From: Acidobacteriota bacterium
Lineage (GTDB): Bacteria; Acidobacteriota; Blastocatellia; Pyrinomonadales; Pyrinomonadaceae
DNA length: 64,000 bases
Assembly: GCA_003385635.1 (NCBI GenBank)
Contig: QQUY01000002.1
Coordinates: 310,001-374,000, forward strand
Direction: 5' to 3'
Under the pieces are notes generated by a model, which ran no database searches, was not told the origin of the DNA, and saw nothing but the letters and a program-made list of their open reading frames with translations. The position numbers and the translations under genes are program-made. Positions 1 to 64,000 of the stretch are shown here, in pieces; positions within the stretch are counted from its first letter, which is position 1, and the number at the start of each line of letters is the position of its first letter.

Positions 1-76
1 AAGGCGTATTTGTCTCCTGGGCCGCAACGGCAGAAGAAAGAACAAAAAGAGTTAACGCTAAGATTGTGCTTCTCAT
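1..76 (-). CDS. Secreted protein, N-terminal part only (cut by window edge)
   Basis: Reading leftward from an ATG at 76, the first 25 codons give a clear Sec signal peptide: MRST, a hydrophobic run of Leu, Val and Ala, then an AVAAQE cleavage-type end. The frame stays open to the window edge. It diverges from the DUF2911 gene across a ~170-bp gap. Nothing of the mature protein is visible, so no function can be given. The signal-peptide reading is seen directly; calling it a real gene rests on that peptide and on the divergent layout. Confidence 0.6.
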   Translation of the reverse strand, partial: MRSTILALTLFVLSSAVAAQETNTP

Positions 77-211
77 AATGTATACCTTGAATAACCTGAC
101 GAGTTCGCATCTTCGCTTCGACCAGATTCAATATTGGGGAAACGGTGCGAAATCGCGAAGGCTGGCGGAGGGAATTCAAAAGCGAAGAGTGAAATCGGCG
201 GCGCCAGTCGC

Positions 212-217
212 TATACT
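212..217 (+). promoter_or_regulatory. Candidate -10 box upstream of the DUF2911 gene
   Basis: TATACT lies 33 bases upstream of the start at 251. A convincing -35 box is not visible. The same TATACT word stands upstream of the genes at 2572, 5189 and 6406, which supports its use as a promoter element here. A GAGAGGAAG ribosome-binding site follows at about 239-247. Confidence 0.35.
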
Positions 218-250
218 GTCTCTATTCACAAATTTAGGGAGAGGAAGTAA

Positions 251-850
251 ATGCGCTTAAACAAACTAGTATTGATCCTGATGGTTTTCGTTCTCGGCAC
301 CGGCGCCGTTTTCGCCCAGGGAGAGAGGCCCGCGTCACCGCGTGGTGAGGCTTCGACCCAGATCGGCGGAAAATGGATTGTCGTCGATTACGGGCGTCCG
401 ATCCTTCGGGGCCGCCGCGGGGTGTTCGGCCCAGATCAGGATTACGGGAAGAAACTGTATGCGGGAGCTCCGGTCTGGCGCCTCGGCGCCAACAAATCGA
501 CGCGTATAAACACCGAGATCGACCTGATGTTCGGCGACAAGAAACTGCCGGCGGGGGAATACAGCATGTTCGCCGAGCTCGGCCAGTCGGGCTGGACGCT
601 GATCTTTTCAAATCACGCGGCAAAGAACACAGGTCGTGGACCGGGCGAAGGGATCTGGGGTGCTTATAACTACGACAGTTCGAAGGACGTGATCCGCGTT
701 CCGATGAGGACCGAGATGCTGCAGAACTCGATCGATCAGTTCACGATCGTGTTCATGGATGTAACGGAAAACGGCGGAGTGCTGGGATTTGCATGGGACA
801 ACGTGATGGGCGGCTGCGCATTCACGGTTGAAACACCGAAAGCAGGCTAG
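251..850 (+). CDS. DUF2911 family exported protein
   Basis: This 199-residue protein starts with a signal peptide (MRLNKLVLI...GAVFAQ, about residues 1-22) and the rest matches the DUF2911 pattern as I remember it: an early VDYGRP motif, RGRRGVFG, then WRLGANKST and AGEYSMFAE, and a C-terminal beta-rich part. DUF2911 proteins are widespread in Acidobacteriota and Bacteroidota as exported proteins of unknown function. The start is well placed behind GAGAGGAAG. The gene is followed by a hairpin terminator at 900-933, so it is probably a single-gene transcript. Family assignment is confident; its biochemical role is unknown. Confidence 0.85.
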   Translation: MRLNKLVLILMVFVLGTGAVFAQGERPASPRGEASTQIGGKWIVVDYGRPILRGRRGVFGPDQDYGKKLYAGAPVWRLGANKSTRINTEIDLMFGDKKLPAGEYSMFAELGQSGWTLIFSNHAAKNTGRGPGEGIWGAYNYDSSKDVIRVPMRTEMLQNSIDQFTIVFMDVTENGGVLGFAWDNVMGGCAFTVETPKAG

Positions 851-899
851 TGAACCGATTGATCTGCCGCGAACGGCAGCTGGGTTTTAAAAATGTAAG

Positions 900-933
900 A
901 AGAGGCTGTCTGAATAGACGGCCTCTTACTTTT
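900..933 (+). terminator. Rho-independent terminator after the DUF2911 gene
   Basis: A 12-bp stem (AAGAGGCTGTCT at 900-911 with AGACGGCCTCTT at 916-927, one T-G wobble) closes a 4-base GAAT loop and is followed by ACTTTT. It lies 50 bases downstream of the stop codon. Confidence 0.75.
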
Positions 934-1004
934 GTTGGTTTCGAAAAATTGCACCGGTAACTATCGAATAGCTTGCGGATTAGCGCGGGCGGGAATGGCA
1001 TTAC

Positions 1005-1500
1005 CATCAGTTGCCCCCCGCTTTAGCGGGGGGTTACGGGGCATATTACTTTTTGAGTGGGGCTTTAGCCCCGAGACATTAATTCGCGGAAGTCTGTGTA
1101 CAATTCAGCTCATAACTTATGATCTTGTACCCTTCGCTACTGCCAACACTAAACTGATTGGCCTTTACAGGCTCCGTAGGAGCTAATTGTCTGTAGCGAC
1201 GAGATCCCCAAAATGACATCGGGCTCCGTTAGGAGCCCAACGTCGATTCCGCAGATTCGGCCCCTAAAGGGGCCATGTTATTTTCGTTCGGCCGCTTCTA
1301 CAGACATTGCGCTCCTACGGAGCGCGGAGCAGTTTGCGCGATCGCATTCGCCGACACAGGAAAGATCAGTTGCCCCCGCTTTAGCGGTGGGACCAAAGGA
1401 CTGCTGAAAAACCTATGGCCGGCTTCAGCCGGCTCTTCTCGAGCCCAAAGCTCCAGATATGGGTGGTCAAGCCCTTTACCCCCCGCTCAAGCAAGGGGGA
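1005..1500. repeat. Cluster of short palindromic repeats in a gene-free gap
   Basis: The 687-bp gap between 850 and 1537 holds no convincing gene. It carries GC-rich palindromes of two kinds. One is the GCCCCCGCTTTAGCGGGGG type at about 1010-1032, 1370-1390 and 1480-1496, plus a GGGGCTTTAGCCCC hairpin at about 1061-1074. The other is the GGCTCCGTAGGAGC type at about 1168-1182, 1224-1238 and 1309-1322, often next to a TGTCTGTAG or TACAGACATT flank. The same kinds recur at 6000-6180 and 18900-19195. They look like REP-type dispersed elements. Confidence 0.65.
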
Positions 1501-1536
1501 ACTTAAGGAATCCGACAGTCAGCAGGGATCCTTTAT

Positions 1537-2178
1537 TTAGTTTTTAAGGACTTTGTTCGCAAATGTCCTGGCAAACTTGTGAATTCCATCTCTTTCATTT
1601 GCAAACCTTAACTGGTAACCGCCACGAGTCGCCGCCTGGTTCATGATCCTTAGGACTCCATCGCCCATCTTCTTCTTCTCGGCCTGCGACAATCTGCTCG
1701 CGGTGCAATACCCGTAAACAAGGCTCGCGTTGAAAGCGTTCTTGTAGATGCCGGTCATATATTTCGGAGCGACGCCGGGATCGCCCATCGTGTTGTCAAG
1801 AAAAGTCGACATGAAATGCCTGTTGTGGTTATAAATGCCCAGAGCAACGCCGATCGAATAGCCGTGCCTTGCCGCTTTATTGGCAACGAACTCTTTCGCA
1901 GCCGCCACGGGCAGCCCTATCGATAACAGCGCGGCGCAGAGTCCCAACAAAGGTGCCGCGATAGCGCCGACGCCCATAACCGCTCCAGCAACGCCGCCAC
2001 CCAGCCCGGTTGCGCCAGCTGCTGACCCAAAGCCTGCTGCACCTACTTTCCACGCTGCCAGGCCGATCCGCAGGTTGTTTAAGCCTAAGAAAACCGCCTT
2101 GCCCCAGGCCGTCTCGTCTATACCGGCTACGCCGACCTGACTTTCCAGTTCTTTCGCTGTCATTAGCTGATTAGCCAT
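1537..2178 (-). CDS. Unknown Gly/Ala-rich protein
   Basis: The 213-residue product is not recognised. Residues about 40-95 are very rich in Gly and Ala with long hydrophobic runs (AAGFGSAAGATGLGGG and AVMGVGAIAAPLLGL), which could form one or two membrane helices or a glycine-zipper segment. The C-terminal half is polar and basic and ends in FARTFANKVLKN. The start ATG at 2178 is preceded by AGGAGCAAT, a good ribosome-binding site. No signal peptide is visible. It stands alone between repeat-filled gaps. Glycine-zipper segments occur in pore-forming and membrane-inserting proteins, but nothing here proves such a role. Confidence 0.6.
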   Translation of the reverse strand: MANQLMTAKELESQVGVAGIDETAWGKAVFLGLNNLRIGLAAWKVGAAGFGSAAGATGLGGGVAGAVMGVGAIAAPLLGLCAALLSIGLPVAAAKEFVANKAARHGYSIGVALGIYNHNRHFMSTFLDNTMGDPGVAPKYMTGIYKNAFNASLVYGYCTASRLSQAEKKKMGDGVLRIMNQAATRGGYQLRFANERDGIHKFARTFANKVLKN

Positions 2179-2458
2179 ATTATTGCTCCTATATAAATGA
2201 ACTTTGAAAACGACCTCCGAATCGATTTCGCTTTCACCTATAAAGACACAATCTGACCTTGAAAGCGGACAACGCGACTGCAGTACGTCGCGATGCTAAT
2301 TTCCATAGGGTGTGAATTTGAACCTTTGGGACTTGTTGTTTCCTGACTTGTCAACGGAAGCTGAGACCGTTTATCGACAAGTGGATTGGCGAGCGGGAAG
2401 GTCGGCCCAATAAACCGTTCCGCAGGAGGCACGAGAACCCGGCGTTCAGAAAGCCAGG

Positions 2459-2464
2459 TATACT
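2459..2464 (+). promoter_or_regulatory. Candidate -10 box upstream of the MORN-type gene
   Basis: TATACT sits about 108 bases before the chosen start at 2572. No clear -35 element is seen. The rest of the 2179-2571 gap shows no gene or strong repeat. Confidence 0.25.
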
Positions 2465-2571
2465 AGCATTCAGACTTAACACTTATGTGACGCAGGTTAT
2501 CGTCGAAGTGGTTAATAGTGCGGCACTTCCTCTCCACCCCCAACAGCCAATTCGACCAGGAGCGCGATCCA

Positions 2572-2967
2572 ATGAAAGACATCCCGGGAATCGATGACGA
2601 AGGCAATCCGAAAAATGGCCCCTTCGAGGTGTTATTCAAGAACGGCCGTGTCTCTTGTCGGGGTGAATTCGACAACGGAAAGAAATCAGGAAAGTGGACA
2701 TACTTTCTCAACAATGGCCAGATGCAGTCCACGGGAAGCTACAAGGACGGAAAGATCGCTGGTCGTTGGAAATGGTTCTACAAGACTGGCGAACCAAGGG
2801 CGACGGGCGGCTTCGACGACGAGGAGCAGAAGCACGGTGCCTGGAAGCGATACCATCCCAATGGCCAGCTATGGGACGAAGGCCGTTTCGAACACGGCAG
2901 GAAGAAGGGCACCTGGAAGGTTTACGATGACACGGGCGAGCTTGTAAGAGAGCAAACTTTCAAGTAG
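2572..2967 (+). CDS. MORN-repeat (YwqK-like) protein
   Basis: This 131-residue protein is built from about five repeats of a ~22-residue unit with the pattern NG...G.F..GK..G.W..Y (for example SCRGEFDNGKKSGKWTYF and WDEGRFEHGRKKGTWKVY). This is the MORN_2 variant found in proteins annotated as YwqK-family. Such repeats form an extended beta-sheet and usually bind partners or lipids. The frame is open from an ATG at 2518, but the ATG at 2572 has AGGAG nine bases upstream and I prefer it. There is no signal peptide from that start. It stands alone and its partner is unknown. The name 'antitoxin' often attached to YwqK has no support from the neighbours here. Confidence 0.75.
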   Translation: MKDIPGIDDEGNPKNGPFEVLFKNGRVSCRGEFDNGKKSGKWTYFLNNGQMQSTGSYKDGKIAGRWKWFYKTGEPRATGGFDDEEQKHGAWKRYHPNGQLWDEGRFEHGRKKGTWKVYDDTGELVREQTFK

Positions 2968-3116
2968 CGGAGCCGGCGACCAGTTAACTGGGTCGTGCCT
3001 GCATCGCGGACTTTACACGAAACAGCGGATAGCCAAAAGATGTACGCGAAGCCGCCGACAGGGCGCGTTCGATATCCGGATATTCTCACACGACGTTCTC
3101 GCGTTTTACCTTTCCG

Positions 3117-3893
3117 CTAGCCAGCCGCCAACGCCAAGCACGCGCCGACCGGATCCTGAACAACGGCGTACGCGTATTCCCCATCGGTCCCGCGTGAGGG
3201 CTTGATGACCTTGCCCCCTTCCTCCTCAACACGCTTGAGGCTTGCGGCAAGGTCTCCAACGGGAAGGTAGATCATCCAGACGGGGGGAAGGCCCAGGTTC
3301 ACGCCGCGTGCACTACAGATTCCCGCCGAAGGGTTTCCGTCACCACCCAACATGTTGTAATCGGCGTAGCGTTCGCCTTTGTCCTCCATCTCTACGTCCT
3401 CGACGGACCAGCCGATGACCCGGCGATAGAAATCCCGTGATGCCGAGGCGTCGTTTATCGTGAGGTCTAGCCAGGAGATACAACCCGCATTACCCGAGTC
3501 ATTTTGCGAGGCGGGAATCTCTTCCGCAGAAAGGACCGGGACGATCCCGAACGCAGTGCCGTTCGGATCGAGCAGCACCGCCCATTGGCTGTTTCCATCG
3601 TCGTCTTTGCCATGCATTAGTTCGCTCCCGCCCAATTCGAGCGCGCTCTCGGCACTGGCCGCAACGTCGGCTACCTGTATGTGCGGCATCCATTGGAGCG
3701 GAAGTTTCTCATACTCCGGGATGCGTTCACCCAGTCCTATGATCGGCAGCCCTGCGCTATTCATCAGATCCTCGCGCCAGAGCGGTTCATCGCCCGATGT
3801 AAGTACACGCGAATAGAAACGCAGCTCTCGCTCGTGTTCAGGAACGGCTATGTCAGCACTGGAGACGGCTCCGATGCCTGTCTTTATTTCCAT
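3117..3893 (-). CDS. Double VOC-domain (glyoxalase-like) protein
   Basis: The 258 residues contain two consecutive vicinal-oxygen-chelate domains, about 8-125 and 133-258. Each shows the beta-alpha-beta-beta-beta pattern and a closing LDPNGTAFGI or QDPVGACLALA strand. The layout resembles the tandem-VOC family that includes the mycobacterial CFP30B antigen and hydroxylase-like proteins. The usual metal-binding His and Glu positions are not all obvious, so catalysis is uncertain. No signal peptide is visible and it is probably cytosolic. It lies 62 bases downstream of a lipoprotein gene on the same strand, with only a weak AGAGAG ribosome-binding site. Confidence 0.8.
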   Translation of the reverse strand: MEIKTGIGAVSSADIAVPEHERELRFYSRVLTSGDEPLWREDLMNSAGLPIIGLGERIPEYEKLPLQWMPHIQVADVAASAESALELGGSELMHGKDDDGNSQWAVLLDPNGTAFGIVPVLSAEEIPASQNDSGNAGCISWLDLTINDASASRDFYRRVIGWSVEDVEMEDKGERYADYNMLGGDGNPSAGICSARGVNLGLPPVWMIYLPVGDLAASLKRVEEEGGKVIKPSRGTDGEYAYAVVQDPVGACLALAAG

Positions 3894-3955
3894 TTTTTAA
3901 TTCTATCTCTCTGTGCGGTCAGGATCCCTAGGGCACCTACTTATTCAGAAGCGCT

Positions 3956-4798
3956 TTACTGATTACCCAAATAAACACTCGTCTGCTTCGCGAATCCTTC
4001 CTGGGCGATCATTACAAGACCAACTTCCGGTGAATACCAGGCTGTGCTTCTGAGGTCAGCGTTTGTCGTCTGTCCGTTTGGAAGTGCAAGCTTGAATTTT
4101 GTATCAATCTCGAGCTTCGCTGCATAAAATGTACCGCCGGGAACCTCGATCTCTTCGTCGATCGCCAGCACCTTGACCGTAGACACGACGTTGGTCTCTG
4201 TTCCTTCAGAATCAGGCGTTCCCTTCTCTACCATCAGAGCCGTGAGTTCATATTTCCACTCCTTTCCCACGGTCCATTCTTCGGTTGGAAAAAATACGCC
4301 TTCGCTTTTCAGCGGTTTAAAATCCAGCGAATTCTCCTGCTGCTGAATATCTCCTACAAACTGATTGTTGTTCAATCCGTCCGCCGTACATTCCCAACTG
4401 ACCGTAAGCGTCAAACCTGTCGAGAACTTGCTCAGATCTGCAAATGTCTCCCCGCCGTCGTATTCCTGGCTGAATTCGTATGTCGAAGAAGGATCATCGA
4501 ACTCCTTATCCCTGACCTGCTGTTCATTGAAAATTCCGTATTTTCTAACGGTTTTCGTATCGATCGGGTAGTACTTGTGAAAGCAGGGCGACGACTTTGA
4601 AACAGTTGCGATCCCGTTTCCGGAATTCATCTCCGGTGAGGGATTAGCATCAGCTTGATTTTGATCGGAATCCGAATTTGGGGCTTCGAAGAGATCGGTT
4701 ACCCCTGAGCATCCGAGGATAACCACGAGAAGGATCGGCAATACAAACGACACACCCAGAAACGAGTGCCCAGCTCTCTTACATCTTGTGTTTAACAT
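3956..4798 (-). CDS. Predicted lipoprotein of unknown function
   Basis: The 280-residue product has an N-terminal membrane segment ending in a lipobox (VVILGCSG, Cys about 30), so it should be lipid-anchored. A low-complexity linker rich in Asp, Asn and Pro follows. The C-terminal half has the pattern WTVGKEWKY...VPGGTFYAAKLE...WYSPEVGLVM, which resembles exported DUF3108/TapB-type beta-sandwich proteins as I remember them. That similarity is inference only. The base composition is AT-richer than the flanking core genes. Confidence 0.7.
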   Translation of the reverse strand: MLNTRCKRAGHSFLGVSFVLPILLVVILGCSGVTDLFEAPNSDSDQNQADANPSPEMNSGNGIATVSKSSPCFHKYYPIDTKTVRKYGIFNEQQVRDKEFDDPSSTYEFSQEYDGGETFADLSKFSTGLTLTVSWECTADGLNNNQFVGDIQQQENSLDFKPLKSEGVFFPTEEWTVGKEWKYELTALMVEKGTPDSEGTETNVVSTVKVLAIDEEIEVPGGTFYAAKLEIDTKFKLALPNGQTTNADLRSTAWYSPEVGLVMIAQEGFAKQTSVYLGNQ

Positions 4799-5035
4799 CT
4801 TCGGCCTGGTCGGTTATTCGTTGAGTTTTTCTATTCGCTTCGTGTATGCGATCTAAACCCCTGCGGACTTCTTCATTTGCGCAAACTTACTGCCTAAACC
4901 TTAAAAACACAAGAAATTTGACCTGACCGATTGAGCTGGTTCCGTTCGAATTCTGGTATTCCCGGCTTTTCAAAGGTCGCGATTTCGTTTTTTCAGTGTA
5001 TGAGGGGCCGACGCCAGGCATCCTCCCGAATTACC

Positions 5036-5180
5036 CACCACGATCAATCCATCGCCGCTGCCCCTGAAAGCGCGCCCCAGCTGACGCCATCTGTCGATAA
5101 ACGGATCAGTGAGCGTGGGGTACTACCCGTCCTCAGTCTTCAATCGATTATACTGTTCCGAATTGTCCGTTAGACGTGCC
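5036..5180 (+). repeat. Duplicated upstream unit, copy A (with -10 box)
   Basis: This stretch matches 6245-6395 over its whole length. Shared blocks are CGATCAATCCATCGC, GAAAGCGCGCCC, AGCTGACGCC, CAG.GAG, then AGTCTT.AATCGA.TATACTGTT and TGTC...TAG.C.TGCCA. A shorter copy of the first ~80 bases lies at 5908-5990. Copy A ends 9 bases before the GTG of the gene at 5189 and contains TATACT at 5149-5154, so it carries that gene's likely promoter. Confidence 0.7.
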
Positions 5181-5188
5181 ATTTAGAA

Positions 5189-5782
5189 GTGTTGGATAAA
5201 GAATCGTACAAAAGAGGAATTCGGGCTGCCAAAAAGGCTATTGCTGCCGGGACGCCTTTTTGGATTAGTACAGGAGAGCGAGCATTTGGCGAATTCATCC
5301 ACTCCGAGACAGGTTTGCCCTATTTGGGATTGAGTGGCCCACCGGAACTTGAGAACTCGAACCTTTCCTACGCCAGAGGCTATAACGACGAAGTATTGAA
5401 TGGTGTAAAGTCCGGGTCCATTAGGGTCGACTTTCGGCCATTGTTGATGACATTTAACGAAGTATTAGCCAGCTTTGAAGCTCGTTACATAGGAACTATC
5501 TCTGACGATAGTCCGCGCATCGAGGTGTCCGAAGCCGACCTGATCCTTGAACTCAAGAAAAGAAAAACCAGGCATTCCCGCGAACTCACAGTTGTTTCAT
5601 TCATCCGCTCTGGCGTCGAAGTGGGTAACAATTTTGAGCTCTACGAAACACCCATTCGCGTGGCTTTAGGTAGGGACGGTCAGGTTCTCGTGATGAAAAC
5701 GAAGAGATCGATCTTGACAAGGGACGTAGTAACAACACAAGTGTTGAACTTCTTCCTTCAAGGTCCTGGAGATGACTGCTAA
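5189..5782 (+). CDS. Unknown 197-residue protein
   Basis: The product is not recognised. It starts at a GTG (5189), or possibly the next codon TTG, without a strong ribosome-binding site. Its N-terminal part (SYKRGIRAAKKAIAAGTPFW) is helical and basic. The C-terminal half alternates beta-like hydrophobic stretches with charged loops. No signal peptide or membrane segment is seen. The start lies about 35 bases after a TATACT -10 box inside duplicated unit A, so the leader would be very short. The composition is AT-richer than the core genes, fitting an acquired accessory gene. Confidence 0.6.
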   Translation: MLDKESYKRGIRAAKKAIAAGTPFWISTGERAFGEFIHSETGLPYLGLSGPPELENSNLSYARGYNDEVLNGVKSGSIRVDFRPLLMTFNEVLASFEARYIGTISDDSPRIEVSEADLILELKKRKTRHSRELTVVSFIRSGVEVGNNFELYETPIRVALGRDGQVLVMKTKRSILTRDVVTTQVLNFFLQGPGDDC

Positions 5783-5907
5783 CGAACTTGACCAACCTTG
5801 TATTAATGGTCGAGTTTGAGAGTTAGTGTACCGGGCCTCTTGAAGGCAGAGTACTTCCTCTATCGCCACCGATTTCCTGAAGCTCAGCAACCTCCCAAAC
5901 CAACCGA

Positions 5908-5990
5908 CACGATCAATCCATCGCCGCTGCCCCTGAAAGCGCGATCCAGGTGACGCCAGCTATCGAGAAATGAGTCAGGCCTAATCAGCG
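5908..5990 (+). repeat. Duplicated upstream unit, copy B (partial)
   Basis: About 80 bases match the first part of copies A and C (CGATCAATCCATCGCCGCTG, GAAAGCGCG, TGACGCCAGCTATCGAGAAA). The promoter-like second part is missing and the copy runs instead into palindromic repeats at 6000. No gene follows directly. Confidence 0.65.
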
Positions 5991-5999
5991 TGCTTCGAC

Positions 6000-6180
6000 T
6001 TGCAGTACCGATCTTCTTCGGCTCCGTAGGAGCCGGATGTCTGTAGAAAGTCGCCCTCACAAAGAGCCGCGCTCCGTTAGGAGCGCAATCTACTCGCGAA
6101 ACATTCAGCCCCGATGGGGCTGGGTTCACCGTCTACAGACCCACGCTACAGACATTTGGCTCCGATGGAGCCGGCGACCT
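6000..6180. repeat. Short palindromic repeat cluster
   Basis: The hairpins GGCTCCGTAGGAGCC (about 6020), GCTCCGTTAGGAGC (about 6070), CAGCCCCGATGGGGCTG (about 6106-6122) and GGCTCCGATGGAGCC (about 6160-6174) alternate with TGTCTGTAG or CTACAGAC flanks. They are the same class as at 1160-1322 and 18920-18950. Confidence 0.6.
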
Positions 6181-6242
6181 GCCCAAAACAACTGGTCCAG
6201 CCTAAAAGAAAAGCTAGAAAGCCCCGCGCTGTCCCAAACCTC

Positions 6243-6400
6243 ACACCACGATCAATCCATCGCGCCTGCATTCGAAAGCGCGCCCTAGCTGACGCCGGCT
6301 ATCGAGAAATGAGGCAGGGAGAGGGGAGGTCGTCGGATTCAGCCTTCCCCTAGTCTTTAATCGACTATACTGTTTCGAGGTGTCAGATTAGGCCTGCCAA
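6243..6400 (+). repeat. Duplicated upstream unit, copy C (with -10 box)
   Basis: This is a second full copy of the unit at 5036-5180. It carries TATACT at 6366-6371 and ends 6 bases before the ATG at 6406. The two full copies drive otherwise unrelated small genes. Confidence 0.7.
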
Positions 6401-6405
6401 TACAC

Positions 6406-6669
6406 ATGGAGGAATCTAAAGGAGTGAGGTCATCTAAGAAAGGCTCCGTCATTTCAATTGAGCTGTCTACCTCAGAGGCGTTGGTTCTTTTTGAACTACT
6501 TGCGCGAATAAATAACCTTGAGAAGGGAATCGAATTTGACGATCAAGCTGAAGAGCGAGTCCTTTGGGACTTGGAGGCTTCGTTTGAATCACTACTTGTC
6601 GAGATTTTGGACCCGAACTACGACAAGCTATTGAAGGCGGCTCGAAATCTAGTTCGAGATGAAGATTAG
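6406..6669 (+). CDS. Unknown small acidic protein (87 aa)
   Basis: The product is not recognised. It is acidic and mostly helical, with leucine-rich segments (SEALVLFELLARINNLEKG, then ESLLVEILDPNYDKLLKAARNL), and has no signal peptide. The ATG at 6406 lacks a ribosome-binding site. A GTG at 6424 lies behind GGAGGAA and is an alternative start. A very short leader from the -10 box at 6366 is also possible. It shares its upstream unit, but no protein similarity, with the gene at 5189. Confidence 0.6.
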   Translation: MEESKGVRSSKKGSVISIELSTSEALVLFELLARINNLEKGIEFDDQAEERVLWDLEASFESLLVEILDPNYDKLLKAARNLVRDED

Positions 6670-6749
6670 TGTCCTGCCTAAGATAGCTGATCCAGAATGA
6701 GTGATTTTAGGCCGCAAACACTTACTACAATTTTTACTACACACGAGAA

Positions 6750-6772
6750 AGGGCGACCACGATGGTCGCCCT
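6750..6772 (-). terminator. Hairpin terminator downstream of tRNA-Ala
   Basis: A perfect 10-bp stem (AGGGCGACCA at 6750-6759 with its complement at 6763-6772) closes a 3-base loop, 17 bases beyond the 3' end of the tRNA. On the minus strand it is followed by TTCTCGTGT, a weak T tract, so termination efficiency is uncertain. Confidence 0.6.
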
Positions 6773-6788
6773 AAGCTATTGAAAAGAT

Positions 6789-6864
6789 TGGTGGAGCCGA
6801 GGGGGATCGAACCCCTGACCTCATGACTGCCAGTCATGCGCTCTCCCAGCTGAGCTACGGCCCC
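6789..6864 (-). tRNA. tRNA-Ala (anticodon GGC)
   Basis: On the minus strand the 76 bases fold as a complete cloverleaf: acceptor GGGGCCG with CGGCTCC (one G-T pair), D-stem GCTC/GAGC, anticodon stem CATGA/TCATG around the loop CTGGCAG with anticodon GGC, and a T-arm with GGTTCGATC. The discriminator base is A and the CCA end is encoded. It reads alanine GCC and GCT codons. An accessory gene stretch lies immediately on its 3' side. Confidence 0.97.
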
Positions 6865-7058
6865 GAAGATAATTGATAGTTGGGAATGGAAAATTGAAAG
6901 TTCCGTTCCTGCAGTCCTGAACGTAGCTCAATGCGCACTCTTCGTCAACCAAAGATCTAGTTCTGCAAGACACATCCAGATGCCAGGACTCACATTGTCT
7001 TTGAGGCCGCAAGGTCCTAGACCGAACAACCCTCGACTTTGCAACTAACAATTATCCA

Positions 7059-7838
7059 TCACCTGCCTTTGAATTCCGGTTTTCGTTTCTCAAGGAAAGC
7101 GGAGACGCCTTCTTCTTTGTCCTCAGTCGAAAAGCAGATCGCGAAGAGGTCGACCTCGCGGCGGAGCCCTTCGTCCAAATTCGAGCGGCTGGCGAATTTG
7201 ACCGCCTCTTTTGACATCTGCAGAGCTATCGGTGCCTTGGACGCGATCTTGTCCGCCAGCTCCATCGTCTTCTCTTCAAGCTCGTCCGCCGAATACACGT
7301 GATTTACAAGCCCGAAGCGTTCCGCCGTTTCGGCGTCTATCATGTCTCCCGTCAGGACCATCTCCATCGCCCGACCTTCGCCGATGAGATGGGTCAGCCT
7401 CTGCGTGCCGCCGCCGCCGCACATAATCCCCAGGTTGATCTCAGGCTGTGAGAACCTCGCATTCTCGGAAGCGATCCGTATGTCGCACGCCATCGCCAGC
7501 TCGTTCCCGCCTCCAAGGCAGAACCCGTTGATCATCGCGATGACAGGCTTTGGAAAAGTGTCGATCGAGTTGAACAGCGAGCGAGCGTTCATCACGTTGC
7601 GCTGTTCGGCGGCGGACTTGCCGGCGAACTCGGATATGTCGGCGCCCGCTACGAATGCTTTCTCGCCGGCTCCCGTTATGACGACGCATCCGATGCCGGA
7701 GTCGCCGCGCAGTTCGTCGAGCGCGGAAATGCCCTCGCAATGGACGGCGGAACTGAGAGCGTTGAGCTTCTCGGGACGGTTGATGGTGATGACGGCGACT
7801 CGGCCGCGGCGGTCGAGGGTGATGGATTCGTAGGACAT
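7059..7838 (-). CDS. Enoyl-CoA hydratase/isomerase (crotonase family)
   Basis: The 259 residues match a typical crotonase. The oxyanion-hole segments are present: AFVAGADISE at 61-70 and GFCLGGGNELA at 105-115. The two catalytic glutamates expected of hydratases fall at about Glu113 and Glu133, twenty residues apart as in rat enoyl-CoA hydratase. The enzyme adds water to trans-2-enoyl-CoA in fatty-acid beta-oxidation or a related CoA pathway, in the cytosol. The length is normal. It has no operon partner here, so the substrate chain length is unknown. Confidence 0.92.
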   Translation of the reverse strand: MSYESITLDRRGRVAVITINRPEKLNALSSAVHCEGISALDELRGDSGIGCVVITGAGEKAFVAGADISEFAGKSAAEQRNVMNARSLFNSIDTFPKPVIAMINGFCLGGGNELAMACDIRIASENARFSQPEINLGIMCGGGGTQRLTHLIGEGRAMEMVLTGDMIDAETAERFGLVNHVYSADELEEKTMELADKIASKAPIALQMSKEAVKFASRSNLDEGLRREVDLFAICFSTEDKEEGVSAFLEKRKPEFKGR

Positions 7839-8031
7839 AAGAAAGAATTCAGAAGAAGTCCTGCTGCGCAGGAATCTCAGATTTCAAATTCCGAATTTCA
7901 AAGGAAGATGAAAAAGCAAGACACAGGTGAATACTGAAATCTAAGGATAACGCAAAGTGCGGTAGGGTGCATTGTGGGGCGGACAGAAAGAAAAATTAGC
8001 CACAGATTCACACGGATGAAGTCCAGCTTCG

Positions 8032-8241
8032 CAGGAATCTCAAATTGCAGATTTCACATTATGCAGGTCGGCGAGAGGCTAGTCCTAGTCGTCCTGGTCT
8101 TCCGGCTGGTCGTCGGCGACCCAGGAACGGATAAGGTCCCGCCGCTCAGGAATCTCAAATCGCAGATTTCACATCCCGCAGGTCGGCGAGAGGCTAGTCC
8201 TCGTCGTCCTGGTCTTCCGGCTGGTCGTCAGCGACCCAGGA
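8032..8241. repeat. Tandem duplication of the 3' end of the PilZ gene
   Basis: A 95-base segment at 8147-8241, which includes the last codons and stop of the PilZ gene, is repeated with few differences at 8032-8126. Both copies contain GCAGGTCGGCGAGAGGCTAG and end in GCGACCCAGGA. The second copy is a silent remnant beyond the stop codon. A single element end (TTAGCCACAGATTCACACGG) precedes it at about 7995. Confidence 0.8.
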
Positions 8242-8574
8242 GACGAAAAGGCGTAGCCAGCTTTCTTTTGGTTCGGTGATCTCGACTCCGACGCGGGTCG
8301 TACCGTGGACGGAAGGCGATGTGCGTATGATCAGCGCTTTAACCTCGACCGGCACGCCGTCGGGCCGGTGCGACCTTATGTAAAGGCTCTGGTCAGGCTC
8401 GATGTCCTGGTTGATGTGAAAGAGTGCTCCAGTAGTCGAGATATTGTCTGTCTCGGTCGGTTCGCTCCAGGTGGCGCCGTCTCCGGACCTGCCGGATACC
8501 ACGATAGGCAGTCTCAGAGCCATCCGCAAAGCGAATCGTTTCTCTTCAAACTGGGGCTGCATCGTCGTGGACAT
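8194..8574 (-). CDS. PilZ domain protein
   Basis: The 126-residue protein is essentially one PilZ domain. An arginine-rich N-terminal stretch (EEKRFALRMALRLPI) supplies the basic residues that usually grip cyclic di-GMP. It is followed by TDNISTTGALF, matching the D/NxSxxG motif of the family. The tail is very acidic (DDQPEDQDDED). PilZ proteins translate c-di-GMP levels into changes in motility, exopolysaccharide or secretion. No output domain is attached, so it would act through a partner that is not visible here. Confidence 0.85.
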   Translation of the reverse strand: MSTTMQPQFEEKRFALRMALRLPIVVSGRSGDGATWSEPTETDNISTTGALFHINQDIEPDQSLYIRSHRPDGVPVEVKALIIRTSPSVHGTTRVGVEITEPKESWLRLFVSWVADDQPEDQDDED

Positions 8575-8689
8575 ATCCGCAGGGAATGTACGCGTTTAAC
8601 GGTAGATTTGGCATAAGTTTAGCATATCTGGGGACAGGAGTCAGAAGTCAGAAGTCAGGAGTCAGAAGGTAAGAAAAAGAAAAAGACAC

Positions 8690-9410
8690 GGATGGAATCG
8701 CGTGTTGCGCGAATTTCAAATGTCAGATTTCATATTTCAGAGGAAGAGAAAGAATTAGACACAGATGAACACAGATGAACACAGATGAAGGTAGATAACT
8801 CGTTGGCCAGAGCGCTGAGTATCCTGAAACATCTGTGTTCATCTGTGTCCGAAGAGAATTTCAAATTTCAGATTTCAGAATTCAGAGGAAGAGAAAGAAT
8901 TAGACACAGATGAACACGGATGAAGGTAGATAACTCGTTGGCCTGAGCGCTGGGTATCCTTAAAGATCTGTATTCATCTGTGACCGAAGAGAATCTCAAA
9001 TTTCAGATTTCATTTTTCAGAGGAAGAGAAAGAATTAGACACAGATGAACACGGATGAGTTGAGATGACTCGTTGGCCTGAGCGCTGGGTATCCTTAAAG
9101 ATCTGTATTCATCTGTGACCAAAGAGAATCTCAAGTTTCAGATTTCAAAGGAAGCAGAAGAATAGGACACGGATAAACACAGATGAAGGTAGATAACTCG
9201 TTGGCCAGAGCGCTGGGTATCCTTAAAGATCTGTATTCATCTGTGTTCAAAGACAATTTCAAATTTCAGATTTCATACATCAGAGAAAGAGTAAGAATTA
9301 GACACAGATGAACACGGATGAGTTGAGATGACTCGTTGGCCCAGGATCTGAGTATTCTTTAAGATCTGTATTCATCTGTGTTCAAAGACAATTTCAGATT
9401 TCAAAGGCCT
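8690..9410. repeat. Array of five palindromic ~95-bp elements
   Basis: Five units start at about 8757, 8902, 9037, 9164 and 9300 (spacing 127-145 bases). Each has inverted ends (CACAGATGAACACAGAT at the left, ATCTGTGTTCATCTGTG or a variant at the right) around a conserved core containing AACTCGTTGGCC and GGGTATCCTTAAAG. Linkers are rich in CAAATTTCAGATTTCA. No ORF of note lies inside. The end sequence resembles that of the 143-bp elements at 28853, 33312 and 34735, so the families may be related. Confidence 0.8.
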
Positions 9411-9489
9411 TCGGCATTTCAGACTTCAGATTGCAGATTTCAAAGGCCTTCGGCATAACAGATTGCAGATTTTAGAGAGGCTTTATCAT

Positions 9490-9540
9490 TGGTCACTGGT
9501 CGATGGTCAATGGTCAATGGTCAATGGTCAATGGTCAATG
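9490..9540 (+). repeat. Heptamer tandem repeat (TGGTCAA)n
   Basis: Seven consecutive 7-base units run from 9490 (TGGTCAC, TGGTCGA, then five TGGTCAA). It is the clearest small example of the heptamer-period repeats found throughout the window. Confidence 0.9.
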
Positions 9541-9574
9541 AGCAGGCTGTTCGACTTCGATCGAGAGCGGCGGC

Positions 9575-9580
9575 TATAAT
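9575..9580 (+). promoter_or_regulatory. Candidate -10 box of the thioredoxin reductase gene
   Basis: A consensus TATAAT lies 68 bases upstream of the start at 9648. A TTCGAC at 9550-9555 could act as -35 with a long 19-base spacer. Confidence 0.45.
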
Positions 9581-9647
9581 TAATGTGTTCCAGTTAAGTT
9601 TCATATCAACAAGGAATGTATTCATACCGTGAGGTAATTATAGTTCT

Positions 9648-10661
9648 ATGTCGCAGAAAGAGATTCATAAAAAGGTGGTTATTCTGGGTTCCGGGCCGGC
9701 CGGTCTTACCGCGGCGATCTATGCCGCTCGTGCTCAGCTTGACCCGCTTGTAGTCGACGGTCCGCAGCCCGGCGGCCAGCTGACGATCACGACCGACGTC
9801 GAGAATTATCCGGGCTTCGCGGACGGAATAATGGGTCCGGCGCTGATGGAAGAATTCCGGGGACAGGCGGAACGCTTTGGCACCGAGATCATCCAGACGT
9901 GGATCGATAGCGTCGATCTGTCCGAACGTCCGTTCACACTGTACGGAAAAGAGAACCAGGACACGGAAGAGATCTCGACCATCATCAAGGCCGACACCCT
10001 GATCATCTCAACCGGAGCTTCTGCGAAATGGCTTGGTATTCCGGGCGAGGACCCGGTCCCGAACGGCCTTGGGGGCAACGGCGTATCGGCATGTGCCACC
10101 TGCGACGGGTTCTTTTTCCGAGATGTGCCGGTGGTTGTCATCGGCGGCGGGGATACAGCGATGGAAGAAGCCACATTCCTGACCCGGTTCGCCTCGAAGG
10201 TGACCATCATCCATCGCCGCGACGAGTTCCGCGCCTCGGCAATAATGCAGGAACGCGCGCTCAAGAACCCGAAGATCGAGGTGCTCTGGAATACCGAGGT
10301 GAAAGAGATTCTCGGCACTCAGGAAAAGGGCGTCACGGCCGTGAAGATCTTCAACAACGAGACGGGCGAAGAGAGCGAGATGGCAACCAGCGGTGTGTTC
10401 GTAGCGATAGGCCACCAGCCGAACACACAGCTTTTCGAAGACTGGCTTGAAATGGACGATGTCGGGTATATCAGGACCGAAGGCTCTTCGATGAAGACCA
10501 ACATTGAAGGAGTATTTGCCAGCGGCGATGCTCAGGACAGTTACTATCGTCAGGCCGTGACGGCCGCGGGGACCGGATGCATGGCAGCGATCGATGCGGA
10601 GCGGTTCCTCGCCGAGAATGAAAGTGAGGAATCGGCGGACGCAGCTAGCGGTGAGGGGTAA
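9648..10661 (+). CDS. trxB: Thioredoxin reductase
   Basis: This flavoenzyme transfers electrons from NADPH through FAD and a redox disulfide to thioredoxin. The 337 residues show the FAD-binding GSGPAG at 14-19, the redox pair CATC at 149-152, and the NADPH-binding GGGDT at 166-170. The C-terminal FAD motif is ASGDAQD. Length and order fit the low-molecular-weight bacterial type. An acidic tail of about 15 residues (ENESEESADAASGEG) extends the usual end. GAGGT at 9631 precedes the ATG. It is a single-gene transcript in a repeat-rich gap. Confidence 0.95.
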   Translation: MSQKEIHKKVVILGSGPAGLTAAIYAARAQLDPLVVDGPQPGGQLTITTDVENYPGFADGIMGPALMEEFRGQAERFGTEIIQTWIDSVDLSERPFTLYGKENQDTEEISTIIKADTLIISTGASAKWLGIPGEDPVPNGLGGNGVSACATCDGFFFRDVPVVVIGGGDTAMEEATFLTRFASKVTIIHRRDEFRASAIMQERALKNPKIEVLWNTEVKEILGTQEKGVTAVKIFNNETGEESEMATSGVFVAIGHQPNTQLFEDWLEMDDVGYIRTEGSSMKTNIEGVFASGDAQDSYYRQAVTAAGTGCMAAIDAERFLAENESEESADAASGEG

Positions 10662-10820
10662 AGAAGCACTGATACTTTGGGCCGGTCGCTTCCGGTACTG
10701 ATCGATGCCGCCGCTACGCGGCCAGGTTGAATAGGAGGACGCTGCCTACCGTGGGCCGCGCCCTTCGGGCTGACCCACGGCTAAATGCATTTGACCGCTA
10801 CGCGGTCGCCTGATTTTATT

Positions 10821-10848
10821 ATGCCCGTCGCTGGCGCTCCGGGTTCTT
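10821..10848 (+). repeat. REP-like dispersed palindrome, type A (representative copy)
   Basis: The core CCCGTCGCTAGCGCTCCGGG and its one-base variants recur, usually as TATGCCCGTCG...CCGGGTTC. Plus-strand copies are near 10821, 23608, 23710, 29710, 29825, 29947, 34910 and 35941. Minus-strand copies are near 49449, 49495, 49542, 49706, 49865, 58715 and 58918. A sister type B (CCGGTCGCTACCGCTCCCGG) lies near 29437, 29622, 29744, 29859, 29978, 33277, 34698, 34943 and 39650, often paired head to tail with type A. Confidence 0.85.
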
Positions 10849-10888
10849 ATTGACCTGACTCCTGTCTCCTTTCTCTCACTTATAACTT

Positions 10889-11488
10889 CTATTTCGAAGT
10901 TTTCTCTCCGACGACGACCTGGCCCTTGATGACGTCGACGTTCTGCGGCGTTTCAATAACCTTTAGCGGATCGAAGCCCTTTTCTTCAGCTCTTCTGAGT
11001 ATCGCCTGGTAAGTAGCGGTGTCCATTTCGGGGGTCCGGCTGAGGATCCAGAAGTACTTCCGTTTCGGATCGCCGACCGCTGCATAGCTGTAATCATCGG
11101 CCAGATCGATGATCCAGTAGTCACCCCAGACAAACGGCAGGAATGAAAGAAATCCCGGCGCGAATCGGACCTTCAGTTTGGCATTCGACGAGTTGTCTAC
11201 GATCTTCGCTTCGCCTTTGGCCCGGTCGATCTCGCCGTCCTTTTCAACACACTCATTGATGACATTTATGTCGCCGTCGTCTTCGATCTCGTAAGTCGCG
11301 GTCGTATTGCCGACGCACTTCCTCTGAAACCTGTTCGGGTATCTGGCTATTTCGTACCACTTTCCCTTGTACTTTTGAAGGTCCACCGAAGGAACCGTCA
11401 GGAGCGGCGCTCTCTTTCCGTCCTGGGCAAGCCCCGAGGCCGCGAATGCCAAAACCGTGATGAATAATGCCGTTATATACCTGCTCAT
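10889..11488 (-). CDS. Bacterial lipocalin (Blc-type), exported
   Basis: The protein is 199 residues from the ATG at 11488, chosen because AAGGAG lies six bases upstream and a signal peptide (MSRYITALFITVLAFAASGLAQ) follows. The frame is open further upstream, but those residues look non-coding. The lipocalin signature GKWYEIARYPNRF begins near residue 42, and the second and third conserved regions (AKLKVRF...GDYWIIDL, KYFWILSR) follow. Bacterial lipocalins bind fatty acids or lysophospholipids at the outer membrane. Here the signal peptide lacks a lipobox, so the protein should be periplasmic rather than lipid-anchored. Confidence 0.88.
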   Translation of the reverse strand: MSRYITALFITVLAFAASGLAQDGKRAPLLTVPSVDLQKYKGKWYEIARYPNRFQRKCVGNTTATYEIEDDGDINVINECVEKDGEIDRAKGEAKIVDNSSNAKLKVRFAPGFLSFLPFVWGDYWIIDLADDYSYAAVGDPKRKYFWILSRTPEMDTATYQAILRRAEEKGFDPLKVIETPQNVDVIKGQVVVGEKTSK

Positions 11489-11560
11489 TTGCTTCTCCTT
11501 AAATATTGTTCTTCCCAGATACTTTGTTCGCCTGAAGAGCCAAAACCGATTCATGGTCAT

Positions 11561-11590
11561 TTGCACTGCGCGAAGCTGGCTTTCTATAAT
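11561..11590 (+). promoter_or_regulatory. Sigma-70-type promoter of the FmdB-VWFA genes
   Basis: TTGCAC at 11561-11566 and TATAAT at 11585-11590 are separated by 18 bases, close to the housekeeping consensus. The start codon of the zinc-ribbon gene lies 36 bases downstream. Confidence 0.6.
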
Positions 11591-11626
11591 TTAAGGGCGA
11601 AAACGATCGAAAACAGAGTATCCATA

Positions 11627-11941
11627 ATGCCGATTTACGAATACAAGTGTCTTGGTTGCGGAAAGCACGTGGAGAAGATCCAGAAAGTGTCGGACGAACC
11701 GCTTAAGACGTGTGAAGAGTGCGGGGGGCAGCTGGCAAAGCAGTGGTCGCTCTCCGGCTTCCAGTTCAAAGGAGAAGGCTGGTATGTGACGGACTACGCT
11801 TCGAAGCCCAACGGCGAATCGAAGGCGAAAGAAGATTCCAAACCGGCCGAATCAACCGACTCGGCAAAACCTGCATCACAGACGAAATCTGAAAAAGCCG
11901 GGAAACCGGAGGGAAAATCCGAATCCAAATCGAAAGACTAG
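11627..11941 (+). CDS. FmdB-family zinc ribbon protein
   Basis: The true start is taken as the ATG at 11627, because the family begins MPIYEYKC; upstream codons in the open frame read through the promoter. The 104 residues comprise an N-terminal zinc ribbon with Cys8, Cys11, Cys29 and Cys32 (CLGCG...CEECGG), a short FQFKGEGWYVTDY segment typical of the family, and a lysine, serine and glutamate-rich disordered tail. FmdB-type proteins are small putative regulators of unknown action. The stop is 12 bases before the next start, so the two genes are probably cotranscribed. Confidence 0.85.
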   Translation: MPIYEYKCLGCGKHVEKIQKVSDEPLKTCEECGGQLAKQWSLSGFQFKGEGWYVTDYASKPNGESKAKEDSKPAESTDSAKPASQTKSEKAGKPEGKSESKSKD

Positions 11942-11952
11942 CCAAGAAAGCG

Positions 11953-12858
11953 GTGCACGGTATCACGATGGGAGCGGCAGTTGCTGCCGCTGCGTTCGCG
12001 TTTGCATTGCCCGCATTGTCCCAGTCCGGCCACAGCAATCGGACAACCGGCGTTCTTGAAGGAACGATACTTTCCGTGACGGCGGTTCGGACCGACGGCA
12101 AGGAAGATCCGATCCGTGTCGCCGATCTATTTCTCTACGAGAATGCAGTCGAGCAGAAGATCAGGAACTTTTCTTACGATCCCTCGCCCGCGCGGATCAT
12201 CCTGCTTGTCGACAATTCTCAGACCGTACCTGCCAGCGTCGAAGAACTTCAGCAGGCGATAATGGAATTCGTCTATGAGATCTACGACGGAGATCAGCTT
12301 TTCGTGATCGCCTATGACGAGAAGCCCGAGATCATTCAGGAATGGACCGACGATCCCGAAACCCTGAAGGCCTCACTTTCAACCTTGCGCAAACAGGGCA
12401 ATCCGCATCTTTTCGACGCATTGAATGCCTCTGTGGGCGAAGTCCTGGTTCCGCTGATGCCCGGCACGAGAAAAACGGCGATCGTCGTGATCGGCGACGG
12501 GCTCGACCGCGGAAGCAAAACGCCCTTCGACGGCATGCTCAATGAGCTGATGGACAAGAATGTGACGGTCTATGCTCTTCAGCTGAAAGACCGGACCGGC
12601 GGAGCCTATCGCCGCTATTCGCCAAAAGCGGGCAAGGTGGTAAGCGAGATCACCAAGAAATCCGGCGGAGTGTCTTTTCAGTTCTCCGAAGCGAAGAAAG
12701 CGGCAAAGTATATTTGCGACGAACTCAGAAACAATCGGTACCTTCTGTCGTACTTCCCCACCAACACTTCTTCATATGACGCGCGCCGGCTGTTCGTAAC
12801 GGCAGGCGAGGGCATCGAGATCCGGCTGAAGGCTGCCCAGCCTCCCAACATCAAATAA
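11953..12858 (+). CDS. VWFA-related exported protein
   Basis: The 301-residue protein begins with a signal peptide (GITMGAAVAAAAFAFALPALSQS). The GTG at 11953 or the ATG at 11968 may be the start. After a beta-rich segment it carries a von Willebrand type A fold with the metal-site-like sequence LLVDNSQT (Asp87, Ser89, Thr91), and VVIGDGLD about 100 residues later. This layout matches the 'VWFA-related Acidobacterial domain' family. It probably mediates protein binding in the periplasm. It follows the FmdB gene by 12 bases and precedes an OmpA-like gene, suggesting an envelope-associated group. Confidence 0.85.
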   Translation: MHGITMGAAVAAAAFAFALPALSQSGHSNRTTGVLEGTILSVTAVRTDGKEDPIRVADLFLYENAVEQKIRNFSYDPSPARIILLVDNSQTVPASVEELQQAIMEFVYEIYDGDQLFVIAYDEKPEIIQEWTDDPETLKASLSTLRKQGNPHLFDALNASVGEVLVPLMPGTRKTAIVVIGDGLDRGSKTPFDGMLNELMDKNVTVYALQLKDRTGGAYRRYSPKAGKVVSEITKKSGGVSFQFSEAKKAAKYICDELRNNRYLLSYFPTNTSSYDARRLFVTAGEGIEIRLKAAQPPNIK

Positions 12859-12985
12859 GGCATTGCCCCGGCACTGTGTTATCCTTGTTACCGCTCGAAA
12901 GCCCGCATGCAAAAGGATTTCGGGGTTTCGATCGAACCCTACGCGGCAGTCGGCCAGAGTTTGGCCCTGCCCCGGAGACTGAACT

Positions 12986-14233
12986 GTGAGCGACTCCAAA
13001 AAACGCCCAAAAGACCCTCCGCCGGACGATTTCTCCAAGACCGTACTGAACATCGACTCAGACGAAGAAGATTCGGGGGACTGGGACAAGACCTCGTACA
13101 ATAACGCGCCCGATGCGCCCGCGGATGACTGGGGAAAGACCGTCATCAACTACGATTCCTCACTTGAAGAGGACAATCCGGCGGATGACTTTGGCGCGGG
13201 CTCCGGCCGTTCCGGAAGCTCTGAACAGCCCGACTGGGGAATGACCCAGACAAACGTCCATTTGGGTGACGACTTTGAGGCCGAGGAAGAATTCGGAGAG
13301 GACGAGGTCGATACGGCCGCAACCAAGCACGTAATTCACATTCCGGAGCTCGACCGCAAGAAGTTCAAGATCCCGCCAACTCCTACCGAAAAGATAGAGC
13401 AGGAGAGGAAGGAAAAGCGAAAATCCGGCGGCGTTCCTACGTGGTTCTGGGTTTCCGCCGGGCTGATGACCTTGTTCTTCATTTCCCTGGTGATCATTGG
13501 GGGCGTCTGGCTGGCACTTGAATACTGGGGCCGGGACTACGAGGTTGTTGTGATCGGAGCTCCAGCCGACAGCCGATTCTTCCTGGATAACGAGGGAGAG
13601 TGGGGAGTATCTTCAACTGGGAACTCCCACGTTCTGAGCGGGCTCAAGCCTGGGGACCGCGAGATCATCATCCTGTCGAAGACCAGGGATTGCGAGCCGA
13701 TCCCGATCGCTTTGGGCGAGGGGAATCGAAGTGAACAGGTCACTGCGATCTGCAGGCCAAAGGCCAACACGGATACGATCTCGGAAAAAGCCTGCGACGA
13801 GACACGCGTTGTCGAAGACCGTGAAAAATGTGCGGAACAAATACTCGACACGCTTGGCAATCCACCCGATCTTGACCGCCTCGTAAAGGCTCTCAACTGG
13901 CTGATAATCAACTTTGAGCCCAATAAATACGACATTCCCGACGCAAGAAAGCGTATTCTTACCAAAGCCGCTATACACATAAAGAACCTGCCTGACTCGG
14001 TCAAGATCGAAGTAGGCGGCCACACCGATTCGGACGGCACTCCCGAAACGAACCAGCCGCTGTCGGAGAATCGCGCTAAGGCCGTTCGTGATTTTCTAGT
14101 AAACATCGCTGACGTTCCGCCGGCCAGGCTTGAGACGAAGGGTTACGGCGAAGACCGGCCAAAGGCCAGCAACGATACCGAGGAAGGCAAGTTCGACAAC
14201 CGCAGGATCGAGTACACGGTTATAAGTAGATAG
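12986..14233 (+). CDS. OmpA-like peptidoglycan-binding protein with cytosolic repeat tail
   Basis: This is a 415-residue membrane protein starting at a GTG. Residues 1-150 are acidic and disordered and contain four spaced copies of a DDW.KT-like motif (14-19, 31-36, 47-52, 82-87). One membrane helix spans about 151-180. A PEGA-like beta domain (YEVVVIGAPADSRFFLDNEG) follows, then a C-terminal OmpA domain from about 305 with GGHTDSDGTPETNQPLSENRA and NRRIEYTV, which bind peptidoglycan. Topology suggests an N-terminal cytosolic tail and a periplasmic wall anchor. The threonines in the repeated motif could be kinase or FHA targets, which is inference. Confidence 0.85.
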   Translation: MSDSKKRPKDPPPDDFSKTVLNIDSDEEDSGDWDKTSYNNAPDAPADDWGKTVINYDSSLEEDNPADDFGAGSGRSGSSEQPDWGMTQTNVHLGDDFEAEEEFGEDEVDTAATKHVIHIPELDRKKFKIPPTPTEKIEQERKEKRKSGGVPTWFWVSAGLMTLFFISLVIIGGVWLALEYWGRDYEVVVIGAPADSRFFLDNEGEWGVSSTGNSHVLSGLKPGDREIIILSKTRDCEPIPIALGEGNRSEQVTAICRPKANTDTISEKACDETRVVEDREKCAEQILDTLGNPPDLDRLVKALNWLIINFEPNKYDIPDARKRILTKAAIHIKNLPDSVKIEVGGHTDSDGTPETNQPLSENRAKAVRDFLVNIADVPPARLETKGYGEDRPKASNDTEEGKFDNRRIEYTVISR

Positions 14234-14241
14234 TCTGTTGC

Positions 14242-14708
14242 GTCTGTCGGGTCTATCGGGTCTGTCGGGTGTTTCGGGTCTATCGGATCTCTCGGGTCTG
14301 TCGGGTGTCTCGGGTCGGTTGGGTGTCTCGGGTCGGTTGGGTCTGGCGGGTCGGTTGGGTCTATCGGGTGTCTCGGGTCGGGTCAGTTCGTTGAGTCGAA
14401 GGACTTTTTTGCCCCGGGCTATCCTCCGTAGCCCCTTCGGGGCAAAGAATCCTAAAACTCAATCGACCGAATGGACTCAATAGACCCGATAGACTCAATC
14501 GACTCAACAGACTGGATATGTCGCGGCTAAAGCCGCTGAAGGAGGTGTTGCCGTCTTACCCGGGGCTGCGCCTTTGGCTTGCCCCGGGCTATCCTCCGTA
14601 GCCCCTTCGGGGCAAAGAATCCTAAAACTCAACCGACCGAATAGACTCAATAGACCCGACCGACCCAACCGACCCGACAGACCCAACAGACCCGACAGAC
14701 TCAACCGA
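14242..14708. repeat. Nonamer tandem arrays and a 66-bp direct repeat between convergent genes
   Basis: From 14242 to about 14385 some fifteen 9-base units of the form GTCTNTCGG follow the OmpA-like stop codon. From about 14640 to 14708 the reverse complement (GACCCAACA type units) runs up to the selB stop codon. Between them a segment beginning TTGCCCCGGGCTATCCTCCG is present twice, at about 14407-14470 and 14577-14645. The mirrored arrays could pair in single-stranded DNA or RNA at the end of both genes. No gene is supported here. Confidence 0.75.
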
Positions 14709-14709
14709 C

Positions 14710-16632
14710 TCAAAGCACCAGTCTCTTGTCTCCCGCTCTTCTCGTTACCTTGATTGCGTCGAAATATTCCAGCAAAGGGATTGCCCATTTTCGAGAGATT
14801 CCCGCCAGATCCTTGAACTCCGGTACCGTGATCAGACGATTCTCCGCCTCTTCCTCGGCATACTTCTTCAGTTTGGTGATCAGTTCCGCGATAGCCTCTT
14901 TAGCAAAGAACATTTCGTCCGTCACCTTAAGGACCTCGGCCGAATCCACAAGCATCTGAAAGATCTTTCGCGCCTGATCCGGCTTCACAGAGGTGCCGGC
15001 GGAAGCTTCGGCGATGGCATCCTTTAGGACGGGTACTTCAAGGCCTGCGCCAAGGTAGATCCTGGAAAGAGAATCCAGCACTTTCGATTCTTCAGCACTC
15101 AGTTCTCTCGAATGCGATGACAGCCGAACGATGTCCCTCTCGGACACAAGCTTGCCCTCGGCCTGCATTTGCTTCAATGCGAACCTGAAGATGTCCTCAG
15201 GTACGTAACTGCCCGACTGCTCACGCAAGGTCTCCCTGAGCATTCCCTCGGCCAATGGATCGGCGGCGTGATGTTCCTTCAAGAACGCGACGATCGTTTC
15301 GCCGTATTCTGCAAAACGATCTGACGAGACCCAGGTCTTCTCGGTCTTTGTCGCATCGCCAGCGGCAACCAAGTCCGCTAGCAACTCGCCAACCAGATCA
15401 GGGCGGATCCCCGTCGCTTCCTGAATCTGTTTCGCACTCTTGCCATTGATGCCGGCCGAAAGCAGAAGGTCGAGCACAAGCGCTCGGGGCATCAGATCGC
15501 CATCAAGCAACGCTTCAAGACGTGTCCGCGTCGAGGCGAGATCTTTCTTTTTGTGTTTTTCCGCAAGCGGAACGAGGACCGTTCCTCCCGCTATCGTGAA
15601 CTGAGGCGAATACTGTCGGACGATGAATCTGTCTGACGGGGCCGCAACGACTGGCGTCTCCAGCCGAAACTGGACGAGGTCCGAATCACCGGGAGCGATC
15701 TCGCGAGACTCGTTGAGCACCTCTACCCTCGCCAATACTTCCGAAGTCCCTATGTGTACTCTGACCCTTTGCCTTGATCGAAGCGGCCTACTTGTTGCGG
15801 CCAGGACCTCGACCTGTGTGTCGAACATCTGAGTCGGTTTGAATGATCCCGGGTCGGCGAGCACCGTGCCCCTCGGGATCTGATCGTGATCTATGCCTCC
15901 GAGATTTACCGCGGTCCTGCGTCCGCCAAAGGCTATGTCAACGTCGTCGCCGTGGGTCTGTATCCCGCGCACCCTTGCCGTCACCCCGGATGGAAGCAGG
16001 TCCATTTCTTCTCCGGACCTTATCTTTCCGGCCGAGAGAGTGCCGGTGACTACAGTCCCGAATCCCTTTACGGAGAAGCTCCTGTCGATCGGCAAACGAG
16101 TCGCAAATGGCGACTCGCGCTCCGATCTATCTGCCGCCGCCTGCGAAAGCCATTCACGGATCGCCTCGACCCCCTCCGTGGTCTTTGCCGAGGCGCGGAA
16201 AACCGGCGCATTCTCCAGGAACGAACCCGCGACAAGCTCCGCGATGTCCATTTCGACAAGCTCTATGAATTCTTCTTCGGCAAGATCGGATTTCGTGACG
16301 ACGATCAGGCCGCGCTCAGTGCCAAGTAGACGGCAGATCTCGAAGTGTTCGCGCGTTTGGGGCATCACGCCCGAGTCGGCGGCGACTACGAGCATGACCA
16401 GATCAATGCCGCCCGCGCCCGCAAGCATGTTTTTCACAAACCGCTCGTGGCCGGGCACATCGACAAAGCTGATCCTCGCGGAATCCGTGCGGAGATCCGC
16501 AAAGCCAAGGTCTATGGTTATGCCGCGTTTCTTTTCTTCAGGAAGGCGGTCGGCATCGATCCCGGTCAGCGCTTTCACAAGCGCTGTCTTTCCGTGATCG
16601 ATATGCCCGGCGGTTCCGACGACTAGATCCAT
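14710..16632 (-). CDS. selB: Selenocysteine-specific elongation factor SelB
   Basis: The 640 residues match SelB, the GTPase that brings selenocysteyl-tRNA to UGA codons with a SECIS hairpin. The G domain shows GHIDHGKT (9-16), RGITIDLGF (36-44), DVPGHE (58-63) and TKSD (113-116, a variant of NKxD). EF-Tu-like beta domains follow to about 340. The C-terminal part is a chain of winged-helix domains ending in the family signature [13 protein letters not shown] and [10 protein letters not shown], which contacts SECIS RNA. No selA, selD, tRNA-Sec or obvious selenoprotein gene is present in this window. The stop of the next upstream gene lies 10 bases before the start, so the two genes may be cotranscribed. 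Confidence 0.95.
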
Positions 16633-16642
16633 AAGCGAGATA

Positions 16643-18796
16643 TTATCGCGCTCGATCCACTATCTCGAAATCGATCCAGGCCGAGGAGGACTTCTTAGCG
16701 GCGACGTCGTTCACGGTTATCTGAAGGACGTAAACGCCGGGCAGAAGATCGGGTTTGAGCTGATAGGAACCGATTTCCTCGAACACGTTTGTACCTTTCT
16801 CCGGACTGAAACTAAATGAAGTTTCGGGAAGATCGTCGACCTGCTCGCCGTCCTTGAAAAGCCGCATATACGTGGTCAGGCTGGTCTTTCCAGTGGACCT
16901 GTCGATCCGCGGATTGTAGATGTCGTAGAGGTACGCGATCCTTGATCCGGCTGCGTACTCTCTTATTGCGGGTATCCCGCCGCCAAAAACTGGCGCGAAT
17001 CCTGCTTCCGGCGGCCTTTTTCGGGGTAAGACCGGTCCGCTGCCCGGATCGACGGATGTCGTGACGAACGAACTTACGAAGAACCTGTCGTCGGCTTTCT
17101 CCGGGATCTCGACAAAATCTCCCGCGCTTCCCAATTCCTTTGAAGCATCATCCTGCACAACCAGGCGCAGGCTGTAGAGCCCGGGTTTCTCGAATTCGAT
17201 ATCGGTCGAGTACTCGAGACCGTTCTGGCGGATCGCGCTGACGGCTCTTTCAGGTACTTTGAGGGGGTAAGCGCGGTTGAATTCCCGTGCCACTTTCGCC
17301 TTTTCGTCCAGCGCTACAACGACCACGTTCAGAACTGCCTTCTTCAATCCGCCCGGTTCGTCAGTGAACGTCAGGTCACGCCCGTCGATATGAAACAGCA
17401 GCCTCACAGTTCCGCCTTTCTTACCCAGTTCTTTTGTCAGAGTGGTCATCTTCAGATCCAGCCTGGCATCGGTGAACGGCGACGCGATCGCCGCATAGAC
17501 GGGATTCTTCGCATTCCTGTAGTCGAATCCGGCGGCCGCGTCCTGCCGGCCAACAAATCCTTTTCTGGACGCAATTTTCAGCTCGGGCCGTTTCAGACGA
17601 ACCTCGATCCGGTGATACTCCTTTCCATCAAACGACTCGTCATCCGGTTCGTATCCAAGAAGGTAATAGCCGGTTTCGGTCTCCAGGACATTTTCCACCG
17701 CCTTATCGATGAAGTTCTGGTTCCTGATCCATTTTCCGCCGGTACTGTACGAAAGATAGGCCATTCCCTCGTCAAGCGCCTTCTCTTCATCTCTTCTGGA
17801 CTGAACAAGTGGAATGGTCTCATCAACACCTGAAACGATTCCCGGAGAAACATCGTCCTGTGAGGACATGAATCCGGGAATCGAAACGCCTTTCGTGCTC
17901 ACAGTGTAGATCACTACCGAAGCGCGGCTTGCCTTGTCAGTGAGGTCGTCTAGAGCCGAGCGGGCCCTTGATCCGAACGGAGTCAGAATGCCTTCGGAAA
18001 CAAAAAAGACGATCTTCCGCTGAGGAAGTACCCGTAGGCGGTCGACCACGAATCCGAGCACACCGAGTGAACCGACGACCGCGTTCTGATTCTCTTCGCC
18101 CGAGAACATCAGCCGGTTCGCTTTGTCTTCCTCGCTTTCGAACGACTCCGCGCCACCCATGATCTTCAGAGTCGATTTGTCACGAGCCGCTTCAAACGCC
18201 GAACTACACCTGGAGGGCACCCATTTGACCCGGTTTACCTCGTTCAGGAGCGCTTCTTTGTTCGACGTGTACATCTGTAAGAGGCTACTTCCGCCGCGTG
18301 TCCGGTAAATTGCGACCTTGTCATCCGGCCTCATCTGCTCGTTGATGAACTTCCTGATTCCATCCCGCGCCAACACGGCGCCCTCGAGGGTGGCGAGGCA
18401 GTTGCCGTCATCGATCACAAAGGTGATCACGCGGCCCAAAGACTCGTCGGTCAGCTTTACAGGCGGCGGACTCAGCTTCTTTCCCAACGCGCTTTGTTTC
18501 TGGACAGTTATCTTCTTCTCGGCACCGTCGACATACGAAAAACTCGTGATCTCCTGACGCTCGCCGTCCTGAAAGATCTCGAAGTCCTCGGCCTTCAGGT
18601 CTTTGACCTGCCGGTTTTCTTCGTCGACAACAAGGGCATCGACGAGAACAAGATTCGAGCTAATGCGGATCACATCTTCGGGGGGAGGAAGAGGCGGAGG
18701 CACGGTCGGAGTCGGTACCGGATTTCGCTGGGCAGAAATTACAGCGGCTAAAGCAAACAACAGACCGATGACGAAAACAGCACGCGGAATCCTCAT
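16643..18796 (-). CDS. Large VWFA-related exported protein (acidobacterial type)
   Basis: The product has 717 residues from the ATG at 18796, chosen for AAGGAG eight bases upstream; an upstream ATG at 18826 is less likely. A signal peptide (MRIPRAVFVIGLLFALAAVISAQ) and a proline-rich linker precede the domain start VLVDALVVDEENRQVKDL. The VWA fold follows with FVIDDGNC in place of a strict DxSxS motif. Beta-rich domains of unknown type fill the C-terminal half. This is the 'VWFA-related Acidobacterial domain' architecture, common in that phylum. Role unknown; probably periplasmic or surface binding. Confidence 0.88.
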   Translation of the reverse strand: MRIPRAVFVIGLLFALAAVISAQRNPVPTPTVPPPLPPPEDVIRISSNLVLVDALVVDEENRQVKDLKAEDFEIFQDGERQEITSFSYVDGAEKKITVQKQSALGKKLSPPPVKLTDESLGRVITFVIDDGNCLATLEGAVLARDGIRKFINEQMRPDDKVAIYRTRGGSSLLQMYTSNKEALLNEVNRVKWVPSRCSSAFEAARDKSTLKIMGGAESFESEEDKANRLMFSGEENQNAVVGSLGVLGFVVDRLRVLPQRKIVFFVSEGILTPFGSRARSALDDLTDKASRASVVIYTVSTKGVSIPGFMSSQDDVSPGIVSGVDETIPLVQSRRDEEKALDEGMAYLSYSTGGKWIRNQNFIDKAVENVLETETGYYLLGYEPDDESFDGKEYHRIEVRLKRPELKIASRKGFVGRQDAAAGFDYRNAKNPVYAAIASPFTDARLDLKMTTLTKELGKKGGTVRLLFHIDGRDLTFTDEPGGLKKAVLNVVVVALDEKAKVAREFNRAYPLKVPERAVSAIRQNGLEYSTDIEFEKPGLYSLRLVVQDDASKELGSAGDFVEIPEKADDRFFVSSFVTTSVDPGSGPVLPRKRPPEAGFAPVFGGGIPAIREYAAGSRIAYLYDIYNPRIDRSTGKTSLTTYMRLFKDGEQVDDLPETSFSFSPEKGTNVFEEIGSYQLKPDLLPGVYVLQITVNDVAAKKSSSAWIDFEIVDRAR

Positions 18797-18899
18797 AGAA
18801 ACACTCCTTAAAAAACCGAATCCCAAATCTTATCAAATATTCAGGAATTCGTATTGCAGAAGCAGGGGTAGTTCCTCGGCCGGATGAATCGCACGTTCC

Positions 18900-19195
18900 T
18901 GTTCATATTGGCTGAGGTTCTTCGGCTCCGTTAGGAGCCGTATGTCTGTAGAATGTCGGGCCGCAGATTGAGCCACGCACCGGCAGGAGCACAACATCTC
19001 TAAGGGCCATTCAGCTCCGGCCCTGGCCTCGATATCTCCGATACACGAAAACATAAGTTGCCCCCGTTTCAACGGGGGGATCAAGAGTGATCACTAGGAC
19101 CGTCAGCCGGCTTAGGCCGACACCTTTACGGGGCTGAAGCCCCATTTCCAGTTGTTCTGCTCGAGCACCCCCCGCTAAAGCGGGGGCAACTCAGC
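18900..19195. repeat. Palindromic repeat cluster
   Basis: The 417-bp gap holds GGCTCCGTTAGGAGCC with the flank TATGTCTGTAG (about 18920-18953), a GTTGCCCCCGTTTCAACGGGGGG hairpin unit (about 19054-19081), GGGGCTGAAGCCCC (about 19130-19143) and CCCCCCGCTAAAGCGGGGGC (about 19169-19188). They belong to the same classes as at 1005-1500. No gene is seen. Confidence 0.65.
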
Positions 19196-19213
19196 TCATC
19201 TATTTAAGGGCAA

Positions 19214-19651
19214 TTACCGAAGTGTGAGTGAAAGGGAGAGGAGAGCTGAGATAGAAATGACTATAGAGGTCAACACCGTTGCGACAAGCGAATAGATCGC
19301 CGCTTTGCCCCAGCTTCCGAGGCCGGTCAGCCGGAAAAGAATCGTCCTGCTTGCCAGTACGCCAAGAGGAAAAATGAAGAACGCGAGCACGCCCGCCGTC
19401 AGAAACTTCTCGCCGGAGTCGTAACCCTTGTCCAAAGCCACAAACAGCCCGATCCCGTTAAGAGCCACGACGAATACTACCGAGACGATTGCGAAAATGA
19501 CGCCCGCGACTAACGAGAGCAATGCAAAAACGATCCTCGACCTGTTTGTCCCAAGTTTCAGGAAGGAGAGCGCACCGACTTCCGCGGCAAGAACGATCAC
19601 CGACGCCGCGATGACCGCGAAAACAAAAGCGATTACGACGGTCCAGCTCAT
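19214..19651 (-). CDS. Small four-helix membrane protein, unknown
   Basis: The 145 residues form about four hydrophobic helices (near 5-24, 38-72, 84-104 and 115-142) and no soluble domain. The start ATG overlaps the stop codon of the sigma-54 activator gene upstream (ATGA), so translation is probably coupled and the two proteins may work in one response. The function is not recognised. Confidence 0.75.
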
Positions 19652-21774
19652 TTCTTACTCTCTTTTTCGTCGTATTGGCTGAGCTTTCTATAGAGCGTCT
19701 TTCTGCCGATGTTAAGCAGCCGGGCCGCATTCGACTTGTCGCCGTCGGTGTAATCCAGCGTCGCCCTTATTATCTGCTCTTCGACCTCTGCCATTGCAGA
19801 TGGCAGTTCGATCTCGAGCCCGATCGAACGCCCTTCACTCGCAGCCTTCGCCCTCTCTTCACGCGCTTTCGCCTGGATCTCAACCGCTTTTCGGCTTATC
19901 GCTTCCGGCAGATCTTCAACCTCGATCTGCCTGCCGGACGCGACGATCACCGCGCGCTCGATCGCATTCTCGAGCTCGCGGACGTTGCCCCACCACTCAT
20001 AGTTGACCAGCGCAGTAAGCGCCTCCTTTGAAATGCCGGAGACAAATCTTCCCGACTTTTCCTTGTACATTTCCAAAAAGTGAAACACGAGAAGATGAAT
20101 GTCCTCGCGCCGCTCGCGCAAAGGCGGAACTGTAATCGGAAAGACCGAAAGTCTGTAATAGAGGTCCTTTCTGAACTTCTCCTCTTCGACTGCCTTTTCT
20201 AGCTCGGTGTTTGTGGCTGCGAGAACACGGACATCGACCTTTATAGTTTCCGATCCTCCGATCCGCATGAACTCGCCTTCCTGGAGCACGCGGAGAAGTT
20301 TAACCTGTGCCGGCAGGCTCATCTCGCCGATCTCATCGAGGAAAAGCGTTCCGCCATCCGCTTCTTCAAATCTTCCCTTTCGTGCGGTCCTGGCGTCGGT
20401 AAAAGCGCCCTTCTCATGGCCGAACAGCTCGGATTCAAGAAGAGTTTCGGGGATCGCGCCGCAGTTTATCTTGACGTACGGCTTGTCCTCCCGGCCGGAA
20501 TTGAAATGTATCAGGTTGGCGACGAGTTCCTTGCCCGTCCCGGATTCGCCTTCGATCAGAACCGTGGTGTTCGTATCGGCCACGTTCAACGCAAGTTCGA
20601 TTGCGCGCGAAATGTTAGGTGCCTGACCGATGATCCGGCTCTGATGGCGTTCGTAAAGCTCGGATTTTAGCCGCATCACTTCCGCTGAAAGCTGATCCCT
20701 TTCAAGAGCGGTTCCGATCTGGTCCGAAATTCCCTCAACAAGTGCGACCTCGTGATCCGCAAAGCCGTTCTCCGGCTCCTCGCTCCATACGAATCCGAGA
20801 AGGCCAAATGCCTGTCCGCCTACCCTTACGGGAGAAACAAGTGCAGCTTTGCCGCCGAGCTGCGAATTGAATATGAGCCTTACCGGGATTGACATATCTG
20901 AATCGAAGAGCTTCAGCGTCTTGCCTTCTTCCATGATCTCCCCGAGAACCGGAAACGGCTCGATGTCGAGAGACTGGTTGTACTCTTCGATCATTTGCAG
21001 GACCTTGTTCGGTTCTTTTCCTTCGGCGGCTTTGAATGACGCGAGTGAGATCTTCTTTTCCGTCTGGTCAAGTACTCCGAGTGCGCCGTAGTCCGCCCCG
21101 ACAAGCGATACAGCTCTTTCAAGCACTTTCGATGTGACGATCTTGAAATCGGAATGCGAGTTCAGCGTGTTCGCGATCTCCAGAAGCGCGTTGGTCCTGC
21201 GCGTCTCCTGTTCCTGCGTCACGTAAAGCGTTGTGTACTGATAACCGACCGCGAGTTGGCCCGCGATGGACTGGAGAAAAGAGATCTCTTCGTCTAGCCA
21301 CTCTCGGGGAGCTGCCGTATCGTGAAGGCCAAGAAGACCGACCACCTTTCCGCCGACGCTGATCGGAATGACGAGGAGCGACTGGGTCTCGAGAGCCTTT
21401 GCGAGAAAACGTACCTTCGCGTCTTTTGCTTTCGAAGTGTCGTTGACGACGATCGGTTTCGTAAGGTCAAAGTATTCGGAAAGCTTGTCCGCGTCGATTG
21501 GTATCCGGGTTCCCTCGCTGGCGGGTACCTGCTTTGAAGCGCGCCACTCGTGCGAGATCATCAGCTCGTTGTCATCAGTTAGCTGGATCAGGTCACACCG
21601 GTCGGCCTGCATCATCCGTCCGATCTCGGAAACGACCACACGCAGGAAACGTTCGAGCTCGATGCTGGCGGGCAGGTCGTTCGCGAGACGGTCTATTATC
21701 GCCTCCCGCGCCTCGTGCATCTTGATCTTGCGTTCGAGCGAGAGAGACTGCGGACTTTCGATCTCGATCTTCAT
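19648..21774 (-). CDS. GAF-GAF sigma-54-dependent transcription activator
   Basis: The 708-residue regulator has two GAF sensor domains (about 25-180 and 195-360), an AAA+ ATPase that remodels sigma-54 RNA polymerase (Walker A GESGTGKE at 408-415, GAFTDA at 456-461, Walker [12 protein letters not shown]), and a C-terminal Fis-type helix-turn-helix (about 660-700). The sigma-54 contact loop reads GAFTDA instead of the canonical GAFTGA, a variant seen in some family members. The GAF domains likely sense a small molecule or redox state. The coupled downstream gene encodes a membrane protein. Its target promoters are not evident. Confidence 0.92.
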
Positions 21775-21988
21775 CTACTTCTTTCTTTTACAGGGGTTTA
21801 CAGCGGAAACCGGGTCGAGTTCTAGTTTTCGTCGATTTCCTCTGATATGTCAAGTTGACACAGCAGTGCCCGGGCCTGTGGCATTTCGGGACAGTGAGCG
21901 GTGAGCCGTTTAGCGGCGGGCTTGCCCGCTCGGATGTGAGCGGTGAGCGGAAGATACGGTGATGCCAGTCGAGTGTTCAGATTGCCGT

Positions 21989-22088
21989 CCGTTTAGCCCA
22001 CGCATTCATGCGTGGGATACGGCGTCGCAACTGTCCCCACCCGTAAACGGACGGGCTAAACGGTCAATGATCGATGATCAATGATCAT
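21989..22088. repeat. Inverted repeat and short heptamer repeat
   Basis: CCGTTTAGCCC at 21989-21999 is repeated inverted at 22053-22063, enclosing the hairpin CCCACGCATTCATGCGTGGG. It is followed by 7-base units of the TGATCAA type (about 22062-22088) that run into the stop codon of the TPR lipoprotein gene. Confidence 0.65.
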
Positions 22089-22891
22089 TGCAAAGGTGTT
22101 GGCGGAGGAGGAGGAGGTGTTTTTGCCGGGGTCGGTGTTCTTCGCGGCCGTGAAAGGTTTGCACCAGGAGTGGATGATCCAGAGTTGCCGCTGGTGTTGG
22201 AGTTAGAATCCGATGCCTTCCTGGGGTCAGGTGATTCCGGCGGCTTGAAATCGACGCGCTTCTTGCCCGCTTCGGCCTTCTCAAGCAGATCTTCCGCAAG
22301 GAAGTTCTCCGCGTCCAGTTCGAGAGCCTTCTCTAGCTGTTTTATGGCCTCGCCGTACCGGGCCAATTTGTTCAGCGCTGCACCGTACTCGGTCCGGTAA
22401 AGCCCGTTCTCTTCGTCAAGATCGACAGCTTTTTTCAGTGCGTCTGCGGCCTCTTTGTCTTCGAAAAGCTTGCCGTGCGCGCGGCCCAGGTTAAACCAAG
22501 CCTCGGCGTCTTCGTCATTTTCCTTGAGTTGTTTCTTGTAAACGGTAACTGCGTTTTTGAATGACTTGTCGGAGTTCCCCTCAACCCCAGGAGGAAGGTC
22601 TTCGTCGAGCGAATAGGCCACACCCAGCTTAAAATGTGCCTCCCCAAGCTCTTCGTTCAATTCGACGGCTTGTTTGTAGGCATTGATCGCCTTCTTGTAG
22701 AGGCTGGCGTCAAGATATTCGTCACCGCTCCGGATAGCTTCTTCAGCTGACTCGAACCTGGGGACTTCGTTCGGATCATCGACAGGTACCGCATTGGCAT
22801 TGGCATTGGAATTCGCCGAGTCCCCTCCAAGAAGTCCACACCCGGAAAAGATCAATGCTGCGAGAGCAAGTATTGCGATGGTCTTAAACAT
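22085..22891 (-). CDS. TPR-repeat lipoprotein
   Basis: The 268-residue lipoprotein has a short signal and lipobox (ALIFSGC, Cys18), then an Asn/Ala linker and three to four tetratricopeptide repeats between about 50 and 205 (for example LYKKAINAYKQAVELNEELGEAHFKLGVAY and YGEAIKQLEKALELDAENFLA). The tail is proline- and serine-rich, ending PPPPPPTPLQ. TPR lipoproteins usually scaffold envelope complexes. The stop codon lies inside a heptamer repeat. It follows the HIT gene by 17 bases on the same strand. Confidence 0.82.
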   Translation of the reverse strand: MFKTIAILALAALIFSGCGLLGGDSANSNANANAVPVDDPNEVPRFESAEEAIRSGDEYLDASLYKKAINAYKQAVELNEELGEAHFKLGVAYSLDEDLPPGVEGNSDKSFKNAVTVYKKQLKENDEDAEAWFNLGRAHGKLFEDKEAADALKKAVDLDEENGLYRTEYGAALNKLARYGEAIKQLEKALELDAENFLAEDLLEKAEAGKKRVDFKPPESPDPRKASDSNSNTSGNSGSSTPGANLSRPRRTPTPAKTPPPPPPTPLQ

Positions 22892-22908
22892 AAAACTTCG
22901 GAGAACTC

Positions 22909-23256
22909 CTAGCCCGGGGGGAACACGAACTGGCGGCCGCCGAGAAGGTGAACGTGAAGGTGAAACACAGTCTGTCCCCCAGCACTGTTGGTATTTATGA
23001 CCGTCCTGTAACCTCGTCCCGCAAACCCTCTTTCGCGGGCAATCTTTGCCCCGGTAAGAAGCAGATGGCCCAGTAGTTCAGAATGGTTCGATTCCGCTTC
23101 GTCCATCGAGGAGATATGCTCCTTCGGGATGATCAGGATATGCGTCGGTGCCTGCGGATTCAGGTCTTCGAAAGCGACACATCTTTCGTCTTCGAAGACC
23201 ATCGTCGAATCCATCTCGCCGGCGGCGATCTTGCAGAAAATGCAGTCTGAAGTCAT
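22909..23256 (-). CDS. HIT-family nucleotide hydrolase (Hint-like)
   Basis: The 115 residues fit a short HIT protein with the catalytic triad HLHVHLLGG (His99, His101, His103) and the N-terminal CIFCKI zinc-type motif of the Hint branch. Such enzymes hydrolyse AMP-linked substrates such as adenosine phosphoramidates, in the cytosol. It is the first gene of a two-gene unit with the TPR lipoprotein. The length is normal and the assignment firm. Confidence 0.93.
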   Translation of the reverse strand: MTSDCIFCKIAAGEMDSTMVFEDERCVAFEDLNPQAPTHILIIPKEHISSMDEAESNHSELLGHLLLTGAKIARERGFAGRGYRTVINTNSAGGQTVFHLHVHLLGGRQFVFPPG

Positions 23257-23299
23257 ATGAATGTTGTATTAAACCATAAACCCGCAGGCACATTGAAAT

Positions 23300-23850
<551 letters not shown>

Positions 23851-23938
23851 TTGACCATCTGAACTGCTTCGATTACCATCGTCAAACCGTTCTTGAAATC
23901 CAATACTTTCCGCCCGCGTTTTGAGCCCGCTCGCCGTT

Positions 23939-24214
23939 ATGCCGAAACCCTCAGTCTCCGGTATGGAGTCTCTCGACAATCTGACCGACAAGACAAAACG
24001 ATTCCTTTTTGAGGTTGAGAGCGAAGAAGAGGCACTTTCTAAGAAGCGACAGGAGCTTTCGGATGAAAAGGCACGACGGGATGCGCTCCTGCAAAGAAAC
24101 AGCCAGCTGCAAGCCGTGATCAAGGACCTAGAGTCCCGAAGGGATGTCTTTGATCAAAAGGTGACGACACTTATCGACGCGCTTGGCGAGATTCCCCTCC
24201 GCGAGATCAGTTAA
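23939..24214 (+). CDS. Small coiled-coil protein
   Basis: About 92 residues with a heptad-rich, highly charged centre (SEEEALSKKRQELSDEKARRDALLQRNSQLQAVIKDL broken into helical turns) predicted as one long coiled coil. No signal peptide is present. The start is uncertain: ATG at 23939 or at 23960 (MESLDNL), neither with a clear ribosome-binding site. The family is not recognised; the size and coil resemble ZapB-like or prefoldin-like helpers only in general form. It precedes the photolyase-like gene by 50 bases on the same strand. Confidence 0.5.
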   Translation: MPKPSVSGMESLDNLTDKTKRFLFEVESEEEALSKKRQELSDEKARRDALLQRNSQLQAVIKDLESRRDVFDQKVTTLIDALGEIPLREIS

Positions 24215-24264
24215 CCTGAAACTCATTCAGCTTCGACATCGAATACGTAATTCAATCACGTGTG

Positions 24265-25758
24265 ATGTCCGAAATGTGTAAAGCCGCGATCATCTATCCC
24301 CACCAGCTTTTCAGATCGAATCCTGCCCTAGAGGTTGTCGAGCTTGTATTCCTTGTTGAGGACTCTCTGTTCTTCAAGCAGTTCAAGTTTCATAAGAAAA
24401 AGTTGATCCTTCACAGGGCAGCGATGAAAGCATACGAGTCGACTATCAACGATCAGGTATCAAAGATCAGGTATGTTGAAGCGGAAGAGATCGAAGAAAC
24501 CGGCGACCTCGGCGGGATTCTAAAAGGAGAAGGGGTCTCGAACGTTCGGTATGTGGACCCCGTCGACGACTGGCTTGAGACGCGGCTTCTCGAAGGCCTG
24601 AATGAAGAGGATATTGAATACGAGAAGTTAGATTCCCCAATGTTCTTCAATTCAAGTGAGCGTATTGAAGCCTACTTTGAGGGCCGTGATTCGTACTTTC
24701 TGACCAGTTTCTATAAGCAAGAACGCGAGCGTCTAGACATCCTAATGGACAATTCCGGCGAGCCGATCGGTGGAAAGCTGACGTTCGACACTGACAACCG
24801 CAAGAAGCTGCCGAAGAACATCGATCTGCCTCCGATCAAACCGGCACCAGAGAACGAATGGGTCGATGAAGCCGTGAGCTACGTGAAAGAGAAGTTTGGC
24901 GACAATTACGGAAGCGCCGAAGACTTCTTCTATCCCGTGACGTTTGAGGACGCAGAGAACTGGCTTGATCAGTTCATCGACGAGAGGCTTGAGAGATTCG
25001 GACCGTACCAGGATGCGATAGCCAAAGAGGAGCGATTCCTGTTTCACAGCGTCCTGACCCCGATGCTAAATTGCGGTCTGCTGACACCTGTACAGGTTGT
25101 CGACCGGGTCCTCGATCACGCCGAAAGTGAAGATCTGCCTCTAAACTCCCTTGAAGGATTTGTCCGCCAGGTCATCGGCTGGCGTGAGTTCATGAGGGGT
25201 GTTTACGTCGAAGCCGGCCGCAAGCAGAGGACATCAAATTTCTTTGGTCACGGACACGATCTTCCGGAGAGCCTGTGGAGCGGGAATACGGGCATCGACC
25301 CGGTTGATGATTCGATCAGGAGTTTGCTTGAGACCGGCTATAGTCACCACATCGAACGGCTGATGATCCTTGGAAACTTCATGGTCCTGACCGAGATAAA
25401 CCCAGACGAGGTTTACCGCTGGTTTATGACGATGTACATCGATGCCTACGACTGGGTGATGGTGCCAAATGTGTATGGAATGAGCCAATATGCGGACGGC
25501 GGGATGATCACGACAAAGCCTTATATCTCGGGTTCAAACTACATTCGCAAGATGTCGGACTACGGGGAGGGCGATTGGTCGAAGATTTGGGACGGGCTGT
25601 ACTGGCGTTTTATCGACAAACACAAGGAGTTCTTCAAATCGAATCCAAGGCTTCAGATGATGCCCCGGATGCTGGAGAAAATGGACGAATCCCGAAGAAA
25701 CGACTTGTTCAATTCTGCTGAAGACTTTTTGGAATCATTCCACGGCTTGCCCGATTGA
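24265..25758 (+). CDS. Photolyase-related protein (PhrB/FeS-BCP family) lacking the Fe-S cysteines
   Basis: The 497 residues match the deoxyribodipyrimidine photolyase-related family, which uses FAD and blue light to repair (6-4) photoproducts. The N-terminal antenna domain starts IIYPHQLF, and conserved blocks VIGWREFMRGVY, HHIERLMILGNFM and NVYGMSQYADGG are present. In the PhrB branch an MSDYC..C segment and two other cysteines hold a 4Fe-4S cluster. Here that segment reads MSDYGEGDWSKIWDGLYW (about 430-447), and the whole chain has only two cysteines (residue 5 and an NCG near 273). It therefore cannot bind the usual cluster. The start may also be the GTG at 24262. Confidence 0.9.
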   Translation: MSEMCKAAIIYPHQLFRSNPALEVVELVFLVEDSLFFKQFKFHKKKLILHRAAMKAYESTINDQVSKIRYVEAEEIEETGDLGGILKGEGVSNVRYVDPVDDWLETRLLEGLNEEDIEYEKLDSPMFFNSSERIEAYFEGRDSYFLTSFYKQERERLDILMDNSGEPIGGKLTFDTDNRKKLPKNIDLPPIKPAPENEWVDEAVSYVKEKFGDNYGSAEDFFYPVTFEDAENWLDQFIDERLERFGPYQDAIAKEERFLFHSVLTPMLNCGLLTPVQVVDRVLDHAESEDLPLNSLEGFVRQVIGWREFMRGVYVEAGRKQRTSNFFGHGHDLPESLWSGNTGIDPVDDSIRSLLETGYSHHIERLMILGNFMVLTEINPDEVYRWFMTMYIDAYDWVMVPNVYGMSQYADGGMITTKPYISGSNYIRKMSDYGEGDWSKIWDGLYWRFIDKHKEFFKSNPRLQMMPRMLEKMDESRRNDLFNSAEDFLESFHGLPD

Positions 25759-25820
25759 CCCGTCCGGTAATCGAAAAGCTTTCGTTCCGCAGAGATTTGG
25801 CGAAGCGAAGTTGCCAAGCC

Positions 25821-26492
25821 TCAATAATGAAGGCTCGGATACCATCCTTCGCCGCGGCCTTCCGGAGTCAGATCAAAGAAGTTCCAGAGAGGCCAGATAA
25901 GATCGACGTGACGCGGATCTGCGTCTCCCATTAACTCCGCCGCTACCATTTCAGATCCCCAGAAGTGCCGCACTTGGGCTCCTTCTTTAACAAAGACATT
26001 TGCCATCGGCCACTGTCCGCCGTTCTCGTCCTCACCTTTGTAATCCCGGTTGTAGCTGTTTCCGGCTGAAGAATATAGGGGCAAGGCTCCCCAGTTTCTC
26101 GTACGAGCGAACTCCATGATCCTTGTGATAGGCGAACGAGCGACGATCGCGAGATTCATTCTCTGCCTGATGTGGTCAATGTGGCCGCTTATCGAATCGA
26201 GAAATGCCGTACAGAGAGGGCAAGAGCTTGGCATCTCGGGACCGAACATATAGTTGTATACAAGCAGGCTTTGCTTTCCGTCCTCAAACATCTCGGAAAG
26301 CCTGACTCTTTCTGTATCGCCGGCATCGTCCAAACGCTCGAACACGTAGTCCTCATTAACAAGCCCGCCCGTCGGGAGGTCCCGCCTCAATTTCGCCACT
26401 TTTTCAATCTCTGCTCTAAGGCGTGTCTCAGCCTTGAGCAGTTCGTTTCTGGCTTTTCTGTATTCTTCTGATTCGTTTGGAAATTCAAGCAT
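25821..26492 (-). CDS. DUF899 thioredoxin-like protein
   Basis: The 223 residues start at the ATG 26492, directly behind a strong AGGAGGT site. The sequence follows the DUF899 pattern: a helical N-terminus with LRRDLPTGG, then YNYMFGPEMPSSCPLCTAFLDS with a CPLC pair in thioredoxin-like context, and NRDYKGEDENGGQ...NVFVKEGAQVRHFW near the end. DUF899 proteins are predicted cytosolic thioredoxin-fold enzymes of unknown substrate. It is transcribed toward the photolyase-like gene. Confidence 0.87.
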   Translation of the reverse strand: MLEFPNESEEYRKARNELLKAETRLRAEIEKVAKLRRDLPTGGLVNEDYVFERLDDAGDTERVRLSEMFEDGKQSLLVYNYMFGPEMPSSCPLCTAFLDSISGHIDHIRQRMNLAIVARSPITRIMEFARTRNWGALPLYSSAGNSYNRDYKGEDENGGQWPMANVFVKEGAQVRHFWGSEMVAAELMGDADPRHVDLIWPLWNFFDLTPEGRGEGWYPSLHY

Positions 26493-26509
26493 GGGACCTC
26501 CTGTTTTAG

Positions 26510-26985
26510 GTGTCGGGGCGATTCGCGACTTCAAAGCGCTGTGCTATTTCAGATCTCAAATTTCAGATTTCAGAGCGGAAAATCGAGATTTCTAAGAAGA
26601 AATTCCAGATTCCAAATTCCAGATGGCGCTTCATCATCTGGCGGAAACGCGACCGTAAGGGAGCGTGCCTGAGGCGCAAGCCGAACCGTCCTGCAGCGCT
26701 TCGCGATTTAAGATTTCAAAGTTCAGATCACAGAGAAGAAATTCCAGATTCCAAATTCCAGATGGCGCTTGATCATCTGGCGGAAACGCGACCGTAAGGG
26801 AGCGTGCCTGAGGCGCAAGCCGAACCGTCCTGCAGCGCTTCGCGATTTCAGGGCGCTTTGCGATTTCAAAGCGCTTCGCGATTTCAGATTTCAGATTTCA
26901 GATTTCAGAATGGAGATTCGAGATTCCAGATCAAAGTCCGACGCGCCAGACTCGCCAGACCCAATAGACTCGCCAGACTCAATAG
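26510..26985. repeat. Direct repeats with the GCGGAAACGCGACCG element
   Basis: A ~105-base stretch at about 26602-26708 is repeated at about 26745-26851 (both contain ATTCCAAATTCCAGATGGCG and the element GGCGGAAACGCGACCGTAAG...CCTGAGGCGCAAGCCGAA). CAGATTTCAGATTTC microrepeats and GACTCGCCAGACTCAATA-type units fill the rest. The GCGGAAACGCGACCG element also occurs near 23472, 49630, 49788, 54692, 58408, 58655, 58797 and 58858. Confidence 0.75.
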
Positions 26986-26987
26986 AC

Positions 26988-27812
26988 TCACGGATATGCC
27001 GGAAAGTCCCATATGTTTCGGATCAGTTCGTCATTGAATTCGTAAACTATCACCGCTGCCTGGCTCCGGTCGGCTCCCTCATCGTCCTTCCAAAAGACCC
27101 TCTCGGTCACGACCACGAACCGTCCGGAAGTCATAAGCGATTCAATTTTCGAGTTCGTTGACGGTCCGTCCTTGAAATAGGGAACGAGCGACTCTCGCAG
27201 AGCCTTCTTTCCATCGGTCACTACCTCCATCTTCTCAGGGTTGATCCTTTGCCAGCGGACGTCGTCCCGGACCAGACCCATCATTGAGTCGAGGTCCCGG
27301 GCATTGTACGCTGCCGTGAACTTTCTAACCGCGTTCTCCTGCCCGCCGACACGCTTGTACGCAACGCTTCCGAATTCACGCCATCCGTCCTTCACTTTCA
27401 CAGAATCAGTCACGGTCATCGTGTCAGGACCCGTTAGTTTGTATTCTGTCCTTCCTTCCTCCGTTTCAGCTGTACCCCATAGCGCTAACAGCGTGCCTTC
27501 GTTGAACGAAGCTCCGATGGGACGTGCGGAACCGAGTGAATCAACCCAAAGACCCGTGAAACTTCCTTCCTCTCCCGGCGAATAAAGCGCGTTTCCTTCA
27601 AACAAGATTCCGCCTTCCATCTTGTTCTTGAACTCAAGCCTGTAGTGCTTTCCACCGGCAATGGATCTCCATACCATCGTGACCTCGGACTGGCGTCCGT
27701 TGACCTTGCCGTTTCCTTGCCACGTACCAACGAGACTGTCCAGTGAGGCCGCCTGGGAAAATGCCGCGGCGGATAGTATCAACAGCATCAATGCCGAAAG
27801 AATTGATCTCAT
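26988..27812 (-). CDS. Exported protein with a SnoaL/NTF2-like C-terminal domain
   Basis: The 274 residues have a signal peptide (MRSILSALMLLILSAAAFSQ). A beta-barrel-like domain from about 24 to 150 (LVGTWQGNGKVNGR..., like small lipocalin-type 'DUF1579' proteins) is followed by a SnoaL/NTF2-like domain from about 155 (QENAVRKFTAAYNARDLDSMMGLVRDDVRW). The combination suggests a periplasmic ligand-binding or accessory protein. Substrate and partner are unknown. Confidence 0.75.
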   Translation of the reverse strand: MRSILSALMLLILSAAAFSQAASLDSLVGTWQGNGKVNGRQSEVTMVWRSIAGGKHYRLEFKNKMEGGILFEGNALYSPGEEGSFTGLWVDSLGSARPIGASFNEGTLLALWGTAETEEGRTEYKLTGPDTMTVTDSVKVKDGWREFGSVAYKRVGGQENAVRKFTAAYNARDLDSMMGLVRDDVRWQRINPEKMEVVTDGKKALRESLVPYFKDGPSTNSKIESLMTSGRFVVVTERVFWKDDEGADRSQAAVIVYEFNDELIRNIWDFPAYP

Positions 27813-27859
27813 GAGTCGTGCTCCTTTTGGTTTGTTCTCCGGTTAATGAATGCGATCTT

Positions 27860-28128
27860 TGTCCTCGTACCAATCGAATGGATATCGCGCGGTCGACATC
27901 TCTGCGGCTTTGCCGCCGGGCTGTGCGGAAAGGCTTGCCTTTCCGTCGTGATTTCCTCTCCTTATCTTCCTCGCGGAGGCTAAGCCTCCGCGAACGCAAG
28001 AATGTGCTCGCGTTCGGTAAGCCAAAGGCGTACCGCACAGCATTGCGGCATAGCCGCAGACAGCCCGCCGTTAAACAACTTCTTCCTTATTGCTCACTGT
28101 TTACCGCTCACAGCTCACCGCTTACTGC
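27860..28128. repeat. Hairpins and 10-base tandem units in a gap
   Basis: Several perfect short hairpins occur (GGAAAGGCTTGCCTTTCC near 27927, GCGGAGGCTAAGCCTCCGC near 27973, GCGGCATAGCCGC near 28047). They are followed by irregular CTCACCGCTTACTG-type units up to the stop codon of the DUF2461 gene. No gene is supported. Confidence 0.6.
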
Positions 28129-28791
28129 TCACCGCTTACTGCTTACTGCCCTCAGAAAATCGATCAGCGGTTTCATCGCCTTAAACACTTTCGCGGCGTT
28201 CGCGGCGAATCGTGGATCCTTTATATCAACATCCTTCTTCATCTCGTGAACGACGGTGTAGCCCTTGAGTCGAAGGTAGTCGATCGCCGGATGGTCCTTG
28301 TCAAACCCCTTCGGCGCCGTCTTCAGCTTTTCGTGTGAATCGATCTTGTCGAAGTATTTCCTGAACGCTGCGCTCTTCTCCATCTTCGCGAGGACCTTCG
28401 GATCGGCAGCGATCGCATTGCGAACAGCCAGCAAAGTATTCGCCTCGGGTCTGTGCATCCCGCCGGCCAAAAAGCTACCTCCTGGTTCGATATGAATATA
28501 GTATCCGGGAAGCATCGACTTCCGTCCGCCAGGAGCTATGTAGGCTCCGAACGCGGTCTTGTAAGGGCTCTTGTCTTTTGAGAATCGTATGTCGCGATAG
28601 ATCCTGAACAAACAATCTTTGGGATCGGTGCCAATGACATCGGGATCGAACGCCGCGATACGCCTGATCAGGTCTTCAACGAACTCCTCGAACTCCTCAC
28701 GCGCTTCGTCGTACTGGTCCTTGTTTGCCTTGAACCAGTCACGGTCATTGTTCTTTCTTAACCTCGCGAGGAACTTAAGTGATTTTTCCAT
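28129..28791 (-). CDS. DUF2461 family protein
   Basis: The 220-residue sequence follows the DUF2461 (TIGR02453) pattern: LRKNNDRDWFKANKDQYDEAREEFEEFV at the N-terminus, then FRIYRDIRFSKDKSPYKTAFGAYI and GYYIHIEPGGSFLAGGMHRPE. The family is widespread in bacteria, cytosolic and of unknown function. The C-terminal codons run into short tandem repeat sequence. Family assignment is secure, function is not. Confidence 0.9.
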   Translation of the reverse strand: MEKSLKFLARLRKNNDRDWFKANKDQYDEAREEFEEFVEDLIRRIAAFDPDVIGTDPKDCLFRIYRDIRFSKDKSPYKTAFGAYIAPGGRKSMLPGYYIHIEPGGSFLAGGMHRPEANTLLAVRNAIAADPKVLAKMEKSAAFRKYFDKIDSHEKLKTAPKGFDKDHPAIDYLRLKGYTVVHEMKKDVDIKDPRFAANAAKVFKAMKPLIDFLRAVSSKR

Positions 28792-28852
28792 TTTGTTCTT
28801 CCTTCTTTATAGACGATCGAGCCCCGTTAAAATGGACCTGCTTCCAGTGAAT

Positions 28853-28995
28853 TTAGCCACAGATTAAGGGGATGAACACAGATCACTGAAGGGAGCTATA
28901 TTGGCATCCATCCAACGTACCCAATATTCATCTACGCTGTTCAGGTTCATCAACCCCCTCCTAGATCCGTGTTCATCCCCTTCATCCGTGGCTAA
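28853..28995. mobile_element. MITE-like 143-bp element, copy 1 (reverse orientation)
   Basis: A 143-base unit has ~30-base inverted ends (TTAGCCACAGATTAAGGGGA... and ...TCCCCTTCATCCGTGGCTAA, a few mismatches). The core contains GGAGCTATATTGGCATCCAT and is in the opposite orientation to the copies at 33312 and 34735. No ORF is inside. It ends three bases before the stop codon of the VOC gene at 28999. Confidence 0.85.
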
Positions 28996-28998
28996 CCT

Positions 28999-29358
28999 CT
29001 ACTTTTGGTAGTGCGGCTGGTACAGCTGGACCTTCACGCCGCCGGGCATTCTGAAGTGCGTGACGAGCCCGAATCCTGCGTCGACTACCTCGCCAACGAA
29101 TTCCACTCCTTTCCCTTTTAGCTCATTGACCGTTTCCCTAATGTCATCGCAATAGAACGATACATCGTGAGTGCCTGCCGGTGCGCCGTGCTTTCCTTCC
29201 GGATCAGACGGATGGACCCCCATATCCGCTTCCGGAAGATCGAAGATCAGCCAGCCTTGTCCCACATCGGTGAAAGTGAAACCAAGCTTGTCCTTGATGA
29301 ATTCCCGAAGCCCCTCTGCATCGTCTGAATAGAACATCGTATGTACGCCTTTGATCAT
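28999..29358 (-). CDS. VOC-family (glyoxalase-like) protein
   Basis: The 119 residues form one VOC domain: an N-terminal MFYSDDAEGLREFIKDKLGF, a central GTHDVSFYCDDIRETVNELKGKGVEFVG helix-strand unit and a closing LVTHFRMPGGVKVQLYQPHY. It likely dimerises and binds a metal with His and Glu at the usual edge strands, though the substrate is unknown. AGGAGAGTAACT precedes the start. A 143-bp element follows the stop codon almost directly. Confidence 0.83.
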   Translation of the reverse strand: MIKGVHTMFYSDDAEGLREFIKDKLGFTFTDVGQGWLIFDLPEADMGVHPSDPEGKHGAPAGTHDVSFYCDDIRETVNELKGKGVEFVGEVVDAGFGLVTHFRMPGGVKVQLYQPHYQK

Positions 29359-29399
29359 AGTTACTCTCCTTTGTCGGAAATCGTGAAGGGTGACTCGTG

Positions 29400-30120
29400 A
29401 ATGGTGAAACGTAAATCGTGAATAGAGAAGAGATCAGTACCGGGAGCAGTAGCGACCGGTATATGGGGTGTTTACCGCAAAGGCGCGGAGGCGCAAAGGT
29501 TTTTGGGAAAACACCGACTGTGAATAGTTCAAAGTTTCAGGTTCAAAGTTCCAGGTTTGTGGTCGGCACCCCACATTCATATTACCTTGCGCCTCCGCGC
29601 CTTTGCGGTTAATCCAGGTTGGGCCGGTCGCTACTGCTCCCGGTTCTGATCTCTTCTCTATTCACGATTCACGATTCACGATTCTCCATTCTCCATTCAC
29701 GAATATCTGTTATGCCCGTCGCTAGCGCTCCGGGTTCAGATTGTGCCGGTCGCTACCGCTCCCGGTACTGTTTCTTCACCATTCACAATTCACCATTCAC
29801 AATTCACCATTCACGAATATCTGTTATGCCCGTCGCTGGCGCTCCGGGTTCAGATGATCCCGGTCGCTACCGCTCCCGGTACTGATTTCCTCTCTATTCA
29901 CTATTCACGATTCACTATTCACGATTCACCATTCACGAATATCTGTTATGCCCGTCGCTGGCGCTCCGGGTTCAGATTGTGCCGGTCGCTACCGGTACTG
30001 ATTTCTTCACCATTCACAATTCACGATTCATCATTCACCATTCACCATTCACAATTCACGATTTACCATTCACCATTCACCATTCACGATTCACGATTTA
30101 CGATTCACCATTCACGATCG
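29400..30120. repeat. Dense repeat region: ATTCACG heptamers, REP pairs and a MITE-2 copy
   Basis: The 760-bp gap is wholly repeats. A ~136-base element with ACCGCAAAGGCGCGGAGG ends lies at about 29474-29609. REP type A/B pairs occur at about 29622, 29710-29768, 29825-29884 and 29947-30001. Arrays of 7-base units (ATTCACG, ATTCACC, ATTCTCC) lie at about 29661-29704, 29775-29815, 29895-29940 and 30010-30118. A ~120-base unit made of array, REP A and REP B is present about three times in tandem. The last array ends at the dnaE2 stop. Confidence 0.85.
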
Positions 30121-30121
30121 A

Positions 30122-33100
30122 CTAGTGAAAATCATGCGACTCCCCGTAAAGACTTATAAATGACAGCCGCTCGAAGTACATTCCCTTCACAAGCGTCTGG
30201 ATGCCGTTGTTCTCCACCTGTCCCTTTATAAGAAGATACGGGCTCTCGATTATCGTCTGTCTGAACTTGTCGAAAATGTCCGGCATCACGATAAAGTTCG
30301 ATATCCCCATCTCGTCCTCGAGGCTTATGAATAGCACTCCTTTCGCAGTGCCCGGCCGCTGACGGCAGATAACCGCTCCGGCGACCGACACAAGCGACCT
30401 TCTCTTTCTTCTTGTCACCTCTTCCGACGATAGTATCCCTTTTCTGTTCAGCGCGTCGCGGATAAGCGCCATCGGATGGCGTTTTACCGTGAGGCCCGTG
30501 ACCGAGAAGTCCGCGTGAAGGTTCTCCAACTCGTTCATCAGGGGCAGAGGCGAACGCTTCGGCCTCTCGCGCAGGTTCTTCAACAGAGGCCCGACCTTCT
30601 GTATTTCGCGCTCCGCATCCCACAAGGAGCCCCGCCGGTCCTTGCCGAACGTCAATGCCCCCGCCAAAGAAAGCTGCCGTATCTCGCGCTTGTTTATCGA
30701 GGGCACACGCGCCAGAAGATCGGCGATTCCCCCGAACGGCCCGCTCCGTTTCCGCTCCTCCTCGATCTCGAGCCCCGTGCTCTTCCGCAGGCCCTTTACA
30801 TACATCAGGCCGATCCGTATCAGCGGCTTCTTCTGCGGCCCCTCAAGCGAACACAGGTAATCGGAAGATTGTATGTCGATCGGCAGAAATTCCTGCCCGT
30901 GCCGCTCAGCATCCTTGATCAGCGTCGCCGGCGAATAAAAACCCATCGGCTGATTGTTCAGCAACCCGGTCGTGAACGCTGCCAGATAATGGCACTTCAG
31001 GTAAGCGCTGGCGTATGTGATCAGCGCAAAGCTCGCCGCGTGCGATTCCGGGAATCCATAGATCGCGAACGAGTTGACCGCCTTGGCGATCTTCTCCTGC
31101 GTCGCCTCGTTGATACCGTTCCGCTTCATCCCCTCCATAAGCCGCGCGGTGATCTCCGGAACCTTTTTGTCCGCCCGCTTGAAACCGAATGCACGGCGCA
31201 GTTCCTCCGCCTCGCCGCCCGAAAAATCGGCGGCGACCATCGCGATCTTCAGAAGCTGTTCCTGAAAAAGCGGGACACCGAGCGTCTTCTGCAGGATCGG
31301 CTTGAGCCTCGGGTCCATATAATCGACGTTCTCCTGGCCAAGCCGCCTGCGGACATACGGCCCGTACATCTGTCCGACGATCGGACCGGGGCGTATGATC
31401 GCGACCTGCACCACGAGATCGTAAAACTTCGTCGGCAGTGTCTTTGGCAGAGAGCTCATCTGCGCGCGGCTTTCGACCTGGAACAGCCCGACCGTGTCCG
31501 CCTTCTGCAGCGTCTTGTAAACAAGCGGATCGTCCTTGGGGATCGTCGCCAGATCGACCTCTTCGCCGTGATGATCGCGCACGAGATTTACCGTGTCGCG
31601 GACCGCGGCGAGCATTCCAAGGCCCAGCAGATCGACCTTGATGATCCCGACGTTGGCGCAGTCGTCCTTGTCCCACTGGACGACGACGCGGCCGGGCATC
31701 GTGGCGGGCTCGAGCGGAACAACGTGGTCGAGCTTTCCTTTGAAGACGATCATCCCGCCGGAATGCTGGCCGAGGTGGCGGGGATAATCCTGTATCCGCT
31801 CGACAAGCTCGGCGAACTTCGCGATCCGTTTGCTGACACCCAGGTCAGAATTCTCGCGTAGCCTTTCGAAGAAATCGCCGTCCGAATGCCTGAAATGCGA
31901 GGCGAGCTTTGCAAGCTTACCTACCTGTTCCTCCGGGATCTCGAACACCTTTCCGGTCTCGCGGATCGCCGAGCGCTGACGGTAAGTGATGATGTTGGCT
32001 GTCATCGCGGCGCCGTGCTCGCCGTACTTTTGATAGAGATACTGGATAGCGAGCTCGCGGTCGGGCCCGCTCGGAAGGTCCAGATCGATATCCGGACACT
32101 CTTCGCGCTCTTCGGAAAGAAACCGTTCGAACAGAAGATCGCTCGTCGCCGGATCGACCGCGGTTATGCCGAGCACGTAGCAGACCGCACTGTTCGCCGC
32201 CGAACCTCGGCCCTGGACGAGTATGTCGTGGCGGCGGCAGAAATCGACGATATCCCATACAACGAGGAAATATCCGCACAGATCGAGCTTTTCGATCATA
32301 TGAAGTTCCTTCTCGATCTGTTCGGCGACCTTCTTCGGCACCTTTCCGCCGTAGCGCTGGTAGGTTCCCTTGCGTGTGATTCGGCGGAGAAAGCTCTGCA
32401 TCGTTTCACCGTCGGGCGCCTCGTAATCGGGGAACGTGTAGCCGAGCCGGTCCATCGAGAACTCGACCATCGATGCGATCTCGCCCGTCATCTCGACTGC
32501 TCGTTTCTGATCTGAAAAGAGCTTCTCGATATAAACGGAAGGCTTCACGAACCGTTCGGCGTTGAGCGACATAAGCCGTCCGGCAGTGCCGACCGTCGCC
32601 GAGTTGCGCAGACAGGTGAACAGGTCGGAGATCTCCCGGTCGTATTTGTCCGCGTACAGAACGCCGTTCGTCGCGACGAGCGGAACGCCGCTGCGTTCCG
32701 AAAGTTCGATCAGGTGCTGGTTGATCCGCTCCTCGTCGCGGCGCAGATGGCGCTGGAGCTCCAGATAGAAACGATCTTTGAAGATCGAGCGCAGGCGGTC
32801 GAACTTGTGGAGCGCGATGTCCTTGTCGCCGCTTCTTATCGAAGAGGGAAGCAGGCCGTCTTCGGGCGATCCGGAAAGACAGATCAGTCCCTTGTTGAAC
32901 TGTTCAAGGTCGTCGAACGTCGCGCGATGCTCTCCCTTCTCGGCGCGCAGTTTTGCGGTGGTCAGAAGCTGGCACAGGTTCTGGTATCCCTCAAGCGTGA
33001 CGGGGATCACGGGAAGCGCCGACTCGTCGAACATCGTCACCTCGGCCCCGATGACAGGCTTGATGCCGAGCTTCTTTGCCTTCCGGTGAAAACGGACCGC

Positions 33101-33235
33101 TCCGCTGACGTTGTCGCGGTCGAGCTGTGCGATCGAGGGGATGCCGTTCTCCGCGGCGGCCTCCGCAAGGCGCTCCGGCAGCGACCCGCCGCGCAGGAAA
33201 CTGAAAGCTGAAGATGCGTGAAGCTCGACGTACAT
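30122..33235 (-). CDS. dnaE2: Error-prone DNA polymerase DnaE2 (ImuC)
   Basis: This is the C-family polymerase of the SOS mutasome, copying past damage without proofreading. The 1037 residues are the usual length. They comprise an N-terminal PHP domain (ELHASSAFSFLRGGS, GAEVTMF), the palm with the metal-binding motif CPDIDLDLPSG near residue 380, fingers and thumb with VQWDKDDC and QGRGSAANS, and a C-terminal OB fold (VSVAGAVICRQRPGTAKG) ending in the family tail SHDFH. It lies downstream of imuB and imuA on the same strand. A heptamer array begins immediately after its stop codon. Confidence 0.96.
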   Translation of the reverse strand: MYVELHASSAFSFLRGGSLPERLAEAAAENGIPSIAQLDRDNVSGAVRFHRKAKKLGIKPVIGAEVTMFDESALPVIPVTLEGYQNLCQLLTTAKLRAEKGEHRATFDDLEQFNKGLICLSGSPEDGLLPSSIRSGDKDIALHKFDRLRSIFKDRFYLELQRHLRRDEERINQHLIELSERSGVPLVATNGVLYADKYDREISDLFTCLRNSATVGTAGRLMSLNAERFVKPSVYIEKLFSDQKRAVEMTGEIASMVEFSMDRLGYTFPDYEAPDGETMQSFLRRITRKGTYQRYGGKVPKKVAEQIEKELHMIEKLDLCGYFLVVWDIVDFCRRHDILVQGRGSAANSAVCYVLGITAVDPATSDLLFERFLSEEREECPDIDLDLPSGPDRELAIQYLYQKYGEHGAAMTANIITYRQRSAIRETGKVFEIPEEQVGKLAKLASHFRHSDGDFFERLRENSDLGVSKRIAKFAELVERIQDYPRHLGQHSGGMIVFKGKLDHVVPLEPATMPGRVVVQWDKDDCANVGIIKVDLLGLGMLAAVRDTVNLVRDHHGEEVDLATIPKDDPLVYKTLQKADTVGLFQVESRAQMSSLPKTLPTKFYDLVVQVAIIRPGPIVGQMYGPYVRRRLGQENVDYMDPRLKPILQKTLGVPLFQEQLLKIAMVAADFSGGEAEELRRAFGFKRADKKVPEITARLMEGMKRNGINEATQEKIAKAVNSFAIYGFPESHAASFALITYASAYLKCHYLAAFTTGLLNNQPMGFYSPATLIKDAERHGQEFLPIDIQSSDYLCSLEGPQKKPLIRIGLMYVKGLRKSTGLEIEEERKRSGPFGGIADLLARVPSINKREIRQLSLAGALTFGKDRRGSLWDAEREIQKVGPLLKNLRERPKRSPLPLMNELENLHADFSVTGLTVKRHPMALIRDALNRKGILSSEEVTRRKRRSLVSVAGAVICRQRPGTAKGVLFISLEDEMGISNFIVMPDIFDKFRQTIIESPYLLIKGQVENNGIQTLVKGMYFERLSFISLYGESHDFH

Positions 33236-33311
33236 GGATCAGGTATCAGAGATCAGGTATCAAGTATCAGGTATCAGAACCCGGAGCGGTAGCGACCGGC
33301 GGAGAAGGAAC

Positions 33312-33452
33312 TAGCCACAGATGAAGGGGATGAACACAGATTTGGGAAGGGGTGGATGAACCTGAACAGCGTTGATGAATATTGGATACGTTGGATGTAT
33401 GCCAATGTAGCTCCCTTCAGTGATCTGTGTTCATCCCCTTCATCTGTGGCTA
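33312..33452. mobile_element. MITE-like 143-bp element, copy 2 (between dnaE2 and imuB)
   Basis: This 141-base copy has inverted ends TAGCCACAGATGAAGGGGAT and ATCCCCTTCATCTGTGGCTA (essentially perfect over ~30 bases) and a core with GGAAGGGGTGGATGAACCTG and TATGCCAATGTAGCTCCCTT. It fills most of the 226-bp gap between imuB and dnaE2, next to a REP type B copy at 33277. A transcript crossing it could form a long hairpin. Confidence 0.88.
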
Positions 33453-33461
33453 AATACCCTC

Positions 33462-34694
33462 TCAATCAAATCCGCCCTCGATCATCCCCTCACCGGGGCC
33501 GTTGACCACCACCCGGTAGACCGCGCCCGATTCCGTCTCGACATCCCATTCGTCCCGCGCGAACACATCCGCGCGGTGCCATTCCGCGTCCGCCCGCCAG
33601 GGGCCGGCCGCGGTCCGTATCATCTGCCGCTTTCCCTTTATCGATATGACCCTCGGCATACCGTTCTCGAACGCGATCCGTGCCCTGACCGGTTTGGGAT
33701 AACGGTAGTAGGCAGCAAAGACCACCTCGCCTGCCTTTTCGTCAAACTCGCGTGTCAGAGGCGAAAGGTTCTCGGTCATCGAGAACGGCCGGCTCCACGA
33801 ATCCCGAAGCCTCGGCACGCCTATATCCTTCACGCCGACCACCTTCTTCAGCTTTGAAACCACCAGGTCCAGATTCTCCGGCTCAAGCACCGCGCCCGAG
33901 TAGAGATTGTTCTGCACGACGCGCGGGCGGCAGGACTCGAACTCCGCCTCGACGCATTCGATCCCGAATTCCGGAGGGTCCTGTTCGACCTTCGACACGA
34001 TCTGCCTGAGCCATATCTTTTCGTTGAGCACGGGAAAGACCAGCCGCACCTTGTATTCCTTTCTACCGCCTCGGCCAGAAAGGATGATGTTTGCGGTCTG
34101 CGTCGAAAGGCCCGTGTACGAGAGGTTCTCGAACACCTGCCGGACACCGGCGGAGAGTATGAAGTGCAAGGGCTCGATGGTCTTTATCTCGCCGTCCAGC
34201 CGGCGCGACCAAAGGAAGTTGTTGTCGCGGACGTTCCATCCCGGCGCACGATACGCGGTGCCCGAGGCCGCCTCGCGATGCGGGATTATCTCCAGCCCGA
34301 AACGCTCGACCATGTCGTCTTCCGGAAGCTCCCTGAACTCGCCAAGCGTGACTATTCCCCACGCGTCCATCAGCTCGCGGAACTCGCGGTCGGCATCGAG
34401 CGCGTCGACCGGGATCTCTTCCAGCTCTTTCGGGTCCTCGGCGGTGGCAAAGCTGACTCCTTCGCGATGACGCGCGAGCATAAGCGCCGCGGCGGCGTTG
34501 TCGGAAACTCCGATCGCCTTGTATGCGCCTTCGCTGAATATCTCTTCGGCCAGCCGTCTCGCTTTCCTCTCAGCGCTTCCGGTTATGTCAAAGATCAGCA
34601 TCCGCGGCCCTACGATCTCTATGTTGGGCGAATGCCCCCGCGCCGCCTCAAGCGCCTGAGAATTGTCTGACTTTGATCGGATCGCGATGTACAT
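33462..34694 (-). CDS. imuB: ImuB, Y-family polymerase-like mutasome subunit
   Basis: The 410 residues are taken from the ATG at 34694, which matches the family start (MYIAI); the open frame runs to 34742 through repeat sequence. ImuB is a catalytically dead Y-family polymerase relative that links ImuA and DnaE2 to the beta clamp. The helix-hairpin segment DADREFRELMDAWGIVTLGEFRELPEDDMVERFG and the little-finger-like C-terminal half fit. It is somewhat shorter than many ImuB proteins. No ribosome-binding site is seen; instead a REP type B copy abuts the start codon. Confidence 0.85.
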   Translation of the reverse strand: MYIAIRSKSDNSQALEAARGHSPNIEIVGPRMLIFDITGSAERKARRLAEEIFSEGAYKAIGVSDNAAAALMLARHREGVSFATAEDPKELEEIPVDALDADREFRELMDAWGIVTLGEFRELPEDDMVERFGLEIIPHREAASGTAYRAPGWNVRDNNFLWSRRLDGEIKTIEPLHFILSAGVRQVFENLSYTGLSTQTANIILSGRGGRKEYKVRLVFPVLNEKIWLRQIVSKVEQDPPEFGIECVEAEFESCRPRVVQNNLYSGAVLEPENLDLVVSKLKKVVGVKDIGVPRLRDSWSRPFSMTENLSPLTREFDEKAGEVVFAAYYRYPKPVRARIAFENGMPRVISIKGKRQMIRTAAGPWRADAEWHRADVFARDEWDVETESGAVYRVVVNGPGEGMIEGGFD

Positions 34695-34734
34695 AATCAG
34701 TACCGGGAGCGGTAGCGACCGGCCCAAGGGAAAT

Positions 34735-34877
34735 TTAGCCACGGATAAAGGGGATAAACACGGATTTGGGAAGGGGTGGATGAACCTGAACGGCGTTGAA
34801 GAATATTGAATACGTTGGATTTATGCCAATGTAGCTTCCTTTAGTGATCCGTGTTCATCCCCTTCATCCGTGGCTAA
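34735..34877. mobile_element. MITE-like 143-bp element, copy 3 (between imuB and imuA)
   Basis: This 143-base unit is in the same orientation as copy 2. Its ends are TTAGCCACGGATAAAGGGGA and TCCCCTTCATCCGTGGCTAA, and the core is about 90 percent like copy 2 by eye (GGAAGGGGTGGATGAACCTG shared). It lies 40 bases upstream of imuB. The remaining gap holds a half MITE-2 end (CTCCGCGCCTCTGCGGT) and a REP A/B pair at 34911-34963. Confidence 0.88.
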
Positions 34878-34989
34878 CTTCCCTCCGCGCCTCTGCGGTA
34901 AACATCTGTTATGCCCGTCGCTAGCGCTCCGGGTTCAGATTGTGCCGGTCGCTACCGCTCCCGGGCAGGGACAAGCCCCGCCCTTACAT

Positions 34990-35643
34990 CTACCCCTCTT
35001 CATTGGTCAATGACATCTGTTCATTGGTCATTGATATCGGTTTTCTCATCTCCAGTTTCACCGACGAGCCGCGCATCACTTTAAAACCCGACTCGCCTGT
35101 CCATTCGCTCGCCTCTTTTTCTACCCGCACCGACTGGTGCGACGCCGAACGGAGCCTTGTCTCCTCAAGCGTCACAAGCAGAACAGCCGGCGTGTCCTTC
35201 AGACCGACCTTGAACCGGAACCAGTACGAACTCGGCATACGGTCCAGAAAATCCTTTTCCGCAAGGCTCAGATCAAGCCATATCGCTCCGAACAGTCCCG
35301 ACTGGATCAGGTAGTCGGTCGACAGCACCGCCTTCTTCGGATCACCTCCGCATTTGACCCAAAGGATCTTGTCCAGCTTTACGCCGCTCTTTTCGGCCGA
35401 CGGAGGATCAAAACTGTCCGAAGCGTCCACGACCGCGCATATGTTGTTCGAGCGCGTCAGATTCGCGATCATCGAAAATACCAGCCCGCGCTTGCCGCTG
35501 CCCTCTGCACCGGTCAGCTCGCAGATCCCACCGCGGATGAGACCGCCGTTCAGGCGGTCGAACGGCGCCACGCCGGTGAGGACACGCTCCGCCTGCCTTA
35601 ACTCCGCGAACTCCCGGAGCTTTGCGACCCCTTTGGCGATCAC
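34990..35643 (-). CDS. imuA: ImuA, RecA-like mutasome subunit
   Basis: The 217 residues resemble ImuA, a shortened RecA relative that works with ImuB and DnaE2. A Walker-A-like segment GAEGSGKRG is at 45-53, after TGVAPFDRLNGGLIRGGICEL, and a beta strand rich in AVLLVTLEE follows. The order lexA-imuA-imuB-dnaE2 on one strand strongly supports the call. The last codons (SMTNEQMSLTNEEG) are translated from TGGTCAATGA-type heptamer sequence, so the natural C-terminus appears to have been extended or replaced by a repeat. Confidence 0.85.
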   Translation of the reverse strand: MIAKGVAKLREFAELRQAERVLTGVAPFDRLNGGLIRGGICELTGAEGSGKRGLVFSMIANLTRSNNICAVVDASDSFDPPSAEKSGVKLDKILWVKCGGDPKKAVLSTDYLIQSGLFGAIWLDLSLAEKDFLDRMPSSYWFRFKVGLKDTPAVLLVTLEETRLRSASHQSVRVEKEASEWTGESGFKVMRGSSVKLEMRKPISMTNEQMSLTNEEG

Positions 35644-36024
35644 GACGGTAGTAAATCGTGAATCGTGAATCGTGAATAGGACGCTTGTAGTGACAGGGCT
35701 TGTCCCTGTCCGTGAGCGAACCTAATCGCGTTCAGGTGTTTACCGCAAAGGCGCAAAGGCACAGAGAAACTTAGGGATGGGAGCTCCCCGCCCGATCTTG
35801 AAACCTGGACTCTGAACCTTGAACTACTCACGGCCTTTTTAGTAAATCGTGAATGGTGAATCGTAATAGGGCGCTCACCACCGTCTCTGCAACAACCCTA
35901 AAAACCTCTGCGCCTCCGCGCCTCTGCGGTGACCATCTGTTATGCCCGTCGCTAGCGCTCCGGGTTCTTACTTCTTCTCTATTCACGATTCACGATTCAC
36001 TATTCACTATTCACGATTTACGAT
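35644..36024. repeat. Repeat-filled gap between lexA and imuA
   Basis: GTGAATCGTGAATC heptamer-type units border both genes (about 35650-35675 and 35980-36024). A long MITE-2-type unit with ACCGCAAAGG...CCTCTGCGGT ends spans about 35741-35930, and a REP type A copy lies at 35941-35970. No promoter or terminator is obvious, so imuA may depend on read-through from lexA. Confidence 0.7.
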
Positions 36025-36618
36025 TCACTTCTCATAGTGCCTGACAAGTCCGACCAGGACACCCTGGATCGTCACCCTGTCCGCATCGACCTCGATCGTC
36101 TCGAAGTCCCTGTTGGCCGGTATCAGCTGGATCTTCCTGCCCGATTTCCGGAACGTCTTCACCGTCGCGTTCTCACCGTCGATCAGCGCCACGACCACGT
36201 CGCCGTTCGACGCCGTGCTTGCATGCCTGAGCGCGATCCGGTCGCCGTCGAGTATCTTCTCGTCGATCATCGAGTCGCCGCGGACCTCGAGCGCGAAGTA
36301 ATCGTGTCCGGGTTTGAGCATCGTTGCGGGCACGGACATTTTTTCCGGCGTCAGGACCGCCTCGATCGGGTGACCGGCGGCGACTATCCCCAGAAGAGGC
36401 ACAGTCGTCCACGCCCCGTCACCGGCGTCATCGTCGTACGAAACGAGGCTGACCCCGCGCCAGCGTCCCTTCGAGCGCTTTATGAAGCCCTGTTCTTCGA
36501 GCGAATCGAGCACCTTGTACAAAACGGCGTTCGACTTCGTCCCGATCGCCCGCTTCATCTCACCCTGCGTCGGCGAATCGTTCCTTTTTAAAAACTCCAG
36601 AAGTTTCTCTTCCTGCAT
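36025..36618 (-). CDS. lexA: LexA-type SOS repressor
   Basis: The product has 197 residues from the ATG at 36618 (a GTG at 36627 is the alternative start). The N-terminal ~55 residues form a winged helix-turn-helix (SPTQGEMKRAIGTKSNAVLYKVLDSLEEQGFI), and the C-terminal half is a S24 self-cleavage domain. The scissile bond is Ala81-Gly82 (GIVAAGHP), the nucleophile Ser116 (GDSMIDE) and the base Lys154 (ATVKTF). RecA filaments would trigger autocleavage and release the SOS genes. It heads the mutasome genes imuA, imuB and dnaE2. The HTH is unlike the E. coli LexA type, so its operator need not match the E. coli SOS box. Confidence 0.9.
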   Translation of the reverse strand: MQEEKLLEFLKRNDSPTQGEMKRAIGTKSNAVLYKVLDSLEEQGFIKRSKGRWRGVSLVSYDDDAGDGAWTTVPLLGIVAAGHPIEAVLTPEKMSVPATMLKPGHDYFALEVRGDSMIDEKILDGDRIALRHASTASNGDVVVALIDGENATVKTFRKSGRKIQLIPANRDFETIEVDADRVTIQGVLVGLVRHYEK

Positions 36619-36632
36619 AACAGACACTCTAC

Positions 36633-36661
36633 GGATATTTTATGGACAGTTTGGATAGTTT
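36633..36661 (-). promoter_or_regulatory. Triple 9-mer upstream of lexA, candidate operator
   Basis: Three direct 9-base repeats, GGATATTTT (36633-36641), GGACAGTTT (36644-36652) and GGATAGTTT (36653-36661), lie 15 to 43 bases upstream of the lexA ATG. The position fits an autoregulatory operator. No copy was noticed upstream of imuA, which would agree with one SOS-controlled transcript starting at lexA. This is inference. Confidence 0.35.
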
Positions 36662-36859
36662 AGAGGAAAGGAGGAGGGAGGTCAAGCTCATTTACCAATG
36701 ATCATTGACCATCGACCAATGCGCGAGCGACAGGCAAGAATAAGCCAACCACGGAGGTCACAGAGCCCGCAGAGATTGCAAGTGAAGAATAGAACCAAAA
36801 GGGCGCCAGGGACGCGAAGAACTCATTGGTCAATGCTCAATGACCAGTGACAAATGAAG

Positions 36860-37162
36860 TCAGGCGTCGAGACGTTTGGCGTAAGCGACCATCGTGCCGT
36901 CCTCGACCCATTTCTTCATCAGCCTTAGGTACATCGCCCAGCAGAAGCAGGAGATGCGGTAGTGGTCATTTCCTTCCGGCCAGCCGGTGTGGCTGAAAAG
37001 CACATCTGTGACGGAAACTGAAGAAGATGAGCCCTCCTCAAGAGCCTTTTCTGTCAGCTCAAACCGCACGCGCGAGTTATCCCAGTCGGGCATCGCGGCT
37101 TGGGCCCAAAGTGCGAGAAGCCGATCGGGGCACACCTTGTCACCTAGATGCTCCGAACACAA
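36860..37162 (-). pseudogene. Truncated SRPBCC (AHSA1-like) gene copy
   Basis: The last ~80 residues (AMPDWDNSRVRFEL...GWPEGNDHYRISCFCWAMYLRLMKKWVEDGTMVAYAKRLDA) are almost identical to the end of the intact gene at 39004, and the final ~140 bases differ at only a few positions. Weaker similarity extends back to about VPEKLFELEIY. The first ~60 residues of the fold, including the AWW helix, are missing and replaced by AT-rich DNA. It cannot form a complete SRPBCC domain, so it is called a broken duplicate. Confidence 0.7.
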
Positions 37163-37331
37163 CCGCCAATGAATTCGGACTTACGACAGAATCCTTACCT
37201 TGATCAAGTACTCATTTCAACTTCCAAACATCCCGGGTCTGCAATGTGAATGTTGTGCGAAATCAGGAAGATGTCCCCCCTCCATTGCGATTAACAATGG
37301 CAATATATAAGTAATTGAAAAGGTAAATCTA

Positions 37332-38444
37332 TCAGTTTTCAGGATACCCACGAAGGATGTTCAACAACTCGTCCGCGATACTGGGATTTGAGTTTAGTTT
37401 CAACTGCGCTTCGGAAATTATTGCTCTCAGCAACAATTGATAATCCTCTCTACTTACATCGGTCTCGTTAGATTCCACTTTCTCGGCAGTTTCTCCGATG
37501 TTTCCACTCCTTGATTTCACAGAATCAAACACAGGCGCAAGAGAAGAGTTTCCAACAATAAGCCCAAACAAAGCCTTAAGTTTGTCAGCACCTTCGTCAT
37601 CCTCATTAGATTTAGCTACGATTGATTGGGCTAATGAAGAAGCTTGAAACATCTTTTTCGAACTAGCTAGTGACACCGAGCCCGGCGCGACCGAACCTCT
37701 TTCCGCTTCAGCTAGCTCCCTGCGCGCTTGAGCAGCACCTTCCCCAGTTTCGTTGTTTAAGGCTGCAAGCGCCTCGTCCCAGGTTCCCGCGATGTAATAG
37801 TCGACAAGATCAATGTAAGCTGCTTCAAATGGGTAGGCTTCATGCGACTCTTTCATATTATCTAGAATGCGAATCTTCACGTCGGCCCTTAGATCGATCA
37901 TCTTGTTAAACAAAATCTGCATTTCCATTAATCGAAGGTTTTTCGTGGCCGAAGCTCTTGATCCTTGGAACAGAGTAAGCGTGTTTGTTATGACGTCCTT
38001 AGCTCGGGTTCCATTTACTACATTCACTGCAGTCGAAGCAGCTAACTCCAAGACATCCATGGTCACTTGCAGAATGTCGTTTCCTTTTCGACGCTTGTTT
38101 CTGTAACTCAAGAAGTTGTAGTCAATTTGAGCAATTGTGAAGTAAACGATTTCGTTTCTGTACTCTTTCAATCGTTCTTGACTCCTAGGGCTTGAAAACA
38201 TTGGATTTCTTGTTTTGCAGTCTTCAAGCTTGTTTTCATTTCTCTCACATTCATACTTTTCGACCAATTCGTTTAGACGTTTTCTCGCTTGTTTGCCGTT
38301 CAAAGCTACAACCGAGTCTTTGCGAATGACATTGGGCTTCTTCTGGCCGCTTACTTCTATTGGAGAGATGAAACCTGCAAGAGCTATCAAGAACAAGAAA
38401 GGAAGGTATATGATGTTAAAGTCGGATTCGGTATCTTGTGGCAT
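37332..38444 (-). CDS. Unknown protein with N-terminal signal or anchor, AT-rich
   Basis: The 370 residues begin with a hydrophobic stretch (IIYLPFLFLIALAGFISPIEVSGQ) that may be a signal peptide or anchor. The rest is mostly helical and charged with no recognised family (KRLNELVEKYECERNENKLEDC, AQARRELAEAERGS, DELLNILRGYPEN). Base composition is clearly AT-richer than the neighbours, and the gene sits between two copies of the same SRPBCC gene, so it probably arrived by transfer or rearrangement. Two Cys in the N-terminal part could form a disulfide outside the membrane. Confidence 0.65.
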   Translation of the reverse strand: MPQDTESDFNIIYLPFLFLIALAGFISPIEVSGQKKPNVIRKDSVVALNGKQARKRLNELVEKYECERNENKLEDCKTRNPMFSSPRSQERLKEYRNEIVYFTIAQIDYNFLSYRNKRRKGNDILQVTMDVLELAASTAVNVVNGTRAKDVITNTLTLFQGSRASATKNLRLMEMQILFNKMIDLRADVKIRILDNMKESHEAYPFEAAYIDLVDYYIAGTWDEALAALNNETGEGAAQARRELAEAERGSVAPGSVSLASSKKMFQASSLAQSIVAKSNEDDEGADKLKALFGLIVGNSSLAPVFDSVKSRSGNIGETAEKVESNETDVSREDYQLLLRAIISEAQLKLNSNPSIADELLNILRGYPEN

Positions 38445-39003
38445 TTTGTCTCCTCAGTTAGCTAATGTCGCCTATCTGGACGGTCGCTTCTCCAATATCC
38501 TGATCGGCAACTGGTGTGGGAATCCAGTTTTGGCATCCGATGACACGCTCCACCTTCCTAGGGGCAAAGGGTCGAGACTCCCGCAGGTTGATTCCTGGTA
38601 GCAGGACGCCAGTACGGCACCTGCAAGTAGATCTAACTTCTTTGGGTGATTAGCGGGAGAAAAAGTGCAAACTCTTTTTCGGTTTATTTATCACAATCGG
38701 GAATCGATAGCAACAAATTTCTTGATAATTATGGAGATAAGGCCGTCTACCGTTGGGATAATGTCGGAAGAGAATCCCGGTAGCGCTTCAATACAATTGT
38801 CATTCAATACCATTGCACCATATTGAAAGATTCTGCCTTGGAATCGAGGTACCGCTGGTTCTTCTCTTGCGACCCTAGGGTGACGTCGGCGGATCCGATT
38901 CATGAACGACAGGTAGTCGTGCCGAAATGCTCAAAAAATTTCTTCGGGGAATCATGCATACGGCATTGATTAAGGGTAGAGAAAAGCCTCACCCTCAATG
39001 ACC
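38445..39003. other. Gap without a supported gene
   Basis: The 559 bases are AT-richer than the core. A minus-strand 70-codon frame at 38691-38903 is open but shows no ribosome-binding site or recognisable protein. No repeat family of this window was recognised here, unlike most other gaps, which fits an inserted segment that extends from about 37163 to 38990. Confidence 0.4.
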
Positions 39004-39444
39004 TCACGCGTCGAGACGTTTGGCGTAAGCGACCATCGTGCCGTCTTCGACCCACTTCTTCATCAGCCGCAGGTACATCGCCCAGCAGAAGCAGGAGATG
39101 CGGTAGTGGTCATTTCCTTCCGGCCAGCCGGTGTGGCTGAAGCGGACCTCGGTAGCTGGCTTGTCGCTCTCGAAAGGCGCAAGCTCAAACCTCACACGCG
39201 AATTTTCCCAGTCGGGCATCGCGTCATAGATCTCGAGCTCGAACAGCTTCTCCGGGACGCACTCCGTCACGCGCGCCTTCCAGTCATAGCCCTCGCCGAA
39301 GAAAAGCTCGTACACATTGCCTTTTGCAGGCTCGCCCTCCGAAGAAAGCGACCACCAGGCGTCAAGGCCCTCAGGTGTCGAAACAGCGTCAAAGACCTCG
39401 CTCGCGGGAGCAAAAACGGGGAATTGATGAATGATGTCGGGCAT
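39004..39444 (-). CDS. SRPBCC (AHSA1-like) protein
   Basis: The 146 residues form one START-like fold: HQFPVFAPASEVFDAVSTPEGLDAWWS at the N-terminus, the central beta sheet (YELFFGEGYDWKARVTEC, SRVRFEL, EVRFSHTGWPEGNDHY) and a long C-terminal helix (CFCWAMYLRLMKKWVEDG). This is the AHSA1-type pattern, which binds hydrophobic ligands or chaperones. The gene is intact. A truncated, nearly identical 3' copy lies at 36860, separated by about 1.8 kb of AT-richer DNA. Confidence 0.85.
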   Translation of the reverse strand: MPDIIHQFPVFAPASEVFDAVSTPEGLDAWWSLSSEGEPAKGNVYELFFGEGYDWKARVTECVPEKLFELEIYDAMPDWENSRVRFELAPFESDKPATEVRFSHTGWPEGNDHYRISCFCWAMYLRLMKKWVEDGTMVAYAKRLDA

Positions 39445-39713
39445 AATCCGGAAAATATATCACGGGTAGTGATTCGTGAATGGTGAATCGTTAATGGTGA
39501 ATCGTGAGTTGAAGAACAGAGAAACAAGATGGACAAGATGTATAGGATGGCTTCTTTTGAGTAGCTGCGTTGAATAGAACTGCCCACGAGGTTGCCATCA
39601 GACCGCAATCCTGTTCATCCTGTTCATCCTGTTTCAATTTCCCTTTTCTCGGTCGCTTCTGCTACCGGTTCTGATCACAGCGAGGCTGGCTTTCTTCCCA
39701 AGAGCGTCAGGAC

Positions 39714-40033
39714 TACCGCAAAGTCACAGAGGCGCTGAGAAACATGAATGTGGGGGATCGCCTGCGGGGGTTGGATTCTTGATTTGAAACTCTAAAGCAA
39801 TCCCAAGAAGAAACTTTGAAGTCGTCACAATCGGAGTTTCCCAAAAACACTTTGCGTCTCAGCGCCTTAGCGATTGATTCGTGAATGGAAAAAATGACCG
39901 CGGAGGCACAGAGGCGCGAAGTAGTTTGAATGAAGGGATCGCTCGCAAACGTTGAAATCTGAAACCGAAACTTTGAAGTAGTAACAAATGGTGTTCCCCC
40001 AAAAACTCTTTGCGTCTCAGCGCCTTCGCGGTT
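39714..40033. mobile_element. Two tandem MITE-2-like elements
   Basis: Two units lie at about 39714-39872 and 39897-40033. Each runs from an ACCGCNNAG..ACAGAGGCG start to a CTTTGCGTCTCAGCGCCTT end, which is its inverted counterpart. The core contains TTGAAATCTGAAACCGAAAC-type sequence. They sit directly downstream of the 1069-residue lipoprotein gene. Open frames inside are not coding. Confidence 0.7.
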
Positions 40034-40081
40034 GATCCTCATCTTACCCGTTGCAGGCGGGATGCCTGCGTTCCGTCTCGA

Positions 40082-43000
40082 TCATCCGCCACCGTGCGAG
40101 GTGATGTCAGGCAGGAAGATCGGCATCCGGACGATCGTATCCGCGCGCTGACCCGCGATCGGTCGGAAACCCGTCCAGACTCCGTTCGACTTCCGTACTA
40201 TATAAAGTTCGCCGGTCGCCGTAGCGATCGCCGATACGTTCATAGGCCCGGAATGCGAGATGCCGCCGACAACGGTCTCGCTTCCTCCGATCGACTCGAA
40301 GTCGGGCCACAACAGTGACGGGGCGGGCGGCGCACCTCTCCCGGGCGGCGGAACTGGACCGGCCGACGTTTCCGTCGAATACCACTTCAGTCCGCGCATC
40401 GCGAGAACATTCAGATGCGCTGGACCGAAGGCAGCCAGAACGGGATCTTCTTTCGAAGTCCCCCCAATGTCGGTAAACGCCTCCGGCCGGCAATTCTGCG
40501 GTACCGAACAATTCTCTTTAGCAAAGAACCTGCGGTGAAAGAGCCTTCCATCCTGCCGGCGCACGAGGATCAAATCGACGGTCCCGTCTCCCCAGCTTGC
40601 CACCGACCGCGAGCTGAAAAGCACGTCGTTAGCTGAAAAGCCCGCCGGGATCTTCTCGGGATTGCCCCAGGCGCCGTTCATGTATTGGGTACGGATAAGA
40701 GCTCCTCCGCTGTTCAGATAGAACAGGTCGAAATCACCGGCGCCTGTATGAACCAGTGCGGGTGCGGACACCGCGTCCCTTCCCACCTGAAGCGCCGGAC
40801 TCCAGTCGTCGCCGCGGAACCGCCAGACAAAAACGCTGCGGTTCGTCGCCGTCGCAACGAACATTAGAGCCCCGTTTCCGAACCCGGCCGCTGCCATTGC
40901 CTTGATCTCAGTATCGGCGGGAACACTAACTGTGAAGGGCCTCGAAACTCCGCTCAACCGATGACGGGTATGGACGGGCGTTCCGTCCGCCCGGACAATG
41001 AAATCGTCGTAAATACCCGGACCGGCGGTGAGAACGATCGGGTCAACGTGATTGCTGGCCGACCGTACGGCGATCGTCGAGCCGAGCGGATAGGTCGCAT
41101 TTGTCGCGGCGATCCGATCGACGTGCGGTGTTAGTCCGAAACCGTTTCGGTTGCCTATATGAACCGACTGAAAATTCCTGTCGACAGCCGCGATCGCGGG
41201 CCTACCTGTGTACTGGACAATATCCGTCAAGTCCCAACCCCGCCAGCCTACTGTCTTCCAGAGCTCCCGTCCGTACCGGCCGCTTTCGAACTCGTTGAAG
41301 AAGACCCTCGACTGTATAGCCTGACCCTGGGGGCTTGAAAGAGCCGCCACCTCAAGTTTCCCGGTACGCGTGCCCGCCGACGAAAAGCCGGCGACGTGGA
41401 GCGGGTATTTCGGCTGAGCATTGCTGAATCCGCCCGCAAGGATCGTCCATCCCTGCCAGCCCGGATTAACCGTCCTGCCGTCGATCGGATGCGGAGCAAG
41501 GGAATGGAACGAGAGATTGTGTTGAAGTCTGTTGTATGTGTCCCGGGCGATCAATTCGGGCTGTCCAAAGGACGAGCAGGTCAATTCCGGCGAGGCATTC
41601 GTAGTGAATTGTCTGAATTTGTGCGGGCTCGAGAAAGAAATTCCGGTCTGTCCGACTCCCGCCTCAAAATTTCCGCTGTAGACCTCCAGGCGCTGGTGGA
41701 TAAGAAGCCCGGCATCGTTGGAATACGCAAGCTCAAGCTTGTCTCCCCCGCAGGCAGCGAGCACCGGAGCGTAGCGTACCTTTGAACGAATACTGCGCGT
41801 AGACTTCAATGTTGTAGGCTGACCCCAGATACGTGTTTCCAGATCGAAAGCTATCGCGCCTGCCAGGTCTTGTGAATCAACGAATGCGACTACGAGCTTG
41901 CCGCCGACGATCGCCACGGCCGGATCCCGGAAAGGCGCATCGAACCCGGGGTAGTTTTTTAAAGGTACGGTTTTCGGGGTGACCCACTCGCCGTGGACCC
42001 TTCGGTGATGCCAGAGCTCGCCGTCCGAACCCTGAACGACGATCTCAACCTGGCCCGGTGCGGTCGCGGCCAAAGCCGGCTCTCCCCTCGCAAGGGTGAG
42101 GTTGCCGGCGTTTTTTACCGGCTCGATGATCACCTCGTTACCCCAGGCTTCGTCCCGCCAGTGAGCGTAGACAAGCCTTCCCTGATCGTCCGATGCAGCC
42201 AGTTCCAACTGACCTTCCCCGGAATGTACAAGAACCGGATGATCGATCTTAGCCGTATCGATCTGCTTGCCGGACTTCCCAAAACCCACCGGGCCGTAGT
42301 CGCTCCATTCGCCATTCCTCCGCACGCCGTGATACAGATTTCCGTCCGTGCGAGGGGCAACGATGTGGAGTTCCGGCCTTGCGTCGTCGGGTCCGAGCCA
42401 GTCAGACCTGTAAGCGTAGGACGCCCTCAGGCGCTCCGGACCCATTGGGGATTGCGGAGTGATCCGCAGATCCGGGATCGAGAAGTGATAGAAGCCAAGA
42501 TCGAATATGTGATCTACCGGCCGTGTCATAGAATGCGAAAGCACTGTTGAGAGTCCATCCTGAACCGCTCCGGGCACGGACGTCCCATTTCCGGCAACCG
42601 TAATCGCTGAACCAAGAGACGGAGTCATCTTGAGACGTATCCGGCCGGCGTTGGCAACCGGTGAATAGACCAGGGCCTCGCCGTCAAGCCGCAGATCCGG
42701 GATCGTTACGGTCATCGGATAAGACCCATTTATGTTTGCAAACAGGTTGACCAGCCAGTTGACCGCATTGACTTCGACAACTCCATCGATCTCAACCCTT
42801 GTCCGGACCGAGTAGCCGATCGACTGACTCCTGCTTCTGTAGTCGAACACTGGGTTTGTAAGAAATGTGAGGCGCACCGTGTTTAATCGCGTGAGTCTAG
42901 CCTTTTCATCCGAGTTCTGGCTTGTATAAAGCTCGAGCCTGTCCTCCGCCCATTTCCCGATCTGCGCTTCAAGTTCGGATGCGAGGCGCCCAAGCAGTAT

Positions 43001-43291
43001 CGGGCCGGGCCCGGTTTCGAGAGTCGAGAGCTCGGTCGCACGCATTTCCGACAACAGATTCGTACCGGAAAGCGTCGGTGAACCGCTCGAATTGCTGAAT
43101 TGCAGTTCGAGCGTTCTGCCCTGAAGGCTGTCCAGATGCATATTTGCGATCGCCTCTGTGGACAGCACACCGTTGTATGCAGCGACCTCTCTTTCAGACA
43201 AGTAAAAGTCGTCGTCGCAGGACGTGAAGATCAGAACTAAGAGTGACAACGCTGCGGCGATCCTGCTCGAACGAATGCTTTTCAGTCTCAT
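40082..43291 (-). CDS. Large lipoprotein with beta-propeller lectin-like repeats
   Basis: The 1069 residues start at the ATG 43291, behind GAGGAG. A signal peptide ends in a lipobox (VLIFTSCDDD), so it is lipid-anchored. The first ~330 residues are a unique domain. From about 330 on, repeated units such as DGNLYHGVRRNGEWSDYG, DQGRLVYAHWRDEAWG and SDGELWHHRRVHGEWV resemble the propeller blades of PLL/tachylectin-like fucose-binding proteins or sialidase-type folds. It may bind glycans at the cell surface. It forms a pair with the lipoprotein gene 11 bases upstream. Confidence 0.75.
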   Translation of the reverse strand: MRLKSIRSSRIAAALSLLVLIFTSCDDDFYLSEREVAAYNGVLSTEAIANMHLDSLQGRTLELQFSNSSGSPTLSGTNLLSEMRATELSTLETGPGPILLGRLASELEAQIGKWAEDRLELYTSQNSDEKARLTRLNTVRLTFLTNPVFDYRSRSQSIGYSVRTRVEIDGVVEVNAVNWLVNLFANINGSYPMTVTIPDLRLDGEALVYSPVANAGRIRLKMTPSLGSAITVAGNGTSVPGAVQDGLSTVLSHSMTRPVDHIFDLGFYHFSIPDLRITPQSPMGPERLRASYAYRSDWLGPDDARPELHIVAPRTDGNLYHGVRRNGEWSDYGPVGFGKSGKQIDTAKIDHPVLVHSGEGQLELAASDDQGRLVYAHWRDEAWGNEVIIEPVKNAGNLTLARGEPALAATAPGQVEIVVQGSDGELWHHRRVHGEWVTPKTVPLKNYPGFDAPFRDPAVAIVGGKLVVAFVDSQDLAGAIAFDLETRIWGQPTTLKSTRSIRSKVRYAPVLAACGGDKLELAYSNDAGLLIHQRLEVYSGNFEAGVGQTGISFSSPHKFRQFTTNASPELTCSSFGQPELIARDTYNRLQHNLSFHSLAPHPIDGRTVNPGWQGWTILAGGFSNAQPKYPLHVAGFSSAGTRTGKLEVAALSSPQGQAIQSRVFFNEFESGRYGRELWKTVGWRGWDLTDIVQYTGRPAIAAVDRNFQSVHIGNRNGFGLTPHVDRIAATNATYPLGSTIAVRSASNHVDPIVLTAGPGIYDDFIVRADGTPVHTRHRLSGVSRPFTVSVPADTEIKAMAAAGFGNGALMFVATATNRSVFVWRFRGDDWSPALQVGRDAVSAPALVHTGAGDFDLFYLNSGGALIRTQYMNGAWGNPEKIPAGFSANDVLFSSRSVASWGDGTVDLILVRRQDGRLFHRRFFAKENCSVPQNCRPEAFTDIGGTSKEDPVLAAFGPAHLNVLAMRGLKWYSTETSAGPVPPPGRGAPPAPSLLWPDFESIGGSETVVGGISHSGPMNVSAIATATGELYIVRKSNGVWTGFRPIAGQRADTIVRMPIFLPDITSHGGG

Positions 43292-43302
43292 CTTATAACT
43301 CC

Positions 43303-44460
43303 TCAATCTGCGGCCAGCGTGAACTCGATTATCAAAGGCTCCTGCATCTGTACCTGATCGGCTCCCTCAATCAAATTAAAGTCAACAAGCCAGGTGATGA
43401 GGTCCGTTTCCTGCGGAAGTCTATACGAGGGATTTATCACATACTCGACTGTCTGGAGATTCGGGTCAGTGCTGTAGGTCGTCCGGCATTCGTTGAACAA
43501 GAAGAATGCCCCCTCGACCGGTTCTGGCCTCGCATAACACCTCTTGTCAGCCTCAGACACCGGTATGAGCGTACCTGGGAATACAGGTATGAACAGAACC
43601 CTGGACGGCTTCACCGGTTCTGCTCCTTCGGGCAACACGCACGTCCGTCCGGTGGAGCGGTCGTCTATGCATCTCCCGCGATAGAATCTGATCTCTGAAA
43701 CTCGCACGTCCGGACTGAAATTCTCCTCCCACACAGGAGAACCTCCAGCATCCCAACGCCATACTGTATTTCCGTCAATTGTGTCCGGTGTGAGTTGAAA
43801 TGCCGCCCTTTGGGGGGCATCGGGTGCGATCACGTGGATCAGCACCTCGCCGTCCGTTTCTCCCTTGATTGTCGATCTGATGTTGTGGCCGACCCGCATG
43901 GTATAGAGCCCGTCGGCAGTCGGCTCAAAATCATTTGGTCTGCCTGGTGCGATTTCGCCGCAGGTAAATCTTAAGTTCTGGCTAGTATTGGGGCCGTCAA
44001 AATCCAGGATCACGTTCGGGGAATCTGTTTCCAGAAATGTTGGTTCAGACAAGAGCGTGACGAGACGAGGGGCGGGCACTATGGATCCGCAATCATTGAC
44101 CAGCGTGTCCGGTCGGCAAAGGTCGCAGACAAGACAGCCCTCGGTCGACTGATTGTTCTCAAACGGGCAGACAGCGCCATCCGACTGCCAATGCATTTCG
44201 AATGTGTCCCACTCGAAAACAACGCGATTCCCTTGCTTGAGCCAGTAGCTTCGCGCACTTCCTATCGAATCAATACCGCTTGTCTCAAAATCGTGCGGGG
44301 CGAACTTCACGCCTTCGAACTCAAGCGTCAGAACCCGCCCGTCGCTGGCCACGCCATTTTCCACGACAATCACGTTGATGCAGCCGTTCAGCAGAATCAC
44401 AAGGGCTATAGGAATTGCAGAAATAATGTAAGAACGGACCTGGCGGTAAGTGAGAGACAA
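43303..44460 (-). CDS. Lipoprotein of unknown function, paired with propeller protein
   Basis: The 385 residues have a signal and lipobox (ALVILLNGCIN). Cysteines in the middle (CPFENNQSTEGCLVCDLC) suggest disulfides outside the membrane. Repeated beta-rich segments follow, with no recognised domain. The sequence CYARPEPVEG near 300 is encoded by a short palindromic DNA segment resembling REP-derived peptide insertions known in other bacteria. The stop lies 11 bases before the propeller lipoprotein start, so both are probably made together and may form a surface complex. Confidence 0.7.
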   Translation of the reverse strand: MSLTYRQVRSYIISAIPIALVILLNGCINVIVVENGVASDGRVLTLEFEGVKFAPHDFETSGIDSIGSARSYWLKQGNRVVFEWDTFEMHWQSDGAVCPFENNQSTEGCLVCDLCRPDTLVNDCGSIVPAPRLVTLLSEPTFLETDSPNVILDFDGPNTSQNLRFTCGEIAPGRPNDFEPTADGLYTMRVGHNIRSTIKGETDGEVLIHVIAPDAPQRAAFQLTPDTIDGNTVWRWDAGGSPVWEENFSPDVRVSEIRFYRGRCIDDRSTGRTCVLPEGAEPVKPSRVLFIPVFPGTLIPVSEADKRCYARPEPVEGAFFLFNECRTTYSTDPNLQTVEYVINPSYRLPQETDLITWLVDFNLIEGADQVQMQEPLIIEFTLAAD

Positions 44461-44737
44461 ATCACACCTCCTTCGAAGATTGCTGAATTGTAGAGAAACT
44501 GGAACGCGAACAGACGGGCATCTCTTTGGGAGATCCGACGATTCTCGGATGACTGCGAGTCATTGGGGAAAGCTCCAGTCTGGTCGGCAAAAGAGAAAAG
44601 TAGAAACGGGCGAAATTGCTTGCGGTGCCGGTATCCTATAGCAAGAAGATCAAAAAAATCAATGAATTCACGATCAAGGAGTTGTAGATCTTTTTCTCGC
44701 GGCCGGGTTTCGGGATCCTCGAAAGCGTGTTAGCGAC

Positions 44738-45188
44738 GACCGCGGAGTCGCAGAGTAGCAACGTAGTTTGAATGTGAATTCCCGTCAGCAAGCCCTGAAC
44801 TCTGAAGACGAAACTTTGAAGTTCTCTTAAGAAGTGCTTTTCGAAATCCCTTTGCGCCTCAGCGCCTTTTCGGTTGATCCTTGAACGGAAAGAAATTGAC
44901 CGCGGAGGCGCAGAGTCGCGAAGTAGCTTGAATGTGGGGCGCCGACCGCAGACCTTGAACTCTGGATCTGAAACCCTGAAGCAATCAAAACGAGCGATTC
45001 CCCAAAAGACTTTGCGCCTCAGCGCCTTTGCGGTTGATCCGTGAATGGAAAGGAAATGACCACGGAGGCGCAAAAAGAACTTTTAAGTAGGAGATCATTC
45101 GCAAGCGTTGAAATCTCAAACTGAAACTTTGAAGTAATCACAAACGGTGTTTCCGTAGAACTCTTTGCGTCTCAGCGCCTTTGCGGTT
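44738..45188. mobile_element. Three tandem MITE-2-like elements
   Basis: Units lie at about 44738-44874, 44899-45034 and 45059-45188. Each runs from ACCGCGGAG.CGCAGAG to TTTGCG(C/T)CTCAGCGCCTTT.CGGT and shares CGCAGAG and GAAACTTTGAAGT-type core words. They fill most of the gap upstream of the two-lipoprotein unit. Together with the two copies at 39714-40033 they bracket that unit. No coding frame inside is credible. Confidence 0.72.
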
Positions 45189-45287
45189 GATCCCGATCGG
45201 ATTCCATTGCAGGCGTGGGCCTGCGTATTGTGATTGGTGTTAGAATCTTAGGAATCCGAATCCAACAAATACCCCAAAGCAAAGTAT

Positions 45288-46280
45288 ATGAAACAATTTT
45301 CAGCACTTATCGCGATTCTGTTTCTCAGTCTGAGCACAGCCGCCCAGGACATTGAGGCGCTCAAGGCAAACATTATCTACCTGTCGTCCGATGAACTCGG
45401 CGGGCGCGGACCCGGGAGCGAAGGAGCGAGGAAGGCGGCCGATTACATCGCCGAACAATTTAAGAAAGTCGGCCTCAAACCCTTCAGGGGTGACAGCTAT
45501 TTCCAGCCGTTCGATATGCCGAACCAGGACGTTCCCGAACGGAATGTCATCGGTTATATCCCTGCAAAGGAGAAGACCGACCGTTCGATCGTGTTTACAG
45601 CGCACTATGACGGCTACGGGATCGTAGAGTCCGTCGAGGGCGACGACAAGATCCACAACGCCGCGCAGGACAATGCCGCAGGCGTCGCCGGAATGATCGA
45701 GATGGCCAGGATCTACTCTCAAAAGAAGAGCCCAACGCAGAACCTTGTCTTCATCGCTACAGCGGCCGAAGAAGGAGGCGCCCGAACGCCCCGCGCGGAG
45801 ATGACGGGTGCTGATTTCTATGCGCTCAACCCGCTTTTTCCTTTATCCGGGATCACGATCAATCTGAACATCGACGGCTTCAATAATCTTGGGCCGGCGG
45901 CTGACTACTGGGTGATGCCCCGACAGGGCGTCGATTTCGTGGATGAGCTTAGGGCAGCGCTGAAGCCGTTCCCTATGAATTACGCACCGCCGGACTGGAT
46001 AGACGGAATGAACAAGAGCTTTGACACCCAGGCATTCCTCAGCCGCGGCGTTCCTGCCGTGACGATCTGGACTGGATTCGAGCTGAGGGAGGGAGCAGGC
46101 GGAAAGGTACCCAGATTCGGCCGCATTCACGCTCCGGATGACGAATACAATGATACGTGGCGGTTCGACGCGGCAGAAGAATTCCTGCGTATGTATGAGG
46201 CAGTAGCGGATCGTTACCTTGAAAGCGGCAAACGCGGCAAAGTCACTGACTTAAGCTTGTTCAAGGAAGAAGCGAAGTGA
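45288..46280 (+). CDS. M28-family metallopeptidase, exported
   Basis: The 330 residues begin with a signal peptide (MKQFSALIAILFLSLSTAAQ). The co-catalytic zinc ligands of family M28 are all present: His106 (TAHYDGYG), Asp128 (AQDNAAGV), Glu161 and Glu162 (TAAEEGG), Asp196 (NIDGFN) and His281 (IHAPDDEY). Such enzymes remove N-terminal residues from peptides in the periplasm or outside the cell. The protein has no PA domain. It is flanked by repeat-filled gaps and appears to be a single-gene unit. Confidence 0.92.
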   Translation: MKQFSALIAILFLSLSTAAQDIEALKANIIYLSSDELGGRGPGSEGARKAADYIAEQFKKVGLKPFRGDSYFQPFDMPNQDVPERNVIGYIPAKEKTDRSIVFTAHYDGYGIVESVEGDDKIHNAAQDNAAGVAGMIEMARIYSQKKSPTQNLVFIATAAEEGGARTPRAEMTGADFYALNPLFPLSGITINLNIDGFNNLGPAADYWVMPRQGVDFVDELRAALKPFPMNYAPPDWIDGMNKSFDTQAFLSRGVPAVTIWTGFELREGAGGKVPRFGRIHAPDDEYNDTWRFDAAEEFLRMYEAVADRYLESGKRGKVTDLSLFKEEAK

Positions 46281-46301
46281 TCCGGCGACCAGGACAAACC
46301 G

Positions 46302-46433
46302 AATAGACGCAAGGGCGCGAAGTAGACTGGGTGTTTCGTCATGCTCCAACTTTGAGTTCCAGACTCTTAGATCGGAGTTTGGTGGGCGAACGATTCATAT
46401 AGAAACTCAGCGCCTCAGCGACTTCGCGGTTGA
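46302..46433. mobile_element. Degenerate MITE-2-like element
   Basis: A unit from AGACGCAAGGGCGCGAAGTAG to CTCAGCGACTTCGCGGTTGA matches the ends of the MITE-2 class with several changes and lies downstream of the M28 gene. The following ~210 bases up to 46646 hold an irregular GGGGACAGGCCCCGCTCCTG hairpin-type segment and no gene. Confidence 0.5.
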
Positions 46434-46645
46434 GACAGTTTCCATCGAGTTGTATGGACTCGGCAGATGTTCGGGTAGCCAGCTAGAGTTGTGGTAAATT
46501 CTTGCATCGCTTCTTTCATCTGCGCGCACGCTTGTGCCGTACTTACAAAATGGAATGAGGCGGGGACAGGCCCCGCTCCTGCTGAAGCAGGGACATTCCG
46601 CGCCCTTACCAGGGAGGGCGGGATAAGCCCGCCAATACTAATATC

Positions 46646-47701
46646 ATGAACAACATATCGCGAAGAAGATTCTTCAGAGGCGGTCTCGGCTTAGGCGCGG
46701 CCGCCTTTTTGTTTGGAAACGCAAAAGCCTCTGTGCCAGCCGCCGGGGGCTCAATTCCGGTCATCGTCACCGACCATACGAACGAAACGGGAAAGAATGC
46801 CGTACGGGAGGGTTATGAGATCCTTGCGAAGGGCGGACTGGCCGTTGACGCCGTTGAAAAAGGAACGAACATAATCGAAGTCGACCCAGACGACACCTCG
46901 GTGGGTTACGGCGGATTGCCAAACGCGGACGGCATCGTTCAGCTGGATGCGTCGATCATGGACGGCAAGACTTACAACGCAGGATCGGTCGGATGCCTTG
47001 AAGGCATCAAGACGCCGGCTTCGATCGCCAGGCTGGTGATGGAAAAGACAGATCACGTGATGCTGGTCGGTGCTGGAGCGCTTAGGTTCGCAAAATCTTA
47101 CGGCTATAAGGAAGAAGACCTCATGACAGAGAAATCCCGCCGCTTTTATCTTCGTTGGCGGGAGAACCTGAATAAGGATGACGACTGGGGACCGCCGGAC
47201 CATCTTCGGAAGACGAATGAAGAAGTGGCGGGGCTTTACGACGGTCTTGAGCACTACACGGGAACGACAAATGTCCTCGCGGTCGATTCGAACGGGGACA
47301 TCGCCGGGATCACGAGCACAAGCGGTCTGGCCTGGAAGATTCCGGGCCGGGTCGGAGATTCGCCGATCATAGGTGCGGGACTATACGTCGATAACGAGGT
47401 AGGAGCGGCTGGGGCTACGGGAAGAGGCGAGGACGTGATCAAGTCGTGCGCTTCGTACTTCATCGTAATGCAGATGCGTGCAGGACGGTCGCCGCAGCAG
47501 GCTTGCGAGGATGCCCTCCAAATGATCCTCGACAAGTATAAGAAAGTGAATGCCGATTTTGTTCCGGGCGAGAAATTCATTGCCCTAAACAAGAAAGGCG
47601 AGTACGGCTGTTCGTCGATGCCAGGACCCAGAAAGACGCAGATGGCGGTGATGAGCGAAAAGGGGTTGATGGTCCACGAAGGGACGTCGATCGGAGGTTA
47701 G
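46646..47701 (+). CDS. Glycosylasparaginase-type Ntn hydrolase, Tat-exported
   Basis: The 351 residues start with a twin-arginine signal (ISRRRFFRGGLGLGAAAF). The mature part follows the N4-(beta-N-acetylglucosaminyl)-L-asparaginase pattern: EVDPDDTSVGYGGLPNADG, LDASIMDG, AGSVGCLEG near the front, and a cleavage-type segment HYTGTTNVLAVD where self-processing exposes a threonine nucleophile. GITSTSGLAWKIPGRVGDSPIIGAG and ATGRGED then complete the active site. The enzyme cleaves N-linked glycan or isoaspartyl amide bonds. Where family members often have HDT the sequence has TGT, so the exact specificity is open. A serine hydrolase gene follows. Confidence 0.9.
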   Translation: MNNISRRRFFRGGLGLGAAAFLFGNAKASVPAAGGSIPVIVTDHTNETGKNAVREGYEILAKGGLAVDAVEKGTNIIEVDPDDTSVGYGGLPNADGIVQLDASIMDGKTYNAGSVGCLEGIKTPASIARLVMEKTDHVMLVGAGALRFAKSYGYKEEDLMTEKSRRFYLRWRENLNKDDDWGPPDHLRKTNEEVAGLYDGLEHYTGTTNVLAVDSNGDIAGITSTSGLAWKIPGRVGDSPIIGAGLYVDNEVGAAGATGRGEDVIKSCASYFIVMQMRAGRSPQQACEDALQMILDKYKKVNADFVPGEKFIALNKKGEYGCSSMPGPRKTQMAVMSEKGLMVHEGTSIGG

Positions 47702-47772
47702 AAACAGGGATGAACAGGATAAAAAGGATGGGAAGCATGATCCTCGACCACCAGAATTCTTCTTGCTGGAAT

Positions 47773-49431
47773 ATGAAGCTTATACAGATGCTTTTTGGCC
47801 TGTTCATTCTGGTCCTGTTCCTACACACTTCGCAGGCGCAGGACCTCACTAGACAACAAGTGATAACAGCCGCTGAGAAAGTGATCGCGGCGGAAGCGGC
47901 TTCGGCTCCGGCAAATGCCCCGGGATGCGCGGTAGGAGTTTCGTTCGAAGGTGCGCCGGTAGTCCAAAAGGCATTTGGCATGGCCGAACTCGAGCATCAG
48001 GTGCCGATCACCGCCGATTCGATCTTCGAATCGGGCTCCGTCGCGAAACAGTTTACCGCTGCGGCCCTTGTTTTGCTGGAGATAGACGGCAAGCTCGACA
48101 TCGACGATCCAGTCCGAAAGTACATTCCCGAACTTCCGGATTACGGAGCTCCGCTTACTATCCGACACCTTCTTAATCACACCGCCGGGCTCCGGGACTG
48201 GGGAGCCGTGATGGGTCTTTCAGGAGTTGGGCGCGGGGAACGGATCGTGCGCCAGAACTACGCGATGCACGTCATCACCAAACAGAAGGCTCTCGATTTT
48301 GTGCCCGGCGCCGAGTATTCATATTCGAACAGCGGCTACCAGCTTGCGTCGACCATAGTCGAGCGTGTTTCCGGAATGAGTCTTCCCGAATTCACAAAGA
48401 AGCGCCTCTTCGATCCGATCGGGATGAAGAACACCAGCTGGAGAGACGACTACGAGCGGCTTGTTCCAAAGCGTGTTCAAGCTTATATCGGCCCACCTAA
48501 TGGACCCTGGAAGCTATCGATGCCGTTTATGAACGTCTACGGTAACGGCGGAATCCTTACAACGACGGGCGATTTTCTGAAATGGAACGCGGCTCTCGAT
48601 TCCGGCGAGTGGCAGACGATGGTCGATATGCTTGAAGAGCAGGGCGTACTGAACGACGGACGGAAGATCAGTTACGCTCTCGGACTCGGCGTCGGCGATT
48701 ACAACGGAATCCGCGAAGTCTCTCATGGAGGAAGAACAGCAGGATACGTGACGTTTCTTGCCAGATATCCTGAAATTAGCCTTTCCATATCGTCGTTATG
48801 CAACGTACCTTTCAGAAATCCGGCACGTATCGCCTACCGGATCGTTGACGAAGCGGCAGGTCCTTTTCCTGATCCGCCTCAGCCGGAAGGAAGAGAGACG
48901 ACCGCAGAAGAGCTCAAGAAGTACACAGGCTTGTGGCGGCAGGACAAGACACGAATGCCGATCACCGTGTCGTTTGACGACGAATCGGGCAAGCTCATCG
49001 CGGCCGGCGCTCCCTTGCGTCCTTTGAAGGACGGATCTTTTCAGGCAGGTGACGGGCCGGTTCGGCTGCATTTTGAGGTCGATTCAAGAAACAGGCCGGT
49101 TTCAATTCTAAGAACCAATGGCGAAGATGAGATCCGCTTTTTCGCCGAAGAGGAATGGAAGCCGACTTCGGGCGAGCTAGAGGGTCTGGACGGATATTGG
49201 TCGAGCGACGAAGCGGAAACGACGATAAGGCTGATAGTGGACAAGGACAGCTACAAGGTAAAGTTGCCCTCACTGCTTGAGATCCCGATGGCGCCCGCGT
49301 TCAAAGATCATTTTCTTGTTGCCGGCGGAGGATCAGTCGCGTGGATAGAAAGGAATGCGAAAGGCGAGATAGAAAAGGTCCATGTCGGCACCTCCAGACT
49401 CCGGGATATTGTGTTTAGCAAGGGAAAATAG
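47773..49431 (+). CDS. Serine hydrolase of the beta-lactamase/class C family, exported
   Basis: The 552 residues are counted from the ATG at 47773, where a signal peptide starts (MKLIQMLFGLFILVLFLHTSQAQ); the frame is open back to 47710, but those codons resemble GATGAACAGGAT-type repeats. Catalytic motifs of the beta-lactamase-related (PF00144) fold are present: SVAK (Ser89, Lys92), YSN in YSYSNSGY, and HGG in SHGGRTAGY. The C-terminal ~180 residues form a lipocalin-like beta domain. Members are D-aminopeptidases, esterases or peptidoglycan hydrolases; the substrate is unknown. It follows the asparaginase gene by about 70 bases. Confidence 0.88.
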   Translation: MKLIQMLFGLFILVLFLHTSQAQDLTRQQVITAAEKVIAAEAASAPANAPGCAVGVSFEGAPVVQKAFGMAELEHQVPITADSIFESGSVAKQFTAAALVLLEIDGKLDIDDPVRKYIPELPDYGAPLTIRHLLNHTAGLRDWGAVMGLSGVGRGERIVRQNYAMHVITKQKALDFVPGAEYSYSNSGYQLASTIVERVSGMSLPEFTKKRLFDPIGMKNTSWRDDYERLVPKRVQAYIGPPNGPWKLSMPFMNVYGNGGILTTTGDFLKWNAALDSGEWQTMVDMLEEQGVLNDGRKISYALGLGVGDYNGIREVSHGGRTAGYVTFLARYPEISLSISSLCNVPFRNPARIAYRIVDEAAGPFPDPPQPEGRETTAEELKKYTGLWRQDKTRMPITVSFDDESGKLIAAGAPLRPLKDGSFQAGDGPVRLHFEVDSRNRPVSILRTNGEDEIRFFAEEEWKPTSGELEGLDGYWSSDEAETTIRLIVDKDSYKVKLPSLLEIPMAPAFKDHFLVAGGGSVAWIERNAKGEIEKVHVGTSRLRDIVFSKGK

Positions 49432-49439
49432 GAGTCAGG

Positions 49440-50030
49440 AGTAATAGGAACCCGGAGCGCGAGCGACGGGCATAACAGGAGTCAGGAGCAATGGGAACCC
49501 GGAGCGCGAGCGACGGGCATAGCAGGAGTCAGGAGCAATGGGAACCCGGAGCACTAGCGACGGGCATAATAGAATCAAATGAAGAAATTCCAGATTCCAG
49601 ATTCCAAAGGGCTTTGGTCTTCGAAGAATGGCAGAAACGCGACCGTCAGGGAGCGTGCCTGAGGCGACAGCCGAACTTTTCGCGGGATAAAAGGGAAGCT
49701 TAATAGGAACCCGGAGCGCTAGCGACGGGCATAATAGAATCAAATGAAGAGATTCCAGATTCCAAAGGGCTTTGGTCTTCGAAGAAAGGCGGAAACGTGA
49801 CCGTCAGGGAGCGTGCCTGAGGCGGCGGCCGAACTTTTCGCAGAATAAAAGGGAAGCTTAATAGGAACCCGGAGCGCGAGCGACGGGCATAACACGAGTG
49901 AGGAAGATATAGAAGTTTTGAAATTTGAAATCTGGAGTTTGAAATCGCGTAGCGCCCTGAAATCGTGCAACGCCCTGAGATCGCGAAGCGCCCTGAAATC
50001 TGGAATTCGTGCGTAGCACGACTCTATTCA
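49440..50030. repeat. Tandem ~170-bp repeat with REP type A copies
   Basis: A unit containing AGATTCCAAAGGGCTTTGGT, the GGCGGAAACG(C/T)GACCG element and AACTTTTCGC..AATAAAAGGG, followed by an AATAGGAACCCGGAGCGC REP, occurs at about 49568-49740 and 49741-49905. Three REP copies at about 49449, 49495 and 49542 precede them. The end up to 50030 is GAAATCG(C/T)G(A/T)AGCGCCCT-type short units. No gene is supported. Confidence 0.75.
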
Positions 50031-50046
50031 CCGGAGAATCTAACAA

Positions 50047-50364
50047 ATGTCCACACTTGAGATCGCCGAACGCGACAATTCCGAAGGGACCGTCCTTGAT
50101 CTGACCGGTGACATCATTTTTGGTGAAGCCAACACGGTACTGAGGACAGCAATACGCAACCGCTTGAGGGAAGGCAAATCCGATATCAGGCTGAATCTAG
50201 ATCACGTCGGGTACCTCGATTCGTCTGGCATCGGCGAGTTGATCTCTGCATTGACAGCGGTCAATCGCGAAGGCGGCCGGCTTGTGTTGATGAACCCGGG
50301 CGACAGGATCATGCGCCTTTTCGAGATCGCAAAGCTGACGGAGATATTTGAGATAGAGAGATAG
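50047..50364 (+). CDS. STAS-domain anti-sigma factor antagonist
   Basis: The 105 residues are a single STAS domain (SpoIIAA/RsbV type). The phosphorylatable serine stands in DSSGIGEL (Asp58, Ser59, Ser60), where a partner kinase/anti-sigma factor would phosphorylate it. The unphosphorylated form would bind and neutralise that partner. No anti-sigma or sigma factor gene is adjacent, so the target pathway cannot be named from this window. The preceding gap is full of repeats and the gene has no obvious operon partner. Confidence 0.9.
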   Translation: MSTLEIAERDNSEGTVLDLTGDIIFGEANTVLRTAIRNRLREGKSDIRLNLDHVGYLDSSGIGELISALTAVNREGGRLVLMNPGDRIMRLFEIAKLTEIFEIER

Positions 50365-50369
50365 TGGAA

Positions 50370-50630
50370 TGGTAAATAGTCAATCGTGAATCGTGAATCG
50401 TGAATAGTGAAGAGCGAATGGTGAATGGCTGATTGAGAATTGAGGGTTTCGTCTTCGAGTCGCTAGTTGATTGTGAATGGAGATCCCAAAGCTCTAGAGT
50501 TGTCGCGTCGCCGATTCTCGCCCTCCCTTACGGTCGGGCTACAGACACCATTCGCTATTCACGGTTTACGATTCACTATTCACGATTCACTATTCACGAT
50601 TTACGATTCACGATTTACGATCTACCTTTC
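50370..50630. repeat. ATTCACG/CGTGAAT heptamer arrays
   Basis: Units of 7 bases (CGTGAAT and variants) lie at about 50385-50425 and the reverse-strand form (ATTCACG, ATTTACG) at about 50565-50625, separated by ~140 bases of unremarkable sequence. The two arrays face each other and could pair. Confidence 0.65.
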
Positions 50631-50638
50631 GCTAACCT

Positions 50639-51157
50639 ATGCCCCTCTGCCCCAAGTGTTCATCTGAGGTACGTTCATTTGACGGAAAGTGTCCTTCCTG
50701 CGGGTACGACTTGAGGGACACCAACACACCGACCGAGATCAAGAGTCCGGATGACACTCCCACCGAGATAAAGAAGACAAAGGCTGAGGAAAATATTCAC
50801 ACCACGGCGTCCGGTTCCGGGGCACGTTTTGTATCCGGCCACGTGCTTGCCGGCCGCTACCGGATCGTCGGGCTGATAGGCCGGGGCGGTATGGGAGAGG
50901 TCTACAAGGCCGAGGACCTGGAGCTTGACCAGACAGTCGCTTTGAAGTTCCTGCCGGAAGAGCTTTCTAAAAAGGAAATGGCGCCGCTGCTACGCGGCGA
51001 AGGTTATTTGTTGTCTCTTCACCCGGGGTTTCGCTTCGCTCCACCCCGGGCTAACATCCGTTGCCCTTTCAGGGCGAATCTGACTCAGTACTCATCTCTC
51101 ATCACTCATCACTCATCTCCCAGTACCCATTTCTCAGTACTCATCTCTCAGTACTGA
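50639..51157 (+). pseudogene. Truncated Ser/Thr protein kinase (N-lobe only)
   Basis: The start encodes a zinc ribbon (Cys4, Cys7, Cys18, Cys21: CPKCSSEV...KCPSCGYDL), a Thr-rich linker and the first part of a Hanks-type kinase: [22 protein letters not shown] with the ATP-binding loop and VALKFL with the catalytic lysine. After KKEM the reading runs into palindromic DNA and a 14-base tandem array, giving nonsense residues to a stop at 51157. HRD and DFG motifs and the whole C-lobe are absent. It is either a broken gene or an assembly junction at a repeat. Confidence 0.75.
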
Positions 51158-51240
51158 TCTCTCAGTACTCATCTCTCAGCACTCATCTCCCAGTACCCAT
51201 TTCTCAGTACTCATCTCTCAGTGCTCATCTCTCAGCACTT
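51085..51240 (+). repeat. 14-base tandem array (2 x 7)
   Basis: Units of 14 bases of the form CTCAGTACTCATCT run from about 51085 to 51240 with point changes (CACTCATCTCC, TACCCATTTCT). A GCGCCGCTGCTACGCGGCG hairpin and a CACCCGGGGTTTCGC..CTCCACCCCGGG palindrome precede it at about 50982-51050. The array separates the kinase fragment from the stop of the next gene at 51243. Confidence 0.8.
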
Positions 51241-51242
51241 CT

Positions 51243-54200
51243 TCAGTGGACCCATCGATGTTCGAAAGCCTTTTGCTCCATCTCCTGTCGTGTTTCGCCG
51301 GGCATGTAGTAACTTCCGGTTCCCTCGAAGAAGAAAGGCTGGCGTTTTCGGCCGCCGACCTCGTTCATTGTCGCGGCTTCATAGACACGTCCGTTCAGGA
51401 CGGTATGCGTCACATACTCGCTCCGGCGAATGTCCAAAAGCACATCGCCCTCGATGATCACGAGATCGGCGAGCTTACCCGGCTCGATACTGCCTAAATG
51501 CTTGTCCATTCCAAGGTGCCTGGCGCCGTCGATCGTGCCCCCGCGGAGTGCTTCCCACGGACTAAAGCCGCCCTGGCTCATTATCCAAAGCTCCCAATGC
51601 GATCCAAGACCTTCTCTCTGGCCGTGAGCTCCGATGTGAACACCTACTCCCTTGTCGCGAAGGGTCTTGGCGTATTTGGCAACGTCGATATGGTTGTACT
51701 GGTCATCCGGAGCCGTCTCGCGTCTTATCGCACGCGGATCGATGATAAAGTCCGGTGAGTACCTCATCAGGCGTTCGTTCTTCCAGACATCAGTACGTCC
51801 GTACCAGTACTCCTCACCCATAAGGCCGCCGTACGAAACAACAAAGGTCGGCGTGTAACCATACTTGGTCGCTCCCCATAGCTCGGTAAGGTCGTCATAG
51901 CCGTAGGCGATCGGCAATGAATGTTCAAGGCCGGTGTGCCCGTCAACGAGCATCGTGATGTTCTGATGGAGCTTTCCTCCGCCTTCGGGAACAACCATCA
52001 TCCCGAGCTCGCGAGCCGCCTGGAGGATCTGCTGTCTCTGCGCTCGCCCGGGCTGGTTGTAGCTCTTGACAGAGATGGCTCCCGAATCCTTCATTCTCTG
52101 GACGTGATAAAGCGCGTCTTCGTAACTGTTTACGATCGATTTCGCGCCTACAGACTCAGCACCGTAGAGAATCCTGCCGGTAGAGAAGATCCTTGGCGCG
52201 ACTATCATTCCCGCCTTCTGCATCTCGGCCGCGGAGAAGATCTCCTGTGTGTCGTTCGAGGGATCGTGAATGGTCGTCACGCCAAAAGCGACGTTCGAAT
52301 ACATCGACCAGTTCTGCCTCGGGATTATCTGATTCCGGCCCTGCCCGCCGTGTGCGTGCGCATCGATCAGTCCGGGGATTACAGTCTTTCCTTTGGCATC
52401 GATGACGGTAGCGCCCTGCGGGACCTTTACATCTCGGCGCCTTCCGACCGCCTCGATCTTGTTGTCGCGGATCAGCACGACGCCGTCTCGGATAACTTCC
52501 TGCGTATTGTCGGCGTCGCGCATCGTCACGACGGTTCCGCCGACGATCGCTTTATATCCGCTCGGCTTGTCCGCATCGACCGAGATCGATAGATTCGTGC
52601 CGCTCGCAACCGGTTCAGGAAGCTTTTCCGGGGCGCCTTCGATGAAGTCAAACGCGTCCTTGAGTTCACGCTCGTAAAAGACAGGACCGTGTGTCCAGCC
52701 GACCGCCTGGCTGTCTGCCCTCCATACAAGGTTCTCGCCTGATCTGCTCGAAAGCTTTTTGACCGGGATCGCCTTCGCATCCGGCCCAACTGAAACCAGT
52801 TTCCCGGTCGGCGGTATCGGAGCGACGTAAGCGTTAAACTGCGAGGTAAACGCGACCCATTTCCCGTCGTGCGACAGGCGGAATTCTTCAACGTCGTCCG
52901 CACCATAAACGTGTTCTTTTCGGTCGTCGCCGTTCAGATTCACGCTCGCAAGCTGGCGCTCGGGATAGTCCTTTCCGGGAACCCCGGTCGAGAAATAAAC
53001 CCTTGAGTTGTCGCCTGCGAAATGCGGATCTGAGCCTGAGGTCGACACGCGCTTGTGACCGCTGCCGTCAGTTTTTGCGATGTAGATACCGGGATCGATT
53101 GAGTATTTTGGCGTCAGCAAAAATCCGCCGGAGAACTTTCGGTAGGCGAACATCTTGCCGTCCGTAGAGAACGCAGGCTCTACGTAATGTCCAGGTCCTT
53201 TCGAAACCACTTTCCCGTCCCCGCCCGCGGCAGGAGCGATTCGGACGGTTCCCAGATCCTGATCGTTCCAAGTCGTATAGATAACCGACTTCCCGTCGAG
53301 CGAAAACTGCGGGTAGAACTCGTCGTGATCTTCCTGTTTCGTCAATCGGCGCGTTGTGTTGTTCGAGAGGTCACGAACGTGGATCTTGCCGAGCGCCTGG
53401 AAGATTATCGAGCGGCCGTCGGGCGATCTTTGAGCCCAACGGACCATCTTTACGTCAAACTTGTCCGGCGCAACATCGACGTCGAAACGCACTGCATCGG
53501 CAAACTTCTTCTCTGCCTCGACCGAAACCGGGATGGTCTTGACAGAGCTATCAGAGATCGAGATCCGGTGGAAATTGCCTCCGGTCCAAAATACGATCGA
53601 CTTTGAATCGGGCATCCAGTCGAAATACGCGTAATAACCCTCAGAACCAAATCCCTCCTGAAGGTCTCGTTCCATTTCAAGATGTATCGGCCACTCGAGG
53701 TCGGTTTCAAGATCTTTCAGGAAAAGTGCTGTTTTGTTGCGCACCCTACGAATGAACGCGATGTACCTGCCGTCGGGAGAGGGAGTCGGGATTATCGCGC
53801 CTCCGGTGCCGCTGATAAAACGGTTCTCTTCCGCTTTCTCTATATCGTATCTCGTGATCGCGAAGATCGATTTAAGTGGGTCGCGATTGTAGCTGAAGAT
53901 GAAGCCCGGAGTGATGTCCTCCGTGTAATAGATGTACTTGCCGTCGGGGGAGAACGCGGGATCGGCTATGTTCTTCTGTTCACGCCTTCCGCCTTTTCTG
54001 GATTTGATCACGAGGCCGCCGCCACCGGTCTTGTGATACATCCAGATCTCGCCGGCCGGAATACTGCGGCTCGACATAAAGCCCTTGTTAACGACGATGT
54101 ACTCGCCATCGGGACTCCATTTAGGGCTGTGGATGATGTTTTTCTTTTCCTTGCTGAGTTGTTTCAGGTTCTTGCCGTCGATATCCATTACCCAGAGATT

Positions 54201-54566
54201 TGTCAGTCCGTCGCGGTCAGACACAAATGCGATCTGCTTTCCGTCCGGACTGACGGCGGGGTGGATGTTCCATGCAAAGTCCTGCAAAACCGGCTCGGCG
54301 TCGCCCCCGTCGATGTCGGCGACGTAAATGTCGCCGAGCATGTCAAAGACAAATCGCTCTCCGTCCGGGGTGACATCAAGTGATGACCAGGTGGTCTTTT
54401 CGGTCTTGATCCGGACGGTCTTCAGGGGGAAGGGCGGGTTGAGCACATCCCATTTCTTATTCTTTTCGTCCTCGGTTTTTGCGTCCTGAGGCAGTGCTAT
54501 GGGGGTGAGCAAGAGCAGGCCGCACAACGCGGCAGAAACAAATCGGCCAGGTAATGAGTTCTTCAT
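51243..54566 (-). CDS. Exported amidohydrolase fused to a TolB-like propeller
   Basis: The 1107 residues have a signal peptide (MKNSLPGRFVSAALCGLLLLTPIALPQ). A beta-propeller of WD40/PD40 (TolB-like) blades occupies about 50-660, with repeats such as VSPDGKQIAFVSDRDG, WSPDGEYIVVN and FSPDGKYIYYTED. An amidohydrolase domain follows from about 690, with the metal motif DAHAHGG, further His residues in GVTTIHDP and HTGLEHS, and the closing GSIEPGKLADLVIIEGD. It would hydrolyse amide or peptide-like substrates outside the cytosol. Family members in related bacteria are of unknown substrate. The length fits this architecture. Confidence 0.88.
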   Translation of the reverse strand: MKNSLPGRFVSAALCGLLLLTPIALPQDAKTEDEKNKKWDVLNPPFPLKTVRIKTEKTTWSSLDVTPDGERFVFDMLGDIYVADIDGGDAEPVLQDFAWNIHPAVSPDGKQIAFVSDRDGLTNLWVMDIDGKNLKQLSKEKKNIIHSPKWSPDGEYIVVNKGFMSSRSIPAGEIWMYHKTGGGGLVIKSRKGGRREQKNIADPAFSPDGKYIYYTEDITPGFIFSYNRDPLKSIFAITRYDIEKAEENRFISGTGGAIIPTPSPDGRYIAFIRRVRNKTALFLKDLETDLEWPIHLEMERDLQEGFGSEGYYAYFDWMPDSKSIVFWTGGNFHRISISDSSVKTIPVSVEAEKKFADAVRFDVDVAPDKFDVKMVRWAQRSPDGRSIIFQALGKIHVRDLSNNTTRRLTKQEDHDEFYPQFSLDGKSVIYTTWNDQDLGTVRIAPAAGGDGKVVSKGPGHYVEPAFSTDGKMFAYRKFSGGFLLTPKYSIDPGIYIAKTDGSGHKRVSTSGSDPHFAGDNSRVYFSTGVPGKDYPERQLASVNLNGDDRKEHVYGADDVEEFRLSHDGKWVAFTSQFNAYVAPIPPTGKLVSVGPDAKAIPVKKLSSRSGENLVWRADSQAVGWTHGPVFYERELKDAFDFIEGAPEKLPEPVASGTNLSISVDADKPSGYKAIVGGTVVTMRDADNTQEVIRDGVVLIRDNKIEAVGRRRDVKVPQGATVIDAKGKTVIPGLIDAHAHGGQGRNQIIPRQNWSMYSNVAFGVTTIHDPSNDTQEIFSAAEMQKAGMIVAPRIFSTGRILYGAESVGAKSIVNSYEDALYHVQRMKDSGAISVKSYNQPGRAQRQQILQAARELGMMVVPEGGGKLHQNITMLVDGHTGLEHSLPIAYGYDDLTELWGATKYGYTPTFVVSYGGLMGEEYWYGRTDVWKNERLMRYSPDFIIDPRAIRRETAPDDQYNHIDVAKYAKTLRDKGVGVHIGAHGQREGLGSHWELWIMSQGGFSPWEALRGGTIDGARHLGMDKHLGSIEPGKLADLVIIEGDVLLDIRRSEYVTHTVLNGRVYEAATMNEVGGRKRQPFFFEGTGSYYMPGETRQEMEQKAFEHRWVH

Positions 54567-54639
54567 CTTTTCCTTTTTTCAACAGGGATTGGATTTGAGT
54601 TCCAATACTATACGGGAAAACGCGCGAAATGGTTAGTCC

Positions 54640-55090
54640 CGCGCTAGTTCCGAGTTCCTGGTTCCGGGTTCCGAGAAGTGGGTACTTGGGCCAATGGCGG
54701 AAACGCGACCGTCAGAGAGCGTGCCTGAGGCGTAAGCCGATCCACCGATTGTGAGTTCCTGGTTCCGGGTTCCGAATTTTCGCAATTCTTCTTGGCGGCG
54801 CATTGCGGCTTAGCGTCTTTGCGAGAGACTCTTACATTGAGTGTATGGTCTCGCGAGAACCAATCCAGCCGTGGAAGACCTCCCGCGAAGGCGCGAAGAC
54901 GCCAAGCTACCGCGAAGGACTATCAAGTTCGGTGTGTCCATTTTGTGTGACTCTGCGCCATAGCGTCTTTGCGAGAAGCTCTTATGTCTAGTGTCTAATC
55001 CGGCGAGAACCAATCTAGCTGTGAAAGACCTCCCGTGAAGGCGCAAAGACGCCAGGTAACCGCAAAGGAAGAAAGAGAACGCCTATCCCC
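54640..55090. repeat. Repeat-filled gap with gene-end-like TIR units
   Basis: The gap has GTTCCTGGTTCCGGGTTCC short units, one GCGGAAACGCGACCG element (about 54692-54740), and two ~130-base units bounded by GCG(G/A)CTTAGCGTCTTTGCGAGA and GAAGACGCCAAGC(T)ACCGC-type ends at about 54790-54916 and 54955-55065. These ends resemble the MITE-2 class in a diverged form. No gene is supported. Confidence 0.6.
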
Positions 55091-55093
55091 TCT

Positions 55094-55924
55094 TTAACTC
55101 TTCCTCGCGATGAACTCGCACGACGAAATCAGCCCGGCTTCGAGATTTCCCGCCACGTTGCCAAGCTTTGTCTTGGCACTTTCGCCCATCAGGAGGTGGA
55201 TGCCCAAAGGCGGAGGCCCTCCCGCATTTGCCATTTTCTCCCGCACCATTTTGAAGTATCCCAATGCGAACTCGTACCGGTCTTCGACCTTTTCGACATT
55301 GAAACCCGCCGATTCGAGCTCCGAAACGTATTCTTCCGAAGTACTTAAGAAACTGCTCGACGCCTCGTCAGCCCACGGTACAGGGAAAGCGATGTCTCCG
55401 GGATCACGTTGAACGATGTCGTAGATCCCGAAAACCGACCCGGGTTTGAGAACTCGGTACACCTCGGCGAATGCGGTCGCCTTGTTCTCAATGTTCATAA
55501 GTACGTGCATTGTGAACGCTCCGTCGAACGACGCGTCGTCAAACTCAAGATGAGTCGCATCGCCCACATTTAACTCGACCTTCTCCGACATTCCGGTCCA
55601 ATCGCTGATCTCGCGGCCCGCCTGCACGTATTCGCTTGTCAGATCGATTCCGGTCACGCTTACACCGTATGTGTCAGCAGCAAATCGTGCCCCGCCTCCG
55701 ATCCCGGCTCCGACATCCAGTATCCTCTGGCCCGGCTGCAGAGAGAGCTTTGGAAAGAAGTGTTCTGATGCCACCCGTCCTCCCAGATGGAATTCGTCCA
55801 CGTCGCTGACATCGTCCACCCTTAAATTTCCAAGATCCTTTCCAGTTGCCTGAAGCCCTTGTTTGATTGCTTCAAGTATCCGGCCGGTTCCGTAGTGTCG
55901 TTCAATTCTCTCTTTTGTTTTCAT
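55094..55924 (-). CDS. Class I SAM-dependent methyltransferase
   Basis: The 276 residues carry the Rossmann-type SAM site DVGAGIGGGARFA near 72-84, GIDLTSEYV for the second strand acid, and DATHLEFDDASFDGAFTMHVLMNI as the post-IV region. The overall pattern resembles UbiE/sarcosine-dimethylglycine and sterol methyltransferases. The substrate is a small molecule not identified here. It is cytosolic, with a short N-terminal helical part (ERIERHYGTGRILEAI). No pathway partner is nearby. Confidence 0.87.
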   Translation of the reverse strand: MKTKERIERHYGTGRILEAIKQGLQATGKDLGNLRVDDVSDVDEFHLGGRVASEHFFPKLSLQPGQRILDVGAGIGGGARFAADTYGVSVTGIDLTSEYVQAGREISDWTGMSEKVELNVGDATHLEFDDASFDGAFTMHVLMNIENKATAFAEVYRVLKPGSVFGIYDIVQRDPGDIAFPVPWADEASSSFLSTSEEYVSELESAGFNVEKVEDRYEFALGYFKMVREKMANAGGPPPLGIHLLMGESAKTKLGNVAGNLEAGLISSCEFIARKS

Positions 55925-56084
55925 TCTTTTAGCTCAACAATTTCTGCCCATTTTGTTTTCGAAAGATGTAATGAGCGCTTAAACCTATTCCCCGCTCACC
56001 CGTAACACCCTGAAAGACGAACTCGGTCCGCCGATCGGGACAAAGGTTCGGTAAACCGTTCAGGGTATTCCAATTCTGCATCCC

Positions 56085-56205
56085 TTCGCGGTGCTTTGCG
56101 CCTTGGCGGCTTTGCGAGAGGCTTGTCACTGGCTCGCCGCAAACTGAAATGAGATCAAGAGCCTCCCGCCAGGGCGCGAAGACGCCAAGCAACCGCTAAG
56201 AAGAA
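56085..56205. repeat. Diverged MITE-2-type unit
   Basis: A unit from TTCGCGGTGCTTTGCGCCTTGGCG to CGCCAGGGCGCGAAGACGCC with inverted-repeat ends resembles those at 54790 and 54955. It lies between the methyltransferase gene and the S9 peptidase promoter. Confidence 0.5.
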
Positions 56206-56222
56206 GGGCTCTGGCGGGGCAC

Positions 56223-56252
56223 TTGGAAATTTAGCGCCTTTCGTTCTAAAGT
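56223..56252 (+). promoter_or_regulatory. Candidate promoter of the S9 peptidase gene
   Basis: TTGGAA at 56223-56228 and TAAAGT at 56247-56252 with an 18-base spacer lie about 47 bases upstream of the start at 56299. Both boxes deviate from consensus, so the call is tentative. Confidence 0.35.
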
Positions 56253-56298
56253 ATCGGGAATTCAGACCTCAGATTCCATCTCAAGGATATTCCTGCTT

Positions 56299-58374
56299 AT
56301 GAAATCAAAGCTTGTTCTCTGCACAGCGATTCTCTTGCTCGTTCAAACGTTCTTCGCCCAGGACTCGAAGCGTCCGGTTGAGATCGACGACTTCTTTGCA
56401 ATGAAGTCAGTCGGCAATCCGCAAGTCAGTCCTGACGGCAAATGGATCGCATATACGCTTTCGACAACGGATCTGAAAAAGGACAAATCGGAGACACGCA
56501 TCTGGATGATACCAGCGGCTGGCGGAGAAGCGATTCCGATGACCGCCAAAGGTTACTCGGCCTCCAATCCGAGGTGGAGCCCCGACGGCAAGTACCTTTC
56601 CTTTCTCGCGAAACGGAGTGAATCAGGCGAGGACAAGACGGATAGTGAAGACAAACCGCAGGTGTGGACCCTGAACAGGCTTGGCGGAGAGGCCCAACAG
56701 CTTACTAAGGTGAAACAGGGGGTCTCCGGTTACGAGTGGTCCCCCGACTCGAAGAGGCTGGTGCTTCTGATCACAGATCCGAAACCGCACGAGCTTACTG
56801 AAGACCCGAAGGACGATAAGAAACCGAGACCACACGTCATCGACCGGCTTCAGTTCAAGCGCGACTATGCAGGGTACCTCGACAGATACAGAACTCACCT
56901 TTATGTCTTCGACGTAGAGTCAAAAAGTGAACCAAAGCAAATAACGTCGGGCGATTACGACGATTCTGATCCAGCCTGGAGCCCCGATGGAAAGTTGATA
57001 GCTTTTGAAAGCAACAGGTCTGAGGAACCGGACCGCGTACCTAACTCCGATATTTGGGTCGTCTCCGCAGACAACAACGATAAAGGCGCGACACTGCTCC
57101 AGCTGACGAAGAATCCGAGGGAGGACAATAACCCGCAGTGGAGCCCGGACGGAAGGATGATCACGTACGGGACGGTAACCGCGGATCTCAAGACTATGTG
57201 GTACGCGGTGCAGTACGTGGCCACTGTTCCGGCATCAGGCGGCCAGCCAAAGCTCCTGACCGCAAATCTGGACCGGAATGTGCTCAGGCCCCGATTCTCG
57301 GAAGACGGATCGTCCATCTGGTTCATTATCGAAGACAGCGGTGAACAGCACCTGGCCTCGATCCCCGCGAATGGAGGCGATGTCACAAGGCACGTTCGCG
57401 GAAAGGACGTAGTTCAAACCTTCGATTTCGCAGGCGGCACAATGGCGACTCTGACCACTCAGCCGGGCCATCCGAACGAGATCTTCACTTTTTCTAATGG
57501 CCGCCATTCGCAGGTTACGACCGCGAACAAAGAGCTTTTGGACAAGCTCCAGTTGTCCGAAGTTGAGGAGATCAGGTATCGAAGCGTAGACGGAACGGAG
57601 GTTGAGGCCTTTCTCTACAAGCCGATCGGTTTCGATCCTTCAATGAAGTATCCTCTGATCCTCAATCCTCACGGCGGGCCGGTTTCGCAATACGACTATG
57701 GTTTCGACTTTGACGCTCAACTCTGGGCTGCGAACGGATACCTGGTGCTTCTTCCGAACCCGCGCGGATCTTCAGGCTACGGACAGGCATTCTCATATGC
57801 GCTCTTCGCTGACTGGGGAAACCTCGATTTTCAGGACGTGATGGCTGGGGTAGATCACGTCATATCCCGCGGATACGCGGATCCGGAAAAGCTGGGCGTC
57901 GGCGGATGGTCCTACGGCGGAATTCTAACCAATTACGTGATCACGAAATCGACGCGCTTCAAGGCGGCCGTTTCGGGAGCGAGTGAGGCGCTCTATCGAT
58001 CGAACTACGGCCACGATCACTACCAAATGTGGTGGGAGGTCGAACTGGGTCTGCCCTGGGAGAACGCTGCTGCCTGGGAGAGGATCTCGCCTTTCAATGA
58101 CGTAGCCAAGATCACGACCCCGACCCTCTGGATCGGAGGTTCGGACGACTGGAACGTGCCGATCCTGAATTCGGAACAGATGTACCAGGCGATGAAACGC
58201 CTAGGACGCGAGACCCAGCTGGTAGTCTATCCGGGTGAGCACCACGGAATCAGAAGGCCGACTTTCCAGAAGGACAGGTTCCAGCGCTTCCTCGGCTGGT
58301 TCGACAAGTACATCAAAGGAGTTGAGAGAAACTGGGAAGAGGAAGACAAGAAAGAAGAGAAGAAGGAGAATTGA
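56299..58374 (+). CDS. S9-family prolyl oligopeptidase-like peptidase, exported
   Basis: The 691 residues start with a signal peptide (MKSKLVLCTAILLLVQTFFAQ). A beta-propeller of WSPDGKY-type repeats covers about 40-400 and an alpha/beta-hydrolase domain follows. The catalytic triad is visible: serine in GGWSYGG near 537, aspartate in GGSDDWNVP near 615 and histidine in GEHHGI near 647. Such enzymes cleave short peptides, as dipeptidyl- or acylaminoacyl-peptidases. The tail is a run of Glu and Lys (EEEDKKEEKKEN). It is a single-gene unit. Confidence 0.93.
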   Translation: MKSKLVLCTAILLLVQTFFAQDSKRPVEIDDFFAMKSVGNPQVSPDGKWIAYTLSTTDLKKDKSETRIWMIPAAGGEAIPMTAKGYSASNPRWSPDGKYLSFLAKRSESGEDKTDSEDKPQVWTLNRLGGEAQQLTKVKQGVSGYEWSPDSKRLVLLITDPKPHELTEDPKDDKKPRPHVIDRLQFKRDYAGYLDRYRTHLYVFDVESKSEPKQITSGDYDDSDPAWSPDGKLIAFESNRSEEPDRVPNSDIWVVSADNNDKGATLLQLTKNPREDNNPQWSPDGRMITYGTVTADLKTMWYAVQYVATVPASGGQPKLLTANLDRNVLRPRFSEDGSSIWFIIEDSGEQHLASIPANGGDVTRHVRGKDVVQTFDFAGGTMATLTTQPGHPNEIFTFSNGRHSQVTTANKELLDKLQLSEVEEIRYRSVDGTEVEAFLYKPIGFDPSMKYPLILNPHGGPVSQYDYGFDFDAQLWAANGYLVLLPNPRGSSGYGQAFSYALFADWGNLDFQDVMAGVDHVISRGYADPEKLGVGGWSYGGILTNYVITKSTRFKAAVSGASEALYRSNYGHDHYQMWWEVELGLPWENAAAWERISPFNDVAKITTPTLWIGGSDDWNVPILNSEQMYQAMKRLGRETQLVVYPGEHHGIRRPTFQKDRFQRFLGWFDKYIKGVERNWEEEDKKEEKKEN

Positions 58375-58379
58375 CCGCT

Positions 58380-59190
58380 GAGGCGTGAGCCGAATCGCGC
58401 ATGGAGCAGTCGGAAACGCGACCGTCAGGGAGCGTGCCCGCGAGATCCGAGCGATCGTGTCAGTAGCCCAAGCGTGAGCGCGGGCGAAAATCGTCAAGAC
58501 CAAATCCTGTGGCTCTCTTGGCGGTCCTTGGCGTCCTGACGCCTTGTCGGGAGCTCTTTTCGTTCCGGTTGGATTTGAACGTCACAGGTAATTGAAGTGT
58601 TGAGCCGATCGCAAAGCCGCCAAGTCCCGCAAAGAATTAAGAGAACGGGACATCGGCGGAAACGCGACCGAACTTCAGTCTCGAGTTTCAGGGTCCAAGT
58701 TCCGATCCCAATGAGAACCCGGAGCGCGAGCGACGGGCAGTACCAGAATCAGTGAAGAAATTCCAGATTCCAAATTCCAGATATCGTCTCACCGGCGGCG
58801 GAAACGCGACCGTTAGGGAGCGTGCCTGAGGCGTGAGCCGAAACGCGCATGAAGCAGGCGGGAACGCGACCGAAGTTCAGTCTCGAGTTTCAGGGTCCAA
58901 GTTCCGATCCCAATGAGAACCCGGAGCGCGAGCGACGGGCAGTACCAGAATCAGTGAAGAAATTCCAGAGTCCAAATTCCAAATCCAGGTGCCCGATCGA
59001 CTCGATAGACGCGATCGGCCGATGTCGCCGCTAAAGCAGCTAGTGCCTTTGTGGCACCTTTTACCCCACGCTGCGCCTCCGGCTTGCATGGGGCTATAGA
59101 TATGACGTCCGCTTCGCGGACTGATGAGACATCAAACTCAACAGACTCGGACCCGACAGACTTAACCGACCCTATTCACGATTTACGATT
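58380..59190. repeat. Repeat region with ~127-bp direct repeat
   Basis: A segment with GGGAACGCGACCGAAGTTCAG-type start, CAGGGTCCAAGTTCCGATCC, and a REP type A copy ending GACGGGCAGTACCAGAATCA occurs at about 58658-58783 and 58855-58985, nearly identical. Further GCGGAAACGCGACCG elements lie near 58408 and 58797. A palindromic segment (GCCGCTAAAGCAGCTAG, GTGCCTTTGTGGCAC) follows at about 59028-59060. No gene is supported. Confidence 0.75.
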
Positions 59191-59196
59191 CACGAT

Positions 59197-59748
59197 CTAC
59201 TCCTCCTTCAGCTTCCACACATATGTCCTGCCAGGTTTCCAATGCATCTCAGCGAGGGTATATGAGCTGGTCGAGTGCTCGCCCTTGTCCTCGAAGATCT
59301 CGTGCCGGTCGGTGATCGAGTTGCCATTCGGGAAATGCAGGACCATCTCCGTTCTTCTCCCTGTGCGTTTGCCGCCGCTGTTGTCCTTCATCTCGCCCAT
59401 TCCGACCGCGCCGCCGGCTCCGACCTGGTAGAAGTACACCTTCTTCTCCGCAGGATGCCAGAAAACGTGATACTCCCAGAAGTCGTTAGTCGGTTTCCCG
59501 TCCCGGATACCGTACAACCTGCCGATCAGGCTCTGCTTTCCGACACCGTACTTCCATTCGGTTGCATAGGCTTCGAACGGCTCGTTCTCGGATTTGTACT
59601 CGTCGTTGCTCGTTACCCACATTGCGGACCCCTGGGTCATATAATCCATATGTTCACGCAGCCAGTCCGGCATCTGCGAAGACTGGGCAAAGGTTGTTGC
59701 GGTGAAAAGAGCAATAATGATCGATATCTTGAGAAGTTGGAAAAACAT
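59197..59748 (-). CDS. Exported protein of unknown function
   Basis: The 183 residues have a signal peptide (MFFQLLKISIIIALFTATTFAQ). The mature part is a beta-rich, probably single domain (AMWVTSNDEYKSENEPFEAYATEWKYG, FWEYHVFWHPAEKKVYFYQVGAGGAVGMGEM), similar in general form to small periplasmic lipocalin-like proteins measuring or binding a ligand. The family is not recognised. It precedes the monooxygenase gene's end by about 190 bases on the same strand. Confidence 0.7.
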   Translation of the reverse strand: MFFQLLKISIIIALFTATTFAQSSQMPDWLREHMDYMTQGSAMWVTSNDEYKSENEPFEAYATEWKYGVGKQSLIGRLYGIRDGKPTNDFWEYHVFWHPAEKKVYFYQVGAGGAVGMGEMKDNSGGKRTGRRTEMVLHFPNGNSITDRHEIFEDKGEHSTSSYTLAEMHWKPGRTYVWKLKEE

Positions 59749-59932
59749 AGATCCATTCTCCGGGGAAAGGATTCGCCGCTACGCGGCGGAAAGCGTGATT
59801 TGGCGACCGTTCCGTGGGTTGCGACGTTCAAGGATTCCAAATTCTGAATTTCATAATTCAGAGGCAAGTCTTTGTAGAACTTTTCTTTGGTCGGTTTGCG
59901 GTCAACTCATTCAACTCAGCCAACTCACCAAA

Positions 59933-61369
59933 CTATCGGAACTCCATAGCCCCGTCCTCGAGTTTTCCATAGCGGATCATAGAGACGTCCTTGATGTAGT
60001 TCTGATGCAGCTTCCAGGGCATCTTCGACCCCTGGCTCGGAAGTTCGTCTAGTGCCCGCAGAACATAGCCGGAATTGAAATCCAGTACGGGAACGCGTTC
60101 GACCTCAGGGTCGTTCAGCCGGGGAGTGCAGCTCTTGTACCCGTTCTCGTCCATGTGGTTGATCAGCCTGCAGACGAACTCCGATGTCAGATCGCATTTC
60201 AGCGTCCAGGAATTGTTCGTGTAGCCGAACGCCGAGGCGATGTTCGGAATATCGCTGTACATCATTCCTTTGTATGTGAACTTCTCGGACAGGTCGACAT
60301 CCGAGCCGTCGACGTGCAGATCAAGGCCAGACATTATCTTGAGCACGAGTCCGGTCGCCGTCACGACGATGTCGGCGTCGAGAGATTCGCCTGACTTCAG
60401 CATTACTCCCGTTTCCGTGAACTCTTCGATCTCATCGGTAACGATCGAAACTCTTCCTTTTTTCAGCGCTTCAAACAGATCCGAATCAGGCACGAGACAA
60501 AGCCTCTGGTCCCACGGATCGTAGTCGGGCGTGAAGTGCCGCATATCGAAGTCTTCCCCAACCTCCTTTTTTACGCCTTTCGCGATCAGGCGCTTCATAA
60601 ACTCGGGCCTCTTCTTCGACACCGAATAGAAGAACTGCTGAAAAAGAACATTCTTCCAGCGCGAGATGCCGTACGCAGCCTTTGCAGGCAGCGCCGCATT
60701 GAGGAAATTTGCAAGCTTGTCCCTTGCCGGGCGCGACACGATGTATGTCGGCGACCTTTGAAGCATCGTGACGTGTTCAGCGCTATCCGACATCGCAGGA
60801 ACAAGCGTTACCGCGGTCGCTCCGCTTCCGATGACAAGCACTTTCTTTCCCGAATAGTCCAGATTTTCAGGCCACTTCTGGGGATGAACGACCGTTCCTT
60901 TATATCGATCGAAATGCGGCCAGTCAGGCGTATAACCGGCCTCATATTTGTAATAGCCGGTACATAGATAGAGAAAGCTGCAGGTGAACACTTCGGCGCC
61001 TGAGGGTGTTTCCGCTTCGACTGTCCACCGTTCATCGTCTGATGACCAGCTCGCATCCTTCACTCGGTGCGAGTACCTGATCTTCTTGTCCAGGTCGTAT
61101 TCGTGCGAGGTCTCGTGAATGTACTTCAGGATCGCCGGCCCATCCGCGATCGCTTCCGGGTCTTTCCAGGGACGAAAACGATAACCGAGCGTGTACATAT
61201 CCGAATCGGACCGGACGCCTGGATACCGGAACAGGTCCCACGTGCCGCCCATCGACTCGCGGCCTTCGAGGATCGTAAAACTCTTGTCAGGGCACATCAT
61301 CCGCAGGTGCGCCCCGGCCCCGATCCCGGAAAGCCCGGCCCCTACGATAATGACGTCGAAGTAATTCAT
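59933..61369 (-). CDS. Baeyer-Villiger-type flavin monooxygenase (EthA-like)
   Basis: The 478 residues show the FAD site GAGLSG (10-15), the ESMGGTWDLFRYPGVRSDSDMYTLGY block typical of the EthA branch, the signature YKGTVVHPQKWP at 156-167 (FxGxxxHxxxWP type), and the NADPH site GSGATAV (181-187). Such enzymes insert oxygen into ketones or oxidise sulfur compounds using NADPH and O2 in the cytosol. Substrate unknown. The ribosome-binding site is weak. No regulator gene is adjacent. Confidence 0.92.
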   Translation of the reverse strand: MNYFDVIIVGAGLSGIGAGAHLRMMCPDKSFTILEGRESMGGTWDLFRYPGVRSDSDMYTLGYRFRPWKDPEAIADGPAILKYIHETSHEYDLDKKIRYSHRVKDASWSSDDERWTVEAETPSGAEVFTCSFLYLCTGYYKYEAGYTPDWPHFDRYKGTVVHPQKWPENLDYSGKKVLVIGSGATAVTLVPAMSDSAEHVTMLQRSPTYIVSRPARDKLANFLNAALPAKAAYGISRWKNVLFQQFFYSVSKKRPEFMKRLIAKGVKKEVGEDFDMRHFTPDYDPWDQRLCLVPDSDLFEALKKGRVSIVTDEIEEFTETGVMLKSGESLDADIVVTATGLVLKIMSGLDLHVDGSDVDLSEKFTYKGMMYSDIPNIASAFGYTNNSWTLKCDLTSEFVCRLINHMDENGYKSCTPRLNDPEVERVPVLDFNSGYVLRALDELPSQGSKMPWKLHQNYIKDVSMIRYGKLEDGAMEFR

Positions 61370-61379
61370 TTCTATTAGT

Positions 61380-61650
61380 GGATCGTAAATCGTGAATCGT
61401 AAATCGTGAATGGAGAAGAATTAACCGCAGAGGCGCCTCCGCGCCTCTGCGGTAATTCGTAATTCTGCCGGTGACCTCCGCTTCGGGTTCTGCTCGATTC
61501 ACGATTCACGATTGACCCTCCGCAGAGCGCAAGCGCGGCTCTAGCAATCGACAATGGCGGGCAAGCCCGCCGCTAAACGGACTTGATCCCGAGAATCATT
61601 GCGTAGGCTAAACCGCTCACGCATTCCTGATCCCTGATACATGATCCCTG
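61380..61650. repeat. Gap with collapsed MITE-2 palindrome and heptamers
   Basis: CGTGAAT/CGTAAAT 7-base units lie at about 61381-61410. A perfect palindrome ACCGCAGAGGCG (61424-61435) with CGCCTCTGCGGT (61442-61453) looks like the two ends of a MITE-2 element joined with the core deleted. Further short hairpins (GCGGGCAAGCCCGC near 61558) follow. No gene. Confidence 0.65.
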
Positions 61651-61651
61651 G

Positions 61652-62059
61652 TCACTCGCCATCGTCCGGATACATATCCACCTTTTGCGTCGCGATGTAC
61701 CAGTGATTTCCGCAAGGGTCTTCCACTCCGCCGGATCGCTCGCCGTATTCCATATCCATTACCTCATGGATCGACTTACCGCCGGCTTCGATCGCCCTCG
61801 CGTAGACTGCGTCACAATCTTCCACATACATATGTATCGCCTGCTGCCTCGGAGGATAATCGCCTGAGCCCTCGCTTCCTTCGATCATCGATCCAAAGAC
61901 CCTGAAAGCACCGTGCCTCAGCTTTCCGTCTTCGAAATGCTCGTCGACAGCCTCTGCGTCAAATGCCTGTTTTACGAACGAGATCCACTTTTCTCCGTCG
62001 TCGACTATGAAATAGGGCGTAATGCTGGTAAAACCCTTCGGTATGTGACCAATGCTCAT
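61652..62059 (-). CDS. VOC-family (PhnB-like) protein
   Basis: The 135 residues form one VOC domain of the PhnB-like kind: ITPYFIVDDGEKWISFVKQAFDAE at the start, RHGAFRVFGSMIEGSE in the middle and SGGVEDPCGNHWYIAT at the closing strand, which is the usual metal-site strand. Function is probably binding or detoxifying a small molecule. Its ATG overlaps the stop codon of the SRPBCC gene (ATGA), so the two proteins are translated together. Confidence 0.88.
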   Translation of the reverse strand: MSIGHIPKGFTSITPYFIVDDGEKWISFVKQAFDAEAVDEHFEDGKLRHGAFRVFGSMIEGSEGSGDYPPRQQAIHMYVEDCDAVYARAIEAGGKSIHEVMDMEYGERSGGVEDPCGNHWYIATQKVDMYPDDGE

Positions 62060-62508
62060 TCTGCTTCATCCTCTGATCCGCTTTCCGCAAATTCCTTGAA
62101 AGCGTTCAAGTGTTTCATCGTCTCTTTTCGAAATGCGCCCGGCATGAAAAATGCCATCAGCTTCATCGCCAGAGACGTAAACCGGAACTCGTTGTCAGCC
62201 ACCCAGTTCGTTCCGCCGTCGATCGGCTGAAAAGAGTTGCTGACTTCGTTGTAAACGCCGTCGGTTTCATACGTGCCGCTGAACTCCTCAGGCAGATTCC
62301 GTTTCGTAACCGTCTCGATCATCTCGATCTCACGGCTTCCCATCTTGAACTTTAGACGCGACTTGGCGCCCGGCTGCCCTGGCTCCCCGCTGATGTGCTC
62401 AAAGCTCTGAAGACCGGGCATCCATTTCTTAAGATTGTTCGGATTGTCGAACAGCTCAACGACCTTGTCGACAGGTCGTTCGATCTCTATCTCGCACCTG
62501 TATTTCAT
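62056..62508 (-). CDS. SRPBCC-family protein
   Basis: The 150 residues are taken from the ATG at 62508, five bases behind GGAGGG; the open frame further upstream is non-coding. It is one START-like fold: MKYRCEIEIERPVDKVVELFDNPNNLKKWMPGL, then beta strands (RLKFKMGSREIEMIETV, NWVADNEFRF) and a long C-terminal helix (KETMKHLNAFKEFAES). Such proteins bind hydrophobic ligands. It is translationally coupled to the VOC gene. The tail is acidic (SGSEDEAE). Confidence 0.87.
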   Translation of the reverse strand: MKYRCEIEIERPVDKVVELFDNPNNLKKWMPGLQSFEHISGEPGQPGAKSRLKFKMGSREIEMIETVTKRNLPEEFSGTYETDGVYNEVSNSFQPIDGGTNWVADNEFRFTSLAMKLMAFFMPGAFRKETMKHLNAFKEFAESGSEDEAE

Positions 62509-62740
62509 AGGCCCTCCGGCAAGTTCCCTGGTAAATATCCGGGATTGTAGCACAAGGGGAGAGAGTAAAAGTTCAAAGGTAAAAGGCAAAAAGGCGTCTT
62601 ACGACAACCTGAGTGAACGGAAACGGCGCAGAAAAATATCAGGACCTCACAAATCTAAATATTTACTATTTCCGATTCACGAATTACGATTCACCATTCA
62701 CGATTCACCATTTACCTTTTCTACTTTTCACCTGAAACCC

Positions 62741-63088
62741 ATGAACGTTGAGAAACTGCGAAGATTCTGCCTCTCCCTTCCACACGCAACAGAGGATGTG
62801 AAATGGGAAAAGGACCTGACTTTTTGTATTGGCGAAAAGATGTTCGCGGTCGCGGGCCTGGAACCCGGGCCGGCGGTGATGTCGTTCAAATGTACGCCTG
62901 ACAAATTCGCCGAATTGACTGAAAAGGAAGGTGTGATTCCTGCGCCGTATCTTGCACGGTATCACTGGGTCGCACTTGAGTCGTATGAGGCGATCCCGGA
63001 AGAAGATCTAGAACAGCTGGTCGCAGACTCCTACAGAATGGTCTTCGAGAAACTTCCGAAGACAATACAAAAGAAGCTTTCCGACTAA
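62741..63088 (+). CDS. MmcQ/YjbR-family protein
   Basis: The 115 residues are taken from the ATG at 62741 (MNVEKLRRFCLSLPHATEDVKW), which matches the family start; upstream codons read through heptamer repeats. The family motif continues with LTFCIGEKMFAVAGLEPG, MSFKCTPDKFAEL and YLARYHWVALES. It is a small double-wing fold, structurally like a DNA-binding domain, with unknown role in the cytosol. Its stop is immediately followed by the next start codon (63088/63089). Confidence 0.87.
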   Translation: MNVEKLRRFCLSLPHATEDVKWEKDLTFCIGEKMFAVAGLEPGPAVMSFKCTPDKFAELTEKEGVIPAPYLARYHWVALESYEAIPEEDLEQLVADSYRMVFEKLPKTIQKKLSD

Positions 63089-63553
63089 ATGAGCGAAGAT
63101 ACGCGAAGCCACATTTATCAGATAGATCTTGAAGCTGACCCGGAGACAGTTTTTGAAGCGTTGATCACGCCTTCTGCGATCTGCCAGTGGTGGGGTGCCA
63201 GCACCGCGATCGTACTCCCCGAGATGGGAGGCTTTTGGAACGCCGCGTGGGGAGATACAGACGACCCGGACTACATCACGTTTCACAGGATCACCGAGTA
63301 CGAGTATCCGCACGTGATCGAACTGGACGAGACCCTGTATCACACGAAGTTCGAAGCGCCGCCGTTCGATCTGAACGTCAAGGCCCGCTTCGAGGTTGAT
63401 CCTATCTCGGACAGATTTACCTCGATCCGTGTCATTCAAAGCGGATTCCCTCAGGACGAGATCGCCGACGAGTTCTATGCCGCGTGCGAAAAAGGCTGGC
63501 ACGACACGTTCGAAGGGCTTCGGAAATACATAACTTCGGGCGGCGAATTATGA
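63089..63553 (+). CDS. SRPBCC (AHSA1-like) protein
   Basis: The 154 residues form an AHSA1-type fold: SHIYQIDLEADPETVFEALITPSAICQWWG at the start, then FWNAAWGDTDDPDYITFHRI, strands, and a closing helix (FYAACEKGWHDTFEGLRKYI). Its start codon directly follows the MmcQ/YjbR stop, and its stop overlaps the next start (ATGA). The protein probably binds a hydrophobic ligand. Confidence 0.87.
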   Translation: MSEDTRSHIYQIDLEADPETVFEALITPSAICQWWGASTAIVLPEMGGFWNAAWGDTDDPDYITFHRITEYEYPHVIELDETLYHTKFEAPPFDLNVKARFEVDPISDRFTSIRVIQSGFPQDEIADEFYAACEKGWHDTFEGLRKYITSGGEL

Positions 63554-64000
63554 AACTGGACTTTAAGCCGCTGACTCAGGAAACATGGTCCGATCTTGAA
63601 ACGCTATTCGGCGAGAAGGGCGGCTGCGCCGGATGCTGGTGTATGTACTGGCGGCTTCGTTCTAAAGAGTTCGAATCAAATTCGAACAGCGCAAACAAGA
63701 AGCTGATGAAGGCACTTGTCCGCGGAGGGACGGTACCGGGCATCATCGGATTCGAACGAAACAATCCAGCGGGCTGGTGCGCATTTGCTCCTCGAACCGA
63801 TTACATTCGGCTGGAAACTTCACGCATTTTAAAGCCCGTCGACAAAAGGGAGGTCTGGTCGATCACATGCTTTTTCGTGGAAAGAACCTTTCGCGGAAAG
63901 GGCGTTGCGACGGAGATGTTGAAGGCTGCGGTCACGGCCTGCGCGGACAACGGGGCCAAGATCGTCGAAGGCTATCCAGTTGAGACTGCTGAGGGAAAAC
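63550..64000 (+). CDS. GNAT-family acetyltransferase, N-terminal part (cut by window edge)
   Basis: An ATG at 63550, overlapping the previous stop codon as ATGA, opens a frame that stays open to the window end for 150 codons. The sequence begins MKLDFKPLTQETWSDL and has a Cys-rich segment GGCAGCWCMYW near 25-35. The acetyl-CoA-binding turn of GNAT enzymes is visible as VERTFRGKGVATEML (the R/Q-x-x-G-x-G/A pattern), after VWSITCFF. The C-terminus is outside the window. It is the last visible gene of a coupled three-gene unit. Confidence 0.85.
   Translation, partial: MKLDFKPLTQETWSDLETLFGEKGGCAGCWCMYWRLRSKEFESNSNSANKKLMKALVRGGTVPGIIGFERNNPAGWCAFAPRTDYIRLETSRILKPVDKREVWSITCFFVERTFRGKGVATEMLKAAVTACADNGAKIVEGYPVETAEGK

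Follow-up and report, generated by a model that had tools for sequence, protein, structure and literature searches.

A photolyase gene of an Acidobacteriota bacterium encodes a member of the cluster-free clade of the prokaryotic (6-4) photolyase family

Introduction

The four cysteines that bind the [4Fe-4S] cluster of FeS-BCP photolyases were stated in 2011 to be completely conserved (PMC3204975), a statement that later work corrected. In 2015, 7% of 464 homologs were reported to be without them (PMC4619345). In 2022, 110 sequences were divided into seven subgroups, and only subgroup M, with 20 members including Prochlorococcus PromaPL, was described as being without the four cysteines (PMC9178010). 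The cluster is also described as absent from Phr2, the picocyanobacterial counterpart of PromaPL, for which CPD repair was suggested (PMC9426592). According to structural work published in 2025, several orthologs miss the cysteines and the function of the cluster is still elusive (PMC12082625). Cysteine mutants of Agrobacterium PhrB were reported to be insoluble (PMC4619345), and cluster-free proteins must therefore keep their fold by other means.

Other functional sites of the family have been described as well. In PhrB, His366 is essential for repair, Tyr424 is essential for lesion binding and Tyr430 is helpful, while Trp342 and Trp390 are electron carriers; the same source states that cluster-lacking homologs are without Tyr460 and have no Tyr at position 437 (PMC4619345). 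Mg2+ was proposed to bind at an Asp pair, D178/D253 in the Caulobacter protein (PMC12082625). The pocket for the DMRL antenna was defined by Asp10, Glu37, Ile51 and a Y-V-x-H motif in the D loop (PMC9178010). Here we compare with these proteins a photolyase gene found in the window, which is the whole stretch of 64,000 nucleotides of genomic DNA that was analysed.

Results

The photolyase ORF starts with an ATG at position 24265 of the window, its stop codon ends at 25758, and it encodes 497 amino acids. The features referred to below are as follows.

24265..25758, + strand: predicted cluster-free prokaryotic (6-4) photolyase, 497 aa, with PF04244 DPRP domain and helical FAD domain
24289..24933, + strand: N-terminal DPRP domain (PhrB-like, antenna-binding type), residues 9-223 (Pfam PF04244, E=1.8e-51)
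25300..25302, + strand: Pro346, at the position of PhrB ligand Cys350; Pro in 115/116 cluster-free rows
25345..25350, + strand: His361-His362, equivalents of PhrB His365 and catalytic His366
25522..25542, + strand: Tyr420 and Tyr426, corresponding to lesion-binding Tyr424 and to Tyr430 of PhrB
25552..25605, + strand: MSDY-GEGD-W438SKIW442-DGLYW, short substitute for the CxxC...C cluster loop; predicted loop followed by helix 437-452

A sequence-only reading of this gene had proposed that the protein matches the PhrB family throughout, and the domain, phmmer and fold matches bore this out from end to end. Besides the DPRP domain, a photolyase FAD domain was recognized by FAD_binding_7, weakly and just below its cut-off (5e-06; 26.5 bits against a Pfam cut-off of 27). 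A phmmer search of the PDB returned the (6-4) photolyases of Caulobacter, Agrobacterium, Rhodobacter, Synechococcus and Vibrio with values of 1e-68 to 1e-88. An AlphaFold2 model built from 42 sequences (mean pLDDT 94.6, pTM 0.94) aligned with PhrB (4dja) over 489 residues with a Z score of 50.5 and an rmsd of 2.0 (VIA-align). Fold and family are also common to the window protein and the FeS-BCPs of Rhodobacter (CryB, 3zxs), Caulobacter (9hnk) and Vibrio (7ykn, 8a1h), although the literature assigns these proteins, unlike ours, to the cluster-bearing subtype (PMC9178010, PMC12082625).

Alignment to PhrB placed Pro346, Gly434, a gap and Lys440 in the columns of Cys350, Cys438, Cys441 and Cys454, so that none of the four ligands that mark an FeS-BCP is present. 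As the earlier reading had noted, the chain contains just two cysteines, Cys5 and Cys270; neither is at a ligand position, and the protein cannot bind a cluster in the manner of the family. That reading had also treated the cluster as a property of the family, which is correct for the FeS-BCP subtype and not for the family as a whole. Two artifacts that could have produced the observation were considered. An in-frame upstream extension to 512 aa added no cysteine, nor was any gained from another frame, and a frameshift was rejected as the source of the short loop because orthologs at 48-66% identity contain the same loop. A search of the source genome (92.9% complete) for PF04244 found a single match, and thus no second, cluster-bearing copy.

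To place the protein among its relatives we gathered 206 loci from its own taxonomic family, its own phylum, cyanobacteria (62 loci from a search that matched 89 genomes), a named genome collection, plasmids and one viral contig. The photolyase family was present in 204 of them; a short fragment (L012) and a locus below the score limit (L143) were excluded, and removal of five duplicates left 199 rows. In the four ligand columns 81 rows were CCCC, two truncated rows had the first Cys only, and 116, including the window protein, had none; no complete row contained one, two or three ligands. The ratio of 116 to 81 should not be read as a prevalence, since the search inflated the cluster-free set: 80 loci were taken as best matches to the window protein. 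When genomes were drawn evenly from the phylum, 41 of 396 contained the family, with 32 four-cysteine proteins, six that were cluster-free, two truncated ones with the first Cys and one short fragment; all six cluster-free rows came from the window's own taxonomic family. Within that taxonomic family, 12 of 99 genomes contained the photolyase family (10 cluster-free, one truncated with the first Cys, one fragment).

The region that replaces the cluster loop also differs between the two sets. The segment bounded by the M of MSDY and the final W of ALYW/GLYW is 18 residues long in 112 of the 116 cluster-free rows, as in the window protein, versus 23-29 in the 81 four-cysteine rows, in agreement with the shortened segment described earlier. 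The motif W-x3-W-D-[GASQ]-L-[FY]-W was found in 114 cluster-free rows (exceptions L097 and L127) and in none of the 81 cluster rows, and W438 and W442 are invariant (116/116). Where PhrB has its cluster loop, the AlphaFold2 model has an ordered short loop and helix 437-452, with a pLDDT of 95 for block 431-440. The two tryptophans may occupy the place of the cluster and serve a structural role.

The antenna pocket also differs from that of PhrB. Asp10, Glu37 and Ile51 of the DMRL pocket are replaced by His13, Phe36 and His50, and Y-V-x-H by Q-F-K-F. This remodelled pocket is mostly uniform among the 116 cluster-free rows (Pro12 in 114, His13 in 98, Phe36 in 88, Phe42 in 97, His50 in 112 and Arg51 in 109). 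A search of the source genome, which is 92.9% complete, gave no match above cut-off for cofG, an FO synthase subunit relevant to 8-HDF supply, and therefore neither DMRL nor 8-HDF can be expected with confidence.

In contrast to these two sites, the repair residues tested are retained. His362, Tyr420, Tyr426, Asp175 and Asp250 (PhrB His366, Tyr424, Tyr430, Asp179 and Asp254) are invariant in all 116 cluster-free and all 81 cluster rows, and the equivalents of PhrB Met410 and Leu370 are invariant in the 116. The Trp390 equivalent is kept in 115 of these, while the Trp342 column contains Trp in 40, among them the window protein (Trp338), and Tyr in 74. Among the 116 cluster-free rows, by counts that depend on the alignment, the 460 column has Tyr in 28, including Tyr446 of the window protein, and Phe in 88, and the 437 column has Tyr in 76, which departs slightly from the statement on cluster-lacking homologs in PMC4619345.

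These residues bear on what the protein repairs. Arguing from the missing cysteines, one report proposed that picocyanobacterial Phr2 repairs CPDs and not (6-4) lesions (PMC9426592), and the same could be said of our protein. We consider this unlikely, since the equivalents of (6-4)-specific His366 and lesion-binding Tyr424 are among the invariant residues, PromaPL is called a prokaryotic 6-4 photolyase elsewhere (PMC9178010, NAR 2022), and the source genome contains a separate gene that resembles class II CPD photolyases (TIGR00591, 436 bits, below its cut-off). A cryptochrome-type photoreceptor that is devoid of repair activity is suggested by RsCryB, a member of the same family with a regulatory role besides repair. 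However, full conservation of the repair residues across the clade, and the adjacency of the gene to another photolyase or DASH gene at two Flavobacteriia loci, which suggests photorepair, make this very unlikely.

We constructed a tree from 92 hand-picked rows of the 199 after removal of the ligand columns, using a quick search with SH-aLRT as the only support measure. The cluster-free rows formed one side of a single branch with a support of 100 and a length of 0.97. Thus absence of the cluster is a trait of a clade, a possibility that the sequence-only reading had raised. The clade takes in Bacteroidota, Planctomycetota, cyanobacteria, the window's own phylum, archaeal MAGs and others; its cyanobacterial rows come from genomes of 1.6-1.9 Mb, presumably Prochlorococcus. 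The window protein grouped with L004 from the same genus and with L003 and L007 from the same taxonomic family, whereas other members of that genus and family were placed elsewhere in the clade, among Bacteroidota, a scatter that suggests transfer or old duplication. It is extremely improbable that the protein is a degenerating or repurposed FeS-BCP that recently lost its cluster in this lineage: the absence of every ligand cysteine and a closest row of just 66% identity would fit such a loss, but all 10 full-length homologs of its own taxonomic family, itself included, are cluster-free and occupy three separate parts of the clade, one change of state suffices for the whole tree, and the catalytic residues are intact. 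When 38 of the 92 rows were combined with four outgroup rows (class I-like, DASH and FAD-only), the cluster-free rows nested inside the cluster rows; this is a weak sign of loss of the cluster, because the outgroup branches were very long (5.6 and 8.5).

Several observations concern other genes and sequences. The window encodes an error-prone DNA polymerase of the DnaE2 type at 30122-33235 on the minus strand (1037 aa; NF004225, 1157 bits), about 4 kb from the photolyase gene. The adjacent minus-strand ORF at 33462-34742 matched no family; by its position and the gene order known for such loci, it may be an ImuB-like partner. The intergenic stretches at 23366-23903 and 29743-30159 are of low complexity and repeat-like, with runs of RRQETGDRRQKTE, for example, and SPFTIHHSQFTIH; they are probably arrays of repeats that give rise to spurious ORF calls. 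Elsewhere in the source genome (C1 near 1543412), positions 1306-2406 of L143 contain an ORF of 367 aa whose product has a photolyase FAD domain (residues 66-187) and lacks an antenna domain at the N terminus, an arrangement reminiscent of the Phr7/ssDNA photolyases with reversed order reported in PMC9426592. In Acinetobacter and Novosphingobium plasmids, small DUF2256 genes directly adjoin cluster-bearing photolyase genes (L132, 2375-2527; L136, 699-848). A phage origin of the photolyase gene was rejected, as 50,697 phage records gave no match and a single distant viral contig, L127, gave one at 37% identity. The L127 protein (3983-5410; IMG/VR) is a divergent cluster-free member with the longest end branch of the tree (2.16), and it does not contain W-x3-W-D-x-L-[FY]-W.

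Discussion

We conclude, with a probability of about 0.85, that the product of the gene is an FAD photolyase driven by light, a member of the prokaryotic (6-4) family and of its cluster-free clade, which presumably corresponds to subgroup M of the literature. As judged from its conserved residues, it is most likely a working enzyme with predicted (6-4) repair activity. The FAD that such an enzyme would contain would be reduced beforehand via Trp386 and Trp338, and blue light would then excite the reduced FAD to pass an electron to the (6-4) photoproduct. Tyr420 and Tyr426 would hold the lesion, His362 would protonate it, and Mg2+ would be bound close to Asp175 and Asp250. The roof subdomain, which is pinned by the [4Fe-4S] cluster in PhrB, would be held by packing, with Pro346 in place of the first cysteine and the short loop leading into the helix with invariant W438 and W442 in place of the other three.

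Compared with PhrB, the protein shares the fold, the catalytic His, the lesion-binding Tyr pair, the Asp pair of the Mg site and the Trp pair; it differs in having both the ligand columns and the DMRL pocket columns replaced. PromaPL and picocyanobacterial Phr2 belong to the same family and are described as missing the same four cysteines (PMC9178010, PMC9426592). A link to PromaPL is presumed from the clade that the window protein shares with the small-genome cyanobacterial rows, which are presumably from Prochlorococcus, and the window protein differs in coming from another host group and in keeping Trp338 and Tyr446. The suspicion that a cluster-free subgroup exists elsewhere was therefore well founded, both here (116 of 199 rows) and in print. 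The protein itself is not unusual, because it lies inside this large, already described branch, the very outcome named beforehand as one that would make it ordinary. The claim that its folding or repair must differ went further than the evidence, given the predicted fold and the retention of all repair residues tested. By itself the protein is one more sequence in a known branch; what is new is detail, namely the sharp boundary, the W-x3-W-D replacement, an antenna pocket remodelled in much the same way across most rows, and a breadth of the clade that extends beyond marine hosts.

This breadth bears on why the cluster was lost. Ma et al. (2019, FEBS J) reportedly measured PromaPL and are said to have attributed the loss to a scarcity of iron in the sea; no other direct biochemical study of a cluster-free protein of the family is known to us. 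Since the clade extends to Bacteroidota, Planctomycetota, the window's own phylum and archaeal MAGs, marine iron scarcity is unlikely to be the sole cause.

Comparison of the two sides of the family is useful for understanding the role of the cluster. A large clade without it keeps the lesion-contacting and Mg-site residues and seems to hold its roof subdomain by a helix start built on Trp, which speaks for a role of the cluster that is chiefly structural or accessory. It is conceivable, though we would wager somewhat against it, that the clade altered two cofactor sites together, losing the cluster and rebuilding the antenna pocket for an antenna new to the family, or for none. If so, the clade would be a natural and widespread experiment on what the cluster is dispensable for.

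Follow-up and report, generated by a model that had tools for sequence, protein, structure and literature searches.

What are the three short units with inverted ends that lie at 28-35 kb of the window (the whole stretch of 64,000 nucleotides analysed), and do the SOS mutasome genes, which house two of them, attract them in any way? The position, size (141-143 bp) and inverted ends (~30 bp) reported in the first-pass annotation were all confirmed. Copy 1 (28853-28995, minus strand) has a DUF2461 gene on one side and a glyoxalase-fold gene (28999-29358, minus strand; PF00903) on the other, with 4 nt separating it from the stop codon of the latter. Copies 2 (33312-33452) and 3 (34735-34877) are both on the plus strand, opposite to copy 1, and separate the genes of the imuA/imuB/dnaE2 cassette: copy 2 is found in the imuB|dnaE2 gap, 9 nt past the imuB stop, copy 3 in the imuA|imuB gap. 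Over 141 bp copy 2 is 92% identical to copy 1 and 91% to copy 3; on the 141 aligned columns copies 1 and 2 differ at 11 sites, 1 and 3 at 19, 2 and 3 at 12. The boundaries of the trio are precise, and the stem of ~30 bp formed by the ends is present in the fold of each unit. The arms of copy 2 (33312-33341, plus strand, and its inverted partner 33423-33452, minus strand, assigned from end pattern, pairing and conservation profile) match perfectly across 30 bp. An Rfam search returned one tRNA and nothing else.

All genes of the cassette are on the minus strand. The error-prone DNA polymerase gene dnaE2 (30122-33235) matches NF004225 at 1157 bits. The product of the adjoining frame (33462-34694) has no Pfam or NCBIfam match, and the name ImuB therefore rests on gene order; its orthologues in two members of the genus are 87% and 80% identical. 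The ImuA-like RecA-fold gene (34990-35643) was recognized by PF00154 and by a weak match to NF033429, its product scoring 30 bits against the ImuA model, under the cut-off of 150; lexA lies at 36025-36627 (TIGR00498). The window contains 13 long-armed hairpins, all intergenic; none was found in the 47.7 kb of coding DNA, and none in shuffled controls. Two of them, a large one at 29381-29702 and one at 50367-50630 detected in the same hairpin scan, are made of 7-nt words of the GTGAATC type; the former has the word length found around four-helix-bundle genes.

The genome to which the window belongs (hereafter G000) is that of an Aridibacter relative (4.13 Mb, three contigs, assembly 93% complete), the closest named relative found being an Aridibacter famidurans MAG. 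A search of the whole genome, as suggested in the first-pass annotation, was carried out with a 28-base end pattern, which matched 24 times in forward and 23 times in reverse orientation; the pattern read backward, used as control, had no match. The matches make up 23 convergent pairs, plus one degenerate site. The elements are found in many contexts, neither confined to the window nor always beside the same genes, and the dispersal proposed earlier stands. The fixed length does not, as the pairs span 114-169 bp. The common core holds for the window trio; the other 20 elements have only the ends in common, with unrelated interiors. The profile drawn from 46 ends, called class-1 ends, is TAGCCAC[R]GAT[N]AAGGGGAT[N]AACAC[R]GAT, 30 bp long, with 26 fixed and 4 free positions (8, 12, 21 and 27); conservation falls at position 31. 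The outermost TA is conserved at 1.1-1.2 bits, vs. near 2 bits for the inner end. By inspection, the class-1 end can be divided into three ~9-nt words (CCACRGATN, AAGGGGATN, AACACRGAT), each ending in GAT.

Among 60 genomes searched, class-1 ends were detected in G000 and in one sister species of the same genus (G004) only. In the latter both copy 1 and the neighbouring glyoxalase-fold gene are missing at the corresponding place, and some elements combine one class-1 end with one end of another type. The imuB|dnaE2 gap hosts a class-1 element in G004 and other repeats in a third genus member, G006; the imuA|imuB gap hosts other repeats, with no class-1 end, in both. The interior of the G004 element in the imuB|dnaE2 gap aligns to copy 2 with a score of 35 when inverted and of 6 when direct (shuffled mean -10, sd 8), and appears to be related to it in inverted form, which may reflect either an inversion in place or an independent insertion. 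At 15 further slots G004 or G006 usually feature a different hairpin family (AACCGCAGAGAACGCAGAG, AACAGGATGAACAGGAT and AACGCGAAGGTCGCAAAGG are examples). Alignment detected homologous interiors only at slots that remain class-1 (L053/L119, and half of L034/L149), and none at class-changed slots, where unrelated interiors may reflect neutral decay, since synonymous sites are saturated or nearly so between G000 and G004. The idea that the SOS cassette is a special target has to be abandoned: class-1 and sister end types occupy many operons, and the mutasome units are ordinary residents.

All 23 class-1 pairs of G000 are short, and no class-1 long form was found in this assembly, complete to 93%. 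In G004, a GxxExxY gene (TIGR04256, PD-(D/E)XK nuclease) lies between class-1 ends spaced by 665 bp. The general flanking of GxxExxY genes, and of PF05635 genes encoding four-helix-bundle "23S rRNA intervening-sequence" proteins, was therefore examined, a gene being scored as flanked above the level passed by 5% of mismatched-pair controls. In all sets combined, 42 of 50 GxxExxY and 52 of 60 PF05635 genes lie between inverted word ends. The figures are 15/20 and 17/21, respectively, in G000, G004 and G006, 24/26 and 25/27 in a second, Acidobacteriota-wide set scored automatically, and 3/4 and 10/12 (threshold 16.5) on plasmids of Bacteroidota, Gemmatimonadota, Pseudomonadota and Cyanobacteriota. 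Short arrays of 7- or 8-nt words are visible also in the two plasmid four-helix-bundle cases falling below the threshold. Long and short forms with the same ends may coexist in one genome: the short hairpin at 8758-8849 of the window (strand not assigned) has ends GACACAGATGAACACAGATG, identical to those of a GxxExxY long form of G000 (G000:C1:422384).

The length of the words varies with the enclosed gene. Words around GxxExxY genes are 8-10 nt long (~9), never 7, those around PF05635 genes mostly 7. Heptads were found in 0/41 GxxExxY vs. 44/54 PF05635 loci (p = 1e-17), a pooled figure which treats loci as independent, a few of them being same-genus orthologues and hence not so, and counts all plasmid four-helix-bundle cases. 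The Acidobacteriota-wide set alone, restricted to strong periods, gives 0/9 vs. 19/24 (p = 5e-5); arms were left untrimmed in this set, and trimmed by hand in the first one. Many GxxExxY periods are weak in the Acidobacteriota-wide set (<0.6) because spacing ranges from 8 to 10. The lone GxxExxY exception is the class-1 long form itself, for which the best lag in the automatic test was 6, and weak, owing to a divergent middle word; periodicity is thus the softest point in the putative assignment of class 1 to the GxxExxY-linked inverted-word elements.

GxxExxY long forms mostly measure 420-750 bp. Their genes are under purifying selection (pN/pS 0.10-0.33) and the proteins retain the nuclease residues E, D, ExK and QxxxY; no sequence relative was found in the PDB. 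The gap between dapE and dapB (genes named by sequence inspection) was compared in seven genus members, six of which host GxxExxY long forms of differing end types. Both arms are class-1 in G004, and of the GACACAGATGAACACAGAT type in G000 and G006. G005, G002 and G003 carry a second GxxExxY subfamily; its ends are made of CATAG words in G005 and G003, and in G002 the right end resembles this type. The seventh member, G001, has only a gene-less hairpin of ~80 bp. The GxxExxY genes of G000, G004 and G006 at this position are monophyletic (support 0.94). A given slot can therefore be occupied by a long or by a short form, and vertical inheritance of the enclosed gene does not prevent a difference in class at both ends, as in these three genomes. 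As vertical inheritance seems to account for most long forms, any mobility would be slow.

Ends and interiors follow different rules also within G000. The two arms of one element agree at 26.1 of 31 positions, arms of different elements at 26.2 (permutation p = 0.69), and left and right ends behave as independent units. In the window trio, variable sites are 7/8 at free end positions, 0/52 at fixed end positions and 14/81 in the interior; free and fixed sites both depart from the interior (p = 1e-4 and 8e-4, respectively; three elements, a small sample). The interiors of these three elements are recent copies, and the free end positions, much more variable than the interior, seem to have been drawn anew from the pool present in the genome.

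The units share class-1 ends with a long form, inverted word ends are associated with the gene, long and short forms alternate at one slot, and end class differs on both arms of a vertically inherited element. We think it probable that the units are the short, gene-less forms of an inverted-repeat superfamily whose long forms carry the GxxExxY nuclease gene. Each end is built of about three ~9-nt words, and the two arrays converge around a free interior. The arrays may be recognized, and cut or paired, by the GxxExxY protein, acting by itself or jointly with a host factor, and ends, sometimes whole interiors, would be copied between loci; such copying would leave the ends of one genome alike even as interiors diverge. 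A mobilising role of the protein is plausible, the odds being slightly against it: association does not prove that GxxExxY moves anything, and the gene could be a passenger, or have been captured. In mRNA each unit would form a stem of ~30 bp, probably cut by RNase III as are 23S rRNA intervening sequences, which would make insertion just past stop codons inside operons tolerable. Any effect on the mutasome would come from the stem alone.

Alternatively, the units could be intergenic stems kept by the host for the processing or stability of mRNAs, the gene-bearing forms being secondary captures. The location of the elements fits this reading, as their distance from stop codons ranges from a few nt to some tens, and the flanking genes, taken as longest open frames rather than curated calls, mostly have the same direction. 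So does the stability of the fold, which for the transcribed strand of copy 2 is -73.1 kcal/mol (z = -12.0; none of 200 shuffles as good), as well as the occurrence of different hairpin families in the same gap in different species. Yet no covariation of the arms within an element was found in G000, and among arm mismatches of the transcribed strand the excess of G-U (31) over A-C (21) is not significant (p = 0.11), so that the pairing pattern does not support a role of the stem at the RNA level. Moreover, it is the sequence itself which is conserved genome-wide, more than a stem requires, and the link between word length and gene family is left unexplained. Maintenance by the host is accordingly regarded as unlikely.

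The first-pass annotation had interpreted the units as a mobilised MITE. Dispersal, the precise boundaries of the trio and the existence of gene-bearing relatives are in favour of this interpretation; no target duplication, clean empty site or demonstrated enzyme can be added to these. Classical MITEs would be internally deleted copies of a DNA transposon, the DDE transposase of which reads the 30-bp ends in trans and duplicates a TA. The units are indeed discrete, inverted-ended and, in the trio, sharply bounded, and the outer TA shows weaker conservation than the inner end, as expected for a duplicated target. No target-site duplication was found, the elements being flanked by TA only, nor were clean empty sites; the gaps examined in relatives are occupied by other elements. 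No transposase gene lies between class-1 ends in the G000 pairs, and the long form of G004 encodes a nuclease, not a known transposase. Recent copies should have the interior of their source, but 20 of the 23 elements have none in common, and end class differs on an element which stays in place. We consider an origin from a DDE transposon rather improbable.

The units could be instead REPINs or TIRtrons, REP-like doublets moved by a RAYT-type (Y1) transposase. Ten Y1_Tnp genes reside in G000, none of them in the window, the elements resemble REPINs in being doublets with a variable spacer (PMC3116915), and long TIRs have been described around RAYT genes (PMC3733652). One RAYT gene (L075) lies between related ends of the CACAGAT type. 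The correspondence with a RAYT gene which the first-pass annotation had proposed to look for did not emerge, as class-1 ends do not closely resemble any of the repeats flanking the ten RAYT genes. Most of the RAYT flanks examined are other, palindromic repeats (GGCTCC-GGAGCC-ATGTCTGTAG is an example), and no class-1 end was found in the RAYT regions fetched. Neither arm of a class-1 element folds by itself (0 kcal/mol), and the end lacks an internal palindrome and the GTAG tag, while a REP of G000 folds at -6.1. Membership in the REPIN/RAYT system was rejected on the basis of the non-palindromic ends, the missing tag and the different RAYT flanks, and mobilization by a Y1 transposase appears improbable. 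That the arrays are passive repeats, generated by slippage and inverted by template switching without a dedicated protein, is very improbable: iterated 7-9-nt words do resemble slippage products and inverted repeats favour template switching, but 26 of 30 positions are strongly conserved in 46 ends, nearly always arranged as convergent pairs, and word length is gene-specific across phyla.

The reading of the units as short forms of GxxExxY-linked elements bears on similar sequences elsewhere. Intergenic inverted repeats of the CACAGAG, CAGGAT and GTGAATC kind have no agent that could be found in the literature; the tie between word length and two small protein families provides two candidate proteins, each with a matched substrate, and a lead to the function of GxxExxY proteins. 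As candidate proteins and paired long and short forms are available in one genome, binding, cleavage and mobility are directly testable. More tentatively, many of the iterated-word hairpins of bacteria may be made by two sibling selfish superfamilies, one with ~9-nt words and GxxExxY, the other with 7-nt words and S23p-like four-helix-bundle proteins, the proteins recognizing the words and homogenising the ends genome-wide. The two superfamilies would be spread over several phyla, with gene-less short forms such as the 143-bp units riding along, and the rRNA intervening sequence would be one corner of a general class of intergenic elements. Literature searches by repeat sequence gave nothing relevant; GxxExxY is mentioned only in passing in full texts, with no element described, and no paper was retrieved on the four-helix bundle in combination with inverted repeats. 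GxxExxY-bearing elements are thus undescribed in the open literature searched, a novelty to be regarded as provisional since subscription papers and preprints lay outside the search.

The units share features with several known systems. Like MITEs, they are small, non-autonomous, dispersed and end in terminal inverted repeats; unlike them, a core is found in 3 of 23 elements only, and neither a target duplication nor a parent transposon was found. REPINs and the RAYT system (PMC3116915), as TIRtrons (PMC3733652), are similarly multicopy, intergenic, hairpin-forming inverted doublets with variable spacers, but class-1 ends are non-palindromic, feature no GTAG, match no RAYT flank, and their gene-bearing kin carry GxxExxY in place of a Y1 transposase. 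In Geobacter, multicopy intergenic sequences (PMC2700814, PMC2996986) fall into many families, a number of which have inverted-repeat ends or octa- or heptanucleotide repeats in gaps, and for which the text available from the two reports proposes neither a gene-bearing form nor an enzyme. The STRR heptamers of filamentous cyanobacteria, the function of which is still not known (PMC2670836), are 7-nt words which also form intergenic hairpins, and PF05635 genes of cyanobacterial plasmids lie between inverted heptad arrays; STRRs would fall in the sibling 7-nt branch, not in the 9-nt branch of the units, the plasmid arrays being only candidate STRRs. Intervening sequences of 23S rRNA, associated with an S23p/four-helix-bundle gene in Leptospira and Coxiella (PMC4990558), resemble the units in having long inverted ends which enclose a small ORF or none. 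They were described inside rRNA genes and are paired with S23p, while the units are intergenic, located between protein genes in operons, made of ~9-nt words and paired with GxxExxY. The intervening sequence of Coxiella has a 28-bp stem, is excised from the RNA by RNase III, and carries GACAGAT heptads before S23p (PMC4990558), which match the 7-nt words found here around genes of the same family.

GTAG-type REP doublets, GCTCCGTAGGAGC..ATGTCTGTAG, reside at 1171-1323 and 6019-6173, and match the repeats that flank two RAYT (Y1 transposase) genes of this genome (locus L076); both are ordinary REPINs lying within the same window. At another locus (L075, positions 2087-2950 there), CACAGAT-type inverted ends enclose a RAYT gene, which is adjoined by a complete short CACAGAT hairpin.

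Hairpins with CCGCAAAGGCGC ends are found at 29474-29613, 39787-40043 and 44739-45193. Copies of this family have the interior GAAACTTTGAAG in common, and in this differ from class 1, the 114-169 bp hairpins with 30-bp inverted ends; the family behaves more like a classical MITE than class 1 does.

The gene in the imuB position (33462-34694), so named from gene order, has no match in Pfam or NCBIfam, and a homologue was detectable in only 14 of the 60 genomes searched. In a related genus member (L118, G003:C66, 4493-6484) the homologue features three separate matching pieces in a single 666-codon open frame, as if split by in-frame insertions.

PF05635 (four-helix-bundle) or GxxExxY (nuclease) genes reside in operons on plasmids at L267, L270, L271 and L263, the contexts being cas10/cmr3, ribonucleotide reductase subunits, cas6/cas4 and fabD/fabG.

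Long intergenic arrays of 7-nt words (of the CTGTCTC, GATTCAC and CTCAGTA types) are located at 23536-23853, 29649-30122, 50353-50653, 51077-51244 and 62629-62736, and match in word length the inverted ends that flank PF05635 genes. Inverted arrays of 9-nt words, GTCTGTCGG, at 14215-14415 and 14609-14719, resemble the exceptional 9-nt ends found at two PF05635 loci, L183 and L192.
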